Part shown: positions 1-64,000 of the stretch, piece by piece
Numbering within the stretch: position 1 is the first letter of the stretch
How the letters are laid out: each line of letters starts with the position of its first letter
Assembly: GCF_900099815.1 (NCBI RefSeq)
Contig: NZ_FNCW01000002.1
Coordinates: forward strand, 186,001-250,000
Source of the DNA: Psychroflexus sediminis
GTDB taxonomy: Bacteria; Bacteroidota; Bacteroidia; Flavobacteriales; Flavobacteriaceae
Length of the DNA stretch: 64,000 bases
Direction of reading: 5' to 3'
Program-made: the position numbers and the translations under genes
Notes under the pieces: model-generated
Told to the model about the DNA's origin: nothing
The model's database searches: none
The model's input: only the letters and a program-made list of their open reading frames with translations

Positions 1-1
1 A

Positions 2-3000
2 TATGAGTATGATGCTGTTTTGGATAGATACATTTATACCGAAAAAATTGGTTCTGTGAATATCAAGTATCCGATAGTTCTTACTCCTGAAGAATTTGAG
101 GCTTTAGTGCTTGAAGAACAAATGAAGGCTTATTTCAAGGAGAAGTCTGATGCAGCTCTTGGAAAGGGCGATGAAGAAAGTCAAAAGAACTTAATTCCGA
201 TTTTTTATGTGAATAATTCTTTCTTTCAGTCTGTTTTTGGAAGTGATGAAATCGAGGTAATCCCAAGGGGTTCGGTTGCTGTGGATATGGGGATACTTTA
301 TAGCAAACAGGACAATCCCGCGCTCTCCCCTAGAAATCAAAGTAATCTCACCTTCGACTTTAACCAGCAGATAAGCTTGAGCATGCAAGCTAGAGTAGGA
401 ACACGGCTTCAGGTCAATGCTGAGTATGATACTCAGTCTACTTTCGATTTTCAGAATCAAATCAAATTGGAATATACTCCTACTGAAGATGATATCATTC
501 AAAAAATCGAGGTAGGGAATGTTCAAATGACCACTAATAGCTCGCTTATTCAAGGTTCACAAAGTTTATTCGGGGTTAAAACGCAACTCCAATTTGGAAA
601 AACGACCATAACCGGAGTCTTTTCAGAGTTAAATTCAGAGCGGCAAAGTGTGAACATTCAGGGAGGCGCAAGAGTTAGAGAGTTCGATAAGTTTGTTCTG
701 GATTATGATGTTAACAGGCATTTTTTCCTGTCACATTATTTTAGAGATCAATACAATACTTCCCTAAATAATTATCCTTTCATCAATAGCAGGATTCAAA
801 TTACCAGAATTCAGGTCTGGGTAACCAACAGAACCAATAACTCTCAAACCACTTCCAGCTCAAGAAATATTGTCGCTATACAGGATCTCGGTGAAAGTTC
901 TCCGGAGAATTTGGGTCTTCTTAAAGATAATTCAGGCAATCCCATCATATCGCCAGTTCCTAATTTTATTTTGAATCCAAACGAAAGGCCGAATAACCCC
1001 AACAACTTATTCAATCCCAGAGGTATTGGTATAAGAGGTCAGTCTACATTAACCAGTCAAATAAGAGATTTTGCTACTGTACAGCAAGGTTTTGGAGCGG
1101 CGCAGCCTTACGTTTCCGAGGGACGGGATTATGCTATTTTGGAAAATGCTAGAGAATTACAACCCAACGAATATTATCTGGATACGCAATTGGGATATAT
1201 CTCTTTGAATCAGCGTTTAAATAACGATGAAGTTCTCGGGGTTGCTTATGAATATACGACAACTGATGGAAGGGTTTTTCAAGTTGGAGAGTTTGGTAAT
1301 GGGGGCCCTGCCGCAACTGGAACTCAGGTAAACCCTGAAGTAGAAGGTGAGCAAATAGCACTCAACCAAAACTTGATTGTAAAGCTTCTTAAAAGCCCTG
1401 TCACATTCGTTGAAGAGCCAGTTTGGGACTTGATGATGAAAAACTTCTATGATCTGGGGGCCTTAGATCTAGAACAGGAAGGATTTAGTCTTAATATTTT
1501 ATACGCTGATCCGCAGCCGGTTAATTTTATTAGTCAAGCTCCGGAAAGTTCTATTCCACTCCCGGAAGATGTCAGGGAGACCAATCTTTTGCAGGTATTT
1601 GATTTGGATAGATTGAATTTTAACAACGATCCTGTTAATGGAGGAGACGGGTTTTTTGATTTTGTTCCTAATATCACCATAGATCCCCAAAATGGGGTTT
1701 TGAAATTTACCAAAGTAGAACCCTTTGGGGAATACCTCTTCAATAAGTTAGATCTTACCCCAGCCTCTGGTCCAGAAAACTATGCAAATCCTGACACTTA
1801 TAACGATAATCAATCCCAGTACGTTTTCAGAAGTCTTTACAGGACAACCAAAACACAAGCTCAGCAAGAAGGAGCGGAAAAAAATAAATTTCGCCTGTCT
1901 GGGCGGTATAAATCTGCGAATGCAGGGGGAATCCCTATAGGAGCCTTTAATGTTCCACGTGGATCTGTAAGGGTTTCCGCCGGAGGAAGAATCTTACAAG
2001 AGGGAATCGACTATACGGTAGATTATGAGCTGGGCAGAGTCAATATTCTTGATGAGGCTTTACTGGCTTCTGATATACCAATTGAGGTGTCGACAGAGAA
2101 CAATGCCGTGTTTGGAAGGCAAACCAAACGGTTTACAGGAATAGATGTACAGCATAGGTTTAGCGAAGACTTGTTGTTTGGCGGAACATTTTTGAATTTG
2201 AACGAAAGACCAATCACTCAAAAAGCAGATTTTGGAACTGAGCCCGTAAACAACAGTATTTTTGGGGTTAATTTCAATTATAATACGCAGGTTCCCTTTT
2301 TTACCAGGCTGGTCAATAAACTTCCGAATGTTGATACGGATGTAGAGTCCAATTTTTCTCTGAGAGGAGAGTTTGCTTACTTACTGCCAGGCTCACCCCA
2401 GGCCAATAATTTTGAAGGTGAAGCTACGAGTTATGTAGATGATTTTGAGGGGTCCCAAACCTCTATTTCAATCATAGATCCAACCGCCTGGAAATTAGCA
2501 AGTTCTCCAATTGGATACCGGGGACCTAAGGATGTTGACGGAAATTTCGATGCTAACAACGACTTAAGTGTAAATGATTTTAGAGCAAAATTAAATTGGT
2601 ACACCATAGACCCTATTTTTTATAGCACACAGAGACCCGGAGATGTGACAGATGAAGACCTGTCTCAATATTATTCCAGGCGTATTCCCATCAATGAAAT
2701 ATTTCCAAATATTGATATTGTTCCAGGGCAAATTCAAACCTTATTCCCCTTAGATCTAGTCTTCAGACCTGGTGAAAGAGGAATGTATAACTATAATCCA
2801 GCAGCGAGCAACGATGGAAGACTTCCCAATCCGGAACAAAATTATGGTGGAATAATGAGAGGACTGCAAACCACGGATTTTGAGCAATCCAATGTGGAAT
2901 ATGTGGAGTTCTGGGTCATGGATCCGTTTATTTACCCTGAAAATGCAGGAAATAACGGGGGGAAAGTAGTGCTCAATTTTGGAAGTATCACAGAAGATAT

Positions 3001-6000
3001 TTTAAAGGATGGGAGAAAGCAATTTGAAAACGGATTACCTGAAGATGGCGGAAGTTCAAATACGTTTTCTACCAATTTCGGAAAAGTACCTAGCAATCAG
3101 TCTTTGGTTTATGCTTTCGATACAGAAGGACAGGAACGAATTAACCAGGATGTAGGCTTTGATGGATTGATCAATGAAGATGAAGCGACGAAGTTTCCTG
3201 ATTTTGCCAATTTTGAAGATCCTTCCAATGATGATTATCAATATTATTTAAATAGAGAAGGGGATATCCTGAATCGCTATAGACAATTCAACGGTGCCGA
3301 AGGGAATAATCCTGTGATTGTGACCGAAAACAGGAGGGGGAACTCTGTTTTTCCGGATGTTGAAGATGTAAATTTGGATAACACCATGAACACCATCGAC
3401 AGTTACTTCGAATATGAAGTTCCTGTCTTTCCAAACATGAGTGTAGAGAATAATACAAGTTCTATTGCAGGAATAGATACAGATTATATTACAGACGTTC
3501 AGGAAGTCATAGCTACACTTCAAAATGGAGAGCAGATTGAGGCGAGATGGATTCAGTTTAGAGTTCCGCTCAGAACGAATGAGGAATTTGCTTTAGGAGG
3601 AATAAGCGATTTAAGATCTGTAAGATTCATGAGGATGTTTATGACAGATTTTGATCAGGAAACTATCCTGAGATTTGGAACACTAGAGCTAGTTAGAGGG
3701 GATTATTTCGATTATGATCTACCTATTTTACCGGATGGATCTAACCCCAGAGTTGGCAATACAAGATTCTTTTCGGAAGCTGTAAGCGAAGAGAATACAT
3801 CCAATTATGTAACACCTCCAGGAGTTTTAAGAGAAGAATTAGTCAACAATAATGTGGCTATAAGAGAAGATGAAAAGTCTCTTGCCTTGAGGGTGAAAGG
3901 CCTGGAACCTCAGGATTCTAGGGGCGTTTTCAAAAATTATCAAATAGATATGCGACAATATGAGCGTTTGGAAATGTACCTGCATGCGCAATCCCTGTCG
4001 CCCCCCAGCGCTCAACTTCAGGATGATGAGCTGACGGCCTTTATAAGAATGGGCATTGATTTTACCAATAACTATTATCAAATCGAAATTCCTTTAAAAG
4101 TTTCAGATCCGCAAGATTTTTCTCCAAGAGGGGTCTGGCCTTTGGAAAATGATTTGAATTTACCTTTAGATCTCCTTCAGCAGATCAAGTCTAGGGTACT
4201 TGGAGATGATAACCTGAGTAATCTCGAGCTCAATTACTTTGATAAATCCATGAATCTAGTGGATGGCAGTTTCAATGAAGGAGTCAAAGTTGGAATTATA
4301 GGGAATCCAAGCTTTGGTAATGTGAGAGTAATTATGCTTGGTCTAAAAAACTCCAGCAATCGAAACGTTTCTGGTGAAGTTTGGTTTAATGAGCTAAGGC
4401 TTTCTGGATTGAAAAATGAAGGAGGCTGGGCAGCAGTTCTAAATATGGACACCAATTTTGCCGACTTTGCCAATATATCTGCAAGCGGTCGAAGATCTAC
4501 AATAGGTTTTGGAACCATTGATCAAGGCCCAAACCAGAGAAGCAGGGAGAATATTAAACAGTATGATGTAGTCACGGGTTTGAACCTGGGGCAAGTATTA
4601 CCAAAACAATGGGGTGTCAAAATCCCTGTCAGCTATAGCAGAGGTGAAGAATTAATAACCCCGCAGTTTGATCCAGTATATGGAGATTTGGAGCTGGAAA
4701 CTCTTTTAGAAAACACGGCCGATGAGGCGAATAGGGCAGATTTTCAAGAGCAGGCAGAAACCTATACCCTTAGAGAAGGCGTAAGCCTTATTGGCCTGCG
4801 CAAAGACAGAACCAATGCGGAAAGGAAACCTATGCCGTATGATGTAGAAAATTTCACTTTTTCTGGAAGTTATAATGAAACTAATTACAGGGATTTTCAA
4901 ATCAAACAGTCATTAGATCAAAATGTGGATGCAGCCTTGACCTATGCCTATAACCTTCGGCCTTTGGAGATAAAACCATTTGAGAATATAAGCCTCTTTA
5001 AAAGCCCTTATTTTGCTATTTTCAAGGACTTTAATGTAAATCTACTGCCCAATAGCATTACGGGAGGTGCCAATATAAATCGGCAGTACAATGAGTTGAG
5101 GTACAGAGAATTTAACCTTCCTCCCGGAAGTATAGGGACTCCGAAACTGTTTCAAAGAAATTACTTTCTAGACTGGCAGTATGCGATAGATTATAGCCTA
5201 ACCAAGGCCTTAAATTTTAATTTTAATGCTTCAACAAATAGGATTGTAAGAAATTACATCGATGAAAATAATATTCAGGACAACAGCATTGGTATTTTTG
5301 ATGACTTCTTTGATGTGGGAATTCCAAACAGGCATTACCAGCAGCTTCAACTCAATTATACGCTGCCTTTTGGTAAAATTCCATTCTTAAAGTTTATTCA
5401 AACCCAGTATTCATATACAGGGGATTTCCTCTGGACAAAAGGGTCTGAGATTTTAAGAGACTTGGATGGAATTCCAGATTTGGGGAATTCTGTTCAAAAC
5501 TCAGCAACTCACCAGATCAATGGAAATTTGAACATGTCAACTCTATATTCATATTTGGGATTGACCAAAAAGAGAATTCAAAATTCAGCTGAAATCAAAA
5601 GAAATACAAGCAGAAGACGAGGAGGTGGGGTGAGACAGGCTCAAGATGATAATCAGGGCCGTTCTGCTGAAGAAAGTGTAAGTGAGCTTAGCGCAGGAGA
5701 TAAAGCTTTGAACACGCTTATAGGACTAGTAACAGCTTTGGGTAGAGTACAGATAAATTATTCTGAAACCAAAGGAATCTTTTTGCCGGGCTATACCAAT
5801 GATGTTGGGTTTGGAGGGACTTTAAAACCAACAGCAGGTTTTACGTTTGGAAGTCAAAATGACGTCAGGAGAGAAGCGGCCAGGAAAGGCTGGCTTACGA
5901 TGTATCAGGATTTTAATGAACAGTATACAAGTACCGATAACCAGCAACTCGATATCCAAGCGGGATTGAAACTTTTGCCTGGTCTGACTGTAGATTTGAT

Positions 6001-7069
6001 TGCGAATAGAATGTATTCTGAGACGTATACAGAAAACTTTAAGGTAGATCCTGGAACTATGGCCTATAGTTCTATCATTCCAAATACCTTTGGGAATTTC
6101 AGTATTTCGGCCAACATGATGCGTACTTCTTTTAGCACCAGTACCAGTGATTTTTCTGAAAATTTTGAACAATTTAAAGAAAACCGGCTAAGTATAGCCT
6201 TCAGGCTTTCAGAACAGGCAGGTATTGATTTAAATAACCCTGATAATATTGATGAGAATGGTTTTCCAGTGGGATTTGGCAGGACCAGCCAGGCCGTATT
6301 ACTCCCCTCTTTTTTATCTGCTTATACCGGAACCGATGCAGAAAGTGAAAATTTAAGTCCATTTAGAGACCTGCCTATTCCGGGATGGAAGCTGCAGTAT
6401 ACCGGTTTGATGAGACTGACCTGGTTTAAGGAAAATTTCAACCGGTTTTCAGTACAGCACGGGTACAGATCAACTTATACGATAAATCAATTCCAGTCCA
6501 ATTTAGAATATAACAGAAGAGACCCTTATGGAGATTTCAACAGAGATGCAGATGGAAACTTTAGACCGGAATTTTTTGTTTCGAATGTGAATCTTATAGA
6601 AGAGTATAGCCCCTTGGTTAAGTTGGATTTTGAAATGAAAAACTCACTGAGCATCCTTGCTGAAATTAGAAAAGACAGAGCTTTGTCATTGAGTTTCAAT
6701 AACAACCTATTGACCGAAATGCAAGGTGATGAGTATGTTGTAGGAATAGGGTATAGAGTAAAAGACCTTACCATAGTTACTCAATTTGAAGGTAACCGTC
6801 GGGTTTTAAGTAGTGATTTGAATATTAAAGCTGATGTTTCTCTGAGAAGAAACGAAACAATTATAAGAAGTCTTGATGTGCTGAGCAACCGTGTAACCTC
6901 AGGTCAGGACATTTGGTCTATAAATTTTGTCACGGATTATGCATTTACTAAAAATTTAACGGCGTTATTTTTCTACGATCATGTATTTTCGCAAAACGCA
7001 ATCTCGACGATATTTCCTCAAACTACAATTAGGACAGGAGTAACCTTGAGATATAATTTTGGAAATTAA
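2..7069 (+). CDS. sprA: SprA, outer-membrane translocon of gliding/type IX secretion (5' truncated)
   Basis: The frame is already open at base 2, so the TTG at 20 is an internal codon and the true start lies left of the window; 2,355 residues are visible against roughly 2,400 for Flavobacterium SprA. The protein is a very long run of alternating, aromatic-rich beta strands and ends in an outer-membrane-type terminus (LRYNFGN). It contains the family block YVDDFEGSQTSI around residue 810. Known role: SprA is the giant outer-membrane barrel through which type IX cargo (adhesins, CTD proteins) leaves the cell, and it is needed for gliding. The downstream order gcvH, vanZ-like, tonB, remB is, from memory, the same as in F. 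johnsoniae, which supports the call. Confidence 0.96.
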   Translation, partial: YEYDAVLDRYIYTEKIGSVNIKYPIVLTPEEFEALVLEEQMKAYFKEKSDAALGKGDEESQKNLIPIFYVNNSFFQSVFGSDEIEVIPRGSVAVDMGILYSKQDNPALSPRNQSNLTFDFNQQISLSMQARVGTRLQVNAEYDTQSTFDFQNQIKLEYTPTEDDIIQKIEVGNVQMTTNSSLIQGSQSLFGVKTQLQFGKTTITGVFSELNSERQSVNIQGGARVREFDKFVLDYDVNRHFFLSHYFRDQYNTSLNNYPFINSRIQITRIQVWVTNRTNNSQTTSSSRNIVAIQDLGESSPENLGLLKDNSGNPIISPVPNFILNPNERPNNPNNLFNPRGIGIRGQSTLTSQIRDFATVQQGFGAAQPYVSEGRDYAILENARELQPNEYYLDTQLGYISLNQRLNNDEVLGVAYEYTTTDGRVFQVGEFGNGGPAATGTQVNPEVEGEQIALNQNLIVKLLKSPVTFVEEPVWDLMMKNFYDLGALDLEQEGFSLNILYADPQPVNFISQAPESSIPLPEDVRETNLLQVFDLDRLNFNNDPVNGGDGFFDFVPNITIDPQNGVLKFTKVEPFGEYLFNKLDLTPASGPENYANPDTYNDNQSQYVFRSLYRTTKTQAQQEGAEKNKFRLSGRYKSANAGGIPIGAFNVPRGSVRVSAGGRILQEGIDYTVDYELGRVNILDEALLASDIPIEVSTENNAVFGRQTKRFTGIDVQHRFSEDLLFGGTFLNLNERPITQKADFGTEPVNNSIFGVNFNYNTQVPFFTRLVNKLPNVDTDVESNFSLRGEFAYLLPGSPQANNFEGEATSYVDDFEGSQTSISIIDPTAWKLASSPIGYRGPKDVDGNFDANNDLSVNDFRAKLNWYTIDPIFYSTQRPGDVTDEDLSQYYSRRIPINEIFPNIDIVPGQIQTLFPLDLVFRPGERGMYNYNPAASNDGRLPNPEQNYGGIMRGLQTTDFEQSNVEYVEFWVMDPFIYPENAGNNGGKVVLNFGSITEDILKDGRKQFENGLPEDGGSSNTFSTNFGKVPSNQSLVYAFDTEGQERINQDVGFDGLINEDEATKFPDFANFEDPSNDDYQYYLNREGDILNRYRQFNGAEGNNPVIVTENRRGNSVFPDVEDVNLDNTMNTIDSYFEYEVPVFPNMSVENNTSSIAGIDTDYITDVQEVIATLQNGEQIEARWIQFRVPLRTNEEFALGGISDLRSVRFMRMFMTDFDQETILRFGTLELVRGDYFDYDLPILPDGSNPRVGNTRFFSEAVSEENTSNYVTPPGVLREELVNNNVAIREDEKSLALRVKGLEPQDSRGVFKNYQIDMRQYERLEMYLHAQSLSPPSAQLQDDELTAFIRMGIDFTNNYYQIEIPLKVSDPQDFSPRGVWPLENDLNLPLDLLQQIKSRVLGDDNLSNLELNYFDKSMNLVDGSFNEGVKVGIIGNPSFGNVRVIMLGLKNSSNRNVSGEVWFNELRLSGLKNEGGWAAVLNMDTNFADFANISASGRRSTIGFGTIDQGPNQRSRENIKQYDVVTGLNLGQVLPKQWGVKIPVSYSRGEELITPQFDPVYGDLELETLLENTADEANRADFQEQAETYTLREGVSLIGLRKDRTNAERKPMPYDVENFTFSGSYNETNYRDFQIKQSLDQNVDAALTYAYNLRPLEIKPFENISLFKSPYFAIFKDFNVNLLPNSITGGANINRQYNELRYREFNLPPGSIGTPKLFQRNYFLDWQYAIDYSLTKALNFNFNASTNRIVRNYIDENNIQDNSIGIFDDFFDVGIPNRHYQQLQLNYTLPFGKIPFLKFIQTQYSYTGDFLWTKGSEILRDLDGIPDLGNSVQNSATHQINGNLNMSTLYSYLGLTKKRIQNSAEIKRNTSRRRGGGVRQAQDDNQGRSAEESVSELSAGDKALNTLIGLVTALGRVQINYSETKGIFLPGYTNDVGFGGTLKPTAGFTFGSQNDVRREAARKGWLTMYQDFNEQYTSTDNQQLDIQAGLKLLPGLTVDLIANRMYSETYTENFKVDPGTMAYSSIIPNTFGNFSISANMMRTSFSTSTSDFSENFEQFKENRLSIAFRLSEQAGIDLNNPDNIDENGFPVGFGRTSQAVLLPSFLSAYTGTDAESENLSPFRDLPIPGWKLQYTGLMRLTWFKENFNRFSVQHGYRSTYTINQFQSNLEYNRRDPYGDFNRDADGNFRPEFFVSNVNLIEEYSPLVKLDFEMKNSLSILAEIRKDRALSLSFNNNLLTEMQGDEYVVGIGYRVKDLTIVTQFEGNRRVLSSDLNIKADVSLRRNETIIRSLDVLSNRVTSGQDIWSINFVTDYAFTKNLTALFFYDHVFSQNAISTIFPQTTIRTGVTLRYNFGN

Positions 7070-7081
7070 AAACAACTTAAA

Positions 7082-7459
7082 ATGAATGTACCAAATAATT
7101 TAAAGTACACAAAAGATCACGAATGGATTAAAATCGATGGAGAAACTGCAACCATAGGTATTACTGATTTTGCTCAAAGCGAACTTGGAGATATCGTATA
7201 TGTTGAAGTCGAAACCATTGGTGAGACTTTGGACAAGGATGAGGTATTCGGAACGGTAGAAGCTGTAAAAACTGTATCTGATCTGTATTTGCCACTTACA
7301 GGTGAAGTTCTTGAATTTAACGAAGAGCTCGAAGATGAGCCAGAAATGGTAAACGAAGAGCCTTACGGGAAAGGATGGATGATCAAAATGAAAATTGCAA
7401 ATCAGGACGAGGTAGACGAATTAATGGATGCAGAAACTTACAAGTCTCATATTGAATAG
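7082..7459 (+). CDS. gcvH: Glycine cleavage system H protein
   Basis: A 125-residue lipoyl-carrier protein of normal family length. The lipoylation segment GTVEAVKTVSDLYLP places the modified lysine at K63, and the N-terminal KYTKDHEWI motif is typical. It shuttles the aminomethyl group between the P, T and L proteins of the cytoplasmic glycine cleavage complex. It starts 12 bases after the sprA stop, so it is probably co-transcribed with sprA although the functions are unrelated. No gcvT or gcvP is in the window. The family call is secure. Confidence 0.97.
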   Translation: MNVPNNLKYTKDHEWIKIDGETATIGITDFAQSELGDIVYVEVETIGETLDKDEVFGTVEAVKTVSDLYLPLTGEVLEFNEELEDEPEMVNEEPYGKGWMIKMKIANQDEVDELMDAETYKSHIE

Positions 7460-7835
7460 CAAAATGCTTTTGCCTATTGCTATATTTTGTACGCTTATGA
7501 TAGGATATCTATCCTTAGCAGACATAAGTAGCCTGCCAAAACTTAAAGTTGAATATGAAGATAAGTTCTATCATTTAGCGGCTTATTTTCTGTTGAATAC
7601 CATTTGGTTAATAGCATTGAAGCCTTTTACATCGAGAGGCTTCAAATCAAATATCTTAATTTCCTTAGGAATTCTTACATTTGGCATTGTTATTGAGATA
7701 TTTCAAGAACTTTTGACCGATATAAGGGTCTTTGATTATTATGATATTTTATCCAATAGCATTGGAATAATTTTAAGTTATCTGTGTTTTCAATTCTTCG
7801 GGAAAAGAATTTTTGAAAATATAAATTCAAAGTGA
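7428..7835 (+). CDS. VanZ-like membrane protein
   Basis: A protein of up to 135 residues with about four predicted membrane segments and the VanZ-family signature near its end (DYYDILSNSIGIILSYL, compare FDxxDxxxNxxG). Two starts are possible: ATG 7428, overlapping gcvH by 32 bases, or ATG 7464, five bases after the gcvH stop; the second fits normal operon spacing but would shorten the N terminus by 12 residues. The molecular role of chromosomal VanZ-like proteins is unclear; in glycopeptide resistance VanZ gives low teicoplanin resistance. Here it sits between gcvH and tonB as part of the conserved sprA locus. Confidence 0.8.
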   Translation: MQKLTSLILNSKMLLPIAIFCTLMIGYLSLADISSLPKLKVEYEDKFYHLAAYFLLNTIWLIALKPFTSRGFKSNILISLGILTFGIVIEIFQELLTDIRVFDYYDILSNSIGIILSYLCFQFFGKRIFENINSK

Positions 7836-7885
7836 AAGTAGATTTCATTTTTTTTATACTTTAGTAACCTATTTAAAATAAGAAT

Positions 7886-8605
7886 ATGGAACCAAAAAAG
7901 AACCCAAAAAAAGATCTTACTAAAAGAAGTCTTTTGTTTTTTCAGATTGGCCTTGTAGTTGTTCTTGCAATTACTTTGACTATGATAGAATGGAAAACTT
8001 ACGATAGAGAAGCCATTGATACTGGCATTGTAGATCTTAACATGCTTGAAGAAGAAGATGTGCCTATTACAGAAATACAAAAAACCCCACCACCCCCACC
8101 TCCACCACCACCCCCAGCTCCTGAAGTAATTGAGGTTGTTGAAGATGATGCAGAAGTTGAGGAGGTGATCATAGAATCTACGGAAACCGACCAAAACGAA
8201 ATCGTTGAGGTGGAAGAGGTAGAAGAAGTGGAAGAAGAAATAGGTGATGTCCCTTTCGCTGTTATCGAAAGTGTGCCTATTTTTCCAGGCTGTGAAGGCT
8301 TGAACACCAATGATGAGCGTAAGCAATGCATGAGTAAGAAAATCAGTGAATTTGTCAATAAAAATTTTGATACTGGTCTTGCTGCAGATTTGGGCTTAAG
8401 CGGTATCAATAGAGTTTATGTTCAATTTAAAATTGATAAAAAAGGCAATATTGTGAATGTTGCTGCGAGAGCGCCTCACCCAAGACTTCAATCTGAAGGT
8501 GAACGTGTGATTAAAAAATTACCTAAAATGAAACCTGGACAACAGAGGGGTCAAAATGTTGGCGTGCTTTATTCGCTGCCTATTACTTTTCAAGTACAGG
8601 ATTAA
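7886..8605 (+). CDS. tonB: Energy transducer TonB
   Basis: 239 residues with classic TonB order: short basic N terminus, one membrane anchor (residues 15-34), a proline run (about 67-79), an acidic Glu/Val-rich linker (84-120) and a C-terminal TonB domain (about 128-239) containing the Bacteroidota motif PIFPGCE followed by a second Cys at 148. It couples the proton motive force, through ExbB/ExbD (not in this window), to outer-membrane receptors. The gene is followed by a strong hairpin terminator. Its C-terminal domain resembles the N-terminal domain of the next gene product. Confidence 0.93.
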   Translation: MEPKKNPKKDLTKRSLLFFQIGLVVVLAITLTMIEWKTYDREAIDTGIVDLNMLEEEDVPITEIQKTPPPPPPPPPPAPEVIEVVEDDAEVEEVIIESTETDQNEIVEVEEVEEVEEEIGDVPFAVIESVPIFPGCEGLNTNDERKQCMSKKISEFVNKNFDTGLAADLGLSGINRVYVQFKIDKKGNIVNVAARAPHPRLQSEGERVIKKLPKMKPGQQRGQNVGVLYSLPITFQVQD

Positions 8606-8625
8606 TTTCTTTTAAATATAGTATC

Positions 8626-8658
8626 AAAATCCCGAATATCATATTCGGGATTTTTTTT
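8626..8658 (+). terminator. Rho-independent terminator after tonB
   Basis: An 11-bp perfect stem (8628-8638 with 8642-8652) built on ATCCCGAATA, a 3-base loop and a run of T follows the tonB stop by about 20 bases. It separates the sprA-tonB unit from remB. Confidence 0.9.
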
Positions 8659-8705
8659 ATTGCTATTTTTAAATCACATTTGTATTGTTTTTCAATCTCC
8701 TTATT

Positions 8706-10775
8706 ATGAAATTTCTTCCTTTTGTTTTGGCTTTATTTGGTTTTATGGCTTCAGGACAAAACTTTGTTTCCAAAACAGAAAACTACCCTACTTTTCCAGC
8801 CTGTGAAACTGTGCTCAAGTCGGAAAAAGAAACTTGTTTTAAAGAGCAGCTTAAGTCCTTTATTCTTTCCAATTACCAGGAACCTGCTGTCATTTCCTCT
8901 GAAAACTATACAGGTTTAGCTACAGTTATTTTTGAAGTAGATACTGAGGGTGAATTTCAAGTGCTGTATGTGAATTCAGAATACAAGGTTTTAAATGAAG
9001 AGCTGGAAAGAGTTTTTAAGGCTTTGCCGGAAATTTCACCTGCTACGTATAATGGCGCTCCAACTTATGTGCAGTTTAGAATGCCCCTTCAAATACCCCT
9101 AACAGAATCCTCATTTCAAAAGGAAGCTATTCAAAAGGAAAAACCCTTAGAAAGTTATCAAAGCGAATACGAAAACATACAAACAAAAAAATTCACTTAT
9201 CCACAATACAACAGTGGCTTAAACATTCCGCTCTCTCACGAACTTTATAATAGGTTTATACCCCATATGGATAAGATTGGTACAAATGCCCATACAGCTT
9301 CCAAACCCTACAGTTATACTGAAATAAAACCTTATTATAATTTAGAAGAACGAAATCAGGATCTGTTTTACGACAAAGAATCTTGGTTTGGAAGAAAATT
9401 TTTTAACGAAAATACAGTTCAAATCCAAGGAGAAAATTACTGGTTTACTTTTGATATTGGGGCAGACTTGCAGGTTGGGAGAGATTTTGAAGGCGAAATA
9501 ACTACCTATAACAATACCCGAGCTGGTATTCTACAGGCTGGATTGGGTAAGAAATTTAACGTTTATACCGTGATTTATGAAAGTCAGGGAAAATTTGCGG
9601 GCTATTTCAATGATTTAGCTATTGATAGGGGCAGAGCTAATACCTCTCAGGTTAGTATTCCTGGAAGAGGTATAGGAGAGCCGTACAGGGATGGTTTTGA
9701 TTATCCCGTGGTAGAAGGCTATCTTTCTTATGACCTTGCAGATTTTATGAATATTCAGTTTGGTCGAGGGAAAAATTTTATCGGTGACGGATACCGCTCC
9801 TTGTTTTTGAGTGATACTCCAAGCCCTCACGCCTATTTTAAACTGAAAACAAATTTTTGGAAATTTGAATACACAAATATCTGGTCATCGCTAAGAAATC
9901 CTAATACAACCACTGAAGGCGGTGCGTTTCTGACCAAGTATATGGCTACCCATTATTTGAGTTATAATGTCACTAAACGTTTAAATATTGGATTATTTGA
10001 ATCGGTTTTGATTGAAAGTGAGCCTAATCGGGGATTCGATTGGAACTTATTAAATCCCGTATTATTTTATAATATGGTGGAGTACAGTACAGGATCAAGA
10101 TCCGGCACATCTTTAATAGGCCTGAGCTATAAATACAAATGGACTGATCGCATCAATAGCTATGGTCAACTTATCATCGATGAGTTTTCTGTAGATGAAG
10201 TACGGGCGGGAAATAAGAGTTGGACCAATAAATTTGGATTCCAAATGGGTGTAAAATATGCGAATGCATTCAATGTAAATAACCTTTTCTTTCAGTTGGA
10301 ATATAACCAGGTTAGACCTTACACCTACTCTCATAATACATTAACTGTTCATTATACGAATGACAACCAACCTTTGGCTCATCTCTGGGGTGCGAATTTC
10401 AGAGAATTTTTATTCATCACACGCTATAAAAAAGATCGGTTTTATGGTCATGCAAAATTTATTTTCGGAGAGCGCGGTTTTGAAACCAACGCAGATAACA
10501 ATCCTTTTTATGGCACAGATTTACTGGGTGATGAGAGGCTGAGAATTGCAGATGAAGGCATCACAATAGGACAGGGGAACAGGGCTAATTCCTATTATGG
10601 AGAATTTGAAGCCGGTTTCATTGTGAATCCAACGACCAACCTTAAAGCCTATATTAGTCTCATACATCGTAAGCTTGATGTTTCCCAAAACACAGCGCTC
10701 AACTCTGACAGAACGACCACCTGGTTAAATCTTGGCTTCAGAACAGATATCTTTAATTGGTATTATGATTACTAA
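8706..10775 (+). CDS. remB: RemB-like gliding-motility outer-membrane protein with TonB-CTD-like N-terminal domain
   Basis: 689 residues from ATG 8706; a TTG at 8685 also opens the frame, but only 8706 puts a clean signal peptide (MKFLPFVLALFGFMASGQ) at the N terminus. After the signal comes a region of about 110 residues (25-130) with NYPTFPACE and a second Cys, resembling the C-terminal domain of the TonB upstream. The remainder (about 180-689) is strand-rich and ends in an aromatic outer-membrane signature. The position two genes after vanZ-like and just after tonB matches remB of F. johnsoniae as I recall it, where loss of RemB impairs gliding. The exact role of RemB is not known; the symbol rests on synteny plus architecture. 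Confidence 0.75.
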   Translation: MKFLPFVLALFGFMASGQNFVSKTENYPTFPACETVLKSEKETCFKEQLKSFILSNYQEPAVISSENYTGLATVIFEVDTEGEFQVLYVNSEYKVLNEELERVFKALPEISPATYNGAPTYVQFRMPLQIPLTESSFQKEAIQKEKPLESYQSEYENIQTKKFTYPQYNSGLNIPLSHELYNRFIPHMDKIGTNAHTASKPYSYTEIKPYYNLEERNQDLFYDKESWFGRKFFNENTVQIQGENYWFTFDIGADLQVGRDFEGEITTYNNTRAGILQAGLGKKFNVYTVIYESQGKFAGYFNDLAIDRGRANTSQVSIPGRGIGEPYRDGFDYPVVEGYLSYDLADFMNIQFGRGKNFIGDGYRSLFLSDTPSPHAYFKLKTNFWKFEYTNIWSSLRNPNTTTEGGAFLTKYMATHYLSYNVTKRLNIGLFESVLIESEPNRGFDWNLLNPVLFYNMVEYSTGSRSGTSLIGLSYKYKWTDRINSYGQLIIDEFSVDEVRAGNKSWTNKFGFQMGVKYANAFNVNNLFFQLEYNQVRPYTYSHNTLTVHYTNDNQPLAHLWGANFREFLFITRYKKDRFYGHAKFIFGERGFETNADNNPFYGTDLLGDERLRIADEGITIGQGNRANSYYGEFEAGFIVNPTTNLKAYISLIHRKLDVSQNTALNSDRTTTWLNLGFRTDIFNWYYDY

Positions 10776-10832
10776 GTTAATTCTTAGTAAACATTAACGA
10801 ACGTCTGCTTCCTAAAAAAAACTTTTTAACCG

Positions 10833-10840
10833 TATCTTCG
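10833..10840 (+). promoter_or_regulatory. Probable -7 element of the ctaB-cox operon
   Basis: TATCTTCG followed by CA is a one-mismatch version of the Bacteroidota -7 consensus TAnnTTTG, 15 bases before the TTG start of ctaB. No convincing -33 TTTG is seen. Confidence 0.45.
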
Positions 10841-10855
10841 CAAAAATTTTGAGTA

Positions 10856-11758
10856 TTGTCCAATTCCTTAGTATATACACACTTATTTTCCTGGATACAA
10901 GACTTCAAAGAACTTACAAAATTTAGACTGGCACTAAGTGTTGTATTTTCTTCAATAGCTGGGTATTTACTGGGAATAGACGAATTCCATTTTGGAAATT
11001 TAGTCCTGCTAGCTTTAGGAGGTTATGCCATGGTTGGCGCTTCCAATGCGTTCAATCAGATTATAGAAAAAGACCTGGACGCTAAAATGAAAAGGACCAA
11101 AAACCGCCCTATTCCTTCGGGATCTATGAGCGTGAATACGGCTTTTGCTATCGCTTCATTACTCACTGTAGTTGGATTATTGCTGCTTTTTGTGATTAAC
11201 CCGATTACTGCGATGTTTGGGGCTATCTCCATTTTTCTTTACGTCAGTGTTTATACCCCTCTTAAAACGATGACACCCCTCTCTGTTTTTGTGGGGGCTT
11301 TTCCTGGAGCTATTCCCTTTATGCTGGGTTGGGTAGCAGCGACTGGTTCTTTTGGAATAGAAGCAGGCACCTTATTTATGATTCAGTTTTTCTGGCAGTT
11401 TCCCCATTTCTGGGCTTTAGGCTGGTGGTTATATGACGATTATAAAACGGGTGGTTTTTTTATGTTGCCGACAGGGAAAAGAGATAAAGGGACAGCTATT
11501 CAAATTATACTTTACACGATTTGGACACTTATAGTTTCAGTAGTACCAGTACTGGGAATTACAGGAGATCTAAAACTCTCCATTGTTTCTGCAAGTTTAA
11601 TATTCATTCTTGGACTGGTGATGTTGTATTATGCGATAAAGCTTTTTAAGAACAGAGAAACTAAAGATGCTAGGCAGCTTATGCTGGCAAGTGTGTCCTA
11701 TATCACTTTAATACAAATAATTTACGTTTTAGATAAATATATAAGATTATGGCTTTAG
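10856..11758 (+). CDS. ctaB: Protoheme IX farnesyltransferase (heme O synthase)
   Basis: 300 residues with about eight membrane helices. The prenyl-diphosphate site is seen as NAFNQIIEKDLDAKMKRT followed by RP, i.e. the UbiA-family NxxxDxxxD type. The enzyme farnesylates heme B to heme O for the terminal oxidase. The start appears to be TTG at 10856: a TGA lies in frame at 10850, and the first ATG is deep inside the conserved helices (MVGASNAF), so a rare start codon is needed for the conserved FKELTKFRLA region to be made. It overlaps the following cox3 gene by 10 bases, indicating translational coupling. Confidence 0.95.
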   Translation: MSNSLVYTHLFSWIQDFKELTKFRLALSVVFSSIAGYLLGIDEFHFGNLVLLALGGYAMVGASNAFNQIIEKDLDAKMKRTKNRPIPSGSMSVNTAFAIASLLTVVGLLLLFVINPITAMFGAISIFLYVSVYTPLKTMTPLSVFVGAFPGAIPFMLGWVAATGSFGIEAGTLFMIQFFWQFPHFWALGWWLYDDYKTGGFFMLPTGKRDKGTAIQIILYTIWTLIVSVVPVLGITGDLKLSIVSASLIFILGLVMLYYAIKLFKNRETKDARQLMLASVSYITLIQIIYVLDKYIRLWL

Positions 11759-12315
11759 ACGAGAAACACAAACGAGCGCGGATGATGATGATGTGGTTTG
11801 GCATCATAAGTATGGGGATGATGTTTGCAGGTCTTACGAGTGCCTACGTCGTAAGTAAAAACCGTCCGGACTGGCTCACCGATTATCAGTTGCCAGAAGT
11901 TTTTATCTGGAGCACACTGGTGATCTTTATAAGTAGCATCACTTTTCATTTGGCTAAAAAATTTACTGCTGAAGGCGATTACAGCAGGTCTACTGCTATG
12001 ATTGTCGCTACTTTTATTCTGGGCGTTTCCTTTGTTGTTATGCAATTCATCGGTTTTAATGAAATCGTGGAAGCCGGCTATTATTTTACCGGAAGTGCCA
12101 GCAGCATTACCATGTCCTTTATATATGTCCTGGTTATGGCCCATGTGGTTCACGTACTCGCCGGGCTTATCGTGCTTTGTGTCGTAATTTATAATCATTT
12201 TAAAAAGAAATACTCGAAAGGGAATATGTTGGGAATGCGGTTGGGTGTTGCTTTCTGGCACTTCGTAGACGGGCTCTGGCTTTACCTCTTTTTGTTTTTA
12301 TATTTCTTTAGATAA
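11749..12315 (+). CDS. Cytochrome c oxidase subunit III-like protein (first copy)
   Basis: 188 residues and five predicted membrane helices, with the heme-copper oxidase subunit III ending AFWHFVDGLWLYLFLFLYF. It is a short subunit III of the kind that lacks the first two helices of the mitochondrial protein. It overlaps ctaB by 10 bases and precedes a second, longer subunit III gene; such tandem pairs are common in Flavobacteria. It probably stabilises the oxidase core in the inner membrane. Core subunits I and II are not in this window. Confidence 0.9.
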   Translation: MALDEKHKRARMMMMWFGIISMGMMFAGLTSAYVVSKNRPDWLTDYQLPEVFIWSTLVIFISSITFHLAKKFTAEGDYSRSTAMIVATFILGVSFVVMQFIGFNEIVEAGYYFTGSASSITMSFIYVLVMAHVVHVLAGLIVLCVVIYNHFKKKYSKGNMLGMRLGVAFWHFVDGLWLYLFLFLYFFR

Positions 12316-12328
12316 TGATAAAATTGTC

Positions 12329-12336
12329 TATTTTTG
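12329..12336 (+). promoter_or_regulatory. Possible internal -7 element before second cox3
   Basis: TATTTTTG is a perfect match to TAnnTTTG, 23 bases before the ATG at 12360, in the only sizeable gap inside the ctaB-cox series. It may give extra transcription of the second subunit III and subunit IV genes. Confidence 0.4.
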
Positions 12337-12359
12337 TTCAATATTAATATTTGATTTTT

Positions 12360-13343
12360 ATGGAAGCTACTACCGTTGCGAAAACAGGTACCGAAGGAAA
12401 AATTTGGGGAGGAGGAGAACAACCTCTAAAAGCAAGTTATGGAAAATTGATGATGTGGTTTTTTATCAGTTCTGATGCACTTACATTCTCAGGTTTTTTG
12501 GCAGCTTATGGTTTTACCCGATTTAAATATATCAATGAATGGCCTATTGCAGATGAGGTGTTCAATCACTTTCCCTTTTTACATGGGGTAGATGCACCTA
12601 TGTATTACGTGGCTTTGATGACCTTCATTTTGATTCTTTCTTCCGTAACCATGGTTCTTGCTGTGGACGCTGGTCATCAGATGAATAAGAATAAAGTCAC
12701 CACCTATATGGCCTTAACCATTTTGGGAGGTATTATCTTCTTAAGTGCGCAAGCCTGGGAGTGGAAAAACTTTATTCAAGGCGAATATGGAGCCGTGCAA
12801 ACTAAAAGCGGTAGAATTATTCAGTTTGTAGATGCAGATGGAGAGCGGGTCGCTCTGGATGATTTTGCTTCAGCGGCACCGGTTACCAGAACAAAACACA
12901 TAGAGAATAAAGGCGTATGGTTTAGAGGTGAAGATGGATATAATCCTTTATCCATCGAAGATGTTAAGACCGGTTTTGCTGCAAACCCCAACCTCCGAGT
13001 AAGGACCATGGAAATTGTTTCACCTGGTGAAAAAGAAATACTAAACCGGGAAAATTCTTTAACAAAATTGAACACCTCAGGTGTAAATGTTGTTGAAGGG
13101 GCTAATATGAAAGAAAATGAATATGGTGCTCCATTATTTGGCGACTTTTTCTTTTTCATTACCGGTTTTCACGGATTTCACGTCTTATCTGGAGTCATCA
13201 TTCTCATCATCGTATTTTTTAACGTCCTGGTAGGCACTTACGAAAAAAGAGGGAGTTATGAAATGGTAGAAAAAGTAGGACTTTACTGGCACTTTGTCGA
13301 TTTGGTCTGGGTATTTGTATTTACCTTTTTCTATCTCGTATAA
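12360..13343 (+). CDS. Cytochrome c oxidase subunit III-like protein with large soluble insert (second copy)
   Basis: 327 residues from ATG 12360 (a TTG at 12351 would add three residues). The membrane part carries the subunit III pattern and ends GLYWHFVDLVWVFVFTFFYL. Between helices, at roughly residues 140-255, lies a polar stretch of about 115 residues with no hydrophobic segment, absent from the first copy, that should form an extramembrane domain. The HGFHVL helix resumes after it. Such inserts occur in Bacteroidota subunit III; their partner is unknown to me. It belongs to the ctaB-cox operon. Confidence 0.9.
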   Translation: MEATTVAKTGTEGKIWGGGEQPLKASYGKLMMWFFISSDALTFSGFLAAYGFTRFKYINEWPIADEVFNHFPFLHGVDAPMYYVALMTFILILSSVTMVLAVDAGHQMNKNKVTTYMALTILGGIIFLSAQAWEWKNFIQGEYGAVQTKSGRIIQFVDADGERVALDDFASAAPVTRTKHIENKGVWFRGEDGYNPLSIEDVKTGFAANPNLRVRTMEIVSPGEKEILNRENSLTKLNTSGVNVVEGANMKENEYGAPLFGDFFFFITGFHGFHVLSGVIILIIVFFNVLVGTYEKRGSYEMVEKVGLYWHFVDLVWVFVFTFFYLV

Positions 13344-13371
13344 TTTATTAAACTTTTGAATTTATAATCTA

Positions 13372-13737
13372 ATGGCACACGATACAACGCACGGAGAACA
13401 CTCAGGAGCAAAAAAAAGAATCTGGCAAGTCTTTATCATCTTGTCGGTATTAACCATAGTGGAGGTTGTTTTAGGTATTTTCAAACCAGACTTCCTGGTT
13501 TATAATGACTTGGTTTCTTTAACCCTGCTCAACTGGATTTTTATTATTCTTACCATTGTTAAAGCCTACTATATTGTCTGGGCTTTCATGCACATGGAAC
13601 ATGAAACGGCAAGTTTAAGACGAGTAGTTGTCTGGACTGCTGTTTTTCTTATCAGTTACCTGATAGCTATCTTATTGATTGAGGGCGATTATATCCATGA
13701 TATTTATGAGAACAGCTACATGACGTGGGATTTCTAA
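13372..13737 (+). CDS. Cytochrome c oxidase subunit IV family protein
   Basis: 121 residues: a His-rich N-terminal tail (MAHDTTHGEHSG), then three predicted helices with the prokaryotic COX4 pattern (VKAYYIVWAFMHMEHE). This small inner-membrane subunit follows subunit III in many bacterial oxidase operons and is thought to help assembly or stability. It is the last gene before a strong terminator, closing the ctaB-cox transcript. Confidence 0.9.
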   Translation: MAHDTTHGEHSGAKKRIWQVFIILSVLTIVEVVLGIFKPDFLVYNDLVSLTLLNWIFIILTIVKAYYIVWAFMHMEHETASLRRVVVWTAVFLISYLIAILLIEGDYIHDIYENSYMTWDF

Positions 13738-13759
13738 AAAAGAAAGGTTAAATATATTT

Positions 13760-13792
13760 CAAAAGGCGGTTTCATAGAACCGCCTTTTTTAA
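13760..13792 (+). terminator. Terminator of the ctaB-cox operon
   Basis: A 10-bp stem AAAGGCGGTT (13762-13771) pairs with 13778-13787 around a 6-base loop and runs into a T tract. Confidence 0.92.
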
Positions 13793-13797
13793 TTTTG
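13790..13797 (+). promoter_or_regulatory. -7 element of the SCO-like/SCO operon
   Basis: TAATTTTG, a perfect TAnnTTTG followed by CA, lies 14 bases before the ATG at 13812 and directly abuts the T tract of the preceding terminator. Confidence 0.65.
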
Positions 13798-13811
13798 CAA
13801 ATATTTACATT

Positions 13812-14450
13812 ATGAAAAAGTACATTGTTCTTACGGTCTTATTTGTACTCCCGCTGGTGGCTTATTTGTTTTTTTCTAGTGGAATCAATTCTTTTGGGAA
13901 ACTCCCTGTTCTTAACGAAGACCTGTCGGTTTTGAAGACCTTTGAAACCGAAGAGATCACCTTTGACAATAAAATTACGATTCTTACTTTTTTTGGAAAT
14001 GATTTCAACATCAAGAAAGTCCACGCTTTCAATATGAAGGAAAAAATTTATGACCGTTATCACGAATTCGATGACTTTCAGGTGGTCACGGTAACGGGAT
14101 TAGATTCTGAAGAAAATATCGAAACCTTCAAAAATGAAATCAATAGCACCTCCGATGCCTCCGAATGGTTATTTCTGAAACTCGAAGATGAAAAAATTCA
14201 GGACTTATTCAACAGCCTGGATTCAGATCTGAAACTGGATGATAAATTATCTTCTAATTATGCCTTTATCATCGATAAAAAAATGAATTTAAGAGGGCGC
14301 AGCGATGATGAGGATGAAGGCACCAAATACGCTTATGATCTCAGTAATATTAAAGAGGTAAGCGACAAGATGAACGATGATGTAAAAATCATCCTGGCTG
14401 AATATAGATTCGCTCTTAAAAAAAATAATGCACAAAGGCAGAAAAATTGA
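13812..14450 (+). CDS. SCO/thioredoxin-fold membrane protein lacking metal-binding cysteines
   Basis: 212 residues: one N-terminal membrane anchor (about 4-24), then a domain whose order mirrors the SCO protein encoded next. Its strand ITILTFFGNDFNIKK lines up with the SCO strand VVEFFFATCPTIC, but both cysteines of the CxxxC copper site are replaced and no Cys occurs anywhere in the protein. A later AFIIDKKMNLRG matches the SCO block FALIDQEGYIRS, again without the His ligand. It is one base out of contact with the SCO start (TGATG overlap), so the two are surely co-translated. I infer a non-catalytic partner or chaperone in oxidase copper loading; a function is not established. Confidence 0.75.
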   Translation: MKKYIVLTVLFVLPLVAYLFFSSGINSFGKLPVLNEDLSVLKTFETEEITFDNKITILTFFGNDFNIKKVHAFNMKEKIYDRYHEFDDFQVVTVTGLDSEENIETFKNEINSTSDASEWLFLKLEDEKIQDLFNSLDSDLKLDDKLSSNYAFIIDKKMNLRGRSDDEDEGTKYAYDLSNIKEVSDKMNDDVKIILAEYRFALKKNNAQRQKN

Positions 14451-15124
14451 TGAAGAAGTATTCTTACGTAGGTATATCGCTGGTGGTTTTAGTGTTCGGA
14501 ATTTGGGTGGTGAGCGAAATATTATCCCGAAATTCTGAAGAAAGCCTGGTTTATATCGAAATTGATGGCGAGCGCAAAAAAGTGCCTGAATTTGAGTTGA
14601 TAAATCAAAATAAAGATACGATCTCCAGCGAAGATTATTTAGGCAAAGTCTATGTTGTGGAATTCTTTTTTGCTACATGTCCAACGATATGTCCTGTTAT
14701 GAACGAAAACTTACTTGAAGTTCAGGACGAGTTTTATGGCAATATGGATTTTGGCATAGCATCCATCACTATAAATCCGGAACATGATACTCCGGAGGTT
14801 TTAAAGGATTACGCCGAAGAACTGGGGGTAAAGCACCCTCACTGGAACTTCTTAACAGGAGATAAAAATGAAATCTACACCTTAGCTAACCAGGGGTTTA
14901 ATATATATGCTCAGGAATCTGAAAATGCGGAAGGAGGATTTGAACATTCAGGCTTTTTTGCCTTAATAGACCAGGAAGGCTATATCCGAAGCAGAACGGA
15001 TGAGGCAGGAAATCCGATAATTTTTTACCAGGGCTCAGTGCCAAGAGATGAAACGTCAGGGGAGAGCCATGAAACCCAGCAGATAGATATGTTAATAGAA
15101 GATATTGGAATCCTTTTAAAATGA
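14450..15124 (+). CDS. SCO family copper chaperone for cytochrome oxidase
   Basis: 224 residues from ATG 14450, whose A is the last base of the preceding TGA; the TTG at 14447 is less likely. An N-terminal anchor (about 5-23) is followed by a thioredoxin fold with the SCO copper site C77-P-T-I-C81 and the third ligand H166 in GGFEHSGFF. SCO/SenC proteins deliver or reduce copper for the CuA site of subunit II at the outer face of the inner membrane. The position behind the cox genes agrees with this. Confidence 0.95.
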   Translation: MKKYSYVGISLVVLVFGIWVVSEILSRNSEESLVYIEIDGERKKVPEFELINQNKDTISSEDYLGKVYVVEFFFATCPTICPVMNENLLEVQDEFYGNMDFGIASITINPEHDTPEVLKDYAEELGVKHPHWNFLTGDKNEIYTLANQGFNIYAQESENAEGGFEHSGFFALIDQEGYIRSRTDEAGNPIIFYQGSVPRDETSGESHETQQIDMLIEDIGILLK

Positions 15125-15214
15125 AATCAGACCGATTCAAATAATCCGTGAACAGATGTTGTAAGGATTGTTTTAATCATTAAATGTCACCCTATAGAAA
15201 ATAAAAGCCAGCAC

Positions 15215-15754
15215 ATGAAAGCTACTTTATCAAAATCCGATAGAACAATAGTGCCGATTATCATTGGCTTATCTGTCGTTGTTCCTGTCGTTGTCGTTGT
15301 TCTTATGAATCTCCCGACACGATACGATTTACTAGGTCTGGAAGTGGGCTCCTTTCCCTTCTTCCATGCGCTGATCAATGGTATGACAGCCATACTTTTG
15401 TTTCTAGGATATGCCTTTATAAGGAACGGCAAGAAAATCGCTCACAGAAACGTCATGATTACTGCTTTTGGGCTTTCGGCGCTCTTTCTGGTCAGTTATG
15501 TCATCTCCAAGATTAGCAACGAACCTGTGCCCTATGGCGGTGAGGGAATGCTGAGATACGTCTACTTTTTTATTCTGATTACGCATATCGCTCTTTCTGC
15601 TATTATCATTCCTCTTGTTTTATTTACCATGTATAGGGGATTGACCGGAGAATACAGTAAACACAAAAAAATCGCCAGATGGACGTTTCCTATCTGGATG
15701 TATGTCGCCATCACCGGTGTATTGGTATATTTGTTTATGCTGCCTTATTATTAA
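15215..15754 (+). CDS. DUF420 membrane protein (oxidase biogenesis, CtaM-like)
   Basis: 179 residues with about five membrane helices and the DUF420 pattern: conserved His in FFHALINGM, HRNVM, THIALS and HKKIARWTFPIWMYV. DUF420 includes CtaM, needed for aa3 oxidase maturation in Bacillus/Staphylococcus. Placement after SCO and before another oxidase-linked small gene supports a role in terminal-oxidase assembly. The start at 15215 leaves 90 bases to the SCO gene. Confidence 0.9.
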   Translation: MKATLSKSDRTIVPIIIGLSVVVPVVVVVLMNLPTRYDLLGLEVGSFPFFHALINGMTAILLFLGYAFIRNGKKIAHRNVMITAFGLSALFLVSYVISKISNEPVPYGGEGMLRYVYFFILITHIALSAIIIPLVLFTMYRGLTGEYSKHKKIARWTFPIWMYVAITGVLVYLFMLPYY

Positions 15755-15766
15755 CTTTGAAAGCTG

Positions 15767-16012
15767 ATGAAGATGAAAAAAATAATAGTAACACTAGTAC
15801 TGATGCTCCTCGTAGTTTGGGATTCTACTTCTCAATGCTCTATGTGCAGGGCAGTTCTGGAATCTGAACAGGATACAGGACAGGCAGAGGCTATCAATGA
15901 CGGGATCGTTTATCTTATGGCCTTTCCTTACATTTTGGTTTTTGGGGTCTTATATTTCGTTTATAAATCCTTTCAAAAAAAGAAAAAAGAAGAAGAAAAG
16001 ACTGCTAAATGA
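15767..16012 (+). CDS. Small exported membrane protein with CSMCRA motif
   Basis: 81 residues (ATG 15773 would give 79). A signal or anchor sequence (about 5-20) is followed by QCSMCRAVLESE, a central helix (about 47-66) and a lysine-rich cytoplasmic tail. The CxxC right after the export signal would sit on the periplasmic side. I know this small gene as a frequent neighbour of oxidase genes in Flavobacteria but know no experimental role; a metal or redox function is inference. It lies 12 bases after the DUF420 gene, so it is the last member of the same operon. Confidence 0.8.
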   Translation: MKMKKIIVTLVLMLLVVWDSTSQCSMCRAVLESEQDTGQAEAINDGIVYLMAFPYILVFGVLYFVYKSFQKKKKEEEKTAK

Positions 16013-16020
16013 TCATTTAG
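16005..16020. repeat. 16-bp perfect palindrome over the stop codon
   Basis: CTAAATGATCATTTAG contains the TGA stop (16010-16012) of the preceding gene and is followed by TATTTTTTG. With no loop and an AT-rich stem it could be a weak terminator or a binding site. Confidence 0.35.
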
Positions 16021-16081
16021 TATTTTTTGATTTAACCTATATAATTTTTTTGAAACACGATTAATTTCAAAAAACAATTCA

Positions 16082-17554
16082 TTGAAGCAGTTTAAAGCCT
16101 TTGTTTTTAAAATTTTAGGGCCTTTAGTTTTTGTTTTATTTCAATACATTGTGCCGCCGGAAGGCTTAAGCCAAAGTGGTTTCATGCTTTTAGGTATCAC
16201 CATTTGGATGGCGATTTGGTGGGTTTTTGAAGTCGTACCCATTGCCGTGACAGCACTTATCCCCATAATTGTATTCCCTTTATTTAATGTCTTATCTATT
16301 TCTGAAACTACCGCGCAGTACGGTCACAAATATGTGTTTTTATACCTGGGTGGCTTTGTTTTGGCTGTTGCCATAGAACGATGGGATTTACATCGTAGAA
16401 TTGCTCTTCACATTATTAAAGCCATTGGATCTAAAGCTTCTTTTTTGATTTTGGGTTTTATGCTGGCCACTGCATTTTTATCGATGTGGATTTCCAATAC
16501 AGCAACTACTGTGATGATGCTTCCCATTGCTATTGCCATTACCAACCAAATCAATGAGCAAAATCAAATCCAGGATAAATCAACGTCTTATTTCTCCAAA
16601 GCCTTGATGCTTTCTATAGCTTATAGTGCATCCATTGGAGGAATAGCCACACTGATTGGTACACCGCCAAACTTGGTTTTAGCCGGTGTCCTGGAAAATA
16701 CCTACGGTATTAAAATTGGATTTTTTGAATGGATGGTCTTTGCATTTCCAGTTTCTATGATTTTACTTCTTATTTGTTGGAAGTATCTTACAGGGATTGC
16801 TTTTCAACTTAAGAGCACCAAATTTTCTGAAGGTAAATCTCAAATCAAAGAGATGATTATGAAGTTAGGAAAATTCTCTTATGAAGAGAAAATGGTAGGT
16901 CTGGTTTTCCTTTTTGCTGCCTTAGCATGGATTTTTAGAGGAATTTTAGAAAAAATCATTCCTGGACTTGATGATACTATTATAGCTGTTTGTGCTGCTT
17001 TACTTTTGTTTTTAATTCCTTCAAAAAAGAGAAAAGGTAAAATGCTATTGACCTGGAAAGAAGCTGTAAGAATACCCTGGGGAATAATTATTCTTTTTGG
17101 AGGAGGTATGGCTTTAGCCAAAGGCTTCACAGAAACCGGACTCGCCACTTGGATTGCTGGACGAATCTCACTTTTCGAAGGTCTATCTCTTATTGTATTC
17201 ATCTTAGCAGTAGCAACCTTGGTTAACTTCCTTACCGAAGTTACTTCCAATCTTGCTACTACAGCGATGTTACTTCCCGTTTTAGCTCCTGTGGCCTTAA
17301 GTTTTAATATGCACCCTTATTTTGTTATGATAGCGGTTACCTTATCTGCTTCCTGTGCGTTTATGCTTCCTGTGGCTACTCCACCTAATGCGATTGTCTT
17401 TGGCTCCAACTACCTTAAAGTCTCAGATATGGTAAAAAAAGGATTTTTGATGAATATCATTTCTATCATTTTCATAACACTTGCCGTTTACTTCTTTATG
17501 CCTTATGCTTTTGGATTAGAGACATTGGAATTTCCGGAAGTTTTGAAAAAATAA
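16082..17554 (+). CDS. DASS (SLC13) family sodium/anion symporter
   Basis: 490 residues and about a dozen membrane segments. Both substrate/sodium-binding hairpins of the divalent anion:sodium symporter family are visible: MWISNTATTVMMLPIA with LIGTPPNLVLAG in the first half, and TEVTSNLATTAMLLPVL with PVATPPNAIVFGS in the second. Likely substrates are C4-dicarboxylates, sulfate or phosphate; the sequence does not decide. The start is TTG at 16082, because the next Met would remove the first helix. It lies 70 bases after the oxidase-linked genes and looks independent. Confidence 0.92.
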   Translation: MKQFKAFVFKILGPLVFVLFQYIVPPEGLSQSGFMLLGITIWMAIWWVFEVVPIAVTALIPIIVFPLFNVLSISETTAQYGHKYVFLYLGGFVLAVAIERWDLHRRIALHIIKAIGSKASFLILGFMLATAFLSMWISNTATTVMMLPIAIAITNQINEQNQIQDKSTSYFSKALMLSIAYSASIGGIATLIGTPPNLVLAGVLENTYGIKIGFFEWMVFAFPVSMILLLICWKYLTGIAFQLKSTKFSEGKSQIKEMIMKLGKFSYEEKMVGLVFLFAALAWIFRGILEKIIPGLDDTIIAVCAALLLFLIPSKKRKGKMLLTWKEAVRIPWGIIILFGGGMALAKGFTETGLATWIAGRISLFEGLSLIVFILAVATLVNFLTEVTSNLATTAMLLPVLAPVALSFNMHPYFVMIAVTLSASCAFMLPVATPPNAIVFGSNYLKVSDMVKKGFLMNIISIIFITLAVYFFMPYAFGLETLEFPEVLKK

Positions 17555-17745
17555 GAGGCATTAGTGAAAGGCTTTTTGCTATCAACAAGAAATAAAGTTA
17601 TAATTAATGGAAATCTTTGTGAAATGCTGTGTTTCCGTATTAAATTTGTCTCTGCAAATGTGATTTATAATATAAGCCTGTAATTCCGATTCCTTCTTAA
17701 ATTTATAAGTGACTAATATTTAAAACCCCCAAGAGAATTCCTCCT

Positions 17746-18099
17746 ATGAAAAAAGTATTTTACCTTTCTACTTGCGATACCTGCAAGCGAATCCTTGGAA
17801 AATTATCTTTACCGGAAGATGTGGTGCTTCAAGATATCAAAAAGCAACACATTTCTGAAGAAAATCTTGAGTGGTTATACAAACACACCAGATCTTATGA
17901 GATTTTGCTCAATAAGAGAGCCAAAAAATATACAGAAGAGGGCCTGAAAGATGAAAATCTATCTGAAGAAGAAATCAAATCTTACATCTTATCCCACTAC
18001 ACATTCTTAAAAAGACCTATCTTCATCATTGAGGATAAAATTTTCATAGGTAACGACAAGCATACTGTGGATGCCTTGAAGTCTCTGTTCAATGAGTAA
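17746..18099 (+). CDS. ArsC/Spx-fold reductase family protein
   Basis: 117 residues, the usual length for the thioredoxin-fold ArsC/Spx/YffB family. The N-terminal motif STCDTCKR gives a CxxC (C10, C13), and the late FLKRPI matches the conserved LxxRP block. Family members reduce arsenate or act as redox-linked regulators; many chromosomal copies are not arsenate reductases. It is separated by 1.1 kb from ArsO and overlaps the EamA gene by 8 bases. The window also encodes an unrelated LMW-phosphatase-type arsenate reductase, so arsenic involvement here is open. Confidence 0.85.
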   Translation: MKKVFYLSTCDTCKRILGKLSLPEDVVLQDIKKQHISEENLEWLYKHTRSYEILLNKRAKKYTEEGLKDENLSEEEIKSYILSHYTFLKRPIFIIEDKIFIGNDKHTVDALKSLFNE

Positions 18100-18994
18100 A
18101 CGCGTCTTAGCCCTTTTAGCTGCCTTAGTAGCGACTTCAATTTTTGGAATCAATCATACTTTGGCCAAAGGCCTGATGCCTGTTTATGTTCAACCGTTTG
18201 GGTTTATCGTTATTCGCGTGCTTGGAGCCGGTATTTTGTTTTGGTTTGTAAGCCTTTTTATTAAGAATGAAAAAATAAAGCCTGAACACTGGCCCAGACT
18301 CCTCTTAAGTGCTGTCTTTGGAATGGTGATCAACATGCTTTTTTTCTTCAAAGGACTTAGCTTGTCAACCCCCATCAATAGCTCCGTGATTGTTACCATT
18401 ACACCCATTTTGGTATTTATACTCTCGGCTGTTTTGATAAGAGAAAAAATAACAATTTTAAAAGGTTCAGGTGCAATTCTAGGACTGTTTGGCGGTCTCA
18501 CACTCATTCTTTTTGGAGTGCAGCAGAAACTGGGTGCACCAAACATTCCTTTAGGCAATACCCTGCTATTGATCAATGCTCTGTCCTACGGTATGTTTTT
18601 GATTGTGGCCAAGCCACTTACCAAAACCTATCATCCCATTACATTAATGCGGTGGTTGTTTTTAACGGCTATCCTAATCAATTTACCCATAGGCTGGGCA
18701 GAATTTCAGGCGGTTGATTGGGTGAATATGCCCTTTTCAGCGCTCTGGCGAATTGGTTTTGTGGTTCTGGGAACTACATTTACGACCTATCTCCTCAATA
18801 TATTTGCACTTAAACATTTATCGGCTTCCACCATAGGCGTATTCACCTATCTGCAGCCTGTTATAGCCATTGCCTTTGCCATTATTTCTGGAGCAGATCA
18901 ACTCAATTTTCTTAAAATAGTAGCCTCGATTCTCGTCTTTCTGGGCGTTTTTATGGTCAGTAAAAACCCCGCCAGAAAAAGGGCTAAGGCTTAG
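18092..18994 (+). CDS. EamA/DMT family transporter
   Basis: 300 residues, ten predicted helices in two EamA repeats (about 8-140 and 152-290), the standard drug/metabolite transporter layout. The second repeat shows the family pattern GTTFTTYLLNIFALKHLSAS. It probably exports an amino-acid-like metabolite, but substrate cannot be read from sequence. It overlaps the ArsC-like gene by 8 bases, so the two are translationally coupled. The protein ends in a basic tail facing the cytoplasm. Confidence 0.9.
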   Translation: MSKRVLALLAALVATSIFGINHTLAKGLMPVYVQPFGFIVIRVLGAGILFWFVSLFIKNEKIKPEHWPRLLLSAVFGMVINMLFFFKGLSLSTPINSSVIVTITPILVFILSAVLIREKITILKGSGAILGLFGGLTLILFGVQQKLGAPNIPLGNTLLLINALSYGMFLIVAKPLTKTYHPITLMRWLFLTAILINLPIGWAEFQAVDWVNMPFSALWRIGFVVLGTTFTTYLLNIFALKHLSASTIGVFTYLQPVIAIAFAIISGADQLNFLKIVASILVFLGVFMVSKNPARKRAKA

Positions 18995-19224
18995 TTTTTT
19001 TTGATTTCTGCCTTCCAGGTAATGGAGTCAGATGAGCTGCATTCACCTTGTTTCTTTTGGCGTTTAGCCAAATAATTTAAACTGGTTTAAAGCTCAGTCT
19101 TTTTAGAGATTACCAGGAAACTGTTGTGCAAGTATTTCACATGTCAAACACAAATAACAACTCATTTTCTTTAATGTTTTGTGAACTACCAAATCAGAAG
19201 AAGATTTAAAATTATTTTTAAGGC

Positions 19225-20283
19225 ATGACAGATAAAATTTACGATGTAATCATAGTAGGAGGAGGCCAAAGTGCTTTGGCCTGTGCGTTTTTTCTAAGGC
19301 GAAAAGAATTAGATTATCTTATTCTGGATGATCAGGATTCCTGTGGAGGTTCATGGAAACAGACTTGGGAAACACTAACTCTTTTTTCACCACCTGAACA
19401 TAGTTCACTGCCGGGGTGGCAAATGCCAGAGTCAGCAGGAGAATTTCCCACTAAGGCGGAAACCATAGACTACTTGTGTCAATACGAAGATCGGTACGAT
19501 TTTCCCATCACACGACCAGTCAAGGTCAGGGCCATAAGCAAAGGAGGAGATATTTTCACACTAGAGACAACGCAGGGACCGTTTAACTCTAAAGCAATTA
19601 TTTCAGCCACAGGAACCTTTAAAAATCCGTTTATACCGGATGTTGCTGGACGCGAAAAATTTGAGGGAGAACAATTACACTCTGCAGATTTCCAATCTTC
19701 AGGAAAGTTCGCAGGTAAAAAAGTAGTCATTGTAGGCGAGGGTAATTCTGGAGCTCAGATATTGGCTGAGGTTTCCAAAGTGGCGGAGACCTTTTGGGGC
19801 ACCAAGGAAGCTCCTCAGTTTTTACCGGATGATGTGGATGGCAGAGTTTTGTTCGACATGGCTTCAGCCAAATATTATGCTGAGAAAAAGGGAGAAACAT
19901 ACGATAGTTCTAAATTCAATTTAGGAAATATAGTCATGGTCCCTTCAGTAAAAGAGGCGAGAAAACGGCATGTGCTGCATTCTGAAGGGCAGTTACAGTC
20001 CATCACTGAGGGCGGGGTGATTTGGGAAAATGGCGCTTACCAGGAAGCCGATGTTATTATTTGGTGTACAGGTTTTGGATATTCTACAGGCTTTTTAAAA
20101 AACCTGGTTTCCATAGATAATAAGGGGAAAATCCCGACTGACAAAACAAAAGCCAAAGAAATCGATGGCCTCTGGCTTGTAGGCTATGGCGGGTGGACTG
20201 GCTTTGCTTCGGCTACGCTTATAGGCGTTGGTCGCTATGCCAGACAAACCGTAAAAGAAGTCAGCGACTATCTCAAAGCCTAG
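19225..20283 (+). CDS. ArsO-like NAD(P)H-dependent flavin monooxygenase
   Basis: 352 residues with two Rossmann motifs: the FAD site VIIVGGGQSALA near the N terminus and a second site VVIVGEGNSGAQ near residue 170, plus the ATG motif ISATGTFKNPFIPDVAG. This is the flavin-monooxygenase type found as ArsO in Bacteroidota arsenic operons, but the substrate is not proven. The gene converges on the DUF5916 gene with overlapping stop codons, which separates it from the main ars operon beginning at 22840. The family call is firm; the arsenic link rests on neighbourhood. Confidence 0.8.
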   Translation: MTDKIYDVIIVGGGQSALACAFFLRRKELDYLILDDQDSCGGSWKQTWETLTLFSPPEHSSLPGWQMPESAGEFPTKAETIDYLCQYEDRYDFPITRPVKVRAISKGGDIFTLETTQGPFNSKAIISATGTFKNPFIPDVAGREKFEGEQLHSADFQSSGKFAGKKVVIVGEGNSGAQILAEVSKVAETFWGTKEAPQFLPDDVDGRVLFDMASAKYYAEKKGETYDSSKFNLGNIVMVPSVKEARKRHVLHSEGQLQSITEGGVIWENGAYQEADVIIWCTGFGYSTGFLKNLVSIDNKGKIPTDKTKAKEIDGLWLVGYGGWTGFASATLIGVGRYARQTVKEVSDYLKA

Positions 20284-22712
20284 CTCTTTTCAGTAGTGAA
20301 AACAGACTTGACACTGTTCACGTCAAAAAAGTATTGAAGTCTTAAGGATACGGTGTGCTGAATGTCCTGTTGAAACAAATTGGTAAAGGTGGTTTCAAAA
20401 TTATTCTGTGCTTCAGAGGTATTTGTAAACAACTGATTTCTGTATAATGCTGTCAGGAAGCTTCCTGGAGCAAATTGCCAGGAATAATTGAGGTCTACAT
20501 TCCAGGTGCTAAAGTTGATGTCAGGACTTGAAGGCAAAGCCGTTTTAGGCAGGGTTTTGTTTTCAGAAAGTCTTCCATTAGAATTTAGGTTGTACATGAA
20601 CTCATCATAAAGGACTGTATCCCAGTAGTGTCGAAGTTGAAGATTCAAACCATGAAAAGGATTGAAAATGTAATTAGCAGAAATACTGTTGACTAATATT
20701 TGCCTGTCACGCTCCCCGAAAATAGGTTCCTCTTGATAAAAAGTAGCAAAGCCACGGTCATTAATCTGTTTTTCAAAGTTGAAATTGTATTCCATTAAGA
20801 AAAACTCGTTGAATCGTATTCTTGGTCGTATTCTAAATTCATACGAATAAGAATCCCTGCCTTCTTCAAAAAATGTTTCAGCTCTTGCCCTCAAGTTGAT
20901 AGCAAACGTTCTGTTATAATTGGAAGAAACAAAGCCTCCAAATCTGGTTTGATTTTCTGTTATAAAAAAGCGTCCGTCAACTCTGGGTTCAAAATAATCA
21001 TACTGTTTACCGGGTTGCATTCGAAAATCAATACCATAAGTATCCAGCTTCAGCGAAGTGGCAACGGCTTCTGAATATAAAGTAAGGCCTGTATAGGTTT
21101 GAGGAGAGGCTAACTGACTATAACGTGAAAATAACCTGATACTGTAACTCTGAAAATTGTCAGTAGGTTCAAAAATCCGGTAGGAAGCTCTGGCTGTAAA
21201 ATTATTGAAGTTATTCCTGAATAATAGACCTAAATCATTGATGTCGTATTTTTTATCAGCATAATCATGTGAAAGCGAAAATTGATATTGATCACTGATT
21301 TTAGCAAATGTGAGTTCTGAACTAAAGCCTGTTTTTTCATCCTGGTTCAGGTTCAGATGACTCATTTTGAACTCTCCGGAGAGTTGGTAGGAATTACTAT
21401 CATTGATAAGGTCAAACAAGGCTCCGGTGACATTTGCATTTCTGAAGTCACCTGAGCGTGTGACATTGGTATTGATTAAGCTAACAGAAGAATTTTTGTT
21501 GAATTGCTGGTCTACTACAAGAATATTATAATTGGCCAGAGGCTCAACTTCCACACTTCTGGTTTCATTTTGAAGTGTGTCTAAAACCGTAACATTCGTA
21601 GATTCTGTAATAGCGTTAAATACACCAACTCCAAGTCCACTTTTGAGACGGCCAGACATTTTAATAGCGTTAATCAGTCCAACTTCACCGGGTCTGTTTT
21701 GAGCAATTTCATTTTCATCAAGATCTACACTCCCTGAAGGTGCGCTTCCTACACGTCTTGAAAAAAACAAGTCACCTTTGGTGAAAAGATCTACCCCTTC
21801 TGTAAAGAACTGCCGCTGCTCGTCAAAAGTTTGCTCAAAGGGACCTAGGTTTAAAACCACATTATCAAACCTTGCCTGACTAAAGTCGGGAATAAGCGTA
21901 GCATCCAGGGTCAGGTTATCTGTAAGGCCATATTTCATATCCAGGCCTAACTTAAAATCAGTTGAAGTCTGGTCACCAACGGTATTTACAATTCCTGTGG
22001 TAAACGGGTATAAATTCAGCCTTAATGGGGGCTCTAAATTTTTTAAACCGACCAGCTGACCGTGATAAAGTCCTTCATAACCCTTGGTTCTGTCTATAGG
22101 GTTCCAGGCGTAATCGGAGCGCTCTCTTCTGAAATGTCTTCTAAACTGAACACCCCAGGTTTGAATATCAGTTTTAGGGAACCTCAAAGTTCTGTAGGGT
22201 ATCTTCATCTCCAGTTGCCATCCGAAATCGGTTTTTTGAACCGCGCTCTCCCATACCGCGTTCCATCCAAAATCTCTCCCTATACTTGGCGAGGATAAAG
22301 CATCTGCCTGAGTTCCTGAACTAAACACAAAAAATTGAGTATCGTTTTGAGCGTCATTATTAGGATTCAAAATGAGAGCAAAATAATCTGCCTGTCCAAA
22401 ATCATCCCGGGTTGTAAACTGACTCATCATTTGATTGGGATCATCATACAGTTTTGCTGAAAGAAAAATACCCTGATTATTATAGTAAAGTTTGACTTCA
22501 GTCCTGCGGTCTGGGGTTGCCTGAAGTTTGAGGTTAGGAGAATACTGAATAAAATCAGTAGCTATATCCAGGTCTTCCCAAACTTTGTCTGACAGGTCAC
22601 CATCTATTTTAGCAGATTTCTCCTGCCTCAAAATGTCATACTGCTTTTTATCCTGGGCCATTCCAAGAGTGATAGATAAAAAAATAAAAAAGCAGACCAA
22701 ACGTCTAATCAT
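20280..22712 (-). CDS. Outer-membrane protein with CBM9-like and DUF5916 domains
   Basis: 810 residues with a signal peptide (about 1-19, ending GMAQ). The first 215 residues have the family-9 carbohydrate-binding look (AKIDGDLSDKVWEDLD, then FGWQLEMKIPYRTLRF); the rest is an aromatic strand-rich barrel (DUF5916). Such proteins are common in Bacteroidota and poorly understood; they often neighbour hydrolase or uptake genes. Here it is transcribed against the arsenic genes: tail-to-tail with ArsO (4-base overlap) and head-to-head with arsR. No part of it points to arsenic. Confidence 0.87.
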   Translation of the reverse strand: MIRRLVCFFIFLSITLGMAQDKKQYDILRQEKSAKIDGDLSDKVWEDLDIATDFIQYSPNLKLQATPDRRTEVKLYYNNQGIFLSAKLYDDPNQMMSQFTTRDDFGQADYFALILNPNNDAQNDTQFFVFSSGTQADALSSPSIGRDFGWNAVWESAVQKTDFGWQLEMKIPYRTLRFPKTDIQTWGVQFRRHFRRERSDYAWNPIDRTKGYEGLYHGQLVGLKNLEPPLRLNLYPFTTGIVNTVGDQTSTDFKLGLDMKYGLTDNLTLDATLIPDFSQARFDNVVLNLGPFEQTFDEQRQFFTEGVDLFTKGDLFFSRRVGSAPSGSVDLDENEIAQNRPGEVGLINAIKMSGRLKSGLGVGVFNAITESTNVTVLDTLQNETRSVEVEPLANYNILVVDQQFNKNSSVSLINTNVTRSGDFRNANVTGALFDLINDSNSYQLSGEFKMSHLNLNQDEKTGFSSELTFAKISDQYQFSLSHDYADKKYDINDLGLLFRNNFNNFTARASYRIFEPTDNFQSYSIRLFSRYSQLASPQTYTGLTLYSEAVATSLKLDTYGIDFRMQPGKQYDYFEPRVDGRFFITENQTRFGGFVSSNYNRTFAINLRARAETFFEEGRDSYSYEFRIRPRIRFNEFFLMEYNFNFEKQINDRGFATFYQEEPIFGERDRQILVNSISANYIFNPFHGLNLQLRHYWDTVLYDEFMYNLNSNGRLSENKTLPKTALPSSPDINFSTWNVDLNYSWQFAPGSFLTALYRNQLFTNTSEAQNNFETTFTNLFQQDIQHTVSLRLQYFFDVNSVKSVFTTEKS

Positions 22713-22808
22713 AAATAAAAATTTAAAAATTGTAAAACTATACCCTTAAGACTTGTAGGCAGACAAGAAGTTGAATACTTTAATAAAACTTTGTAAAATC
22801 AGTCTTTT

Positions 22809-22839
22809 ATCGTAATATTGCAATATATAATTATACGAT
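22809..22839. promoter_or_regulatory. Probable ArsR operator and promoter of the ars operon
   Basis: A 12-bp perfect palindrome ATATTGCAATAT (22815-22826) lies inside a larger imperfect dyad with ATCGTA (22809-22814) and TACGAT (22834-22839). The palindrome overlaps TAATATTG (22813-22820), a one-mismatch -7 element, directly before the arsR ATG at 22840. ArsR/SmtB-family operators are AT-rich palindromes of this kind, so autorepression relieved by arsenite is likely. Confidence 0.6.
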
Positions 22840-23169
22840 ATGGGAGTGACACGATCCGATCTGTTTACAGAAAAGCAAAACGAATTTTCTAAAATAGCCA
22901 AAGTCTTTGGCCATCCTGCCCGTTTGGCAATTCTTGAGTATTTGTTGAAATCTCAAACCTGTATTTGTGGAGATTTGGTTGAGGAATTGGGTCTGGCTCA
23001 AGCGACGATCAGTCAGCATTTGAAAGAACTGAAGAACGCTGAAATTATCAAAGGCAATATTGAAGGCACCTCCGTTTGCTATTGTATCAACGAAGACAAG
23101 TGGTATGCGCTGAAAGGGATTTTTAATGAGCTTTTCGATCGCTATCCCAGCGCTAATGATTGCTGTTAG
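22840..23169 (+). CDS. arsR: ArsR-family metalloregulator
   Basis: 109 residues with a winged helix-turn-helix: FGHPARLAILEYL, then LGLAQATISQHLKELKNAEI as recognition helix and KGNIEGTSVCYCI as wing. The metal site sits at the start of helix 3 as C41-I-C43-G-D, a variant of the ELCVCDL site; extra thiols C80/C82 and the terminal C108-C109 could also bind As(III) or another thiophilic ion. It heads a run with DUF6428, ACR3 and LMW-PTP ArsC and most likely represses it. The operator candidate overlaps its own promoter. Confidence 0.9.
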   Translation: MGVTRSDLFTEKQNEFSKIAKVFGHPARLAILEYLLKSQTCICGDLVEELGLAQATISQHLKELKNAEIIKGNIEGTSVCYCINEDKWYALKGIFNELFDRYPSANDCC

Positions 23170-23323
23170 TTTGAACAGGATCTTAGCCTAGCCTTTGACT
23201 TTTTGGAAAAAACACTAATTTTTTTGGCCTGCTGCTGTGTAAGGCCGGGTTAAAATTGAGAACATCTAAATCTTTTAGATAAGACGTATCAAATTGAAAA
23301 TAAACACACATAAACTCATAACC

Positions 23324-23776
23324 ATGACACTCAGACAAGTCAAAGAACATTTAGCTGAAATGGATACTCTACAATTCCAGTTGCCGGATGGAAGTACAGT
23401 CCCGTCCCATTTTCACGTGACTGAAGTTGGCCAGGTTTCCAAAGATTTTATTGACTGCGGAGGAACCCTAAGACATGAAAAGGCGGTGAATTTCCAGCTT
23501 TGGAATGCCGATGATGTCGACCACAGGTTACAGCCCAAAAAGCTGAAAAACATTATCAAGCTTTCAGAAAAGAAACTCTTTATAGATGACAGTCTGGAAG
23601 TTGAAGTGGAATATCAGGGAAATACCATCGGTAAATACAGCTTAGAGTTTAGAGAGGGGAAATTTCATTTGGCAAGCACACTTACAGATTGCCTGGCCAA
23701 AGACCAATGCGGAATTCCAGAACCTCAGACCGAAGAACAAAGCTCATCCTGTGCTCTAGGATCGGGATGTTGTTGA
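23324..23776 (+). CDS. DUF6428 family protein of arsenic operons
   Basis: 150 residues from ATG 23324; a TTG at 23294 would add ten, but the family-like N terminus MTLRQVKEHLAEMD starts here. It is soluble and has no signal peptide. Notable are FHVTEVG near residue 31, IDCGG, and a C-terminal thiol cluster: TDCLAKDQCG followed by a Ser-rich linker and CALGSGCC. This gene is a recurrent partner of arsR and acr3 in Bacteroidota; I know no experimental function. The cysteines and the position suggest As(III) binding or handover to the efflux pump, which is inference. Confidence 0.8.
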   Translation: MTLRQVKEHLAEMDTLQFQLPDGSTVPSHFHVTEVGQVSKDFIDCGGTLRHEKAVNFQLWNADDVDHRLQPKKLKNIIKLSEKKLFIDDSLEVEVEYQGNTIGKYSLEFREGKFHLASTLTDCLAKDQCGIPEPQTEEQSSSCALGSGCC

Positions 23777-23808
23777 TCACTTTTTAATAAAACCGAGAAT
23801 CAAAACTT

Positions 23809-24819
23809 ATGGGTAAATTCGAAAGGTACCTGACGCTTTGGGTGGTGTTAGCCATTATTACAGGGATTGGAATAGGAAGATTAGCAGGAGATTCTATAGC
23901 ATTTCTGAGTGACCTGGAAGTCGCCAAAGTGAATATTCCTGTGGCTATTCTGGTATGGATGATGATTTATCCCATGATGGTTCAGATCGATTTTTCATCA
24001 CTTAAACATGTGACTCAAAACAGCAAAGGCATCGGACTTACCCTGGTCATCAACTGGCTTGTCAAGCCATTTTCTATGGCCTTTTTTGCCTGGTTGTTTT
24101 TGGACCAGATCTTCAGTGCCTATCTCAATCCGGAAGATGCCCAGCAGTATATTGCCGGTGCCATTATTTTAGGCGCTGCCCCTTGTACGGCCATGGTGTT
24201 TGTGTGGTCTTACCTGACCAAAGGCGATGCCAACTACACATTAGTACAGGTTTCTTTAAATGATTTGATTTTGCTTGTGCTTTTTATTCCGATAGTCAGA
24301 CTGCTTTTGGGCGTGACCGATATCGAAATCCCGTACGATACACTGATTTATTCCCTGCTTATCTTTGTGGTGATTCCCCTGGCCGCAGGCTATATTTCCA
24401 ATAAGTATCTAATTAAAAAAAAGGGTTTAGCTTGGTTTAACTCGGTCTTTTTGGCAAAATTGAAACCGGTCTCCATGATTGCCCTCATTACTACCCTGGT
24501 CTTGCTTTTTGCTTTTCAGGGACAAAGAATACTAGACAATCCATTTGATATTTTATTGATAGCCGTGCCGCTTACTATTCAAACGTATTTTATTTTTTTT
24601 ATCACCTGGTTTATCGGCCGTTATTTGAAACTAAAACACAATATTTGTACTCCATCGGCTATGATTGGAGCGAGTAACTTTTTTGAACTGGCGGTTGCCG
24701 TGGCTATTTCGCTTTTTGGATTGAATTCCGGAGCATCTTTGGCCACAGTAGTCGGTATTCTTATTGAAGTTCCAATCATGTTGTCTTTAGTAGCACTGGC
24801 CAATAGATGGAGGTATTAA
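23809..24819 (+). CDS. acr3: ACR3 family arsenite efflux transporter
   Basis: 336 residues, ten predicted helices, normal ACR3 length. The conserved Cys motif GAAPCTAMVFVWSYL in the fourth helix and the NFFELAVAVAI motif near the ninth mark the arsenite path of ACR3 permeases. It exports As(OH)3 from the cytoplasm using the proton motive force. It lies 32 bases after the DUF6428 gene and just before an arsenate reductase gene, so reduction and efflux are encoded together. Confidence 0.95.
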   Translation: MGKFERYLTLWVVLAIITGIGIGRLAGDSIAFLSDLEVAKVNIPVAILVWMMIYPMMVQIDFSSLKHVTQNSKGIGLTLVINWLVKPFSMAFFAWLFLDQIFSAYLNPEDAQQYIAGAIILGAAPCTAMVFVWSYLTKGDANYTLVQVSLNDLILLVLFIPIVRLLLGVTDIEIPYDTLIYSLLIFVVIPLAAGYISNKYLIKKKGLAWFNSVFLAKLKPVSMIALITTLVLLFAFQGQRILDNPFDILLIAVPLTIQTYFIFFITWFIGRYLKLKHNICTPSAMIGASNFFELAVAVAISLFGLNSGASLATVVGILIEVPIMLSLVALANRWRY

Positions 24820-24854
24820 TTTTAAAATTTAATCCTAATCTAACACCCTGGAGT

Positions 24855-25487
24855 ATGTTTCCTAGAATTGAAAAAATTTGTCGAAAATTTGAAAGTGAAC
24901 AGCATTTAATTTCAGCAGAACGGAAAACTATTTTAAAGTCTGTGGCAGAGGCGGTAGATTCTCAAATTGATAAGAACGGGATTGCCAAACTGATTTATAT
25001 CTGTACCCACAATTCCAGAAGGAGTCATTTTGGGCAGGTCTGGGCTGCAGCAGCAGCAGAATTTTATGGTATGTCTTCTAAAATTGGGGTTTTTTCAGGA
25101 GGTACTGAAGTGACAGCATTACATCCCAATTCCATCAAAGCTTTAGAGACGATGTGTTTTCAAATAACTGCTGATGCTGAAGTAAGAAACCCTAGATATG
25201 ATGTGAAATTTGGAAACGATTTATCGACCATTTGTTTTTCTAAAGTGTATGAGGCTTCTGAAAACCCGCAAAATGATTTTTTAGCCCTCATGACCTGTTC
25301 GCATGCCGATGAAAATTGCCCCTTTATTCCTGGCGCTACCGAGAGATTTTCACTGCCTTACGAAGACCCTAAACTCTTTGACAACACCAAACTAGAGGAT
25401 GAAAAATACCTGGAATGTGCTTTGGAAATAGGACGAGAAGTGTGTTATATGATGTCACAGTCTGCCTTAAAAGAAGATAATGCTTAA
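24855..25487 (+). CDS. arsC: Arsenate reductase of the LMW protein-tyrosine-phosphatase type
   Basis: 210 residues from ATG 24855. An ATG at 24807 inside acr3 would add 16 residues, but related Bacteroidota proteins begin at the equivalent of MFPRIEK. The phosphatase P-loop CTHNSRRS (C-x5-R-S) provides the nucleophile, and later cysteines (for example in MTCSHADENC) are candidates for the reductive relay. It reduces arsenate to arsenite for export by ACR3. The 3' end overlaps the convergent DUF3667 gene by 21 bases. Confidence 0.88.
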   Translation: MFPRIEKICRKFESEQHLISAERKTILKSVAEAVDSQIDKNGIAKLIYICTHNSRRSHFGQVWAAAAAEFYGMSSKIGVFSGGTEVTALHPNSIKALETMCFQITADAEVRNPRYDVKFGNDLSTICFSKVYEASENPQNDFLALMTCSHADENCPFIPGATERFSLPYEDPKLFDNTKLEDEKYLECALEIGREVCYMMSQSALKEDNA

Positions 25488-26423
25488 GGTCGCTAAACTG
25501 CTCAGGACCAGCAAAGCACTTATCCAGTATAAATTCATAATCACAAGTTGTTTGAAGATGGTTTTGAACCTTCCCTGCTTATAAAATTTTCTCATGGATT
25601 TGTACAGGTAAAAAAAGTAAACCAGTAACCAAATCCAGAAACTTATGAAGTCAAGTGTAAGAGCCAAAAAAAGCAGGATTAAAAAGACGGTTTGTTGGTT
25701 ATAATTAAAGATAAGATGATGGCTGTAAGGAATTTTTCTTCTTATATAAAATAAAGTACTGAAAAGGGTGAATAACGGAATAAAGAAAAAGAGGAAAAAG
25801 GGAAACTTAGGAAGTAGAAAGTTTACAAATCCTGTGGGATTTTCAATAATTCGAGAATACCCAAACATAAATTCGAACTTCACTCTGTTCATCATGGTAT
25901 CCTCCATTCCCAGGGCTTGTATGGCTTCGGAATAATCGGTTTTTGGATGCTCTTTGATGTAATTTGTGATTTTTGAGTCAGGTAAATTTTTTACAAATTC
26001 CAAATCACTGTTTATGATTTCAGGATTCGCTTCTATCTCTTCTCCAGATAATATTTTAATATCTCTAAGCTCTTCACGATTCATCCAGCTCACAATGATA
26101 AAGAATACGATGGCTGTGCTGATAAAAAACCGGAAAGGATTGACGTATTTTATGCGTTTGCCCTGAATGTATTCCCGACTGAGTTTGCCTGGAGAACAGG
26201 CGAGCGCAGTTACAGATTTTCTGAAGCGAGAGTCATAGGAGATCAGTCCTGCAAAAAATTCGGTGATAAGCTCCTTAAGATTTAAAGCTTTAGTCGAATT
26301 CTTTTGTCCGCAATACGGACAGTATCGATCTGAGATATCAAGGGAATGTTCGCAGTTTAAACATCTTTCTGCTCTATGCTGAAAGCGTTTAGGTCGTGGA
26401 TAGAGTCTTAGTCTGAGCTTCAT
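25467..26423 (-). CDS. DUF3667 zinc-ribbon membrane protein
   Basis: 318 residues from ATG 26423 (a GTG at 26444 would add seven). A zinc ribbon C-LNC and CPYC (CxxC...CxxC) lies near residues 23-41, followed by a basic segment and then four or more membrane helices from about residue 95. This matches DUF3667, widespread in Bacteroidota and of unknown function. It is tail-to-tail with arsC, overlapping by 21 bases, and head-to-head with the TetR gene, sharing a 160-base intergenic region. Confidence 0.85.
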   Translation of the reverse strand: MKLRLRLYPRPKRFQHRAERCLNCEHSLDISDRYCPYCGQKNSTKALNLKELITEFFAGLISYDSRFRKSVTALACSPGKLSREYIQGKRIKYVNPFRFFISTAIVFFIIVSWMNREELRDIKILSGEEIEANPEIINSDLEFVKNLPDSKITNYIKEHPKTDYSEAIQALGMEDTMMNRVKFEFMFGYSRIIENPTGFVNFLLPKFPFFLFFFIPLFTLFSTLFYIRRKIPYSHHLIFNYNQQTVFLILLFLALTLDFISFWIWLLVYFFYLYKSMRKFYKQGRFKTIFKQLVIMNLYWISALLVLSSLATLSIIFF

Positions 26424-26548
26424 TTTTTCTGAAAAAACTAGCACAAATTACACATTTTATTTTGGTTTTAATTCTAATGAAACTAATTTATTTTAACGCT
26501 TTTTAATAAAAAAAATTAAGATTTAAGACTTTGTTATTATTTAAAATG

Positions 26549-26569
26549 ATAGTATTACTATTAACTTTG
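26549..26569 (+). promoter_or_regulatory. Promoter and candidate TetR operator of the efflux operon
   Basis: TAACTTTG (26562-26569) is a perfect -7 element 18 bases before the TetR ATG. Immediately upstream is the 13-bp palindrome ATAGTATTACTAT (26549-26561), well placed for autorepression by the TetR protein. Confidence 0.5.
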
Positions 26570-26587
26570 CGTTCTTAATTTTTAAAG

Positions 26588-27262
26588 ATGCATAATCTAC
26601 TATCTAGTCTGCGGATAGACATCAATTCCAGTCTTTACCTTAAAGATCCGGAGAGCTCTTCTTTAGGCATCAATATCGTAAAATCTAGTATTGACCTTAT
26701 AGATTTATATGGTATCGAAGAGTTTAACTTTAAGAAGTTAGCCAAAGCGATTGGCTCTACTGAAAGTTCTATTTACAGATACTTTGAAAATAAACACAGG
26801 CTTCTTTTATATATATCGTCACTGTACTGGGGGATTGTGGAGTTTCAGACCGTCGTACAAACCAACAATATGCCGGATGGTATGGAAAAATTGATGAAAG
26901 CGGTGGAGACTTTATTCAGTACGCCGCAAACCAAATGTACTTCGTTTGAAATTGAAGGTCAGAAATTGAGACATATCCTTAATTCTGAGTTTGTAAAAGC
27001 CTATCATCACAAATTAGTAGATGAGGAAAACGAAGCCGGATACTTTAGTATTTATAAACGTTTAGCTTCGCGTTTGTCTGAGATGATCGTAGGAGTAAAT
27101 CCGCGTTATATGTATAGCAATAGTCTGGCATCCCTTATTATGGAAGGCTCGTTAAATCAGTATTTTTTGTCAGAACATTTTCATAATTTAACCGATTGTC
27201 ATTCTAAAGATAACTTATATGAATTTTACAAAGATTTATTGACCAAAACCTTAACCTCTTAA
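26588..27262 (+). CDS. TetR/AcrR family transcriptional regulator
   Basis: 224 residues. The N-terminal DNA-binding domain shows IVKSSIDLIDLYGIEEFNF then LAKAIGSTESSIYRYFENK, the TetR helix-turn-helix ending in the YRYF recognition segment; the C-terminal two thirds form the all-helical ligand domain. It precedes an ABC exporter gene by three bases and so probably governs the ABC-HlyD-TolC operon, sensing the exported compound or an envelope signal. The N-terminal 25 residues before the HTH are longer than usual. Confidence 0.92.
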   Translation: MHNLLSSLRIDINSSLYLKDPESSSLGINIVKSSIDLIDLYGIEEFNFKKLAKAIGSTESSIYRYFENKHRLLLYISSLYWGIVEFQTVVQTNNMPDGMEKLMKAVETLFSTPQTKCTSFEIEGQKLRHILNSEFVKAYHHKLVDEENEAGYFSIYKRLASRLSEMIVGVNPRYMYSNSLASLIMEGSLNQYFLSEHFHNLTDCHSKDNLYEFYKDLLTKTLTS

Positions 27263-27265
27263 TTT

Positions 27266-28927
27266 ATGGCAACTGATACTAAAACCCCCTGGATAAGGTT
27301 AGGCCGCTTATTGAGTCTGGAGCGAAAGTCTGTTTTTAAAATTCTCTTTTATGCGGTTTTTGCTGGTCTTGTAGAGCTTGGTCTTCCTTTAGGTATCCAG
27401 GCTATCGTAAATATAATTGTAGGAGGAAGTTTCAATGCTTCCGTGATATTACTCACCGGTGTAGTGCTTTTTAGTGTTGCATTTGGAGGCGTTTTAAGGT
27501 ATATGCAGCTTAGAATAGGGGAGGATTTACAACAGCGTATTTTTGCCCGATCCTCTTTTGAGCTTATTTACCGGTTTCCCAAAATGAAATATTCTGCCTT
27601 ACAGAACGAATATCCGCCAGAGTTAGCCAATCGCTTTTTTGACGTGATGACAATTCAAAAGACACTGCCCAAGTTGCTTATTGAATTTTCCAGTGCTTTT
27701 ATTCAAATCGGGTTTGGTCTTATCCTGCTGTCTTTATACCATCCGTTTTTTGTCTTTTTTGGGTTTTTACTGATTGCCTTGTTTTATGTTATTTTCAAAC
27801 TTTCCTTAAAAGAGGGGGTAAAGGAATCTTTACATGAATCCAGCTATAAATATAAAACGGCACACTGGATTCAGGAAGTCGCCAGAAGTATTGAGGGCTT
27901 TAAGGTCTCGGAAAGTTTTTCGTATGCTTCTCAGCGCAATGATGAGACCAGTTTGAAATATTTGAATGCCAGAGAAAAACACTTCCGGGTGTTGAGGTTT
28001 CAGTTTTTCAAAATGATAGCCTTTAAGGTCATTGTGGCCGCCGCATTATTGATTGTTGGGGGGCTGTTGGTGATAAACGAGCAGATGAACATCGGACAAT
28101 TTGTGGCTGCTGAAATTATTATCGTTTTAATGATCAACTCTGTTGAAAAACTGATTCAGGGTTTAGAAGACCTTTATGTGCTTATTGCCGGTTTAGAAAA
28201 ATTGGGTAGAGTCACCGATATTCCTATTGAAATCCAGGGAGGCAATAAACCTTTAAATAAAGAACAGGATTTTATTTTTGAATACAAGAATATCAATCTA
28301 AGTTTGGGAAATGAAAAGGTCCTTAAAAATATAAACACTAAAATTTATCCTAACGATTCTATTTTGGTTCAGGGAACACCAGGCTCCGGCAAATCGACTT
28401 TACTTAGGGTTTTAGTAGGTTTAATCGATAATATCGAGGGGAATATTTTTATAAATGATTTCAATTTAAAGAATATTGATCTGACTTATTTTAGAGATTT
28501 TGCGGGTCATTATTTCCCCAATAACCAGACTTTTGAAGGTACAATACTCGAAAATATAACCTTGAATAACCCGGATATATCCATGGATTATGTTCAATTT
28601 TTAATAAAAAAATTAGAGTTAAGTAATTTTGTGAAATCACAGGAACAAGGCTTGCAAACCATAATCTATTCTGAAGGCAGGCATTTGCCTTATACCATCA
28701 ACAAAAAAATCATGATTGCAAGAGCCATTGCTTCCAAGCCCAAATTGCTCGTGCTGAAAGACCCTACTCAGGATTTGATGGAGGATGAAACCAAAAAAAT
28801 AATCGATTTCCTCTCCGGACCCGACAGAACCTGGGCTTTGGTAGTGGTGAGTACCAATGAACTTTGGAAAGATAAGTGTAACCGTTTTTTCTACATGGAT
28901 AATGGTGAAATGACAATAAACGAATAA
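27266..28927 (+). CDS. ABC exporter, fused permease/ATPase with degenerate nucleotide-binding motifs
   Basis: 553 residues: six-helix ABC transmembrane region (about 15-310) and a nucleotide-binding domain (about 330-553). Walker A is intact (GTPGSGKST, about 370-378). The rest is unusual: where LSGGQ is expected the sequence reads HLPYTINKK, the Walker B region reads LLVLKDPT instead of LLLLDEAT (Asp replaced by Lys, catalytic Glu by Asp), and the H-loop position is VVSTNELW without His. No N-terminal peptidase domain is present. With HlyD and TolC homologues downstream it forms a type I-like tripartite exporter. ATP binding is likely; normal hydrolysis is doubtful. Confidence 0.87.
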   Translation: MATDTKTPWIRLGRLLSLERKSVFKILFYAVFAGLVELGLPLGIQAIVNIIVGGSFNASVILLTGVVLFSVAFGGVLRYMQLRIGEDLQQRIFARSSFELIYRFPKMKYSALQNEYPPELANRFFDVMTIQKTLPKLLIEFSSAFIQIGFGLILLSLYHPFFVFFGFLLIALFYVIFKLSLKEGVKESLHESSYKYKTAHWIQEVARSIEGFKVSESFSYASQRNDETSLKYLNAREKHFRVLRFQFFKMIAFKVIVAAALLIVGGLLVINEQMNIGQFVAAEIIIVLMINSVEKLIQGLEDLYVLIAGLEKLGRVTDIPIEIQGGNKPLNKEQDFIFEYKNINLSLGNEKVLKNINTKIYPNDSILVQGTPGSGKSTLLRVLVGLIDNIEGNIFINDFNLKNIDLTYFRDFAGHYFPNNQTFEGTILENITLNNPDISMDYVQFLIKKLELSNFVKSQEQGLQTIIYSEGRHLPYTINKKIMIARAIASKPKLLVLKDPTQDLMEDETKKIIDFLSGPDRTWALVVVSTNELWKDKCNRFFYMDNGEMTINE

Positions 28928-28928
28928 G

Positions 28929-30299
28929 ATGCTGGATATATCAAAACTCAAACTGAATGAAAAGGTTGATTTATCTAAGTATAAGTCAATGCAATACACC
29001 TTTCAAAAAGATCGTTTTTTGACCTTTAATAAGATCATGACTATCTTTGGAATTGTGCTTTTAGCGATTTTGTTTTTGCCGTGGACGCAGATTGTCCAGG
29101 GTAAAGGCTATGTCACGGCTTTAGACCCTGGCCAGAGAGCTCAGTCTATAGAGTCTGCCATTGCGGGTAGGATAGAAAAATGGTACGTTAAAGAAGGCCA
29201 GATCGTTGAAAAGGGAGATACCATCTTACATATTTCCGAAATTAAAGATAAATTCTTTGACCCCTTGCTGTTGGAGAGGGCTCAATCTCAAATTACAGCC
29301 AAGAACTTTTCTTTAGAGTCTTATGTAGAGAAAGTAAAATCTTTAAATTATCAGATAGAAGCACTCAAGGAAGAACGAAAATTAAAACTGGAGCAGGCTC
29401 TCAATAAATTAATTCAGGCGAATCTGAAAATAGAAAGTGACAGTATAGATTTAGAAGCTGCAGAAACCCAGGTTGTAATTGCTGAACGCCAATTTGAACG
29501 GACAGAAAGTTTAGAAGAAGAAGGTTTATTAGCTAAAACAGATCTGGAAGCCAAAAAATTACAGCTTCAAAATAGTTTAGCCAAAGTGATTTCACAGAAG
29601 AATAAACTGCTTTCCAGTAGAAACGAACTTATAAACGCTCAGATTGAAATTTCGAGTATAAAAGCCAGCTACCAGGAAAAAATTTCGAAAGCGGAAAGCG
29701 ATAAGTTTACGGCACTTTCTGGCCAGTTCGATACAGAAGCTCAGCGTACCAAGCTTGAGACAGATTTTTCTAATTTCAACGTACGTTCCGGAATGCGATT
29801 TATCACTGCACCGCAGGGAGGCTTTGTTAACAAAGCCCTGCAAAGTGGAATCGGGGAAACCTTCAAAGAAGGCACTCAGATCGTCAGCATTATGCCTATA
29901 GATTTTGATCTGGCAGTGGAAACCTATGTAGACCCTATAGATTTACCCTTATTACATCCCGGTGAACCTATCCGTCTTATTTTTGACGGCTGGCCTGCCA
30001 TCTTTTTCTCGGGCTGGCCCAATTTGTCTTATGGCACCTATGGTGGTGAAATTGTTGCCGTATCCAGAACCATGGATCCTCAAAAAGGAAAATTTAGAGT
30101 CCTTATCAAAGAGGATCCGGAAGAACAGCCCTGGCCGGATGTGATCCGGGCAGGCTCCGGGGCAAGAACCATGGCTTTGCTTGAGGATGTGCCTGTGTGG
30201 TATGAAATCTGGAGGAAAATCAATGGCTTTCCGCCAGATTATTATACGCCTCAAGAGTCCAATACAGATAAAAATAAGAATCAAAATTCTAAAAAATGA
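28929..30299 (+). CDS. HlyD-type periplasmic adaptor
   Basis: 456 residues: a cytoplasmic N terminus, one membrane anchor (about 37-57), a lipoyl half-motif (IESAIAGRIEKWYVKEGQIV), a long coiled coil (about 115-275), the second lipoyl half (FITAPQGGFVNKA) and a beta-barrel region. This is the membrane-fusion protein that bridges the ABC subunit and the TolC-like outer-membrane channel. It starts one base after the ABC stop and overlaps the TolC gene by four bases (ATGA). A Trp/Pro-rich segment (FDGWPAIFFSGWPN) near residue 350 is a conspicuous feature. Confidence 0.92.
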   Translation: MLDISKLKLNEKVDLSKYKSMQYTFQKDRFLTFNKIMTIFGIVLLAILFLPWTQIVQGKGYVTALDPGQRAQSIESAIAGRIEKWYVKEGQIVEKGDTILHISEIKDKFFDPLLLERAQSQITAKNFSLESYVEKVKSLNYQIEALKEERKLKLEQALNKLIQANLKIESDSIDLEAAETQVVIAERQFERTESLEEEGLLAKTDLEAKKLQLQNSLAKVISQKNKLLSSRNELINAQIEISSIKASYQEKISKAESDKFTALSGQFDTEAQRTKLETDFSNFNVRSGMRFITAPQGGFVNKALQSGIGETFKEGTQIVSIMPIDFDLAVETYVDPIDLPLLHPGEPIRLIFDGWPAIFFSGWPNLSYGTYGGEIVAVSRTMDPQKGKFRVLIKEDPEEQPWPDVIRAGSGARTMALLEDVPVWYEIWRKINGFPPDYYTPQESNTDKNKNQNSKK

Positions 30300-31714
30300 T
30301 TCGCTTCTATCTTTTAGTCTTAGGTGTATTTTTTAGTGGACTTAGCTCTGCTCAAAATCAGCCGGCAGCTGTTGAAGAGAATGTTCTCAGTCTCAATGAG
30401 TTTCTGGCTTATGTGAAAGAATATCATCCTGTAGCAAAACTTGCCAATTTTGAAATCTCTTCAGCCCAGGCCGAATTGTTAAAATCAAGAGGTGCTTTCG
30501 ACCCACAGGTGATGGTAGATTGGAAAAATAAAGAGTTCAAAGGAACCGAATATTACGATGTTCTCAACTCAACCTTTAAAATACCAACCTGGTATGGTAT
30601 TGAAGTGAAAGCGGGCTTTGAGCAAAATCAGGGACAATTTCTTAACGCCGAGAACACTGTACCGGATGATGGTTTATATAGTGCCGGAGTTTCTGTTCCC
30701 ATTGGTCAGGGTTTGTTTATCAATCAAAGAATGGCCGACTTGAGACAGGCCAAAATCATGCAGGATTTAAGTCAGGCACAGAGTGATATTCGTCTTAACC
30801 ATTTGTTATCCAGTGCTGTAATGGCTTATTTAGACTGGTATTTGGCTAATCGTGAAGTGAAGCTTTTTGATGATTTTGTGGGACGTGCAGAAGTCAGGTT
30901 TGATGGCATCAAAAAAAGTGCTTTATCGGGAAATATCCCTACGATAGATACTCTGGAAGCCGGGATCATTGTTCAAAATAGGAAATTGAGTCTGGAACAA
31001 TCCAATTTAAAATTGATCAAAAGCCGACTTCAATTATCTAACTTTCTTTGGTTTGAGGATAATATTCCGTTAGAACTCGACCCCTTCGTCATACCAGAAG
31101 AGCTTAGTGAAGGATCTTTAGACCCCGTTTTAGGGACCAATTTTCTTCAGCTGGAAAATTTTGTACTGGAAGATCATCCAAAAATCAAAGCTTTAGACTA
31201 TAAAATCGACAGACTGGAAGTAGACCGCCAGCTTAAAGCGGAGATGCTGAAGCCGCAGCTGGATTTGGAGTATAACTTCATCAATGAACGCGTCGGGCAA
31301 TTTGAAAACTTCAACACCAACGATTACAAGGCGGGTCTTTTCTTTAAACTTCCTCTGTTTCTGAGAAAAGAGCGTGGAAATTTAAAACTTGCAAAAATTA
31401 AAGTCAATGAAGCCCGGCTGGATTTGGATTACGAGTCTCTTCAGCTTCAGAATAAAATACAGGCTTCCCGAAATGAAATCCTTTCTTATAACCGGCAGCT
31501 CAGTACCTTTCAGTCTATTGTAACCGATTATGCCAGCCTGTTGAGAGCTGAGGAACGAAAATTCAGCTTTGGCGAGAGCTCTGTTTTCCTGATAAATTCC
31601 AGGGAGGTGAGTTTAATAGACTCCAGGCTGAAAGAGATCAAAGTCTTTGAAAAACTGCTTAAATCTAAAGTTGAGCTTTTCAATGTCTTGATTAACGATA
31701 TTTCATTAGACTAA
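30296..31714 (+). CDS. TolC family outer-membrane efflux protein
   Basis: 472 residues with a signal peptide (about 1-19, ending SSAQ) and two repeats dominated by long alpha helices, the TolC layout. It would supply the outer-membrane duct for the ABC-HlyD pair with which it overlaps (4 bases). It is convergent with riboflavin synthase; only one base separates the two stop codons, and no terminator hairpin is visible between them. Confidence 0.92.
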   Translation: MIRFYLLVLGVFFSGLSSAQNQPAAVEENVLSLNEFLAYVKEYHPVAKLANFEISSAQAELLKSRGAFDPQVMVDWKNKEFKGTEYYDVLNSTFKIPTWYGIEVKAGFEQNQGQFLNAENTVPDDGLYSAGVSVPIGQGLFINQRMADLRQAKIMQDLSQAQSDIRLNHLLSSAVMAYLDWYLANREVKLFDDFVGRAEVRFDGIKKSALSGNIPTIDTLEAGIIVQNRKLSLEQSNLKLIKSRLQLSNFLWFEDNIPLELDPFVIPEELSEGSLDPVLGTNFLQLENFVLEDHPKIKALDYKIDRLEVDRQLKAEMLKPQLDLEYNFINERVGQFENFNTNDYKAGLFFKLPLFLRKERGNLKLAKIKVNEARLDLDYESLQLQNKIQASRNEILSYNRQLSTFQSIVTDYASLLRAEERKFSFGESSVFLINSREVSLIDSRLKEIKVFEKLLKSKVELFNVLINDISLD

Positions 31715-31715
31715 T

Positions 31716-32309
31716 CTACTGAGATTTCAGTTCCATTAACCGCTTCACATATTTACCAATCACATCAAATTCAAGATTGACGATATCTCCTGTTTTCAAA
31801 GTTTTGAAAGTCGTGTTTTCATAAGTATAAGGGATGATGGCAACGCTAAATTCATTCAGCTTTGAATTGACTACCGTAAGACTTACCCCATTGATGGTAA
31901 TGGAGCCTTTTTCAATAGTGACATTCATGAGTTTTGGGTCGTAGGAAAACGTAAATTCCCAGCTTCCATCCCTGGTTTCTGCACGCTCACAAGTCGCTAC
32001 CTGGTCCACATGGCCCTGCACGATATGCCCATCCAGATGTGCATTCATTTTCATCCCTCGTTCCAGATTGATGAGGTGGCCTTCTTTGAGGTCCTTAAGA
32101 TTGGTTTTGTTTAAGGTTTCATCTATGGCGGTTACCTTGTAAGTGTCATTATGAATATCGACGACTGTCAAACAAACACCATTGTGCGCTACGCTCTGGT
32201 CTATCTTTAATTCTTTAGCGAGATTTGCTTTAATCGTGTAATCTATATTTCCTCCCGAAGTCTCAATATTAGAGATGCTTCCCACTTCTTCAATAATTCC
32301 TGTAAACAT
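31716..32309 (-). CDS. ribE: Riboflavin synthase, alpha subunit
   Basis: 197 residues with the family start MFTGIIEEVG and the internal duplication of two lumazine-binding barrels: VAHNGVCLTVVD in the first half and ITINGVSLTVVN in the second. The enzyme dismutates two 6,7-dimethyl-8-ribityllumazine molecules to riboflavin as a homotrimer. It is monocistronic here and divergent from pdxA with overlapping promoters. No FMN riboswitch is evident in the 51-base leader. Confidence 0.95.
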   Translation of the reverse strand: MFTGIIEEVGSISNIETSGGNIDYTIKANLAKELKIDQSVAHNGVCLTVVDIHNDTYKVTAIDETLNKTNLKDLKEGHLINLERGMKMNAHLDGHIVQGHVDQVATCERAETRDGSWEFTFSYDPKLMNVTIEKGSITINGVSLTVVNSKLNEFSVAIIPYTYENTTFKTLKTGDIVNLEFDVIGKYVKRLMELKSQ

Positions 32310-32327
32310 AATTGTAGATTATTTCGT

Positions 32328-32350
32328 TACCTTTGGTTGTTACAAAAATA
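32328..32350. promoter_or_regulatory. Back-to-back promoters of ribE and pdxA
   Basis: On the plus strand TACCTTTG (32328-32335) is a perfect -7 element for pdxA, 25 bases from its ATG. On the minus strand TATTTTTG (32350 to 32343) is a perfect -7 element for ribE. The two lie 7 bases apart in a 51-base gap, so polymerase binding should be mutually exclusive. Confidence 0.6.
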
Positions 32351-32360
32351 GACGAATTTT

Positions 32361-33386
32361 ATGAATACAAAGTCAACTATTAAGGTAGGAATCAGTATTG
32401 GTGATATGAATGGCATTGGGCCGGAAATTATATTAAAATCATTACAAGATAGTCGGGTATTAGAGCTTTTCACTCCTGTCATTTTTGCCAACTCAAAGAT
32501 AATGTCGTTTTTTGGAAACCATTTTAAAATCAAATTGCAATTCCATGGTATTTCTAATGCTGAAGATGCCATAGAAGGCAAAATTAATGTAGTGAATGTG
32601 TGGAAAGAAAACGTGAAGATCAATTTTGGCGAAGAAGATAAAAGCATTGGAGGCTATGCGATAAAATCCCTTAAAGCGGCTACTGAAGCTCTGATTAAGA
32701 AAGATATCGATACGCTTGTTACTGCGCCAATCCATAAAAACAGCATTCAGTCAGAAGAATTTAATTTCCCTGGGCATACCGATTTTTTAGCCCGAGAATT
32801 AAAAGGGGATAGCCTGATGTTTATGGTCTCAGATAACATTAAAGTGGGCTTGCTCACCGATCACGTGCCTGTGAAGGACGTCTCATCAAGAATAAATGAG
32901 GAACTTATCAGTAAGAAGGTGAACGCCATACATGAATCGCTTAAGAAAGACTTCAGGATTAGAGAGCCTAAAATTGCAGTTTTGGGCATTAACCCGCATT
33001 CAGGAGACGGCGGAGTAATTGGTAAGGAAGATGATGAGGTGATCAGACCAGCAGTTAAGAAATTTGTAGATAACGGTAAATTTGTTTTTGGTCCTTATGC
33101 TGCAGATAGCTTCTTTGGGTCCAAAAACAATGCAAACTTCGATGCGATTATTGCGGCCTATCACGATCAGGGATTGATTCCTTTCAAGACCTTGTCCTTT
33201 GGTAAAGGAGTTAATTTTACAGCAGGTCTCAACAGGATAAGAACCTCGCCAGATCATGGGACAGCCTTTGATATTGCTGGAAAGGGAATCGCAGAAAGCA
33301 GCTCATTTACCCAGGCCATTTTTATGTCGATATCCATATTTAGAAACAGAATAGAGTACCTGAAACTCACTAAAAATCCTTTATAA
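32361..33386 (+). CDS. pdxA: 4-hydroxythreonine-4-phosphate dehydrogenase
   Basis: 341 residues of normal family length. It begins KVGISIGDMNGIGPEI and carries the metal-binding histidine regions FPGHTDFLA and AAYHDQGLIPFK, and the late FTAGLNRIRTSPDHGTAFD. The enzyme oxidises 4-phosphohydroxy-threonine in the DXP-independent branch entry to pyridoxal 5'-phosphate, making the partner substrate of PdxJ. It is followed after 71 bases by the YceD-L32 operon with its own promoter. Confidence 0.95.
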   Translation: MNTKSTIKVGISIGDMNGIGPEIILKSLQDSRVLELFTPVIFANSKIMSFFGNHFKIKLQFHGISNAEDAIEGKINVVNVWKENVKINFGEEDKSIGGYAIKSLKAATEALIKKDIDTLVTAPIHKNSIQSEEFNFPGHTDFLARELKGDSLMFMVSDNIKVGLLTDHVPVKDVSSRINEELISKKVNAIHESLKKDFRIREPKIAVLGINPHSGDGGVIGKEDDEVIRPAVKKFVDNGKFVFGPYAADSFFGSKNNANFDAIIAAYHDQGLIPFKTLSFGKGVNFTAGLNRIRTSPDHGTAFDIAGKGIAESSSFTQAIFMSISIFRNRIEYLKLTKNPL

Positions 33387-33428
33387 AATCATTATTGAAT
33401 TTTAGCAGGGATTATTACGAATTTTTAA

Positions 33429-33436
33429 TATATTTG
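33429..33436 (+). promoter_or_regulatory. -7 element of the yceD-rpmF operon
   Basis: TATATTTG followed by CA, a perfect TAnnTTTG, 21 bases before the ATG at 33458. Confidence 0.6.
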
Positions 33437-33457
33437 CAGGCTCAAAACTGATGTTGG

Positions 33458-33997
33458 ATGAGGAAGTTTAAGGCTTACGCCATACCCTTTGTAGGATTGA
33501 AAGAAGGAGAGCACAGATTTGATTATAAGATTGATAATGCGTTCTTTGAGCTTTTTGATTTTCAGGAATTTAATAGTTCTGAGGTTAGTGTAGATATAGA
33601 ATTCACCAAAAAAGCAAACATGCTCGAACTGGAGTTCTACTTCACAGGCCATGTCAATGTCAATTGTGATGTGACTTTGGAACCTTACAACCAGGACATA
33701 GATAATCGCTTGTCTTTGGTGGTCAAGTTTGGAGATGCATTTAATGATGACAATGAAGAATTACTGATTTTACAGCATGGAGAGCATGAAGTAGAAGTTC
33801 AGCAGTACATTTATGAAGGAGTTATTTTAGGTTTACCAGCCAAAAGGATTCACCCAGGTGTTGAAGATGGCAGTATCCAATCAGATATTCTTGAAAAATT
33901 ACAAGAGTTGGAACCTAAATCAATTTCAGAAGAAGAAAAAAAAGAAGAGGACACAGACCCGCGTTGGGATAAATTAAAGGAATTACTAAACGAATAA
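33458..33997 (+). CDS. DUF177/YceD family protein
   Basis: 179 residues, a strand-rich domain with a conserved central block (VNVNCDVTLEPYNQ) and a highly acidic C terminus (EEEKKEEDTDPRWDKL). DUF177 proteins are nearly always encoded directly before ribosomal protein L32, as here (15-base gap), and are linked to 23S rRNA/ribosome accumulation in plants and bacteria. An ATG at 33451 is out of frame, so 33458 is the start. Confidence 0.88.
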   Translation: MRKFKAYAIPFVGLKEGEHRFDYKIDNAFFELFDFQEFNSSEVSVDIEFTKKANMLELEFYFTGHVNVNCDVTLEPYNQDIDNRLSLVVKFGDAFNDDNEELLILQHGEHEVEVQQYIYEGVILGLPAKRIHPGVEDGSIQSDILEKLQELEPKSISEEEKKEEDTDPRWDKLKELLNE

Positions 33998-34012
33998 ATA
34001 CATACTTGAGCA

Positions 34013-34216
34013 ATGGCACATCCAAAGAGAAAAATATCCAAGACAAGAAGAGATAAAAGAAGAGGTCACATTAAGGCCAAAATGCCACAAATCGCAACAG
34101 ATACAACCACTGGCGAAGCGCATTTATTTCACAGAGCCCACTGGCACGAAGGTAAAATGTTTTACAGAGGTCAGGTTTTGATTGACAATACTGAAGACGC
34201 TGAAGTCGTAGAGTAA
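34013..34216 (+). CDS. rpmF: 50S ribosomal protein L32
   Basis: 67 residues with the invariant start [19 protein letters not shown] and the C-terminal half [15 protein letters not shown]. The zinc-binding cysteines of the C+ form are absent, so this is a zinc-independent L32. It closes the yceD-rpmF unit before a strong terminator. Confidence 0.97.
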
Positions 34217-34239
34217 ATCAATACGGTCTTAGACATTAA

Positions 34240-34274
34240 TAGTACTCCTTTATTAAGTTAAAGGAGTTTTTTTG
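34240..34274 (+). terminator. Terminator of yceD-rpmF
   Basis: A 9-bp stem ACTCCTTTA (34244-34252) pairs with 34259-34267 around a 6-base loop and continues into seven T. Confidence 0.92.
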
Positions 34275-34685
34275 TTTACTAAATCTATGCCTGTAGTTAC
34301 GACAGCCTACCATCCTAGTATTTTTTTTCAAGCCTCAGGGTTTGCCTGATTTTTTTGACCTGACTCAGGAGAACTATGTCCGGGAATAATATCAACCCGA
34401 GCCCTTCGGCTGCTGAGAATAAACCTGAGGCGAACGTGTAGTGACCTGCAGTCTGTTTTTAATGAATTACGGGATTGGATTTGCAATGCGGTCTTTTTTG
34501 TAAGGAAGGCGCTTTTGAGGTATTAGATTTTGGATTTAGATAAATATGCTTTTAAAGTTTGCCTCCTGGATAGCGATCGGAATCTACAGAGGAGAGAAGA
34601 ATGATTTTAAAAACACCAAATTTCTGTAAAAAAAATTCAAAAGGCAGGCTTAGTATTTACCTTTTGGGGGTAAGGGGTCTTCAAA
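34275..34685. other. Gene-free stretch between L32 and cold-shock terminators
   Basis: About 410 bases lie between two opposed terminators. No open frame of convincing length or codon use is present in either strand. A small hairpin TCAGG/CCTGA lies near 34335. The stretch could be a decayed gene, a small RNA locus or spacer; I see no family signature. Confidence 0.4.
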
Positions 34686-34716
34686 CAAAAATGCCACTCG
34701 TTTGAGTGGCATTTTA
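34686..34716 (-). terminator. Terminator of the cold-shock gene
   Basis: A 12-bp perfect stem (AAAATGCCACTC, pairing with GAGTGGCATTTT) with a 4-base loop, 34688-34699 and 34704-34715, lies about 30 bases beyond the stop. T runs exist on both sides, so it may work in both directions. Confidence 0.85.
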
Positions 34717-34743
34717 AGGTTTTGAAAAAAAAATGTTATATGA

Positions 34744-34935
34744 TTAGATCAAACGTACGTCTGTAGCGTTCATTCCTTTTCTTCCTTCTTCTTCTGTGTA
34801 CTCAACTTCGTCACCCTCATTAAGAGTTTCTCCGTTTAGTCCTGTAACGTGAACAAAAATATCTTCTCCTGTTTCGTCGTTTGTAATGAATCCATAACCT
34901 TTAGACTCATTGAAAAATTTTACTTTACCTTGCAT
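34744..34935 (-). CDS. Cold-shock domain protein (CspA family)
   Basis: 63 residues, a single OB-fold cold-shock domain starting MQGKVKFFNESKGYGFI, with RNP1 KGYGFI and RNP2 DIFVHV. It binds single-stranded RNA and DNA as an RNA chaperone in the cytoplasm. It stands alone between its own promoter (perfect -7 at 34981-34974) and a strong terminator. The leader of about 35 bases is short for a cold-induced csp gene. Confidence 0.96.
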   Translation of the reverse strand: MQGKVKFFNESKGYGFITNDETGEDIFVHVTGLNGETLNEGDEVEYTEEEGRKGMNATDVRLI

Positions 34936-34973
34936 AATAATAAATAATAATTAATAATTGCAACAAAAGTAAA

Positions 34974-34981
34974 CAAAATTA
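34974..34981 (-). promoter_or_regulatory. -7 element of the cold-shock gene
   Basis: Read on the minus strand this is TACTTTTG, a perfect TAnnTTTG, 39 bases before the start codon. Confidence 0.55.
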
Positions 34982-35047
34982 ATGTTCTGCGTTCATTTTA
35001 TTGAAAAAATTTACCTTAAATAAATCATTTTCAATAAGCTAGTGGTT

Positions 35048-35329
35048 TCAATTTGAATTATTATCCTTAGAATCCTCCTTGTCAGAGGCTTTACCATGAT
35101 TCTTTTTATTCATCCTATCCATATTTTCTTTGGTCAGTGTGTAGTCTTGTAGGCGTTTGCCTTTCCAGCGATGCGCCAAAAATAGCGGCATCAAGACAAA
35201 AGCGCTGGCAAGTACACTTATTCCGATGATACGTTCGCCCATAAGTTCATCTTTATACAGGTTGAAATAGACTCCAACCGCAAACCCGGCGGCAATAAGT
35301 ATAAAAACCAGTTTAATAAGTGCTCTCAT
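35048..35329 (-). CDS. Small two-helix membrane protein of unknown function
   Basis: 93 residues: two predicted membrane helices (about 3-22 and 34-52) and a hydrophilic, Lys/Asp/Asn-rich tail. No family was recognised. It starts 9 bases after the ClC gene on the same strand, so it is probably co-transcribed with it and with aspS. A role linked to the channel is only suggested by position. Confidence 0.7.
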   Translation of the reverse strand: MRALIKLVFILIAAGFAVGVYFNLYKDELMGERIIGISVLASAFVLMPLFLAHRWKGKRLQDYTLTKENMDRMNKKNHGKASDKEDSKDNNSN

Positions 35330-35338
35330 CGTATAAAT

Positions 35339-37126
35339 TTAAACAGTGACTTCAATTAATTTTTGTCTGTAGGCCGTAAGTAACTTTGATTTCGAGATAA
35401 AACCAACGTACTTGCCTTCTCTTACGACTGGTAAATTCCAGGCATCGGTTTCTTGAAATTTTTTCATAATGTCCTTCATTTTACATTCGTTAAGTTCTAT
35501 CACATCAGGTGCATTTTGCATTAAATCGATAACAGTCATTTCCTGGTAAAGACTTTTGTCGAACATGATGCTTCGTATGCCGTCCAGAAGAATAATACCT
35601 TTAAATAAGTTATTTTCATCTACGACAGGAAAGATATTTCGCTTCGATTTAATAACCCCTTCATTGATAATCTGTTCAAGATTCATGTCAATCGTAAGGA
35701 CCTGGAAATTATCTTCAATCACTTGATGTATGTCCATCAAAGTTAGTACAGCCTGGTCTTTGTTGTGAGTAACCAAATCTCCGCGCTCAGCCAGTTCCAT
35801 GGTATATACTGAGTTGGGCTGAAACTGGCTGGTAATGACGTAGGATATTGCTGCAGTAATCATTAAAGGTACAAAAAGACTATAACCGCTGGTAATTTCA
35901 GCAATAAGGAAAATAGCGGTAAGCGGGGCGTGCATAACTCCTGCCATTAGGCCTGCCATTCCCACCAGTGTATATTGATTTACCGATACGGGTAGCTTTG
36001 TGATGCCCAGGGCATTGATGACGAGTCCATAGCAATGTCCAATCATGCTGCCTATAAATAAAACGGGTGCAAAAATACCTCCAATTCCGCCCGCAGCTAT
36101 CGTCACTGAGGTGGCAATCATTTTGAAAATGACAAGCAGTAATAAAAAGAGGATAACCATCCACGTTGTACTCCAGTCCTGAAGGAATTTATTTTTGGTG
36201 ACCAGTTCGTGATTTCCAGCTAATAACTCGTTTACTGTAGAATAACCTTCACCGTAGATTTGAGGGACCAGAAATAAAATTCCACTCAAAATGATACCTC
36301 CAACAAGGATTTTATTGAATTTACTTTTGAAAGCTTTAAACTTTTTGAAGATGTAGATATACACCTTCGTAAACGTAATCGATGCGATAGCTGTAAAGAT
36401 TCCCAGGGCGATATATAAGGGAACATCACTTATTTCAAAAGCTTCTCCAAGCTGCGTGTGAAGGATAATATCCGGCCCAAAGAAAAAGTAAGAGGTTAAA
36501 ATAGAGGATACAGAAGCTACAAGTAATGGAATCATGGATGCTAAGGTCAGATCCAGACTAAAAATCTCAATCGCAAAGATGATTCCTGCAATAGGGGCTT
36601 GAAAAATAGAAGACATAGCACCTGCGGCGGCGCAGCCGATCAGTAGCGTTCTGGACGCTTGGGTAAGATTAAGAAATTTTGAAAAACTGGTGCTCAAAGC
36701 CGCACTGGAAACTACCGTAGGGGCCTCCAGACCTGCGGACCCTCCAAAGCCTAGGGTAATAGGAGCAGTGATGAGCGAGGCGTAATTTTGAAACCTTCTC
36801 ATAAAGCCCTTTCTTCTGGAGATGGAATATAAGGTGGTAGTAATTCCCTGTCCGATCTCTTTTTTCAGAATAAATTTTGAAAACAAATAAACAAGAAGAA
36901 GCCCTATGAGGGGGAAAATAAAATAGAAAGCATTGTGGTAATTTGAAATATATCCCCCGCCCAGTAATGACTGAATTAAATAGGTAAGGTTTTTTAATAG
37001 AACCGCAACGAGCCCGGAAAGCAATCCTACACCAGCACTTATGAGAATGAGGAGCTGTTGTTTGGAAAAATTTTTTTCAAACCAAACAGGGACATTAGTT
37101 AATAAACTCCACGATCTTAACTTCAT
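35339..37126 (-). CDS. ClC family chloride channel/antiporter with CBS domains
   Basis: 595 residues: a ClC membrane domain (about 25-430) and a C-terminal pair of CBS domains (about 455-590). The gating-glutamate motif is present as GLEAP with E134 (GREGP in E. coli ClC), and the chloride-site loop reads AGGIGGIFAPVLFIG. It exchanges chloride or another halide for protons, or conducts it, and the CBS pair may sense nucleotides. It lies 45 bases behind aspS and probably shares its transcript. Confidence 0.94.
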   Translation of the reverse strand: MKLRSWSLLTNVPVWFEKNFSKQQLLILISAGVGLLSGLVAVLLKNLTYLIQSLLGGGYISNYHNAFYFIFPLIGLLLVYLFSKFILKKEIGQGITTTLYSISRRKGFMRRFQNYASLITAPITLGFGGSAGLEAPTVVSSAALSTSFSKFLNLTQASRTLLIGCAAAGAMSSIFQAPIAGIIFAIEIFSLDLTLASMIPLLVASVSSILTSYFFFGPDIILHTQLGEAFEISDVPLYIALGIFTAIASITFTKVYIYIFKKFKAFKSKFNKILVGGIILSGILFLVPQIYGEGYSTVNELLAGNHELVTKNKFLQDWSTTWMVILFLLLLVIFKMIATSVTIAAGGIGGIFAPVLFIGSMIGHCYGLVINALGITKLPVSVNQYTLVGMAGLMAGVMHAPLTAIFLIAEITSGYSLFVPLMITAAISYVITSQFQPNSVYTMELAERGDLVTHNKDQAVLTLMDIHQVIEDNFQVLTIDMNLEQIINEGVIKSKRNIFPVVDENNLFKGIILLDGIRSIMFDKSLYQEMTVIDLMQNAPDVIELNECKMKDIMKKFQETDAWNLPVVREGKYVGFISKSKLLTAYRQKLIEVTV

Positions 37127-37171
37127 AATTTTTTAAACATAAATTGCTTTTCAGAAGTTTCGTCTTAGGTT

Positions 37172-38920
37172 TTAATGTCTTAATTTGAGATCGAGCTCCT
37201 TCAGCTGTTCCTCGTCGATAGGCGCCGGGGCATCTATCATGATATCCCTTCCGGAATTGTTTTTTGGAAAGGCTATAAAATCTCTTATGCTTTCTTGTCC
37301 TCCCAAAATGGCGACCAGCCTGTCCAGTCCAAAAGCGATTCCGCCATGTGGCGGAGCTCCAAAGGTAAAGGCTTTCATCAAAAACCCAAACTGGGCTTCG
37401 GCTTCTTCCTTTGTAAAGCCGAGATAATCAAACATCAAAGCTTGCGTCTTCTGGTCGTGAATTCTGATAGAACCTCCGCCAATTTCATTTCCATTCAAAA
37501 CCAAATCATAAGCATTGGCCTTTACGGCACCCGGATCTTTGTCTAATAATTCAATTTGCCCTGCTTTAGGAGAGGTGAACGGATGGTGCATGGCATGGTA
37601 GCGCTGTGTCTCTTCATCCCATTCCAATAAAGGGAAATCTATAACCCAAAGTGGAGCAAATTCATGAGGTTTTCTCAATCCAAGGCGGTTTCCCAGTTCC
37701 ATACGCAAGGCGCTTAACTGTCCGCGAGTTGTGTGGGCATCGCCAGATAAAATGCAAATTAAATCACCTGGGTGAGCATCGGTCTGTTCTGCCCAGGTTT
37801 TTAAATCGGCTTCGTCATAAAATTTATCCACAGATGATTTTAAACTTCCGTCTACATTGTACTTGACGTAAACCATGCCTTTGGCCCCAACCTGCGGACG
37901 CTTCACCCAGTCTATAAGTTTGTCTATTTCTTTCCTCGAATAAGATGCAGCCCCAGGAACAGCAATACCTACGATTAATTCAGCCTCATTAAACACCTTA
38001 AACTCCTTATGTTGTGCTGCTGCATTCAATTCGCCAAACTTCATCCCAAACCTGATGTCAGGCTTGTCATTCCCATAGGTTTTCATGGCCTCATCATAGG
38101 TCATGCGAGGAAATTCCTTCACATCAATACCATTGATTTCTTTGAGTAGATGCCTGGTGAGGCCTTCAAAGGTATTGAGAATATCTTCCTGTTCCACGAA
38201 AGTCATTTCGCAGTCTATCTGAGTAAATTCAGGCTGCCTGTCTGCTCTTAAATCTTCGTCTCTAAAGCACTTTACAATTTGAAAATACTTATCCAGGCCC
38301 CCAACCATAAGCAATTGCTTAAAGGTTTGTGGCGATTGTGGTAAAGCATAAAATTGTCCGGCGTTCATTCGACTTGGAACCACAAAATCTCTGGCGCCTT
38401 CGGGAGTTGATTTTATTAAATAAGGTGTTTCAACTTCCACAAAATCTTGTTGAGAAAGATAGTTTCTGACGGCCATTGAAACTTTACTTCGGAAAATCAG
38501 CTTGTTCTTTACCGGATTTCTCCTGATGTCTAAATAGCGGTATTTCATTCTCAAATCTTCTCCGCCATCGGTCTTATCTTCAATAGTAAACGGAGGAGTT
38601 TCCGACTCATTTAGAACGCTTAGTTTTTCTACCAGGACTTCAATGTCTCCTGTAGAAATGTTTTTATTTTTAGATTCCCTCTCTAACACCTGTCCTTCCA
38701 CCTGAATCACAAATTCTCTTCCAAGTTCTCGGGCCTGCTCCATAATTTCTTTGGACGTTCGCTCAGAATCAAATACGAGCTGGGTGATGCCATACCTATC
38801 CCTCAAATCTACCCATATGATAAATCCTTTATCCCTTATTTTTTGAACCCAGCCAGATAAAGTCACCTTTTTATTCAAAGATGAGATGTTTAACTCGCTG
38901 TTATTGTGATCTCTATACAT
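37172..38920 (-). CDS. aspS: Aspartyl-tRNA synthetase
   Basis: 582 residues from ATG 38920; the open frame runs to 38986, but the upstream part is not conserved and would contain the promoter. N-terminal OB-fold anticodon domain ([18 protein letters not shown]), class II motif 2 [18 protein letters not shown], a bacterial GAD insert and motif 3 [14 protein letters not shown]. The full bacterial-type length fits. It charges tRNA-Asp; whether it also charges tRNA-Asn cannot be told here. Confidence 0.97.
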
Positions 38921-38945
38921 GTTAAATGATTTGTGTAACAATTTG

Positions 38946-38953
38946 CAAAAATA
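38946..38953 (-). promoter_or_regulatory. -7 element of aspS
   Basis: Minus-strand TATTTTTG followed by CA, a perfect TAnnTTTG 25 bases from the ATG at 38920. It supports the shorter start. Confidence 0.6.
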
Positions 38954-39116
38954 AGAAGTTAGCGGTCTTATTGATGTTATGCTCAAGAAATTTTTGAATA
39001 ATATGTTCTCCGAAACTCAGGAATTTTCATCAAAGTAAAACCCCCTGTAGAAGGGGCTTGAGTGATGCTATGTAAATTTAATGTTAACTAAATGTTTTTT
39101 AAAAGTAAATTATGTG

Positions 39117-39124
39117 TATATTTG
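39117..39124 (+). promoter_or_regulatory. -7 element of the YwqK-like gene
   Basis: TATATTTG, a perfect TAnnTTTG, 18 bases before the ATG at 39143; it argues against the earlier ATG at 39092. Confidence 0.55.
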
Positions 39125-39142
39125 GGTCAAAATAAAAGAGAT

Positions 39143-39502
39143 ATGAAAGCATTTAGCACCCTTGTAATGGTATTTTTAATGAGTTTTACACTTTTTGCTC
39201 AAACTGAAAATGACCTGGTGAAGACAGAGAAAGTTGGAGATTTAGTAAAAGTGACGATATTTTACGAAACCGGTGAATTACACCAGGAAGGTTATATGAT
39301 CAATAATAAGCTACACGGCGAGTGGAAATCTTTTGATAAAGAAGGAAATAAGCTTGCTAAAGCAACTTATGAAAAAGGCAATAAAGTAGGGAAATGGTTT
39401 TTCTGGAATGATGGAATTCTTTCAGAAGTAGACTATGATAACAACAAAATTCTGCAAGTCAGTACCTGGGATAAGTTGGATACTCAATTGGTGAGTAACT
39501 AA
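39143..39502 (+). CDS. Exported MORN-like (YwqK-type) repeat protein
   Basis: 119 residues from ATG 39143, where a clear signal peptide begins (MKAFSTLVMVFLMSFTLFAQ). The mature part has three short repeats of the YwqK/MORN type: YETGELHQEGYMINNKLHGE, FDKEGNKLAKATYEKGNKVG, and KWFFWNDGILSEVDYDNNK. Such repeats are widespread in Bacteroidota exported proteins and mostly of unknown role; the label antitoxin sometimes attached to them is not justified here, as no toxin is near. A strong terminator follows. Confidence 0.82.
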   Translation: MKAFSTLVMVFLMSFTLFAQTENDLVKTEKVGDLVKVTIFYETGELHQEGYMINNKLHGEWKSFDKEGNKLAKATYEKGNKVGKWFFWNDGILSEVDYDNNKILQVSTWDKLDTQLVSN

Positions 39503-39523
39503 GACACATCTTAATTTAAAATA

Positions 39524-39556
39524 CAAGCGCCTAAGCAATTAGGCGCTTTTTTTATG
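39524..39556 (+). terminator. Terminator after the YwqK-like gene, overlapping the tag stop codon
   Basis: A 10-bp stem AAGCGCCTAA (39525-39534), loop GCAA and the matching arm 39539-39548 run into seven T. The TAA stop of the convergent tag gene (39539-39541) lies inside the right arm. Confidence 0.9.
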
Positions 39557-40105
39557 CTTAAAACAATAAGTTAGATGATCGTTTACTATACCTACCGCTT
39601 GCATAAAAGCATACACCGTGGTTGGCCCAAGGAATTTAAAGCCTCTCTTTTTCAGATCTTTTGAAATGCTTCGGCTCAATTCAGTTTGAGCCGGGACCTG
39701 TTCAAGACTGGAGAAGGAATTCGATACAGGAATACCATTCACAAACTTCCAGATGTATTTTGAAAACGAACCAAACTCCTTTTTAATCTTCAGAAAGGCA
39801 TCAGCATTGCTGACAGTAGCTTCAATTTTACCTCGGTGTCTTATGATGTGTTCATTCTGAAGCAATTTTGAAATTTTATCATCAGAATAAGCGGCAATAA
39901 CATGATAATCAAAGTCGTCAAAGGCTGTTCTGAAACCTTCTCTTTTTTTTAAAATTGTCAACCAGTTGAGCCCTGCCTGAAAACTTTCAAGAACCAGCAT
40001 TTCAAAAAGCTTGCGGTCTGCATCAACTGGCTTTCCCCATTCTTCATCATGATATTTCACATAGATTTCAGACTTATTACACCAGTCACACCTTACTTTT
40101 GCCAT
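39539..40105 (-). CDS. tag: DNA-3-methyladenine glycosylase I
   Basis: 188 residues, family length. The N terminus VRCDWCNKSEIYVKYHDEEWG gives zinc ligands C6 and H19, and H177 and C181 in DHLTYC supply the other two. The helix-hairpin-helix region KFLGPTTVYAFMQAVG is present. The enzyme removes 3-methyladenine from alkylated DNA. Its last codons form part of the terminator stem of the convergent gene. Confidence 0.96.
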   Translation of the reverse strand: MAKVRCDWCNKSEIYVKYHDEEWGKPVDADRKLFEMLVLESFQAGLNWLTILKKREGFRTAFDDFDYHVIAAYSDDKISKLLQNEHIIRHRGKIEATVSNADAFLKIKKEFGSFSKYIWKFVNGIPVSNSFSSLEQVPAQTELSRSISKDLKKRGFKFLGPTTVYAFMQAVGIVNDHLTYCFKHKKSA

Positions 40106-40151
40106 TACAATAATTGAATTTAAATTCCATACATCAGTAAAAATACAGTTT

Positions 40152-40772
40152 ATGTCTCAAGAGAACACTATTGAAATTATAAAAAAGCATTTGGATAAAA
40201 CCTTTAGCTATTCAGAATACAAAAAACATATCGAAGAGCTATTAAAAGCGGGTAAATCTACGGGATTCACACAGAATGAGGCTTATTTGAATTATTCCAA
40301 GCTTGGTTTTAACCGAATGAAACGCTGGGAAAAGACCTCTGAATTAACACCAGATCAAATTACGACTATCAAAGCTGTGAATCAAAAACAAATCTGGCTG
40401 GTCATTACCGAAGGCTGGTGTGGCGATGCAGCACCTGTGCTCCCTATCATGAAAAAGATAACAGATTTGAATCCGCTTCTAGATTTCAGAATCATTCTGA
40501 GAGATGAAAATGAAGAATTGATGAATGAATTTTTAACCAATGGCGGGAAATCAATCCCAAAGTTGATTGCGTTTGATGCTGAAGAAGAGAAAGTACTATT
40601 CACCTGGGGCCCGCGGCCCAAAGAAGCGGCTGAGATGGTAGCGAAAGAAAAAGCGGAATTCGGAAAATTCAGAGATGAATTTAAAATCACACTTCAGAAA
40701 TGGTATAACCAGGATAAGGGCAAAAACATTGCAGCAGATCTGGTAAATTGTTTAAAAGAGGAGTTGGTCTAG
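40152..40772 (+). CDS. Thioredoxin-family protein with single cysteine (WCGDA)
   Basis: 206 residues; a helical N terminus is followed by a thioredoxin-like fold with TEGWCGDAAPVLPIMKKI, where the usual CxxC is reduced to C90-G-D-A, and by the cis-proline segment KSIPKLI. No signal peptide, so cytoplasmic. One thiol cannot make an internal disulfide; a mono-thiol reductase or peroxidase-like role is possible. It starts 46 bases from the divergent tag gene and overlaps truB tail-to-tail by 4 bases. Confidence 0.85.
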   Translation: MSQENTIEIIKKHLDKTFSYSEYKKHIEELLKAGKSTGFTQNEAYLNYSKLGFNRMKRWEKTSELTPDQITTIKAVNQKQIWLVITEGWCGDAAPVLPIMKKITDLNPLLDFRIILRDENEELMNEFLTNGGKSIPKLIAFDAEEEKVLFTWGPRPKEAAEMVAKEKAEFGKFRDEFKITLQKWYNQDKGKNIAADLVNCLKEELV

Positions 40773-41467
40773 GCCTTGAGTAAGTTCTCAAAACCTTCAA
40801 TGGAAAAGGCATCTTCAACCCGGTAATCCCCAATTTGAGTTCGTCTCAGTTCAGAAAGGTATGCGCCAGAATCCAAAGCTTTCCCAAAATCATAAGCCAG
40901 ACTTCGAATGTAAGTTCCTTTGCTACACTGGACTTTGAACTTAAGCTGGGGTAAGTTGTTTTCAAGGATTTCAAAACTATCGATATGAACTTTCCGCAGA
41001 GGAATATCGACTTCTTCTCCCTTTCTTGCGAATTCGTACAGGCGTTTTCCTTCTTTTTTCAAGGCTGAAAATATAGGTGGGCGCTGCATAATCTCTCCCT
41101 GAAATTGAGTTAAGCTGCGATCGATTAACTCCTGCGTGATATGTGAAATGTCATATGTTTTATCAATTTCAGTTTCCATATCATAGGATGCTGTTGTGGC
41201 ACCCAGGGTGAATTCACCGGTATACACTTTGGTTTGCCCCATCAGGGTTTCAATGGTTTTGGTCGCTTTTCCCGTACATAAAATCACCAGACCTGTCGCT
41301 AAAGGATCCAGAGTGCCCGCATGGCCTACTTTTATTTTCTTGAGCCCGAATTTTTGTTTGATAAGCCATCTTACTTTGTTTACGACCTGGAAAGAGGTCC
41401 AGTGCAAAGGCTTATCAAATAATAAGACTTGTCCTTCTTTTATATCTTCTAGACTCAGTTTATCCAT
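40769..41467 (-). CDS. truB: tRNA pseudouridine-55 synthase
   Basis: 232 residues from ATG 41467 (an upstream start at 41491 lies deeper in uppP). The catalytic block VGHAGTLDPLATGLV contains the nucleophilic Asp, and KVQCSKGTYIRSLAYDFG is the second family motif. It makes psi-55 in the T-loop of tRNAs. The start overlaps the uppP end by 8 bases, so it is the last gene of the ftsX-DUF3098-uppP-truB operon, an order I recall as typical of Bacteroidota. Confidence 0.96.
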   Translation of the reverse strand: MDKLSLEDIKEGQVLLFDKPLHWTSFQVVNKVRWLIKQKFGLKKIKVGHAGTLDPLATGLVILCTGKATKTIETLMGQTKVYTGEFTLGATTASYDMETEIDKTYDISHITQELIDRSLTQFQGEIMQRPPIFSALKKEGKRLYEFARKGEEVDIPLRKVHIDSFEILENNLPQLKFKVQCSKGTYIRSLAYDFGKALDSGAYLSELRRTQIGDYRVEDAFSIEGFENLLKA

Positions 41468-42257
41468 TGACTTGAGTAAATATGATAGCACTTACACCTA
41501 CTACAAAACAGTAAATTGAAAAATACCTGAGTTTGCTGCGTTTCACAATAGAGATCATCCAGGTACAGGCAAACAAACCAGAGACAAATGCCGCCAAAAA
41601 GCCTGCTCCGTAAATAAGTATGTCAGCATTTTCCAAGGTGATTTCACCTCCAGTGATGTCTTTTGCAATTTTTCCTAAGATAAGAGGGACCACCATCAAA
41701 AATGAAAATCGCGCCGCTTTGGCTTTGTCATTTCCAAGCAATACGGAAGTAGCTATAGTAGCACCACTTCTGGAAATCCCGGGCATTATGGCGATAGCCT
41801 GGGCCACGCCAATAACGAAAGAATTGGAGTAAGAAACCCGTTTTTGAGTGGCTTTTGCTCTGTCGGAAAGCCAGAGTAAAAGCGCAGTAACAATGAGCAT
41901 AAAGCCGACCAGAAGTAGATTCCCTCCAAAAAGCAGTTCCATTTCAGATTCAAAATAATAACCGACAAAAGCAGCAGGGATCATAGATATAATGATCTTT
42001 AGTGAAAATTTGGTTTCTGCATTCCATCGAAAAGAAAACAAACCTCTGAGAATTTCAAGAATGTCTTTTCTAAAAATCACAACAGTACTCAAAGCAGTTG
42101 CAAAATGAAGAATAACAGTGAGTAATAAAGATTCTTTCGGCAAGCTGTCATCTCCTAAAATCGCTTTCCCCAATTCCAGATGTCCACTAGAGGATACGGG
42201 TAGAAATTCTGTCAAGCCCTGGATTATACCAAGGACACTCACCTCCCAAACATCCAT
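41460..42257 (-). CDS. uppP: Undecaprenyl-diphosphatase
   Basis: 265 residues with about eight membrane helices and the two BacA/UppP signatures: QGLTEFLPVSSSGHLEL near the N terminus and MPGISRSGATIATS in the middle. It dephosphorylates C55-PP at the periplasmic face, recycling the lipid carrier for peptidoglycan and O-antigen, and gives bacitracin tolerance. It abuts DUF3098 (1-base overlap) and truB (8-base overlap). Confidence 0.97.
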   Translation of the reverse strand: MDVWEVSVLGIIQGLTEFLPVSSSGHLELGKAILGDDSLPKESLLLTVILHFATALSTVVIFRKDILEILRGLFSFRWNAETKFSLKIIISMIPAAFVGYYFESEMELLFGGNLLLVGFMLIVTALLLWLSDRAKATQKRVSYSNSFVIGVAQAIAIMPGISRSGATIATSVLLGNDKAKAARFSFLMVVPLILGKIAKDITGGEITLENADILIYGAGFLAAFVSGLFACTWMISIVKRSKLRYFSIYCFVVGVSAIIFTQVNG

Positions 42258-42520
42258 TATTTAGAGGATTTGGGCTTTAATAGAATAGCATAAACTTCAA
42301 TAGCAAAGCCAATCAAAACCAAAGTTGGAGCAAGACGAATTCGTCTCCAGCTAAAAATTTCAGGATTATATACATTGGGATCATCACTTCCGCCACCAGC
42401 CATGAGGATAAATCCTAGGGCAATTACAGCCAGACCTATGACCATAAACTTATAATTTTCCCTTTCGAAAATAAATTTATTTTTAGCCTTCTCCTCTTTT
42501 TTACGTTTACTTTCTCCCAT
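42257..42520 (-). CDS. DUF3098 small membrane protein
   Basis: 87 residues: a charged, lysine-rich N terminus and two membrane helices (about 25-43 and 65-82). The pattern FERENYKFMVIGLAVIALGF with SWRRIRLAPTLVLIGF is that of DUF3098, a Bacteroidota family usually found between ftsX and uppP as here. The function is unknown; the invariant neighbourhood points to cell-envelope growth. Confidence 0.9.
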   Translation of the reverse strand: MGESKRKKEEKAKNKFIFERENYKFMVIGLAVIALGFILMAGGGSDDPNVYNPEIFSWRRIRLAPTLVLIGFAIEVYAILLKPKSSK

Positions 42521-42521
42521 A

Positions 42522-43400
42522 TTAGTAATACAATTCGTCAGTTTTTAAATTTAAGAAGCGCTGAGTCGCAAAGAATGTGCTTAACCACGAAATGAGGATG
42601 CCAAGTACAAGAACACCCGCAAAAATTCCCGCCAACAGGATTTCATCACTTATAAGCTTTAGTTCGGGGAAACTCTTATCGAGATAATACAGCACTATAG
42701 CCATGCCTATCAAAGAAATAGTCGACCCTATGATGCCGAGTTTTACGCTTTTCAGAATAAATGGGCGTCTTATAAAGCGCTTGGTCGCCCCGACCATTTG
42801 CATGGTTTTTATCGTAAATCGCTTAGCGTAAACCGAAAGTCTAATCGAGCTATTGATCAGTAAGACAGCGATAAAAGTCAGCAATCCGCTTACCGCCAAA
42901 ATCCAAAAACTCAGTCGTTTTATATTGTCGTTCAGAAGCGCAATCAAAGGTTTGTCGTAGATGATTTCATCTACAAACTCCTTTTCTCCAAGATCTCTTG
43001 AAATTTCAGCGATTTTCGTTTCAGACACATAATCGGCATTGAAATACACATCAACCGAATTTTGGAGGGGATTGTAACCCAGAAACTCCATAAAATCTTC
43101 ACCGATTTCTTTGCTATAGGCTTTAGCTGCCTCTTCTTTGGATACAAATTCTATGGTTTTGGTGTATTCCGAGAGGGCCAGGGACTTCTGCAATTGGTCG
43201 ATTTCCACTTCCTTGGCTGTGTCTTTAAAGTAGATGGATAAGGCGATTTGTTCCTTAAAATGGTCTGCCACTTTCTTGGTGTTTAGCACCAGTAAGGCCA
43301 GTAATCCAACCAGAAACAAAACCAAAGCAATGCTGATTACCACCGAAAAGTAGGAAGTAATCAATCGTCGTTTTTGGTATTTTTCAAAAGAAGAAGCCAC
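42522..43400 (-). CDS. ftsX: Cell division permease FtsX
   Basis: 292 residues in FtsX topology: a cytoplasmic start, helix 1 (about 16-38), an extracytoplasmic domain (about 40-165) and three helices at about 168-190, 218-240 and 255-280, with the cytoplasmic FTIKTMQMVGATKRFIRRPF segment that contacts FtsE. With FtsE (not in the window) it controls septal peptidoglycan hydrolases. It is the first gene of a four-gene minus-strand operon. Confidence 0.93.
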   Translation of the reverse strand: MASSFEKYQKRRLITSYFSVVISIALVLFLVGLLALLVLNTKKVADHFKEQIALSIYFKDTAKEVEIDQLQKSLALSEYTKTIEFVSKEEAAKAYSKEIGEDFMEFLGYNPLQNSVDVYFNADYVSETKIAEISRDLGEKEFVDEIIYDKPLIALLNDNIKRLSFWILAVSGLLTFIAVLLINSSIRLSVYAKRFTIKTMQMVGATKRFIRRPFILKSVKLGIIGSTISLIGMAIVLYYLDKSFPELKLISDEILLAGIFAGVLVLGILISWLSTFFATQRFLNLKTDELYY

Positions 43401-43647
43401 GCCGTAAGTTTTGGTAAAAATATAAAACTATAGCATTATAACGTCACTTGCTCATATTAATTTCATGGGTGACTTCACCCCGGCATACACTTCAACTCTT
43501 CACTCCTTATAGCTTAGTGGATTTCAGGGTTTATACTTTTATCGGGTGCGCTGCTGTGGACTTAAATGAATTTCATTATTTCTAATATTAAGAGAGATTG
43601 AAACCTTATTTTATATATTTTAGCCGCAACTCATTACCTACTTAACT

Positions 43648-44214
43648 ATGAAACCATTCATCACTCTTGCTTTATTGCTTTGCTTCACATTTACTTTTGC
43701 TCAAAACGATGAAAAGTCTTCAGCAATAGATGTAAATTCCCAAAATAATTACGAAAAAGTTCACGAGTTGAGATTAGGAGCCTTTAGGCTTTTAGCCGGA
43801 GGGTTTTTAGACCTTAGCTACGAGTATATCAATTCCACTGCTTCTGGCCTTGGGGTTTCGCTGATGCTAAATTTTGATGATGCAATCGAGACTGAAAAAT
43901 TTGGGATTATTCCATATTATAGATTTTATTTTGGTGATAATCCAGAATTTAAAGGGCATGGATTTTTTGTAGAGGCATTTACGTATTTTTACACTGGAGA
44001 TCAAGATGAATATTATTTCAGTCAACAAGCTAATGAAGTTTTTGAGGATGACTCTTTTTTTGATGTAGCTCCGGGATTGGCTGTAGGTTCCAAATGGATC
44101 AATTCCAGCGGATTTTTGTTTCAAATCAAATTAGGTATCGGCAGGAATTTATTGAGTAATAGTCCTGATGAGTTTGTTGCTACCGGAGATTTTTATGTGG
44201 GTTATAGATTTTAA
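43648..44214 (+). CDS. Small outer-membrane beta-barrel protein
   Basis: 188 residues with a signal peptide (about 1-18, ending FTFAQ). The mature protein shows about eight amphipathic strands (ELRLGAFRLLAGGFLDLSYE, FGIIPYYRFYFG, GHGFFVEAFTYFYTG) and ends GDFYVGYRF, an outer-membrane terminal signature. It looks like the DUF3575/OmpW-like small barrels of Bacteroidota. It stands alone; no partner is suggested by neighbours. Confidence 0.75.
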   Translation: MKPFITLALLLCFTFTFAQNDEKSSAIDVNSQNNYEKVHELRLGAFRLLAGGFLDLSYEYINSTASGLGVSLMLNFDDAIETEKFGIIPYYRFYFGDNPEFKGHGFFVEAFTYFYTGDQDEYYFSQQANEVFEDDSFFDVAPGLAVGSKWINSSGFLFQIKLGIGRNLLSNSPDEFVATGDFYVGYRF

Positions 44215-44289
44215 ATCTTAAGTATCAACCTGTGATTTTACAGACACATTTAAACTGAATTATGGGGAGTGATAATGTGATCTAGTGCA

Positions 44290-45474
44290 TTACGAGCCTT
44301 TTTTATTTCTTGTAGGGAAGCGATCCTGATTCATCATTTTATAAGCTTCATCAATGTACAATGAAATATCCCTGGTATAAGCCCCAATACCGGCATCAGG
44401 AGATTTTTGATGTCCCAGGCGCACTATAATCACATCATCCTCGGGCTGTACGATGACGTATTGACCAAGATGTCCGCGCATCATAAAAAAATCTTTGTCG
44501 TTTTGGTTTTTAAGCCACCAGCCATATCCATATTGCGGGCTGGAAGAGAAACGGGGTTTTAAGGATTTTGCAACAAAAGCAGAGTCCAGGATTTGCTGTC
44601 CATTCCATTTTCCGTGGTCTTTATATAACTTTCCAAAACGCGCAAAATCTTTAGCATTGCTGGCTATACAGCAGTAGGCTTTCACCATATTTTCCTCAGC
44701 GCTATCCACCTGCCATAAGGCTGAATTCTGGCTTCCCAAAGGTTTCCAAAAACTTTCGCTTAAATAATTGTATATTTTTTTGCCAGTCGCCTTTTCAATA
44801 AGCATAGCCAGCATTTGGGTATCTCCACTGGCGTATTTGAAAGCCTGCCCCGGAGTGGTTTCCATCTCCAGGCCATTGATGACTTTACGTAAATCATCAT
44901 CAAAATAAGCTCGCGTCGTAATGGATAATGGCGAATAGTAAGCTTCGTCCCAATTGGTGCCTGACGCCATACTCGATAAATCACCTACCGTCATTTTTGC
45001 GGCATCACCCTCGCAAAAGGCAGGTAAAAAATCGCAAACCGGTTGCTCTAAACTTTCGATGTGGCCTTCCATAATCGCTTTGCCCAGCAATCCGGACACA
45101 TAGCTTTTGGCCATAGAAAAGGAATTCGATTTAGAGTTGGCATCATATTCATCATAATAGTTTTCAAACCAAATACTATCGTTTTTAATGATTACATAAG
45201 CTACGGTTCCCCAGTCTTTATTCGCTTTCTGCAATGTTTTAGTTTCAGCAACCGAATTATAGGCTTTGTGTTTTGGCCAGGCCTGGGGTGTTCCTTTCTC
45301 GATAAACTGGTTATCAAAGCGCTCGTAATCCTCTAAAAAGGCCGTGGTATGTCCCTGCATATAAATTGTGCGCACTGCTTTGATCAGGTAATCGGTGTCT
45401 GTGATATAGAGGGTGACTATGAGTAAGCCAAAAAGGATCAGTACTGCTTTCAGGAGGTTCTTTATAAATTTCAT
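44290..45474 (-). CDS. Membrane-anchored serine hydrolase (beta-lactamase/class C fold)
   Basis: 394 residues: an N-terminal anchor (about 5-24), then a beta-lactamase-like domain with the SxxK site as S120-M-A-K123 and the Tyr motif in FKYASGDTQMLAMLIEKATG; the third motif region reads MRGHLGQYV. Family members include esterases, D-aminopeptidases and penicillin-binding-like proteins; resistance function should not be assumed. The catalytic domain should face the periplasm. It is a single-gene unit. Confidence 0.9.
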   Translation of the reverse strand: MKFIKNLLKAVLILFGLLIVTLYITDTDYLIKAVRTIYMQGHTTAFLEDYERFDNQFIEKGTPQAWPKHKAYNSVAETKTLQKANKDWGTVAYVIIKNDSIWFENYYDEYDANSKSNSFSMAKSYVSGLLGKAIMEGHIESLEQPVCDFLPAFCEGDAAKMTVGDLSSMASGTNWDEAYYSPLSITTRAYFDDDLRKVINGLEMETTPGQAFKYASGDTQMLAMLIEKATGKKIYNYLSESFWKPLGSQNSALWQVDSAEENMVKAYCCIASNAKDFARFGKLYKDHGKWNGQQILDSAFVAKSLKPRFSSSPQYGYGWWLKNQNDKDFFMMRGHLGQYVIVQPEDDVIIVRLGHQKSPDAGIGAYTRDISLYIDEAYKMMNQDRFPTRNKKGS

Positions 45475-45759
45475 TAATCAAAGTTTAGGAAACTAAATAT
45501 AGAAATTAAAAGCAGAACGAAGTATTTCTATAGTGAATTCAAATTCAAAATGATTCTGCGGCTTAACTAGCGTATTTCTTTTGTCTTAATCATGAATTCA
45601 CAGATTCAAAAATTCGCAGACCAACACGAATAATGAAGAAAGAACATGAGAATACAGAATTTTGCTAAGACCTATTTCCTTTCTACATTTCTAACTGAGT
45701 ACTTCTTACTTTGTACTTTTAATATTCTACTTTGTGCTAGGAGTTAAACCCATATATAT
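45475..45759. other. Intergenic stretch with low-complexity repeats before leuS
   Basis: About 285 bases without coding signal. It holds AT-rich, repeat-like tracts of a kind common in Bacteroidota spacers: near-repeated ATTCAAA-type words (45538-45560, 45600-45620) and a TACTTTGTACTTTT-like series (45702-45735). Confidence 0.45.
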
Positions 45760-45767
45760 TAGTTTTG
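45760..45767 (+). promoter_or_regulatory. -7 element of leuS
   Basis: TAGTTTTG followed by CC, a perfect TAnnTTTG, 24 bases before the ATG at 45792; it favours 45792 over the ATG at 45765. Confidence 0.55.
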
Positions 45768-45791
45768 CCATTTGCAAATAAGCATTTCATT

Positions 45792-48700
45792 ATGGCATAC
45801 GATTTTAAAAGAATAGAGCAGGATTGGCAAAAATATTGGGCAAAGCATCAGACTTTTAAGGCTAAACAGCCTCAGGACTTTTCAGGAGAGCCCAAACCTC
45901 CGTTTTACGTATTGGATATGTTCCCTTATCCATCGGGAGCCGGTCTGCATGTGGGTCATCCTCTGGGTTATATTGCCAGTGATATCTATGCTCGTTATAA
46001 AAGACATTCAGGTTATAATGTCCTGCATCCACAGGGCTACGATTCCTTTGGTTTACCGGCCGAGCAGTATGCGATCCAGACGGGTCAGCACCCTGCCAAA
46101 ACTACCGAAGCCAATATCAAAAGGTATAGAGAGCAACTCGATAAAATCGGTTTCTCTTTCGACTGGAGCCGGGAAGTTCGCACCAGCGATCCCAAGTATT
46201 ACAAATGGACACAATGGATTTTTATCCAGTTGTTTGAAAGCTGGTATGACGAAGCTGCTCAGAAGTCCAAACCGATTTCGGACCTGATTCAGATTTTTGA
46301 AAGTGAAGGAAATTCAGAAGTTCAAGCGGTTTGTGATGGCGATACACCAGAATTCTCTGCTGAAGACTGGAAGGCCTTTTCGGATGATGAAAAAGAACAG
46401 CACCTGCTTAACTATAGATTGACTTACCTCGCAGAAACCGAAGTAAACTGGTGTCCGGCTTTAGGAACCGTGCTGGCCAATGATGAAATCGTCAACGGTG
46501 TCTCCGAACGCGGAGGACATACCGTTGTGAGAAAGAAAATGAAGCAGTGGAGCATGCGTATTTCTGCCTTTGCTGAACGTCTGCTTTCAGGATTAGACGA
46601 TTTGGACTGGAGCGAAAGTCTAAAAGAAACTCAGAAAAACTGGATTGGAAAATCAGTTGGAGCACAATTAAAATTCAAAATTCAAAATTCAAAATTTTTA
46701 ATTGAGGCTTTCACCACGCGTCCCGACACGATTTTTGGAGTGTCCTTTATTACCTTAGCTCCGGAGCACGATTTGGTGAGTCAGATCACGACCCCGGAAC
46801 AAAAAGAAGCAGTGGATACCTATGTAAAAGCTGCTGCCAGGCGAAGCGAACGCGAGCGTATGGCAGATGTTAAAAGCATAACGGGAGTATTTACAGGTGC
46901 TTTTGCTGAGCATCCTTTAACCCAGAAACCCATTCCGATCTGGATTGGCGATTATGTGCTGGCCAGCTACGGAACCGGCGCGGTGATGGCGGTCCCCTGT
47001 GGTGATCAGCGCGATCATGATTTTGCCAAACACTTCGGTATTCCCATCCCTAACGTATTTCAAGGCATAGATATTTCTGAAGAAGCCTATACCGATAAAA
47101 CCAATACCACCAAAATCGCAAACTCCGATTTTCTCGATGGTTTGGGCGTTTTGGAAGCCATTCCTAAGGCGATTGAAGCCCTGGCCGATATTGGTGCAGG
47201 AGATAAAAAAATCAACTACAGATTACGGGATGCTGTGTTCTCAAGACAGCGTTACTGGGGAGAACCATTTCCGGTGTATTACGTCAACGACCTGCCTAAA
47301 ATGATAGCTGAAAAACACCTGCCTTTGAAACTTCCGGAAGTGGAGAAGTACCTGCCCACGGAAGACGGTGCGCCACCTTTGGGGAGAGCTACCGAATGGG
47401 CCTGGGACACAGAAACTAATCAGGTGGTTTCTAATGATAAAATCGATCACAAGAGCGTTTTTCCTCTCGAATTGAATACCATGCCCGGCTGGGCCGGGAG
47501 TTCCTGGTACCTGTTCCGCTATATGGAAGAGCAGAACAACCGCGACCAGCATATCGCCTCCGATGAAGCTTTGAACTACTGGAAAAACGTTGACCTATAC
47601 ATTGGAGGAAGCGAACATGCTACCGGTCATTTGTTATATTCCCGGTTCTGGACCAAATTCCTGAACGACAGAGGGGTTCTGCCGGTAGACGAACCTTTTA
47701 AAAAGCTGATTAACCAGGGGATGATTCTGGGGGAAAGCGCTTTTGTTTATAGGTATAAGGCATCAGGTGGAGAAGGTAGAATTGGAGAGAATATATATAT
47801 CACCTATGACTTTGTTAAGTCAATAAAAGAAGAACTTTCAAAATTTGAAAATATCTTTATAAGAGAAAATGGAATTTTTGATAAAAATAATAATATCATA
47901 GATTCTGAAATTATAATTAAATATACTCCAATTCTAAAGAAGATTTTTTCTTTAGGACAAAGTAATATGCTTATTATGGAAAGGTCTTTTGATCCTATTC
48001 ATGTTGATGTTTCTGTAGTCAACACCTCGAATCAACTTGATATTGAAGGTTTAAAGAAAATAAAACCCGAATTTAGCGAAGCTAAATTCATCTTAAGCAA
48101 CGGAGAACTTTACGATGCCAACTCCTCCCCTTTGGGGAGGTCGGGAGGGGATTTTACGGTTTCTCGCGAAGTCGAAAAAATGTCGAAATCTAAATTTAAC
48201 GTGGTCAATCCGGACGATGTTTGTGAAGAATATGGCGCCGACAGCTTACGTCTTTACGAAATGTTTCTTGGTCCCATAGAACAGGCGAAGCCCTGGAATA
48301 CCGCCGGACTTTCTGGAGTTCATAACTTTCTGAAAAAGCTCTGGAAGTTGTATTCCCAAGCCTCCCCCGACCCCTCCCAAGGAGGGGAGTCTGACTTTCA
48401 GATTTCAGATGAACCTGGAAGTAAAGAATCCTTGAAAACGCTGCACAAAACCATCAAAAAAGTCACCCAGGATATCGAAGACTTTAGTTTCAATACGTCG
48501 GTGTCTACTTTTATGATCTGCGTGAACGAATTGACTCAGCAGAAGTGCAATTCAAGAGAAATTCTTGAGCCGCTCGCCATTTTAATTTCACCTTATGCGC
48601 CACATATCGCTGAGGAATTGTGGGAAGGTCTGGGTCATTCAGAAGGTATTTCAGAAGTAGCTTACCCTAAGTTTGAAGAAAAATACCTCAAGGAAGATTC

Positions 48701-48884
48701 CAAAACCTATCCGATTTCCTTCAACGGAAAGATGCGCTTTACCATGGATTTATCGCTGGACCTCAGCAAAGATGAAATCGAAGAAATAGTCATGGCCGAT
48801 GAACGCACTCAAAAACAACTGGAAGGCAAAACCCCTAAAAAGGTGATTATTGTGCCCGGTAAGATTGTGAATATTGTGGGTTAA
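45792..48884 (+). CDS. leuS: Leucyl-tRNA synthetase with repeat-derived insertions
   Basis: 1,030 residues from ATG 45792, longer than the roughly 860-950 usual for bacterial LeuRS. HIGH motif as HVGH (53-56), a CP1 editing domain (about 230-430, TTRPDTIFGVSF), KMSKS at 796-800 and a full anticodon-binding C terminus. The extra length has visible causes: a heptamer repeat encoding KFKIQNSKF at about 294-301, an AT-rich insert at about 652-748, and two GC-rich hairpin elements encoding NSSPLGRSGGD (about 777-787) and ASPDPSQGGES (about 857-867). All keep the frame, and catalytic motifs are intact, so the enzyme is probably functional. Confidence 0.95.
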   Translation: MAYDFKRIEQDWQKYWAKHQTFKAKQPQDFSGEPKPPFYVLDMFPYPSGAGLHVGHPLGYIASDIYARYKRHSGYNVLHPQGYDSFGLPAEQYAIQTGQHPAKTTEANIKRYREQLDKIGFSFDWSREVRTSDPKYYKWTQWIFIQLFESWYDEAAQKSKPISDLIQIFESEGNSEVQAVCDGDTPEFSAEDWKAFSDDEKEQHLLNYRLTYLAETEVNWCPALGTVLANDEIVNGVSERGGHTVVRKKMKQWSMRISAFAERLLSGLDDLDWSESLKETQKNWIGKSVGAQLKFKIQNSKFLIEAFTTRPDTIFGVSFITLAPEHDLVSQITTPEQKEAVDTYVKAAARRSERERMADVKSITGVFTGAFAEHPLTQKPIPIWIGDYVLASYGTGAVMAVPCGDQRDHDFAKHFGIPIPNVFQGIDISEEAYTDKTNTTKIANSDFLDGLGVLEAIPKAIEALADIGAGDKKINYRLRDAVFSRQRYWGEPFPVYYVNDLPKMIAEKHLPLKLPEVEKYLPTEDGAPPLGRATEWAWDTETNQVVSNDKIDHKSVFPLELNTMPGWAGSSWYLFRYMEEQNNRDQHIASDEALNYWKNVDLYIGGSEHATGHLLYSRFWTKFLNDRGVLPVDEPFKKLINQGMILGESAFVYRYKASGGEGRIGENIYITYDFVKSIKEELSKFENIFIRENGIFDKNNNIIDSEIIIKYTPILKKIFSLGQSNMLIMERSFDPIHVDVSVVNTSNQLDIEGLKKIKPEFSEAKFILSNGELYDANSSPLGRSGGDFTVSREVEKMSKSKFNVVNPDDVCEEYGADSLRLYEMFLGPIEQAKPWNTAGLSGVHNFLKKLWKLYSQASPDPSQGGESDFQISDEPGSKESLKTLHKTIKKVTQDIEDFSFNTSVSTFMICVNELTQQKCNSREILEPLAILISPYAPHIAEELWEGLGHSEGISEVAYPKFEEKYLKEDSKTYPISFNGKMRFTMDLSLDLSKDEIEEIVMADERTQKQLEGKTPKKVIIVPGKIVNIVG
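46673..46694 (+). repeat. Heptamer tandem repeat inside leuS
   Basis: Three perfect copies of ATTCAAA (46673-46693). Because three heptamers make 21 bases, one added unit set keeps the frame; it encodes the loop KFKIQNSKF at the start of the editing domain. Confidence 0.85.
48121..48150 (+). repeat. GC-rich hairpin element, copy 1, in leuS
   Basis: 30 bases with a 7-bp stem CCTCCCC (48124-48130), loop TTT, arm GGGGAGG (48134-48140), then TCGGGAGGGG. It lies in the plus orientation and is translated as part of LeuRS just before the KMSKS loop. Confidence 0.85.
48361..48390 (-). repeat. GC-rich hairpin element, copy 2, in leuS (inverted)
   Basis: Read on the minus strand it has the same 30-base plan as copy 1: ACT, stem CCCCTCC, loop TTG, arm GGAGGGG, then TCGGGGGAGG. 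Both stem arms differ from copy 1 while still pairing. It is translated in the opposite sense, as ASPDPSQGG. Confidence 0.85.
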
Positions 48885-48924
48885 ATATCATAGCCCACGA
48901 TTTAAATCGTGGGCTATGATATTT
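48883..48924. repeat. 42-bp perfect palindrome between leuS and polA
   Basis: Every base from 48883 to 48903 pairs with 48924 down to 48904; the core is AGCCCACGATTT and its complement. It contains the last two bases of the leuS TAA and the first base of the polA stop, filling the whole gap. It can end transcription from both sides; its GC core also resembles REP-like elements common in Bacteroidota. Confidence 0.9.
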
Positions 48925-51743
48925 TAATGCGCCTCCAGCCAGTTTTGCCCGGTACCCATATCCACATCTAATGGGACATCGAGTTTAAAGGCGTTCTCCA
49001 TTTTGTCTTTGACCAGAGCCTTGAGTTCTTCGAGTTCATCTTTATGGGCGTCGAAGATCAGTTCATCATGCACCTGGAGGAGCATTTTCGATTTGAAGTT
49101 GTTTTCCTCCAGGGCTTCATAAATATGGATCATGGCTACTTTGATGATATCGGCAGCGCTCCCCTGAATCGGTGCATTCACGGCATTTCGCTCTGCCGCG
49201 CTGCGAACCACATTGTTTCTGGCATTGATGTCTTTCAGATAGCGTCTTCTGCCCATCACTGTTTTGACGTAGCCGTTTTCCTTGGCAAATTCGATCTGCT
49301 CATTGATATAATCTCTGAGTTTCGGATAGGTCTTGTAGTAAGTTTCAATCAGTTCCTTAGATTCCGTTCGGTTTAAATCGGTTTGATTGCTTAAGCCGAA
49401 AGCGGAAACCCCATAGATGATTCCGAAATTCACTGTTTTAGCATTGCTACGCTGTGCTCTGGTCACGTCTTCAATGTCGACCCCAAAGACTTTAGCAGCT
49501 GTGGAAGCGTGGATATCTTCCCCGTTCTTAAAGGCTTCCATCATGTTTTCTTCCTGACTCAAAGCGGCGATGATCCTCAATTCGATCTGAGAATAATCGG
49601 CAGCGAGTAAGACGTGATTTTCATCTCTCGGCACAAAGGCTTTTCTCACTTCACGTCCGCGTTCTGTCCGGATAGGAATGTTCTGTAAGTTGGGGTTGTT
49701 GGAGCTCAATCGCCCTGTAGCGGCAACGGTTTGCATAAATTCGGTATGTACGCGTTTGGTTTTGGGATGAATCTGCTTGGGCAGCGCATCCACATAGGTG
49801 CTTTTTAGCTTGGAAAGCTGCCTCCACTCTAAAACCTCTCTCACGATTTTGTGCTCTTTAGTAAATTGAGATAAAACATCTTCTGCAGTAGAATACTGAC
49901 CGGATTTGGTTTTCTTTGGTTTTTTTGCAATTTCCAGTTTAGCGAAAAGAATTTCTCCTAGCTGCTTGGGAGAACCGATATTGAATTCTTCCTGTGCTGC
50001 TTCATAAACCGACTGTTCTAAGCGCTTGATATCTTCATTGAGCTTTTCTGAAATATTTTCCAATGCTGACTTATCGAGGTTTATACCTTCAATTTCCATA
50101 GCCGCTAGAACCCTTAGTAAAGGGATCTCAATGTCTTTGAACAGGGGTTCGTTGGAAGCTTCTTTCAGTTCCTTTTCAAAAAAGGTCTTGAGCTGGAAGG
50201 TGATATCGGCATCTTCTACAGCGTACTGCGTCTGGTCTTCCAGGTCTACCATACGCATGGACTTTTGATTTTTCCCCTTGCCAATCAGCTCTGAAATGGG
50301 CTGTGGTGAATAGTTGAGATAGGTCTCCGCCAGGACACTCATATTATGACGCATGTCCGGGTTGATGATGTAATGTGCCAGCATGGTATCAAATAAAGGC
50401 CCTTTAACTTTTAAGTTGTAGTTGGCGAGAACCTTAATGTCATACTTCAGATTCTGTCCGATTTTCTCGATTTCTTTGGATTCAAAAAAGGGTCTCAGGA
50501 CCTCAATGAGTTCCTGGGCTTCATCCCGGTCTTCCGGAAAGACGACATAATAGCCTTTATGGGCTTCCCAGGAAAACGCAATCCCCACTAATTCGGCATC
50601 CAGAGTTTTGAGGCTCGTGGTTTCCGTATCAAAACATACCGATGTTTGCTTCATGAGCCTGTCCATAAACAGTTTTACAGACATCTTTCCTTTGACGTAC
50701 TGGTAGTGGTGGTCTGTATTCTCTAAAGTTTTGTAGCCGTCAAAATCAGCCGGATCGACGTTGGCAGCGTCGGTGTCATTGCCGAAAAGTGAAAACTGTC
50801 CGGCTCCTGCAGTTGGTGATGCTTTTTTTGAAGAGGTTTCTTCAGAGGCAGCTTCACCTGTGTTATACATTTTGACAAACTGCTCCGTCAATCTTCGAAA
50901 TTCTAAATCTTTAAAAATCTCCAGGACCTTTTCCACCTGAGGTGGAGAGACTTCATATTTGGCTTCATCGAAGGTGACCTCACAATCGGTAAAGATGGTA
51001 GCCAGCTTTTTGGACAGCAGTCCGAGCTCGGCGTTGGCTTCGACTTTCTCTTTCATTTTGCCTTTCAGCTGGTCGGTGTTTTCCAATAGAGCTTCCATGG
51101 AGCCAAACTGCTGGAGGAACTTTTTGGCTGTTTTTTCTCCAACACCCGGCAATCCCGGGATATTATCGGAAGCATCGCCCATCATCCCCAGAAAGTCGAT
51201 GACCTGCTCGGGGCGTTCAACACCAAACTTCTTCTGAACTTCAGGAATGCCCCATTTTTCAACGCCATTGCCCATCCTGGCCGGGCGCTGCATGTAGATG
51301 TTTTTGGTGACCAGTTGAGCAAAATCCTTGTCTGGCGTCACCATATGGACTTCGTAACCTTCGGCTTCGGCCTGCTTGGCCAGAGTGCCTATAATGTCAT
51401 CGGCTTCCATGCCTGAGATTTCTACAACCGGGATTTCCATGGCGTGAAGGATGTCCTGAATGATGGGGATGGATTCTTTGATGACCTTTGGGGTTTCATC
51501 GCGATTGGCTTTATAGGCTTCGTACATTTCCTTGCGCTCCTTGCTTCCGTCTTTATCGAAACACACGGCCAGATGGTCCGGGTTTTCCCGTTTGATCACA
51601 TCAAAAAGGGAATTCATAAAGCCCATGATGGCTGAGGTATCCTGTCCTTTGGAATTGATTCTGGGATTCTTGATGAGGGCGTAATAGCCACGGAAAATCA
51701 TTGCGTATGCATCTACAAGAAAAAGTCGTTTTTTGGAAGCCAT
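48924..51743 (-). CDS. polA: DNA polymerase I
   Basis: 939 residues in three domains. 5'-nuclease (about 1-290): LFLVDAYAMIFRGYYA, EADDIIGTLA, GDASDNIPGLPGVGEKTA. 3'-5' exonuclease (about 340-540): the DxE site is intact in CFDTETTSL, so proofreading should be active. Polymerase (about 550-939): motif A DYSQIELRIIAAL, motif B KTVNFGIIYG, motif C VHDELIFD. It fills gaps and removes primers in replication and repair. The stop codon abuts the palindrome shared with leuS. Confidence 0.98.
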   Translation of the reverse strand: MASKKRLFLVDAYAMIFRGYYALIKNPRINSKGQDTSAIMGFMNSLFDVIKRENPDHLAVCFDKDGSKERKEMYEAYKANRDETPKVIKESIPIIQDILHAMEIPVVEISGMEADDIIGTLAKQAEAEGYEVHMVTPDKDFAQLVTKNIYMQRPARMGNGVEKWGIPEVQKKFGVERPEQVIDFLGMMGDASDNIPGLPGVGEKTAKKFLQQFGSMEALLENTDQLKGKMKEKVEANAELGLLSKKLATIFTDCEVTFDEAKYEVSPPQVEKVLEIFKDLEFRRLTEQFVKMYNTGEAASEETSSKKASPTAGAGQFSLFGNDTDAANVDPADFDGYKTLENTDHHYQYVKGKMSVKLFMDRLMKQTSVCFDTETTSLKTLDAELVGIAFSWEAHKGYYVVFPEDRDEAQELIEVLRPFFESKEIEKIGQNLKYDIKVLANYNLKVKGPLFDTMLAHYIINPDMRHNMSVLAETYLNYSPQPISELIGKGKNQKSMRMVDLEDQTQYAVEDADITFQLKTFFEKELKEASNEPLFKDIEIPLLRVLAAMEIEGINLDKSALENISEKLNEDIKRLEQSVYEAAQEEFNIGSPKQLGEILFAKLEIAKKPKKTKSGQYSTAEDVLSQFTKEHKIVREVLEWRQLSKLKSTYVDALPKQIHPKTKRVHTEFMQTVAATGRLSSNNPNLQNIPIRTERGREVRKAFVPRDENHVLLAADYSQIELRIIAALSQEENMMEAFKNGEDIHASTAAKVFGVDIEDVTRAQRSNAKTVNFGIIYGVSAFGLSNQTDLNRTESKELIETYYKTYPKLRDYINEQIEFAKENGYVKTVMGRRRYLKDINARNNVVRSAAERNAVNAPIQGSAADIIKVAMIHIYEALEENNFKSKMLLQVHDELIFDAHKDELEELKALVKDKMENAFKLDVPLDVDMGTGQNWLEAH

Positions 51744-51830
51744 AGGTCAATATTTGTTGAATGTAAATTTAGTTGAAATTATGGCTTAGCCAAAATTGAA
51801 CATGGTGTTTGTTTGGATTAAATATGGATT

Positions 51831-51890
51831 TTACCACGGAGTCGTGAACTACAAAAAGAAAGCTTTTGTGTCCTCTGTGTTTTTGTGGTG
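51831..51890. repeat. ACCACGGAG-type imperfect inverted repeat, copy A
   Basis: Begins TTACCACGGAGT and ends CTCTGTGTTTTTGTGGTG; the two ends are roughly complementary. A second copy lies 50 bases downstream. Confidence 0.7.
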
Positions 51891-51940
51891 AGTTTAAAGC
51901 TGCTTTAGTTTTATGTATAATGGATTTTAATCAGCTCTAT

Positions 51941-51995
51941 TTACCACGGAGTGCACAGAGATTTTCTTCTTTGTGTCCTTTGTGACTTTGTGGTG
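51941..51995. repeat. ACCACGGAG-type imperfect inverted repeat, copy B
   Basis: Begins TTACCACGGAGTGCACAGAG and ends CTTTGTGACTTTGTGGTG. Same design and similar length as copy A, with the start identical for 12 bases. Confidence 0.7.
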
Positions 51996-52011
51996 CATAA
52001 TAAAACGCTTT

Positions 52012-52046
52012 AGTGAATTCGATAATTTAAAAATTTCGAATTCACT
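52012..52046. repeat. Inverted repeat with 11-bp arms
   Basis: AGTGAATTCGA (52012-52022) is the exact reverse complement of 52036-52046, with a 13-base AT spacer. It lies just after the ACCACGGAG repeats. Confidence 0.6.
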
Positions 52047-52239
52047 TCTCGATATATCCGACTAGGGCGGACACTTGAGGTGATCATCGACTACTTCAGT
52101 GGAACACGGAGGCAGACATCAGGCTGAGTTTTAGAGAAAAGTTTAGTGTTCTGCTGCACATGTCATCCAGCAGGATCAGAATCAGGATAAATACTTCTAA
52201 AACTTTATATAAAGCGGTTTGTCGCTAATTTTCGAGGTC
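52047..52239. other. Remainder of the polA-metallophosphoesterase spacer
   Basis: Together with the repeats before it this makes a gene-free gap of about 510 bases. No coding frame or further structure stands out here. Confidence 0.4.
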
Positions 52240-52247
52240 TATATTTG
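52218..52247 (+). promoter_or_regulatory. Complete Bacteroidota promoter of the metallophosphoesterase gene
   Basis: A -33 TTTG (52218-52221) and a -7 TATATTTG (52240-52247) are 18 bases apart, close to the known spacing, and the -7 box lies 10 bases before the ATG at 52258. Confidence 0.65.
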
Positions 52248-52257
52248 CAGAAAAAAA

Positions 52258-53484
52258 ATGCGGTGGATCATCTCAATAGCCATTTTACTGGCTTTGGAAG
52301 TATATGCGTTTCAGGCGTTTAGGACGCTGTTTAAATTCTGGTGGAGCTTATCGGCCTATGTGGCCATCACGGTTGTCGTCGTTGGCCTGTTGATATATTC
52401 GTTTTATCAGCCTACTACGCATGGGTCTTTGACCGGTTTTCGGGCCTATATGATCGGTATTTTTCTAAGCCTTTCAGCATTAAAGCTCAGTGTTGTCGTG
52501 GTGATGTTTGGTGAAGATATCCTGAGGGTTTTTATTTTTATCTACAATAAACTTTTTACGTCTTCGGCTGAAAATTTTCCTTCACGCCGCAAATTCATAA
52601 GTACACTTGCGTTGGGGCTTGGCGCCATTCCATTCCTGTCGCTGCTCTATGGTATGTATAAAGGGAAATATAATTTTAAAGTTCTGTCTTACGAGCTGGA
52701 ATTTGACAATTTGCCCGAGGAATTTGACGGGTATACGCTAACGCAGATCAGCGATATACATAGCGGGAGTTTTGATAATGAAGAGGAGATTAACTATGCG
52801 GTAGATCTGGTGAATGAACAGGAGTCGGATGTGGTTTTATTCACCGGAGACCTGGTGAATAATCTGGCTGAAGAAATGAAGCCCTGGATTCCCGTTTTTT
52901 CTCGATTGAAAGCGAAAGACGGCGTTTACTCCATACTTGGGAATCACGATTATGGGGATTATTATCAGTTTGCAAGCGAGGACAAAAAGCAGGAAAATTT
53001 TAAGGATTTAGTGAAGGTGCATTCTGATTTAGGCTGGGATTTGCTTAGAAATGAGCGCAAAGAAATAAAAAGAGGAGAGCATAAACTGCACGTGATAGGG
53101 GTTGAAAACTGGGGCAAAGGCGGTTTTAAAAAAGCGGGTGATTTTGAAAAAGCCGCGAAAGGTGTAGATCCTAAAGATTTTAAAATCCTGATGAGTCACG
53201 ATCCCTCGCACTGGGATGAGGTGATTAAAAATCACGAGAAGGATGTGCAACTGACCTTGAGCGGACATACGCATGGAATGCAGTTTGGGATTGAAATTCC
53301 AGGCTGGTTCAAGTGGAGTCCTGTACAGTATCGCTATGAACAGTGGGCCGGGCTTTATGAAAATGCGAAACGTTTTATTAATGTGAATCGCGGGTTTGGT
53401 TACCTGGCCTATCCGGGTCGGGTGGGAATCTGGCCGGAGGTCACCGTGATTAAACTGAAACGCAGACCTGTTTCTGAAGCCTAA
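52258..53484 (+). CDS. Membrane-bound metallophosphoesterase
   Basis: 408 residues from ATG 52258. Four hydrophobic segments in the first 130 residues are followed by a calcineurin-like phosphoesterase domain with all metal motifs: QISDIHSG, FTGDLVNN, LGNHDYGD, MSHDPSHWDE and SGHTHGMQFG. This is the YkuE/YaeI-like type with an N-terminal membrane part; the substrate (phospholipid, LPS precursor or nucleotide) is not determined. The earlier start at 52219 would lie within the promoter. Confidence 0.9.
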   Translation: MRWIISIAILLALEVYAFQAFRTLFKFWWSLSAYVAITVVVVGLLIYSFYQPTTHGSLTGFRAYMIGIFLSLSALKLSVVVVMFGEDILRVFIFIYNKLFTSSAENFPSRRKFISTLALGLGAIPFLSLLYGMYKGKYNFKVLSYELEFDNLPEEFDGYTLTQISDIHSGSFDNEEEINYAVDLVNEQESDVVLFTGDLVNNLAEEMKPWIPVFSRLKAKDGVYSILGNHDYGDYYQFASEDKKQENFKDLVKVHSDLGWDLLRNERKEIKRGEHKLHVIGVENWGKGGFKKAGDFEKAAKGVDPKDFKILMSHDPSHWDEVIKNHEKDVQLTLSGHTHGMQFGIEIPGWFKWSPVQYRYEQWAGLYENAKRFINVNRGFGYLAYPGRVGIWPEVTVIKLKRRPVSEA

Positions 53485-53485
53485 A

Positions 53486-53520
53486 AAAAACGCAGCTCCT
53501 GAGGCTGCGTTCTTGTTTTT
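53486..53520. terminator. Bidirectional terminator between metallophosphoesterase and VOC genes
   Basis: An 8-bp stem AACGCAGC (53489-53496) pairs with 53504-53511; A and T runs flank it on both sides, so it suits the two convergent genes. Confidence 0.88.
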
Positions 53521-53535
53521 TAAAGTCCTTCGGGC

Positions 53536-53934
53536 TTATTTCGCATTAATCATCCAGTTGACACCGTATTTGTCGGTCAGTCTTCCATAATGTGCGCCCC
53601 AGCTGGTTTTCTGGTAGGTTGCCAGAAGCTTTCCCTCTTTGACTAAGGCGTCAAAAATTTCCTGACCCTTGTCTTTATCATCTAGGTCTATACTCATCTG
53701 GATTTTAGTGCCTTTTGTTACTGTTGCGTCTGGAGCAGTGTCATTTCCCATCATGTGAAAACCATCTCCTACCAGTTCGGCATGTTGCAGCTTGTCTCTG
53801 TAATGCTCAGGGACGTTAAGGATTTCATCCTGATAGGTTTGTCGGTTAATGATTCTGCCCCCAAAAATGGACTGATAAAAATTGAATGCTTCTTTACAAT
53901 TTCCTTCAAAAGATAAGTAAGCCTGAATGTTCAT
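53536..53934 (-). CDS. VOC (glyoxalase/PhnB-like) family protein
   Basis: 132 residues, one vicinal-oxygen-chelate domain of the PhnB/YjdN type (YLSFEGNCKEAFNFYQSIFG near the start, SWGAHYGRLTDKYGVNW near the end). Members bind a metal and small organic ligands; the class does not define a substrate, and many are uncharacterised. It is a single gene facing the metallophosphoesterase gene across a shared terminator. Confidence 0.88.
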   Translation of the reverse strand: MNIQAYLSFEGNCKEAFNFYQSIFGGRIINRQTYQDEILNVPEHYRDKLQHAELVGDGFHMMGNDTAPDATVTKGTKIQMSIDLDDKDKGQEIFDALVKEGKLLATYQKTSWGAHYGRLTDKYGVNWMINAK

Positions 53935-54004
53935 GATTCTTAATTTCTCTCAAAATAAAAATTTAACCCCACTTTTTCCATAAATCTATCCTAAACCTTA
54001 CTTT

Positions 54005-55837
54005 CTAAAGTGCCTGCTTTTGGTCTTTTATCCAGGAGTCAACCTGCTTTTCCAGATAATTTAAAGGCAAAGCACCACTGCCAAGAACGAGATCGTGAAA
54101 AGCTTTGATATCAAAACCTTCACCCAATTCTTCTTTTGCTCTTTGCCTGAGTTCACCAATTTTCAGCATACCGATTTTATAGCCTGTAGCCTGTCCGGGG
54201 ATAACCATATAACGTCTAACCTCCGCTTTGATAGCACCTTCAGAGACAGATGAGTTTTCGCTGAAATACTGAATAGCGTCTGCTTCTGTCCAGCCTTTGG
54301 AATGAAGTCCTGTATCAACCACCAATCGGATCGCCCTCCAGATTTCGTTGACCAGTCTTCCAAAATCATAGTAAGGATTTTCATACTGCCCCATTTCCTT
54401 GGCCAGTTTTTCAGAATATAAAGCCCAGCCCTCCACATAGGCATTGTAACCGCCCTGGGTTCTGAATTTTGGGATATCTTCTAATTCCTGAGCTATGGAA
54501 ATCTGCATATGATGTCCGGGATTTCCTTCATGATAAGCCACGCCTTCCAAAGTTGTTTTTGGCATGGAAGACATATCCGAAAGATGCACATAATAAGTGC
54601 CGGGTCTTGAGCCATCCGGCGTTCCGGCCATATAATGCTGGGGTGCGCCATCCTGCTCTCTAAAAGGCTCAACCCGCTTCACTTCTAAACCCGCTTTGGG
54701 TAAAATGCCAAAGTAGTCGGGGAGTTTCTCTGTGATTTCATCGATGTATTTTGTAGCTTCCGTTAAGTAAGCTTGTCGTCCTTCGTCCGTATTTTGGAAA
54801 TAAAATTGCTCATCTTCATTTACGAATTTGAAAAAGGCCTGTAAGTCACCGTCAAAACCAACTTCTTCTTTGATGAGCTTCATTTCTTCCTGTATGCGTT
54901 TCACCTCCTTTAAGCCAATGTTATGAATTTCATCAGCAGTAAGATCTGTTGTGGTGGAAGTATTCAGTCTGTAGTTATAATATTCAGTTCCGTTTTCATG
55001 ACGGCTTACACCGGTAGGGGTTTCTTCAGTATTGGGCAATTCTTTTTCAGTCCAGGCAATCAGTTTTTCGTAAGAAGGCTTAAAAGCATTTAATAAAGAT
55101 TCTTTCGAGGCCTGTTCCAGTTCTTCTGCCTTTTCTTCTGAAATCAATTCGGCTTCGAGTAAAGCGCCTATTTTTTTCTTCATGTCTTGGAAAATAGCCG
55201 AAATTTCCTCGCTCTCTTCAAAAGGCTGGCCGGTTATCAGAGATTCGCTTTGTTTTTGAACGATTTCCAAAGCAAATCGAGGAGGAAGAATGTCATTTTT
55301 AGCCTGAGATTTTGCGCGATCCAGCAACTGGTTCATAGCTCTATCCATTTTCTCAATCCGACTGATGTATGCTTCCATATCAGCTAGGCTGTCAACTTTA
55401 TGAAAGTTGATAAGCATGTTAGGAAGACGAGTATGGATGGATGTCATCTGGTCAAAAATATATTCCATAGGAGCATACTTCACTTCTTTCTGCTTTGCTT
55501 CATTTTGATAAATCCACAAGTCATAAGACAACTGACCCTGTTGATCGAGCTGGTCATAATCAAACTCTGCCTTAAGCTCATCAACAGATTCCTGCATCCA
55601 TTTTGCCTCTTCCTTTAGCGCTTCCATGCTCATGTCATCCAGTTCTCCATAGCGGTCTTTTCGGCCAAGGGCCGTGAGTCTTAACGGACTGGTCTGAAGG
55701 GATTCTTCGTGTTTTTCATCCAGCCAGGCGGTTAATTTTTGATTGATGTCTTCTTCTTTTTCTGAAGCCTCCTGACAGGATATTCCGACGAGCAGAAAAG
55801 CCAGGAAAAGGTACGAGAGTTTCGAATTTTTTTTCAT
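54005..55837 (-). CDS. DUF885 lipoprotein, probable zinc peptidase
   Basis: 610 residues from ATG 55837; the frame extends to 55903 but that part overlaps the upstream gene and precedes the lipoprotein signal. The lipobox is LLVGISC, with acylated Cys around residue 21. The C-terminal half has the motif HEGNPGHH (about 435-442), shared by DUF885 proteins and resembling a gluzincin HExxH site. A periplasmic or outer-membrane metallopeptidase is the likely activity; the substrate is unknown. It starts 10 bases after the small membrane gene at 55848. Confidence 0.88.
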   Translation of the reverse strand: MKKNSKLSYLFLAFLLVGISCQEASEKEEDINQKLTAWLDEKHEESLQTSPLRLTALGRKDRYGELDDMSMEALKEEAKWMQESVDELKAEFDYDQLDQQGQLSYDLWIYQNEAKQKEVKYAPMEYIFDQMTSIHTRLPNMLINFHKVDSLADMEAYISRIEKMDRAMNQLLDRAKSQAKNDILPPRFALEIVQKQSESLITGQPFEESEEISAIFQDMKKKIGALLEAELISEEKAEELEQASKESLLNAFKPSYEKLIAWTEKELPNTEETPTGVSRHENGTEYYNYRLNTSTTTDLTADEIHNIGLKEVKRIQEEMKLIKEEVGFDGDLQAFFKFVNEDEQFYFQNTDEGRQAYLTEATKYIDEITEKLPDYFGILPKAGLEVKRVEPFREQDGAPQHYMAGTPDGSRPGTYYVHLSDMSSMPKTTLEGVAYHEGNPGHHMQISIAQELEDIPKFRTQGGYNAYVEGWALYSEKLAKEMGQYENPYYDFGRLVNEIWRAIRLVVDTGLHSKGWTEADAIQYFSENSSVSEGAIKAEVRRYMVIPGQATGYKIGMLKIGELRQRAKEELGEGFDIKAFHDLVLGSGALPLNYLEKQVDSWIKDQKQAL

Positions 55838-55847
55838 AAGAATGGGT

Positions 55848-56075
55848 TTAAACGGGTTGCTTGGTTTTTTTGTTGATAAAATATTTTGATAAATACAGTA
55901 CACTGCCTATAAAAGGAATGAACAGGATGAATACCATCCATATAAAACAATGCAAAGGTTTTTCATTTTTGAACAGCAGGTAAATGGAATAGATCGTTAT
56001 TGCGGCATAAAGAATTCCGAGGCCTAGCTTATGGTAGGGTGTAAGGAGGCCAAAAAAAGTGTAAGGAACAGGCAT
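55848..56075 (-). CDS. PLDc_N-type small membrane protein
   Basis: 75 residues, two membrane helices (about 14-34 and 43-63) with the pattern CFIWMVFILFIPFIGSVLY, as in the N-terminal domain of cardiolipin synthases (PLDc_N), here without any phospholipase D domain. Stand-alone PLDc_N proteins are common and uncharacterised. It is the first gene of a two-gene unit with the DUF885 lipoprotein. Confidence 0.75.
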   Translation of the reverse strand: MPVPYTFFGLLTPYHKLGLGILYAAITIYSIYLLFKNEKPLHCFIWMVFILFIPFIGSVLYLSKYFINKKTKQPV

Positions 56076-56371
56076 AAAACATATTAAATTTAACGTAAGT
56101 TAATTTAATATCTGTTAAAATACAAATGCTGATTCAGATTCAGAATTTGAAATGCTGCTCAATACTGGGTAGTATCCGCTAAAGTATAGGAAACACTATG
56201 TTTTTAAGAGTTGTTAATAATCAGATCGGGGAGCTTAATTGATTTTTTTTTCAAAATAATGATAAAGGTTCGAATTTTTATTGAGTATAGGATTGAAGGG
56301 CTTAATAAATAATTAAGACTTATAATCTGGTTTTTTTGTAATTTTATAACAAATCTTAAAAAAATATCAAA
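56076..56371. other. AT-rich intergenic region upstream of CsbD and the PLDc_N gene
   Basis: About 296 bases between divergent genes. No coding frame is evident. The strand facing csbD holds a T-rich tract (56331-56345) near where a promoter is expected, but no clear TAnnTTTG. Confidence 0.4.
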
Positions 56372-56557
56372 ATGAACACAGATGTATTAGAAGGAAAATG
56401 GAACCAGGCGAAAGGAAATTTTAAGCAAAAGTATGGTCAGCTCACCGATGATGACCTCTCTTTTTCTGAAGGGAAGTTTGAGGAAATGTTAGGGCGTCTG
56501 CAGGAAAAAACAGGCAAAACCAAAGAAGAACTGATCAAAGAAATTGAAAAAGCCTAA
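56372..56557 (+). CDS. CsbD family stress protein
   Basis: 61 residues, all helical and highly charged, with the family start DVLEGKWNQAKGNFKQKYG and the second half KFEEMLGRLQEKTGKTKEEL. CsbD-like proteins are small cytoplasmic general-stress proteins (sigma-B dependent in Bacillus, YjbJ in E. coli) of unknown activity. It precedes a membrane protein gene by 60 bases on the same strand. Confidence 0.93.
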   Translation: MNTDVLEGKWNQAKGNFKQKYGQLTDDDLSFSEGKFEEMLGRLQEKTGKTKEELIKEIEKA

Positions 56558-56617
56558 AGTTGTGTCTTGACTGTTTTCAGATCTTATAATAACATAGTTT
56601 TCACTAAAATTTATATC

Positions 56618-57619
56618 ATGGAAAATGACGAAAAAAAAATATCGAAATTCGGTCAAATGCCTAAAAAAGCCATTTCTTGGCGAGCCATTTTTGGAGGACT
56701 CGTCACCGTATTTTCAATCATGCTTCTGCTGAACCTTATAGGTATAGCCATTGGTTTTGGAGCTATAGACCCTGCCGAAGAACAAAATGCACTTAGTGGT
56801 GTTGGGACCGGAGCTATTATTTGGTGGATACTGTCCAATATTCTAGCTCTTTTTGTAGGAGCAAGGCTAGCCTCCAGAGCGGGGGTTTCTTTTACTGACA
56901 AGGGGGGTATCATGCAGGGATTTCTAACCTGGGCACTTTACTGTTTACTGTCCTGCCTGCTTGTATTTACGGCGGTAGGAAAAGTGATTTCCGGCGTAGG
57001 TAATGCTATTTCATTTGCAGCCTTACAGGCCAGTGAGGTCATGGTGAACGAGCATACCCAGGATGACGGGAATGATTTTGAAATAAGTGATATCAGCTGG
57101 CAGGAAGCTCGTGCTGAATTTTATGCACTTTTGGAAGATACAGAAAAGAAGGCTCTGGACCCTGACCGTTTAGAATCTAAGGCCGAAGACGTGGCTGAAA
57201 CTGCAGAAAATCAGGCTGTAGATGCGGCAAAAAACCCTGCAGCACTAGAGGAAGAGGTGAATAAAGTCTTTGAAAAAGCTGAAGAAGAATTTTCTCAGTC
57301 GCTGGAAGCACTTGACAGGGAAGCACTCGTCAACATCCTGGTGAACCGTTCAGACCTTTCAGAACAAGAAGCGCGTAAAACGGTAAACAATTATGTGGAT
57401 ACTTACAAGGGTGTAAAAAGTGAAGCCAAAGCCTTTTTAAACAATGCTCAAAAGGAGCTCGCTGAGAAAGCTGAAGCTGCTGCAGAAGCTGCTTCTCAGG
57501 CAGCATTATACCTTTCCATTACGTTAATATTAGGTATCATCGTCGCTGCATTCGGTGGGTTGACGGGTGTTCGTTCTTTACGTAATGAATACAGAGACCA
57601 ACTGAATGACAAGTATTAA
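56618..57619 (+). CDS. Membrane protein with long acidic helical domain, unknown
   Basis: 333 residues from ATG 56618. Three to four membrane helices (about 23-45, 68-85, 100-135) contain several glycine-rich stretches and a GARLASRAGVSF segment. About 150 acidic, Ala/Glu-rich residues (145-300) follow, likely coiled coil (EARAEFYALLEDTEKKALD), then a final helix (about 300-322) and a short basic end. No family was recognised beyond similar hypothetical proteins in the phylum. The CsbD gene upstream and the mechanosensitive-channel remnant downstream suggest envelope or osmotic stress. Confidence 0.75.
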   Translation: MENDEKKISKFGQMPKKAISWRAIFGGLVTVFSIMLLLNLIGIAIGFGAIDPAEEQNALSGVGTGAIIWWILSNILALFVGARLASRAGVSFTDKGGIMQGFLTWALYCLLSCLLVFTAVGKVISGVGNAISFAALQASEVMVNEHTQDDGNDFEISDISWQEARAEFYALLEDTEKKALDPDRLESKAEDVAETAENQAVDAAKNPAALEEEVNKVFEKAEEEFSQSLEALDREALVNILVNRSDLSEQEARKTVNNYVDTYKGVKSEAKAFLNNAQKELAEKAEAAAEAASQAALYLSITLILGIIVAAFGGLTGVRSLRNEYRDQLNDKY

Positions 57620-57657
57620 AACGCTGTTAGTGTAACCAGATAGGCTTACTGGATTAA

Positions 57658-57708
57658 TTTAACTCCATTTCATAATTGAGCAGGCTCAGTTGAAAATGGA
57701 GTTTTCTG
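57658..57708. terminator. Terminator between the membrane protein and the mscS remnant
   Basis: A 10-bp stem AACTCCATTT (57661-57670) pairs with 57694-57703, with an inner small hairpin TGAGC/GCTCA, and is followed by TTTTCT. It suits both convergent genes. Confidence 0.75.
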
Positions 57709-57722
57709 ATTAGATGTTGAAT

Positions 57723-58607
57723 CTATTCCTTTTTATCTCCATCCAGCTTCAGGTTTAAGGAATCGGATTGATCGTAGTTTTTCAATTCCACAATAGAAGC
57801 AGGAAGGCTAAAGCCTGCAGATAATAATGCCCCCATGACCTTATCCATGACGTTAGACCTGATGTTGATATGGTAAGACCGCTTTGTGGATTCGAAGGTG
57901 TTAATCCAAAACCGAACTTTTAAGTTAACGGTGTTGGTGGCGAATTCATCAATAGCTATGCTGGGTTTTTTGTCTCCTTTCAAAACCGAATCCAACTTGC
58001 TGAGGGTTTCCTCAATAATTTCAGAGGCTTTCCTAGGACTGTTTTCATAAGCAATACCCACAGTGAATTCATACCTCAGGAATCCATCTATCGTATAATT
58101 GAATAGAGGGTTCTTGAGTATAATGGAATTGGGTAAAAAGACATCTCTGCCATCCGGGGTTTTGATAAGCGTTTCACGAATGTTGATGTCTTTTACAAAA
58201 CCAACAATCTTATCGACTTCAATCAAATCATTCAATCTGAACGGACTTTTAAAGGCCAGGATAATACCCGCTAAAAAGTTTTCGCCGATGTCCTTTAATG
58301 CAAAACCGATCACAAAGGTTAGCAGTCCTGCTCCTGCCAGTACCTTGTTGGTAAAGGCATCCAGGCCTAGCATATAAAGCGTGATGAGCAGCACAGCGGT
58401 CTTGAGGGCAAAGCTGATGATCTGCGAGATAAAGGTAGCGGTGACGTGATTTGGAGATTTTTTTACCAGACGCAGCCGGACTCTGTGTTTGACGAAATTG
58501 GCGATCAGAAATCACGAAATCAGGAACAGCAGTGTAAATCCAAGGTGAATGTAATTCGTTTCAAAATACTGGATAATATCCTTATAAAACTCTGTAGGAT
58601 TTCTCAT
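57723..58607 (-). pseudogene. MscS-type mechanosensitive channel gene interrupted by an in-frame TGA
   Basis: Reading from ATG 58607 gives 31 residues (MRNPTEFYKD...LLFLIS), then TGA at 58514-58512, after which the same frame continues without a break to 57723. The combined product would be 294 residues, normal for a small MscS: N-terminal helix, a pore-lining segment (FTNKVLAGAGLLTFVIGFALK), the MscS beta domain (IIEVDK-like DLIEVDKIVGFVKDI) and a C-terminal domain. A single change from TGG (Trp) to TGA would explain it. Only a GTG at 58394 could restart translation, and it would lose the first helices. It may be a recent nonsense mutation or a sequencing error. Confidence 0.82.
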
Positions 58608-58757
58608 GGGATTTGTTTTTAAAATTCTCTGTAAACCGAATGTATTAACTAATTTGACACAGCTGCAAGCCTTTAAGAACTGAAATAAATACCTCTCTAA
58701 TTTAAGACACCAGCACCCTAAAGTTGCTCATTCCATGCACATGAACCTGACCAACAT

Positions 58758-61307
58758 TTAGCTTACTTCCTTTCTTAACACCTCCAGCGGGGGTTTTCTG
58801 ATCACACTCAGGCTATTGCTTAATCCGATAACTAAAACTAACAAAACAATTCCAGGAAATATAATCAGAAATGGAATTAAAGATGGTGTAAATGGAGATT
58901 CAAATACCAGCCAGGCCAGCAGCTGGCTGCTGATCAAGGATAGCAAAACGCCGGATAAACCTCCGAGAACACCAAGATAAATATATTCTAAAGCAGTGAT
59001 ATTTAAAATCTGTTTGCTTTTGGCTCCCAGCGTTCTCAGCAATACACTTTCCCGAATACGCTGGTATTTGCTGGTTCTTATGGCTCCTAAAAGCACAATA
59101 ATTCCGGTGAGAATACTAAAGAAGGCCATAAAATTGATGATCCACGAAATTCTTCCCAGGAGCATTTCGATGACATTTAAGACCTGCTGTAAATCAATGA
59201 TAGACACGTTAGGATATTTTTTCACCAGTTCCTGCTGCAATTCTGCCGATTTTTCTTTGCCGGGGAGTTTGGTGGTCAGAACATGGAATTGCGGGGCTTT
59301 TTCCAAAACACCTTCAGGAAACACCAGAGAGAAATTCAGTTGCATCCGCGACCAGTCTACCTTTCTTATACTGCCTACCACGGCCTCCAGCAATACGCCC
59401 TGGACATTAAAGACCAGTTTATCCCCAACGTCAACTTTAGCATCTTCAGCAAAATTAGTGCTAATGGAAACGGGAACCGGGTTAAGATTTTCTCCTTCAG
59501 CAGTCCAGGATCCGCTTTCGATACTTTCAGACGCAATAAGGGAGTCGCGATAGGTAGTCCTAAATTCATGATCCAGCACCCAGCCGTTTACCCGGGAAGT
59601 CGAATCCTTTCTTATTTCCTGCACGGATCTTCCTGCCAGACTTTGCACCCGCATGGTGACAATGGGGATGTCGCTTAAAACGGGTAAATCCTTTGCTTTT
59701 ATGGTTTGAGACAGGGCCTGGCGCTGCTCGCTTTGCACATCCAGCAGGATCATATTGGGACTGCTGGACTGGGACTCTATAGAAGCCTGTGCCAGCAGTA
59801 AATCTTTGCTGAAGTAAAGCGTGCTTATTAAAAAAGTTCCTACTCCAATAGCTAAAACCAACGTAAGGGTCTGATTTTGAGGTCTGAAAAGGTTCAGCAG
59901 GCTTTGCCTGGCAACAAATCCCCACTGCTGTGGGAAATATTTCCGGATAGCCTGCATGAACAGGTAAGCTACCCCGGCAAGAATAGCGAAGGTGAGTAAA
60001 ATTCCTCCGACAAAAGCTAAGGAATATACCCAGTCTTCCAGGAGCCAGAGCGAGAATAAAAAGATAAATAAAAAGATACCGGCAGATACCAAAATAACGG
60101 CCTTTCTGGATTTTTTAGACTCCTCCTTTATGACCCTCAGGGCCTGTAATGGAGAAATATAAAGCGTCCCGATTAAGGGATATAAAGCAAACAGGACCGA
60201 CATGAAAATCCCAAGTAAAACACCCATGACAATGACCTGCAACGAGAACGTGATTTGTACATCAACGGGCAGTAAACCTTCCAGGAGAAGCGGGAATACC
60301 TGCTGTAGCAGCAATCCGGCAACGGTACCTACGAGACCGCCTATCAGCCCCATCATCGCTACCTGAATGAGGTATATTAAAAACGTCTGTTTTTTACTCG
60401 CTCCCAGACACTTCAAAACCGCAACGGCGCGTAATTTCTCTTTGATGTAAATGTGAATAGCACTTGCAATACCAACGCAGCCAAGTAATAAAGCAATGAA
60501 GGCCACAAGATTGAGAAACTTACCAAAATTCTCATAGCGTCTTCCCAGTCGGTCGCTGGTAGAGGTGTGGGTGTCTAAATCTGCTTCTTCTGCATCCAGC
60601 ATGGGATCTAACTTTTCATCCAGTTTTTCCATGTCTGCTGAAGGTGCTGCCGTAAAATAAAATTCGTAATCTATCCGGCTTCCGGTTTGCACCAGCCCTG
60701 ACTCTTCAATAAATCTATAGGGTATGAGCACCGGAGGGGCTACAGAACTAAAAATAGCGGTACTTCCCGGAACAGCGTTTAGCGCGCCGGCAATGGGTAA
60801 ACTCACTTTACCGATTTTTATACTGTCGCCTGGCTGTATGCCCAGTTGAAGCATGACCGTAGCATCGACCAGGGCTGCGCCCTCTTTCTGATAAGCAGAG
60901 GCCGCGGAAACCGGCTGAGTTTCCAGTTCACCATAAAACGGGAAACCGCCTTCAATCCCTCTGACCTGCATTAGTTTGGTGGCTTCATGTTGTGGAAAAG
61001 CCGCCATGGAAGCGAAATTGATTTCTTTGGCTTTAGGACCACCCAGCGAATCCATGATCTGAAGCACACGCTCATTGGGCGGATCGTCACTGTCTATTTT
61101 AAAATCGGCGCCCATAAGCGCTTTGGATTCTAAAGCAATAGTGTCTTTTAGATTCTCCCCAAAGGATTGAATGGAAACCACGGCTGCGATACCCAGCACG
61201 ATAGAAGCCATGAAAATAATCAGCTTCCTGCCGCTGGCTTTTCCGTCACGCCATGCCATTTTAAAGAGCCAGCTGAAGCCTGGTCCTGAGGTTTTATGCT
61301 TGTTCAT
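58758..61307 (-). CDS. Large FtsX/MacB-type ABC transporter permease (YbbP-like)
   Basis: 849 residues with a YbbP-like layout: one N-terminal helix (about 28-48), a large extracytoplasmic domain, three FtsX-fold helices (about 265-390), two more helices around 405-455, a second extracytoplasmic domain and a final set of three FtsX helices (about 720-835). With the ATPase next door, whose stop overlaps its start by one base, it forms a YbbAP-like exporter. YbbAP has been linked to lipid or hydrophobic-compound handling and lysophospholipase TesA, which fits the esterase gene transcribed divergently. Confidence 0.9.
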   Translation of the reverse strand: MNKHKTSGPGFSWLFKMAWRDGKASGRKLIIFMASIVLGIAAVVSIQSFGENLKDTIALESKALMGADFKIDSDDPPNERVLQIMDSLGGPKAKEINFASMAAFPQHEATKLMQVRGIEGGFPFYGELETQPVSAASAYQKEGAALVDATVMLQLGIQPGDSIKIGKVSLPIAGALNAVPGSTAIFSSVAPPVLIPYRFIEESGLVQTGSRIDYEFYFTAAPSADMEKLDEKLDPMLDAEEADLDTHTSTSDRLGRRYENFGKFLNLVAFIALLLGCVGIASAIHIYIKEKLRAVAVLKCLGASKKQTFLIYLIQVAMMGLIGGLVGTVAGLLLQQVFPLLLEGLLPVDVQITFSLQVIVMGVLLGIFMSVLFALYPLIGTLYISPLQALRVIKEESKKSRKAVILVSAGIFLFIFLFSLWLLEDWVYSLAFVGGILLTFAILAGVAYLFMQAIRKYFPQQWGFVARQSLLNLFRPQNQTLTLVLAIGVGTFLISTLYFSKDLLLAQASIESQSSSPNMILLDVQSEQRQALSQTIKAKDLPVLSDIPIVTMRVQSLAGRSVQEIRKDSTSRVNGWVLDHEFRTTYRDSLIASESIESGSWTAEGENLNPVPVSISTNFAEDAKVDVGDKLVFNVQGVLLEAVVGSIRKVDWSRMQLNFSLVFPEGVLEKAPQFHVLTTKLPGKEKSAELQQELVKKYPNVSIIDLQQVLNVIEMLLGRISWIINFMAFFSILTGIIVLLGAIRTSKYQRIRESVLLRTLGAKSKQILNITALEYIYLGVLGGLSGVLLSLISSQLLAWLVFESPFTPSLIPFLIIFPGIVLLVLVIGLSNSLSVIRKPPLEVLRKEVS

Positions 61308-61993
61308 TAGACCTGCTTTTCTTGGTTTTCAACAATTCTGCCTCCTTTCAGCCTGAGGATATGCTGTGTTTTATGGGCCAGTTCTATGTCATGGGTAACA
61401 ATGACAAGCGTAGTGCCTGCCTCTTTGTTAAGCTCGAAAAGCAGGGCTTCTACTTTTTCACCGGTTTCTGCATCCAGATTCCCTGTGGGCTCATCGGCAA
61501 ACAGAATGGAGGGACGATTCGAAAATGCACGGGCGACCGCTACGCGCTGTTGTTCACCTCCTGAAAGTTGAGAAGGATAATGATGAATGCGATCCCCCAA
61601 TCCCACTTTTTCCAGCAGGTCTTTGCTTATTTTAGAAGCATTTTTATCCCCCTGAAGTTCCAGGGGAACAGCCACATTTTCCAAGGCGGTGAGTGTTGGT
61701 AAGAGTTGGAAATCCTGAAAAACAAAACCGATATGTTTATTTCTAAGCAGGGCTCTTTCATCTTCACCGAGTTCACTCAGTTCGCTTCCGCACAACTCGA
61801 TGGATCCTGTATCTGGGCTGTCTAAACCGGCGCAAAGGCCGAGTAAAGTCGTTTTTCCGCTTCCGGAAGGCCCAACGATGGCAAAAGTCTTTTGCTCCTC
61901 AACTTCAAAATGAATATCTTGTAAAACTTTAAGCCGTTTGGATCCGCTGGAATAGCTTTTCTCAAGGTTGCGAACGTTTAATATCTTTGCCAT
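61307..61993 (-). CDS. ABC transporter ATPase (YbbA/LolD type)
   Basis: 228 residues with all canonical motifs: Walker [13 protein letters not shown]-loop region [20 protein letters not shown], signature [15 protein letters not shown], Walker [13 protein letters not shown] and H-loop IVTHD. It belongs to the MacB/LolD/YbbA class that energises FtsX-type permeases. It overlaps the permease gene by one base. In contrast to the ABC exporter at 27266, every catalytic residue is present. Confidence 0.95.
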
Positions 61994-62066
61994 CTTAAAT
62001 CTGGTTAATGTCTTTTATCGAATAAAGGCAAAATAAAGAAACGAATTGATTATAAACCCCTGTGTT

Positions 62067-62771
62067 ATGAGAACCTTAAGGCCTTATTTCTGTATTTTTT
62101 TTGTATTTCTGTTGCTTTCCTGCGGAAAGACTACCGATAAGAAAGCAGAGCAAACATCAGCGGAAAGCCCTGAAACAGAAACCCGGGCTGAGGTTGAAGA
62201 AAAAAACGTGATTCTTTTCTTCGGAAACAGCTTGACGGCTGGAATGGGCCTGGAGCTTTCTGAGGCATTTCCGGCACGTATTCAGCATAGGCTTGACTCT
62301 CTGGGTTATGATTATGAAGTGGTGAATGCAGGACTAAGCGGTGAAACAACAGCCAGCGGGAAAAACAGAATCGACTGGGTTTTAAACCAGGATGTGGATG
62401 TTTTTGTTTTGGAGCTGGGAGCTAACGATGGTTTACGCGGAATACCTATCGAGGAAACCCGGGAAAATCTTCAGGATATCATCAACACGGTAAGGGCGAA
62501 AAATCCCGAGACCAAAATTATCCTCGCCGGAATGCAGATCCCACCGAATATGGGAGAAAGCTACACCACCGATTTTAGAAACATTTTCCCAGACCTTGCC
62601 GAAAAAAACAATGTGGATCTTATTCCATTCCTCCTGGAGGGGGTTGCCGGAGATCCTGAATTAAACCAGCAGGATGGCATACACCCCACCGCCGAAGGCT
62701 ATAAAATTGTGGCCGACAACGTGTGGGATGTATTAAAGGACAACCTGGTTAAAAAGGGAGTCAAACCCTGA
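62067..62771 (+). CDS. SGNH-hydrolase lipoprotein, TesA/arylesterase type
   Basis: 234 residues from ATG 62067 (a TTG at 62046 gives a worse signal). A lipoprotein signal ends in LLLSCGK; a charged linker follows. The SGNH blocks are I: FFGNSLTAGMGL, where the usual GDSL Asp is Asn; II: GLSGETTASG; III: ELGANDGLRG; V: DGIHPTAEGY. It is close to TesA, the multifunctional lysophospholipase/thioesterase whose gene neighbours ybbAP in many bacteria, and here it is divergent from that ABC pair. The enzyme should act in the periplasm or on the outer membrane. Confidence 0.9.
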   Translation: MRTLRPYFCIFFVFLLLSCGKTTDKKAEQTSAESPETETRAEVEEKNVILFFGNSLTAGMGLELSEAFPARIQHRLDSLGYDYEVVNAGLSGETTASGKNRIDWVLNQDVDVFVLELGANDGLRGIPIEETRENLQDIINTVRAKNPETKIILAGMQIPPNMGESYTTDFRNIFPDLAEKNNVDLIPFLLEGVAGDPELNQQDGIHPTAEGYKIVADNVWDVLKDNLVKKGVKP

Positions 62772-62777
62772 ATTCGT

Positions 62778-63176
62778 TTATGCTATGCTTGCTGAAACAA
62801 TGGCAACGACGATAAGCAATAACATGAGCCAGAACCAGATACCAACAGCAACTGCAGGCTCAGCCGGTTCTGTAGGAGTTCTTTCAGTTCTGCTGTAAAA
62901 CTCTTCATATCTTTTTCTATCCACTCGGGTAGGCGTAGCGGCTGAAAGAATTAAGGCAAATAGGAGTCCTACGAATAAGAAATCAAACCAGGCGATGTTC
63001 CAGTAAACCGGCCCAACCGGATCTGAAATTACGGAAATTAACCAAATTCCGCCGATCAGGACAAGTAAATAAGCCCAAAAAGAGCCCCAGGGTCCTCTGA
63101 CGCTGAAGCCGTAAAAGAATAAAGCTCCAATAAAAAGTGCGGTTACAAAAATTCCAATTAACTCAATCCAGTCCAT
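62778..63176 (-). CDS. Four-helix membrane protein of unknown function
   Basis: 132 residues with four predicted helices (about 5-24, 32-50, 60-80 and 110-130) and a short polar loop of Arg, Thr, Glu and Pro (TERTPTEPAEPA) between the third and fourth. The family is not recognised. It converges on the SGNH gene with only six bases between the stops, and stands alone. Confidence 0.7.
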   Translation of the reverse strand: MDWIELIGIFVTALFIGALFFYGFSVRGPWGSFWAYLLVLIGGIWLISVISDPVGPVYWNIAWFDFLFVGLLFALILSAATPTRVDRKRYEEFYSRTERTPTEPAEPAVAVGIWFWLMLLLIVVAIVSASIA

Positions 63177-63539
63177 AAGTTTAGTTTTTAGTTAAAATTA
63201 ATAATTGTTCACTTAATATTACTAATTACAGACGTACCTCCCGACGGCTGGATTCGTTTTAACATCAAAATAACGCCTTCATGGTTTTTTTCTAAAATTT
63301 CATAATACACTAGCCGATCTCTAAAACAGGTTATGTATTTTTCTTTTGATTTTGGCCCCTGTCATCCTTTATACTTTGCAATACATTGCTTAGCGTTTCA
63401 CTTTAGCTTGATGTTTACAGTGGGTTAGGATGAGTTCTGAAGGACACCTAAATGATTCGGGATTTGGGTGCTCAATGCCTGCAAAGCCATCAGGTCAACT
63501 ACAACTCTTACTTCAGACCAGGTATAAGGCTCATGCTTA
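63177..63539. other. Gene-free spacer near the right edge
   Basis: About 360 bases between two minus-strand genes. No coding frame, hairpin terminator or repeat stands out. Confidence 0.4.
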
Positions 63540-63998
63540 TTAGAAGAAGCGTCTGTTATCTGTCACCAGATTTGTATTGATAAAATGACCCATATCGAAG
63601 TCTATCCGATCTGCTTTTACGGCCACAGGAAAGTAATTACTCCCAATCGAAACCATTTTTAATTCACTTTCACTCTTCCTTAAAAAATCTAATTTACCCT
63701 CAGCTGCTTGATTTAGGCTCGCCACCAAATCAGCCTCGATAGCAAAATCGGTTTCAATTTCAACCACCAGATTTTTTGCTAATAATGTACCGGAAATTAC
63801 CAAAATATTTCTTCTATTGGCATTTTGGAGAAGAGTTCTATTGGGGTGTAAAAAATCGGAGCTGGCCAGATAGTTTTGAATTTCTCCTATGGGTACCTCC
63901 TTGGTGATGGAATTATCATAACTGATGCTTACTTTTTTTCCGGAGCTTATCTTTGCTGAAATTTCAAAAGCTCCAAGACCGATTGAGTTTAAAATATC
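63540..63998 (-). CDS. Unknown protein, 5' truncated by the window edge
   Basis: The frame ending at 63540 stays open to base 63998, so the GTG at 63803 is internal and at least 152 C-terminal residues are visible. They read as strand-rich: FEISAKISSGKKVSISYDN, then HPNRTLLQNANRRNILVIS, TLLAKNLVVEIET, an Ala-rich helix, GKLDFLRKSESELKM, and YFPVAVKADRIDF near the end. No signal peptide can be judged. I do not recognise a family with certainty; the order of strands, a helix and a terminal FxVAxKA-like strand faintly recalls gasdermin pore-forming domains. Treat as hypothetical. Confidence 0.7.
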   Translation of the reverse strand, partial: DILNSIGLGAFEISAKISSGKKVSISYDNSITKEVPIGEIQNYLASSDFLHPNRTLLQNANRRNILVISGTLLAKNLVVEIETDFAIEADLVASLNQAAEGKLDFLRKSESELKMVSIGSNYFPVAVKADRIDFDMGHFINTNLVTDNRRFF

Positions 63999-64000
63999 TT

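Follow-up and report, generated by a model that had tools for sequence, protein, structure and literature searches.

Translated triplex-type repeats in leuS of Psychroflexus sediminis and the position of such motifs relative to DUF559 endonuclease genes

Rickettsia palindromic elements (RPEs) are short palindromic repeats that lie in frame in housekeeping genes and are translated. A second kind of repeat, the potential intrastrand-triplex (PIT) or BoxC repeat of E. coli, was described in 2015 by Holder (PMC4666352), whose available text defines an ITxF as three triad-forming arms of 6-15 nt with loops of 1-6 nt and at most one mismatch, writes the E. coli triplex motif (TM motif, TMECO) as CCCTCNCCC N3-6 GGGNGAGGG N3 GGGNGAGGG, and counts 3610 occurrences of it in 262 genomes. 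No function or driver is given there, and the main text does not mention Bacteroidetes or flavobacteria. Repeats of a third type carry a GTAG or CGTC tag and include REPs within genes, tRNA synthetases among them (2013, PMC3733652, in its available portions), and the HuH endonucleases have been treated in the accessible part of PMC6006769 (2018). Finally, the DUF559 protein VsrA of Caulobacter, which belongs to the PD-(D/E)XK superfamily, is required for an SOS response in cells lacking a methyltransferase (PMC12907096, available text).

Here, we describe two elements, A and B, located in the leucyl-tRNA synthetase (LeuRS) gene leuS of Psychroflexus sediminis, within a 64-kb stretch of DNA that was analysed as a whole and is called the window below. 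Like the PIT/BoxC repeats, they consist of a C-rich arm, a short loop, a G-rich arm, a 3-nt spacer and a second G-rich arm in mirror order; both groups are dispersed in either orientation, and the spacers TTA and CCG are common to E. coli and flavobacterial copies. On the other hand, the arms are mostly 7 nt long in flavobacteria and 9 nt in E. coli, elements A and B are translated within a gene whereas the motif of E. coli K-12 MG1655 is reported as exclusively intergenic, and the flavobacterial repeats are linked to DUF559 whereas the available text on the E. coli motif does not tie it to mobile elements (PMC4666352). With their 7-nt arms and intragenic position, elements A and B fall outside TMECO. 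The window feature is a pair of triplex-type repeats of a known kind, newly seen translated within an essential gene. A previous sequence-only reading knew of no described family in Flavobacteria; as a DNA motif, however, this kind had already been described (PMC4666352).

Two triplex-type repeats within leuS

The leuS product has a LeuRS equivalog match of 911.9 bits in a family scan, and its frame extends back from the ATG to a TTG codon at 45765 (Table 1). The two oppositely oriented, in-frame elements that had been noticed there are both present. Element A reads CCTCCCC-TTT-GGGGAGG-TCG-GGAGGGG (27 nt) and element B, on the minus strand from 48387 to 48361, CCCCTCC-TTG-GGAGGGG-TCG-GGGGAGG (27 nt). 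In both, the final seven bases are the mirror image of the 3' arm, so that what had been taken for a mere G/A tail is instead a third strand (GGGGAGG-TCG-GGAGGGG and GGAGGGG-TCG-GGGGAGG). A mirror-ordered purine tail can lie antiparallel on a purine arm, forming G.G-C and A.A-T triads and hence a Y-R-R intrastrand triplex. From their base order, elements A and B may fold into triple-stranded DNA of this type. The triplex definition of PMC4666352 covers both of them, with 7-nt arms, loops of 3 and 3 nt and no imperfect triad.

Table 1. Positions of leuS and of the features within it in the window
Feature	Position	Strand	Details
leuS, leucyl-tRNA synthetase, host gene	45792..48884	+	open frame 45765-48884
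Empty DUF559 site in leuS	46677..46709	+	LeuRS residues 296-306, just before FTTRPDT
Element A	48124-48150	+	arm 48124-48130, loop 48131-48133, arm 48134-48140, spacer TCG 48141-48143, mirror tail 48144-48150
Element B	48361-48387	-	arm 48387-48381, loop 48380-48378, arm 48377-48371, spacer 48370-48368, mirror tail 48367-48361

Each element is the sole match to itself in the window at up to three mismatches (none in 100 shuffles), and a detector allowing at most one imperfect triad finds elements A and B as the only triplex-type motifs in the 64 kb (none in five base shuffles). The same detector found two motifs in 232 kb of DNA upstream of relatives' leuS genes, for which 80 loci contributed their initial 2.9 kb each; in six of them, where the upstream flank is short, this includes part of leuS. 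Element A is read in frame as SSPLGRSGG, starting at residue 778 (counted from 45792) and lying about ten residues N-terminal of EKMSKS, and element B is read antisense, also in frame, as SPDPSQGG from residue 858. Both peptides are predicted as coil in an AlphaFold model of the window LeuRS (33 rows), to which little weight can be given since the model is poor (mean pLDDT 69.4, pTM 0.49); solved LeuRS chains align only from just after element A and thus do not place it. Searches against Rfam gave sub-threshold matches only, such as that of element B to whalefall-1 (16.4 bits, cut-off 37).

Comparison of 24 congeneric LeuRS revealed a patchy distribution of both peptides. Element A is present in G000, G013 and G321, occurs with changed arms and tail in G021 (CTTCCCC/GGGGAAG/GATGGGG) and is degenerate in G010, while G024 and G320 have a longer loop at this site with no clear copy. 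For element B, intact copies occur in G000, G013 and G001, while G004 has a shortened one and G022 and G321 possibly retain remnants. Since the two elements differ in their distribution, they were inserted separately and, judged from these alignments, they are presence/absence insertions with decaying copies, as had been suspected of the peptides. Because the repeats are translated in frame in leuS and are present or absent between close relatives, they work like RPEs. The likeness to RPEs that had been proposed accordingly holds for translated, in-frame, presence/absence palindromic insertion; it does not extend to plan or size, as elements A and B have three strands and are more than a hairpin.

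Over 81 LeuRS sequences, such peptides recur at a few sites, alongside inserts resembling other repeats. The latter, noted in L027, L034, L041, L055, L057, L063, L064, L079 and L087, include TLSxVEG or HAEPVEAS types and, in Mesonia LeuRS (L027 and L034), RHSELDSES/HHSELDSES types encoded by a ATTCCGAA-loop-TTCGGAAT hairpin, which is preceded by CGTC in L027. Residues about 664-765 of the window LeuRS form a segment of some 100 residues before KMSKS, and both its length and its sequence are hypervariable across LeuRS of flavobacteria. Directly 3' of leuS, the window contains a long palindrome at 48886-48924 (GCCCACGATTTAAATCGTGGGC with flanks), each strand of which has a sub-threshold match to Rfam Acido-Lenti-1 (27.4 and 26.9 bits, against a cut-off of 37).

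Copies and covariation of the repeat family

Further copies, which the sequence-only reading had proposed to look for, were found in the P. sediminis genome and beyond. With these copies present and the peptides patchy in LeuRS, neither of the two outcomes named in that reading as refuting it was observed. A purine/pyrimidine pattern matched 66 places in 13 of 21 genomes, most of which had been picked since a looser search had looked rich there, and reversed-pattern controls matched none; five of these places, all strict copies, belong to P. sediminis. In an even draw of 139 Flavobacteriaceae, 88 places were found in 36 genomes, compared to 2 for reversed controls. A looser version of the pattern was set aside, as among the matches listed from 296 genomes it mostly picked out A-rich sequence of small genomes.

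The third strand stays in register with the hairpin across copies, i.e., arm, arm and tail co-vary. Among 61 distinct flavobacterial copies assembled for this comparison, 48 form a perfect triplex of at least 7 triads, compared to a mean of 27.8 and a maximum of 38 in 300 deals in which the tails were dealt anew; with at most one defect, the number is 57 (dealt anew: mean 38.6, maximum 47). When 44 distinct cores are compared in one fixed register, the arms pair at 0.964, compared to 0.809 when dealt (maximum 0.873), and mirror identity is 0.896, compared to 0.817 (maximum 0.883), the latter lying barely beyond the dealt maximum because some copies have 8-nt arms in a different register. The stems of elements A and B, whose differences had been interpreted as compensatory changes, are the two commonest subtypes of one family rather than point compensations, and the compensatory element of that interpretation survives as the joint variation of the three strands over the 61 copies. 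The commonest spacers over the copies are CTG, TTA, TCG, CTA, TTG and CCG. A hairpin-only view was less informative: 81 leuS genes contain 87 perfect stems of at least 7 bp, modestly more than 20 synonymous shuffles do (mean 65, maximum 78); many of these stems fall in conserved codons, and it is the mirror tail that distinguishes the element.

According to open frames and family scans, 20 of the 66 places lie within genes, half of them in leuS (7) or ileS (3) and the others in icmF (2), hutU (2), a radical SAM gene (2, neither of them within the matched domain), hemF, kdpB, a UvrD/RecB-like helicase gene and an adenylate cyclase gene (1 each). Three copies at gene ends, in genes that we mostly take, by our own assignment, to be hemW-like, murQ-like and small thioesterase-like, are excluded from the 20, and the remaining places are intergenic or directly 5' of start codons. 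Five start-codon copies (L128, L132, L134, L143 and L145) share an upstream stretch close to TACCCCAATAGG (CACCCTAATAGG in L145) in front of different genes, with the tail GGAGG just 5' of the ATG. In hutU of G030 (L138:1501-1527 and 2104-2130), each motif is followed by a second motif-like peptide in the protein (e.g., TSPNPSKGGEHGTSPSPAGRAGVGS), and these pairs resemble an inverted pair without a nuclease between.

Position of the motif relative to DUF559

A scan of two motif-bearing host proteins detected a DUF559 domain, also in frame, which in one of them directly precedes the motif. Searches of 24 chosen genomes located DUF559 at 31 places in 16 genomes; the P. sediminis genome gave no DUF559 match in this search although it has five motifs, and its copies would therefore be relics or predate loss of the gene. 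The position of the motif was assessed at 55 flavobacterial loci, the best places of two DUF559 searches (58 distinct places minus the weak partial matches L226, L227 and L238), with L273, which has no open frame, and L269, whose coordinates are misplaced, counted as misses and the detector settings chosen once a slightly looser detector had given a first view. At 29 of the 55 loci, a complete motif stands no more than 150 nt from DUF559, whereas none occurs in 312 control windows of 150 nt farther out, a contrast that is somewhat inflated for standalone DUF559 genes because the control windows are mostly coding, where motifs are rarer; the in-frame DUF559 units are coding as well. Motifs stand upstream at 25 loci, downstream at 20 and on both sides at 16, and at 26 loci there is none within 150 nt.

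Sixteen of 20 loci with motifs to the left and right of DUF559 have them in inverted orientation, and the likeness between left and right motifs within a unit (0.325) exceeds that obtained when motifs were dealt anew (0.121, maximum 0.238; 0 of 5000 deals as high; 20 loci). The association extends to other phyla. Of 43 plasmid records with a match to YcjD, 30 were listed, and 10 of these were taken, for spread, before looking; six of these ten loci (Azospirillum, Sphingomonas, Synechocystis, Deinococcus, Pseudanabaena and Photobacterium) have a motif within 150 nt, compared to 2 of 60 controls. At the level of whole genomes, motifs are present in 27 of 57 Flavobacteriaceae with a DUF559 match under 1e-10 and in 9 of the 82 others (odds ratio 7.3, p 2.9e-6; 24 of 57 and p 3.4e-5 if three genomes that have their sole motif no more than 2 kb from DUF559 are classed as motif-less), a test that ignores kinship, with nearly every genome coming from a different genus. 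Conversely, 30 of the 57 genomes have no strict motif. Among the papers listed by a search of largely open-access literature, none joins DUF559 to intrastrand triplexes.

DUF559 is also read in frame in seven kinds of host gene, namely leuS (13 loci), metH (4), ileS, recG and genes of RecB-like helicases (2), together with end fusions to hemD (5, N-terminal) and hisD (C-terminal). The leuS units of relatives, mostly with adjoining triplex motifs, occupy one site, which is empty in the window (Table 1); twelve of them end directly before FTTRPDT and the thirteenth, L268, runs into a longer insert there. Among 25 congeneric loci, 24 of which are clear leuS genes while G014 may be cut at the site, DUF559 is found in five (G013, G022, G004, G321 and G024), including one, G013, whose LeuRS is 96% identical to that of the window over the part compared. 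In P. planctonicus (L020), an apparent left motif is joined to the right border in a deletion-scar-like arrangement. At the sites of elements A and B, DUF559 was not seen in the 24 congeneric LeuRS.

The presumed catalytic alignment columns D46, E57-x-D59 and H63 are unchanged in all 27 in-frame copies. In a DUF559 tree, for which the bootstrap was still short of settling fully, the RecB-like pair has a leuS copy as its sister (98/90), ileS groups with recG as its sister (97/90) and the hemD-fused copies form one clade (99/99); as related copies occur in different host genes, the lineage has switched host gene. In the five flavobacterial genomes with the hemD fusion (L253, L258, L261, L267 and L277), DUF559 stands in frame before uroporphyrinogen-III synthase (HemD), and the motifs on both sides of these units are close to the 9-nt E. 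coli type. Inteins and homing endonucleases similarly place a nuclease domain in frame at a recurrent site of essential genes, with presence or absence between close relatives. The present system differs from inteins in that a single DUF559 group is found in several genes, that there are short solo motifs, that no nuclease lies within elements A and B, and that Pfam/NCBIfam detected no splicing domain in the DUF559-bearing LeuRS (L183), UvrD-like protein (L176), RecG, IleRS, MetH, HemD and HisD.

The E. coli K-12 gene ycjD belongs to DUF559, and 168 nt away from it is a TM motif (1351205-1351239), a proximity for which the expected number is 0.003. Of 5426 E. coli genomes, 3364 cover the ycjD region. 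In rows spread over the matches listed, motif-like places are about as numerous in genomes with ycjD as in those that lack it; in another listing, whose rows were ranked by coverage, rows without ycjD are lower (1 to 4 versus 2 to 6). The 3' end of E. coli ycjD holds an apparent half TM motif (L211:2896-2923).

Origin and spread of the repeats

Considering these data together, elements A and B are probably purine-motif triplex repeats that were inserted separately in leuS as solo ends of a DUF559-linked mobile system tolerating translation. The full unit would comprise a gene for a DUF559 (Vsr-like) endonuclease with a triplex motif on one or both sides, usually inverted. When single-stranded, the strand carrying C-arm, G-arm and G-tail would adopt the Y-R-R fold, which the cognate DUF559 protein would recognise and then nick or cut; repair might then place a copy of the motif, or of the entire unit, elsewhere. 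The link to DUF559 draws on position, on cognate motif pairs and on breadth, from which we infer action of the enzyme on the motif. Elements A and B would have entered permissive segments of leuS in frame. Insertion into a gene would be survivable, since the core reads as a linker rich in Pro, Ser and Gly and is stop-free in all six frames in 42 of the 61 copies and in four in the remaining 19. The frame of the nuclease is also open, and whole units may persist as an extra domain of LeuRS, IleRS, MetH or RecG. Several results weigh against this reading: the five motifs of P. sediminis with no DUF559 match, the 26 of 55 DUF559 loci and 30 of 57 genomes that have DUF559 but no motif at the stated limits, the 9 of 82 genomes with a motif but no strong DUF559 match, the similar motif numbers in E. 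coli rows with and without ycjD, the lack of DUF559 at the sites of elements A and B, and RNA folding at the level of shuffles.

With somewhat less confidence, we favour the broader view that a Vsr-like DUF559 endonuclease and its cognate triplex end motifs constitute an unrecognised class of mobile element, occurring in at least four phyla, able to reside as an unspliced in-frame domain in essential genes and leaving solo motifs such as those in leuS, and that this class is the missing driver of PIT/TM/BoxC repeats, including those of E. coli (ycjD). VsrA of Caulobacter shares the DUF559 domain family but is known for its role in DNA damage in cells without cytosine methyltransferase, the available text giving no link to repeats (PMC12907096). 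Judging from the in-frame units, LeuRS, IleRS, MetH and RecG appear able to carry a nuclease whose presumed active site is intact, and essential enzymes may thus be invaded without splicing. If this is correct, it would account for peculiar insert peptides and for DUF559 fusions among annotated proteins, and long-known repeats would gain a likely driver. The cognate position link to a nuclease family makes the origin of the E. coli repeats testable in K-12.

The most serious alternative, which we nevertheless consider unlikely, is that ordinary PIT/TM repeats spread by replication or recombination errors at non-B DNA with no dedicated enzyme, DUF559 being a passenger or a responder to damage. 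Such spread would agree with the instability and the lack of a mobile-element link reported for the E. coli motif in the available text of Holder 2015 (PMC4666352), as well as with the occurrence of motifs in genomes without DUF559, such as P. sediminis, and in E. coli without ycjD. It does not readily account for the nearness of motifs to DUF559, for the frequent pairs of inverted, mutually similar motifs around one unit, or for whole units inserted in frame in several genes.

It is far less probable that the repeats are REP- or RPE-type elements with GTAG or CGTC tags moved by a RAYT transposase, although REPs are described within genes including tRNA synthetases (PMC3733652, in part) and the P. 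sediminis genome has two Y1_Tnp loci. Neither locus has a triplex motif, REP-like repeats of a different, unrelated kind flank one of them, and GTAG and CGTC tags are absent from the flanks of elements A and B; for this genome, the involvement of a REP-type transposase, which had been suspected, is thus largely refuted. REPtrons (REP plus RAYT) do resemble the DUF559 units in having short structured repeats, partly inverted and cognate in sequence, that flank a nuclease-type partner gene, but this partner is a HuH/Y1 transposase instead of a Vsr-like DUF559 protein and the repeats are tagged. At one of the two loci (L003:1267-2210), the Y1_Tnp (RAYT-like) gene occupies 1408-1974 and several flanking hairpins have the core TCTTGCGCGAT..ATCGCG, some of them after GTAG.

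More doubtful still is a selected host feature, either an mRNA structure of leuS or useful loop peptides of LeuRS: both elements do lie in an essential gene, one of them just before the KMSKS loop, and element B has the sub-threshold whalefall-1 match given above, but the insertions are patchy and decaying in congeners, copies also occur in unrelated genes and between genes, and RNA hairpin folding of the elements is no better than that of shuffles (z about 0). Chance or low-complexity sequence, suggested by the shortness of the elements and their purine and pyrimidine runs, is refuted by the copy counts (none in window shuffles, 66 versus 0 in 21 genomes and 88 versus 2 in 139 genomes).
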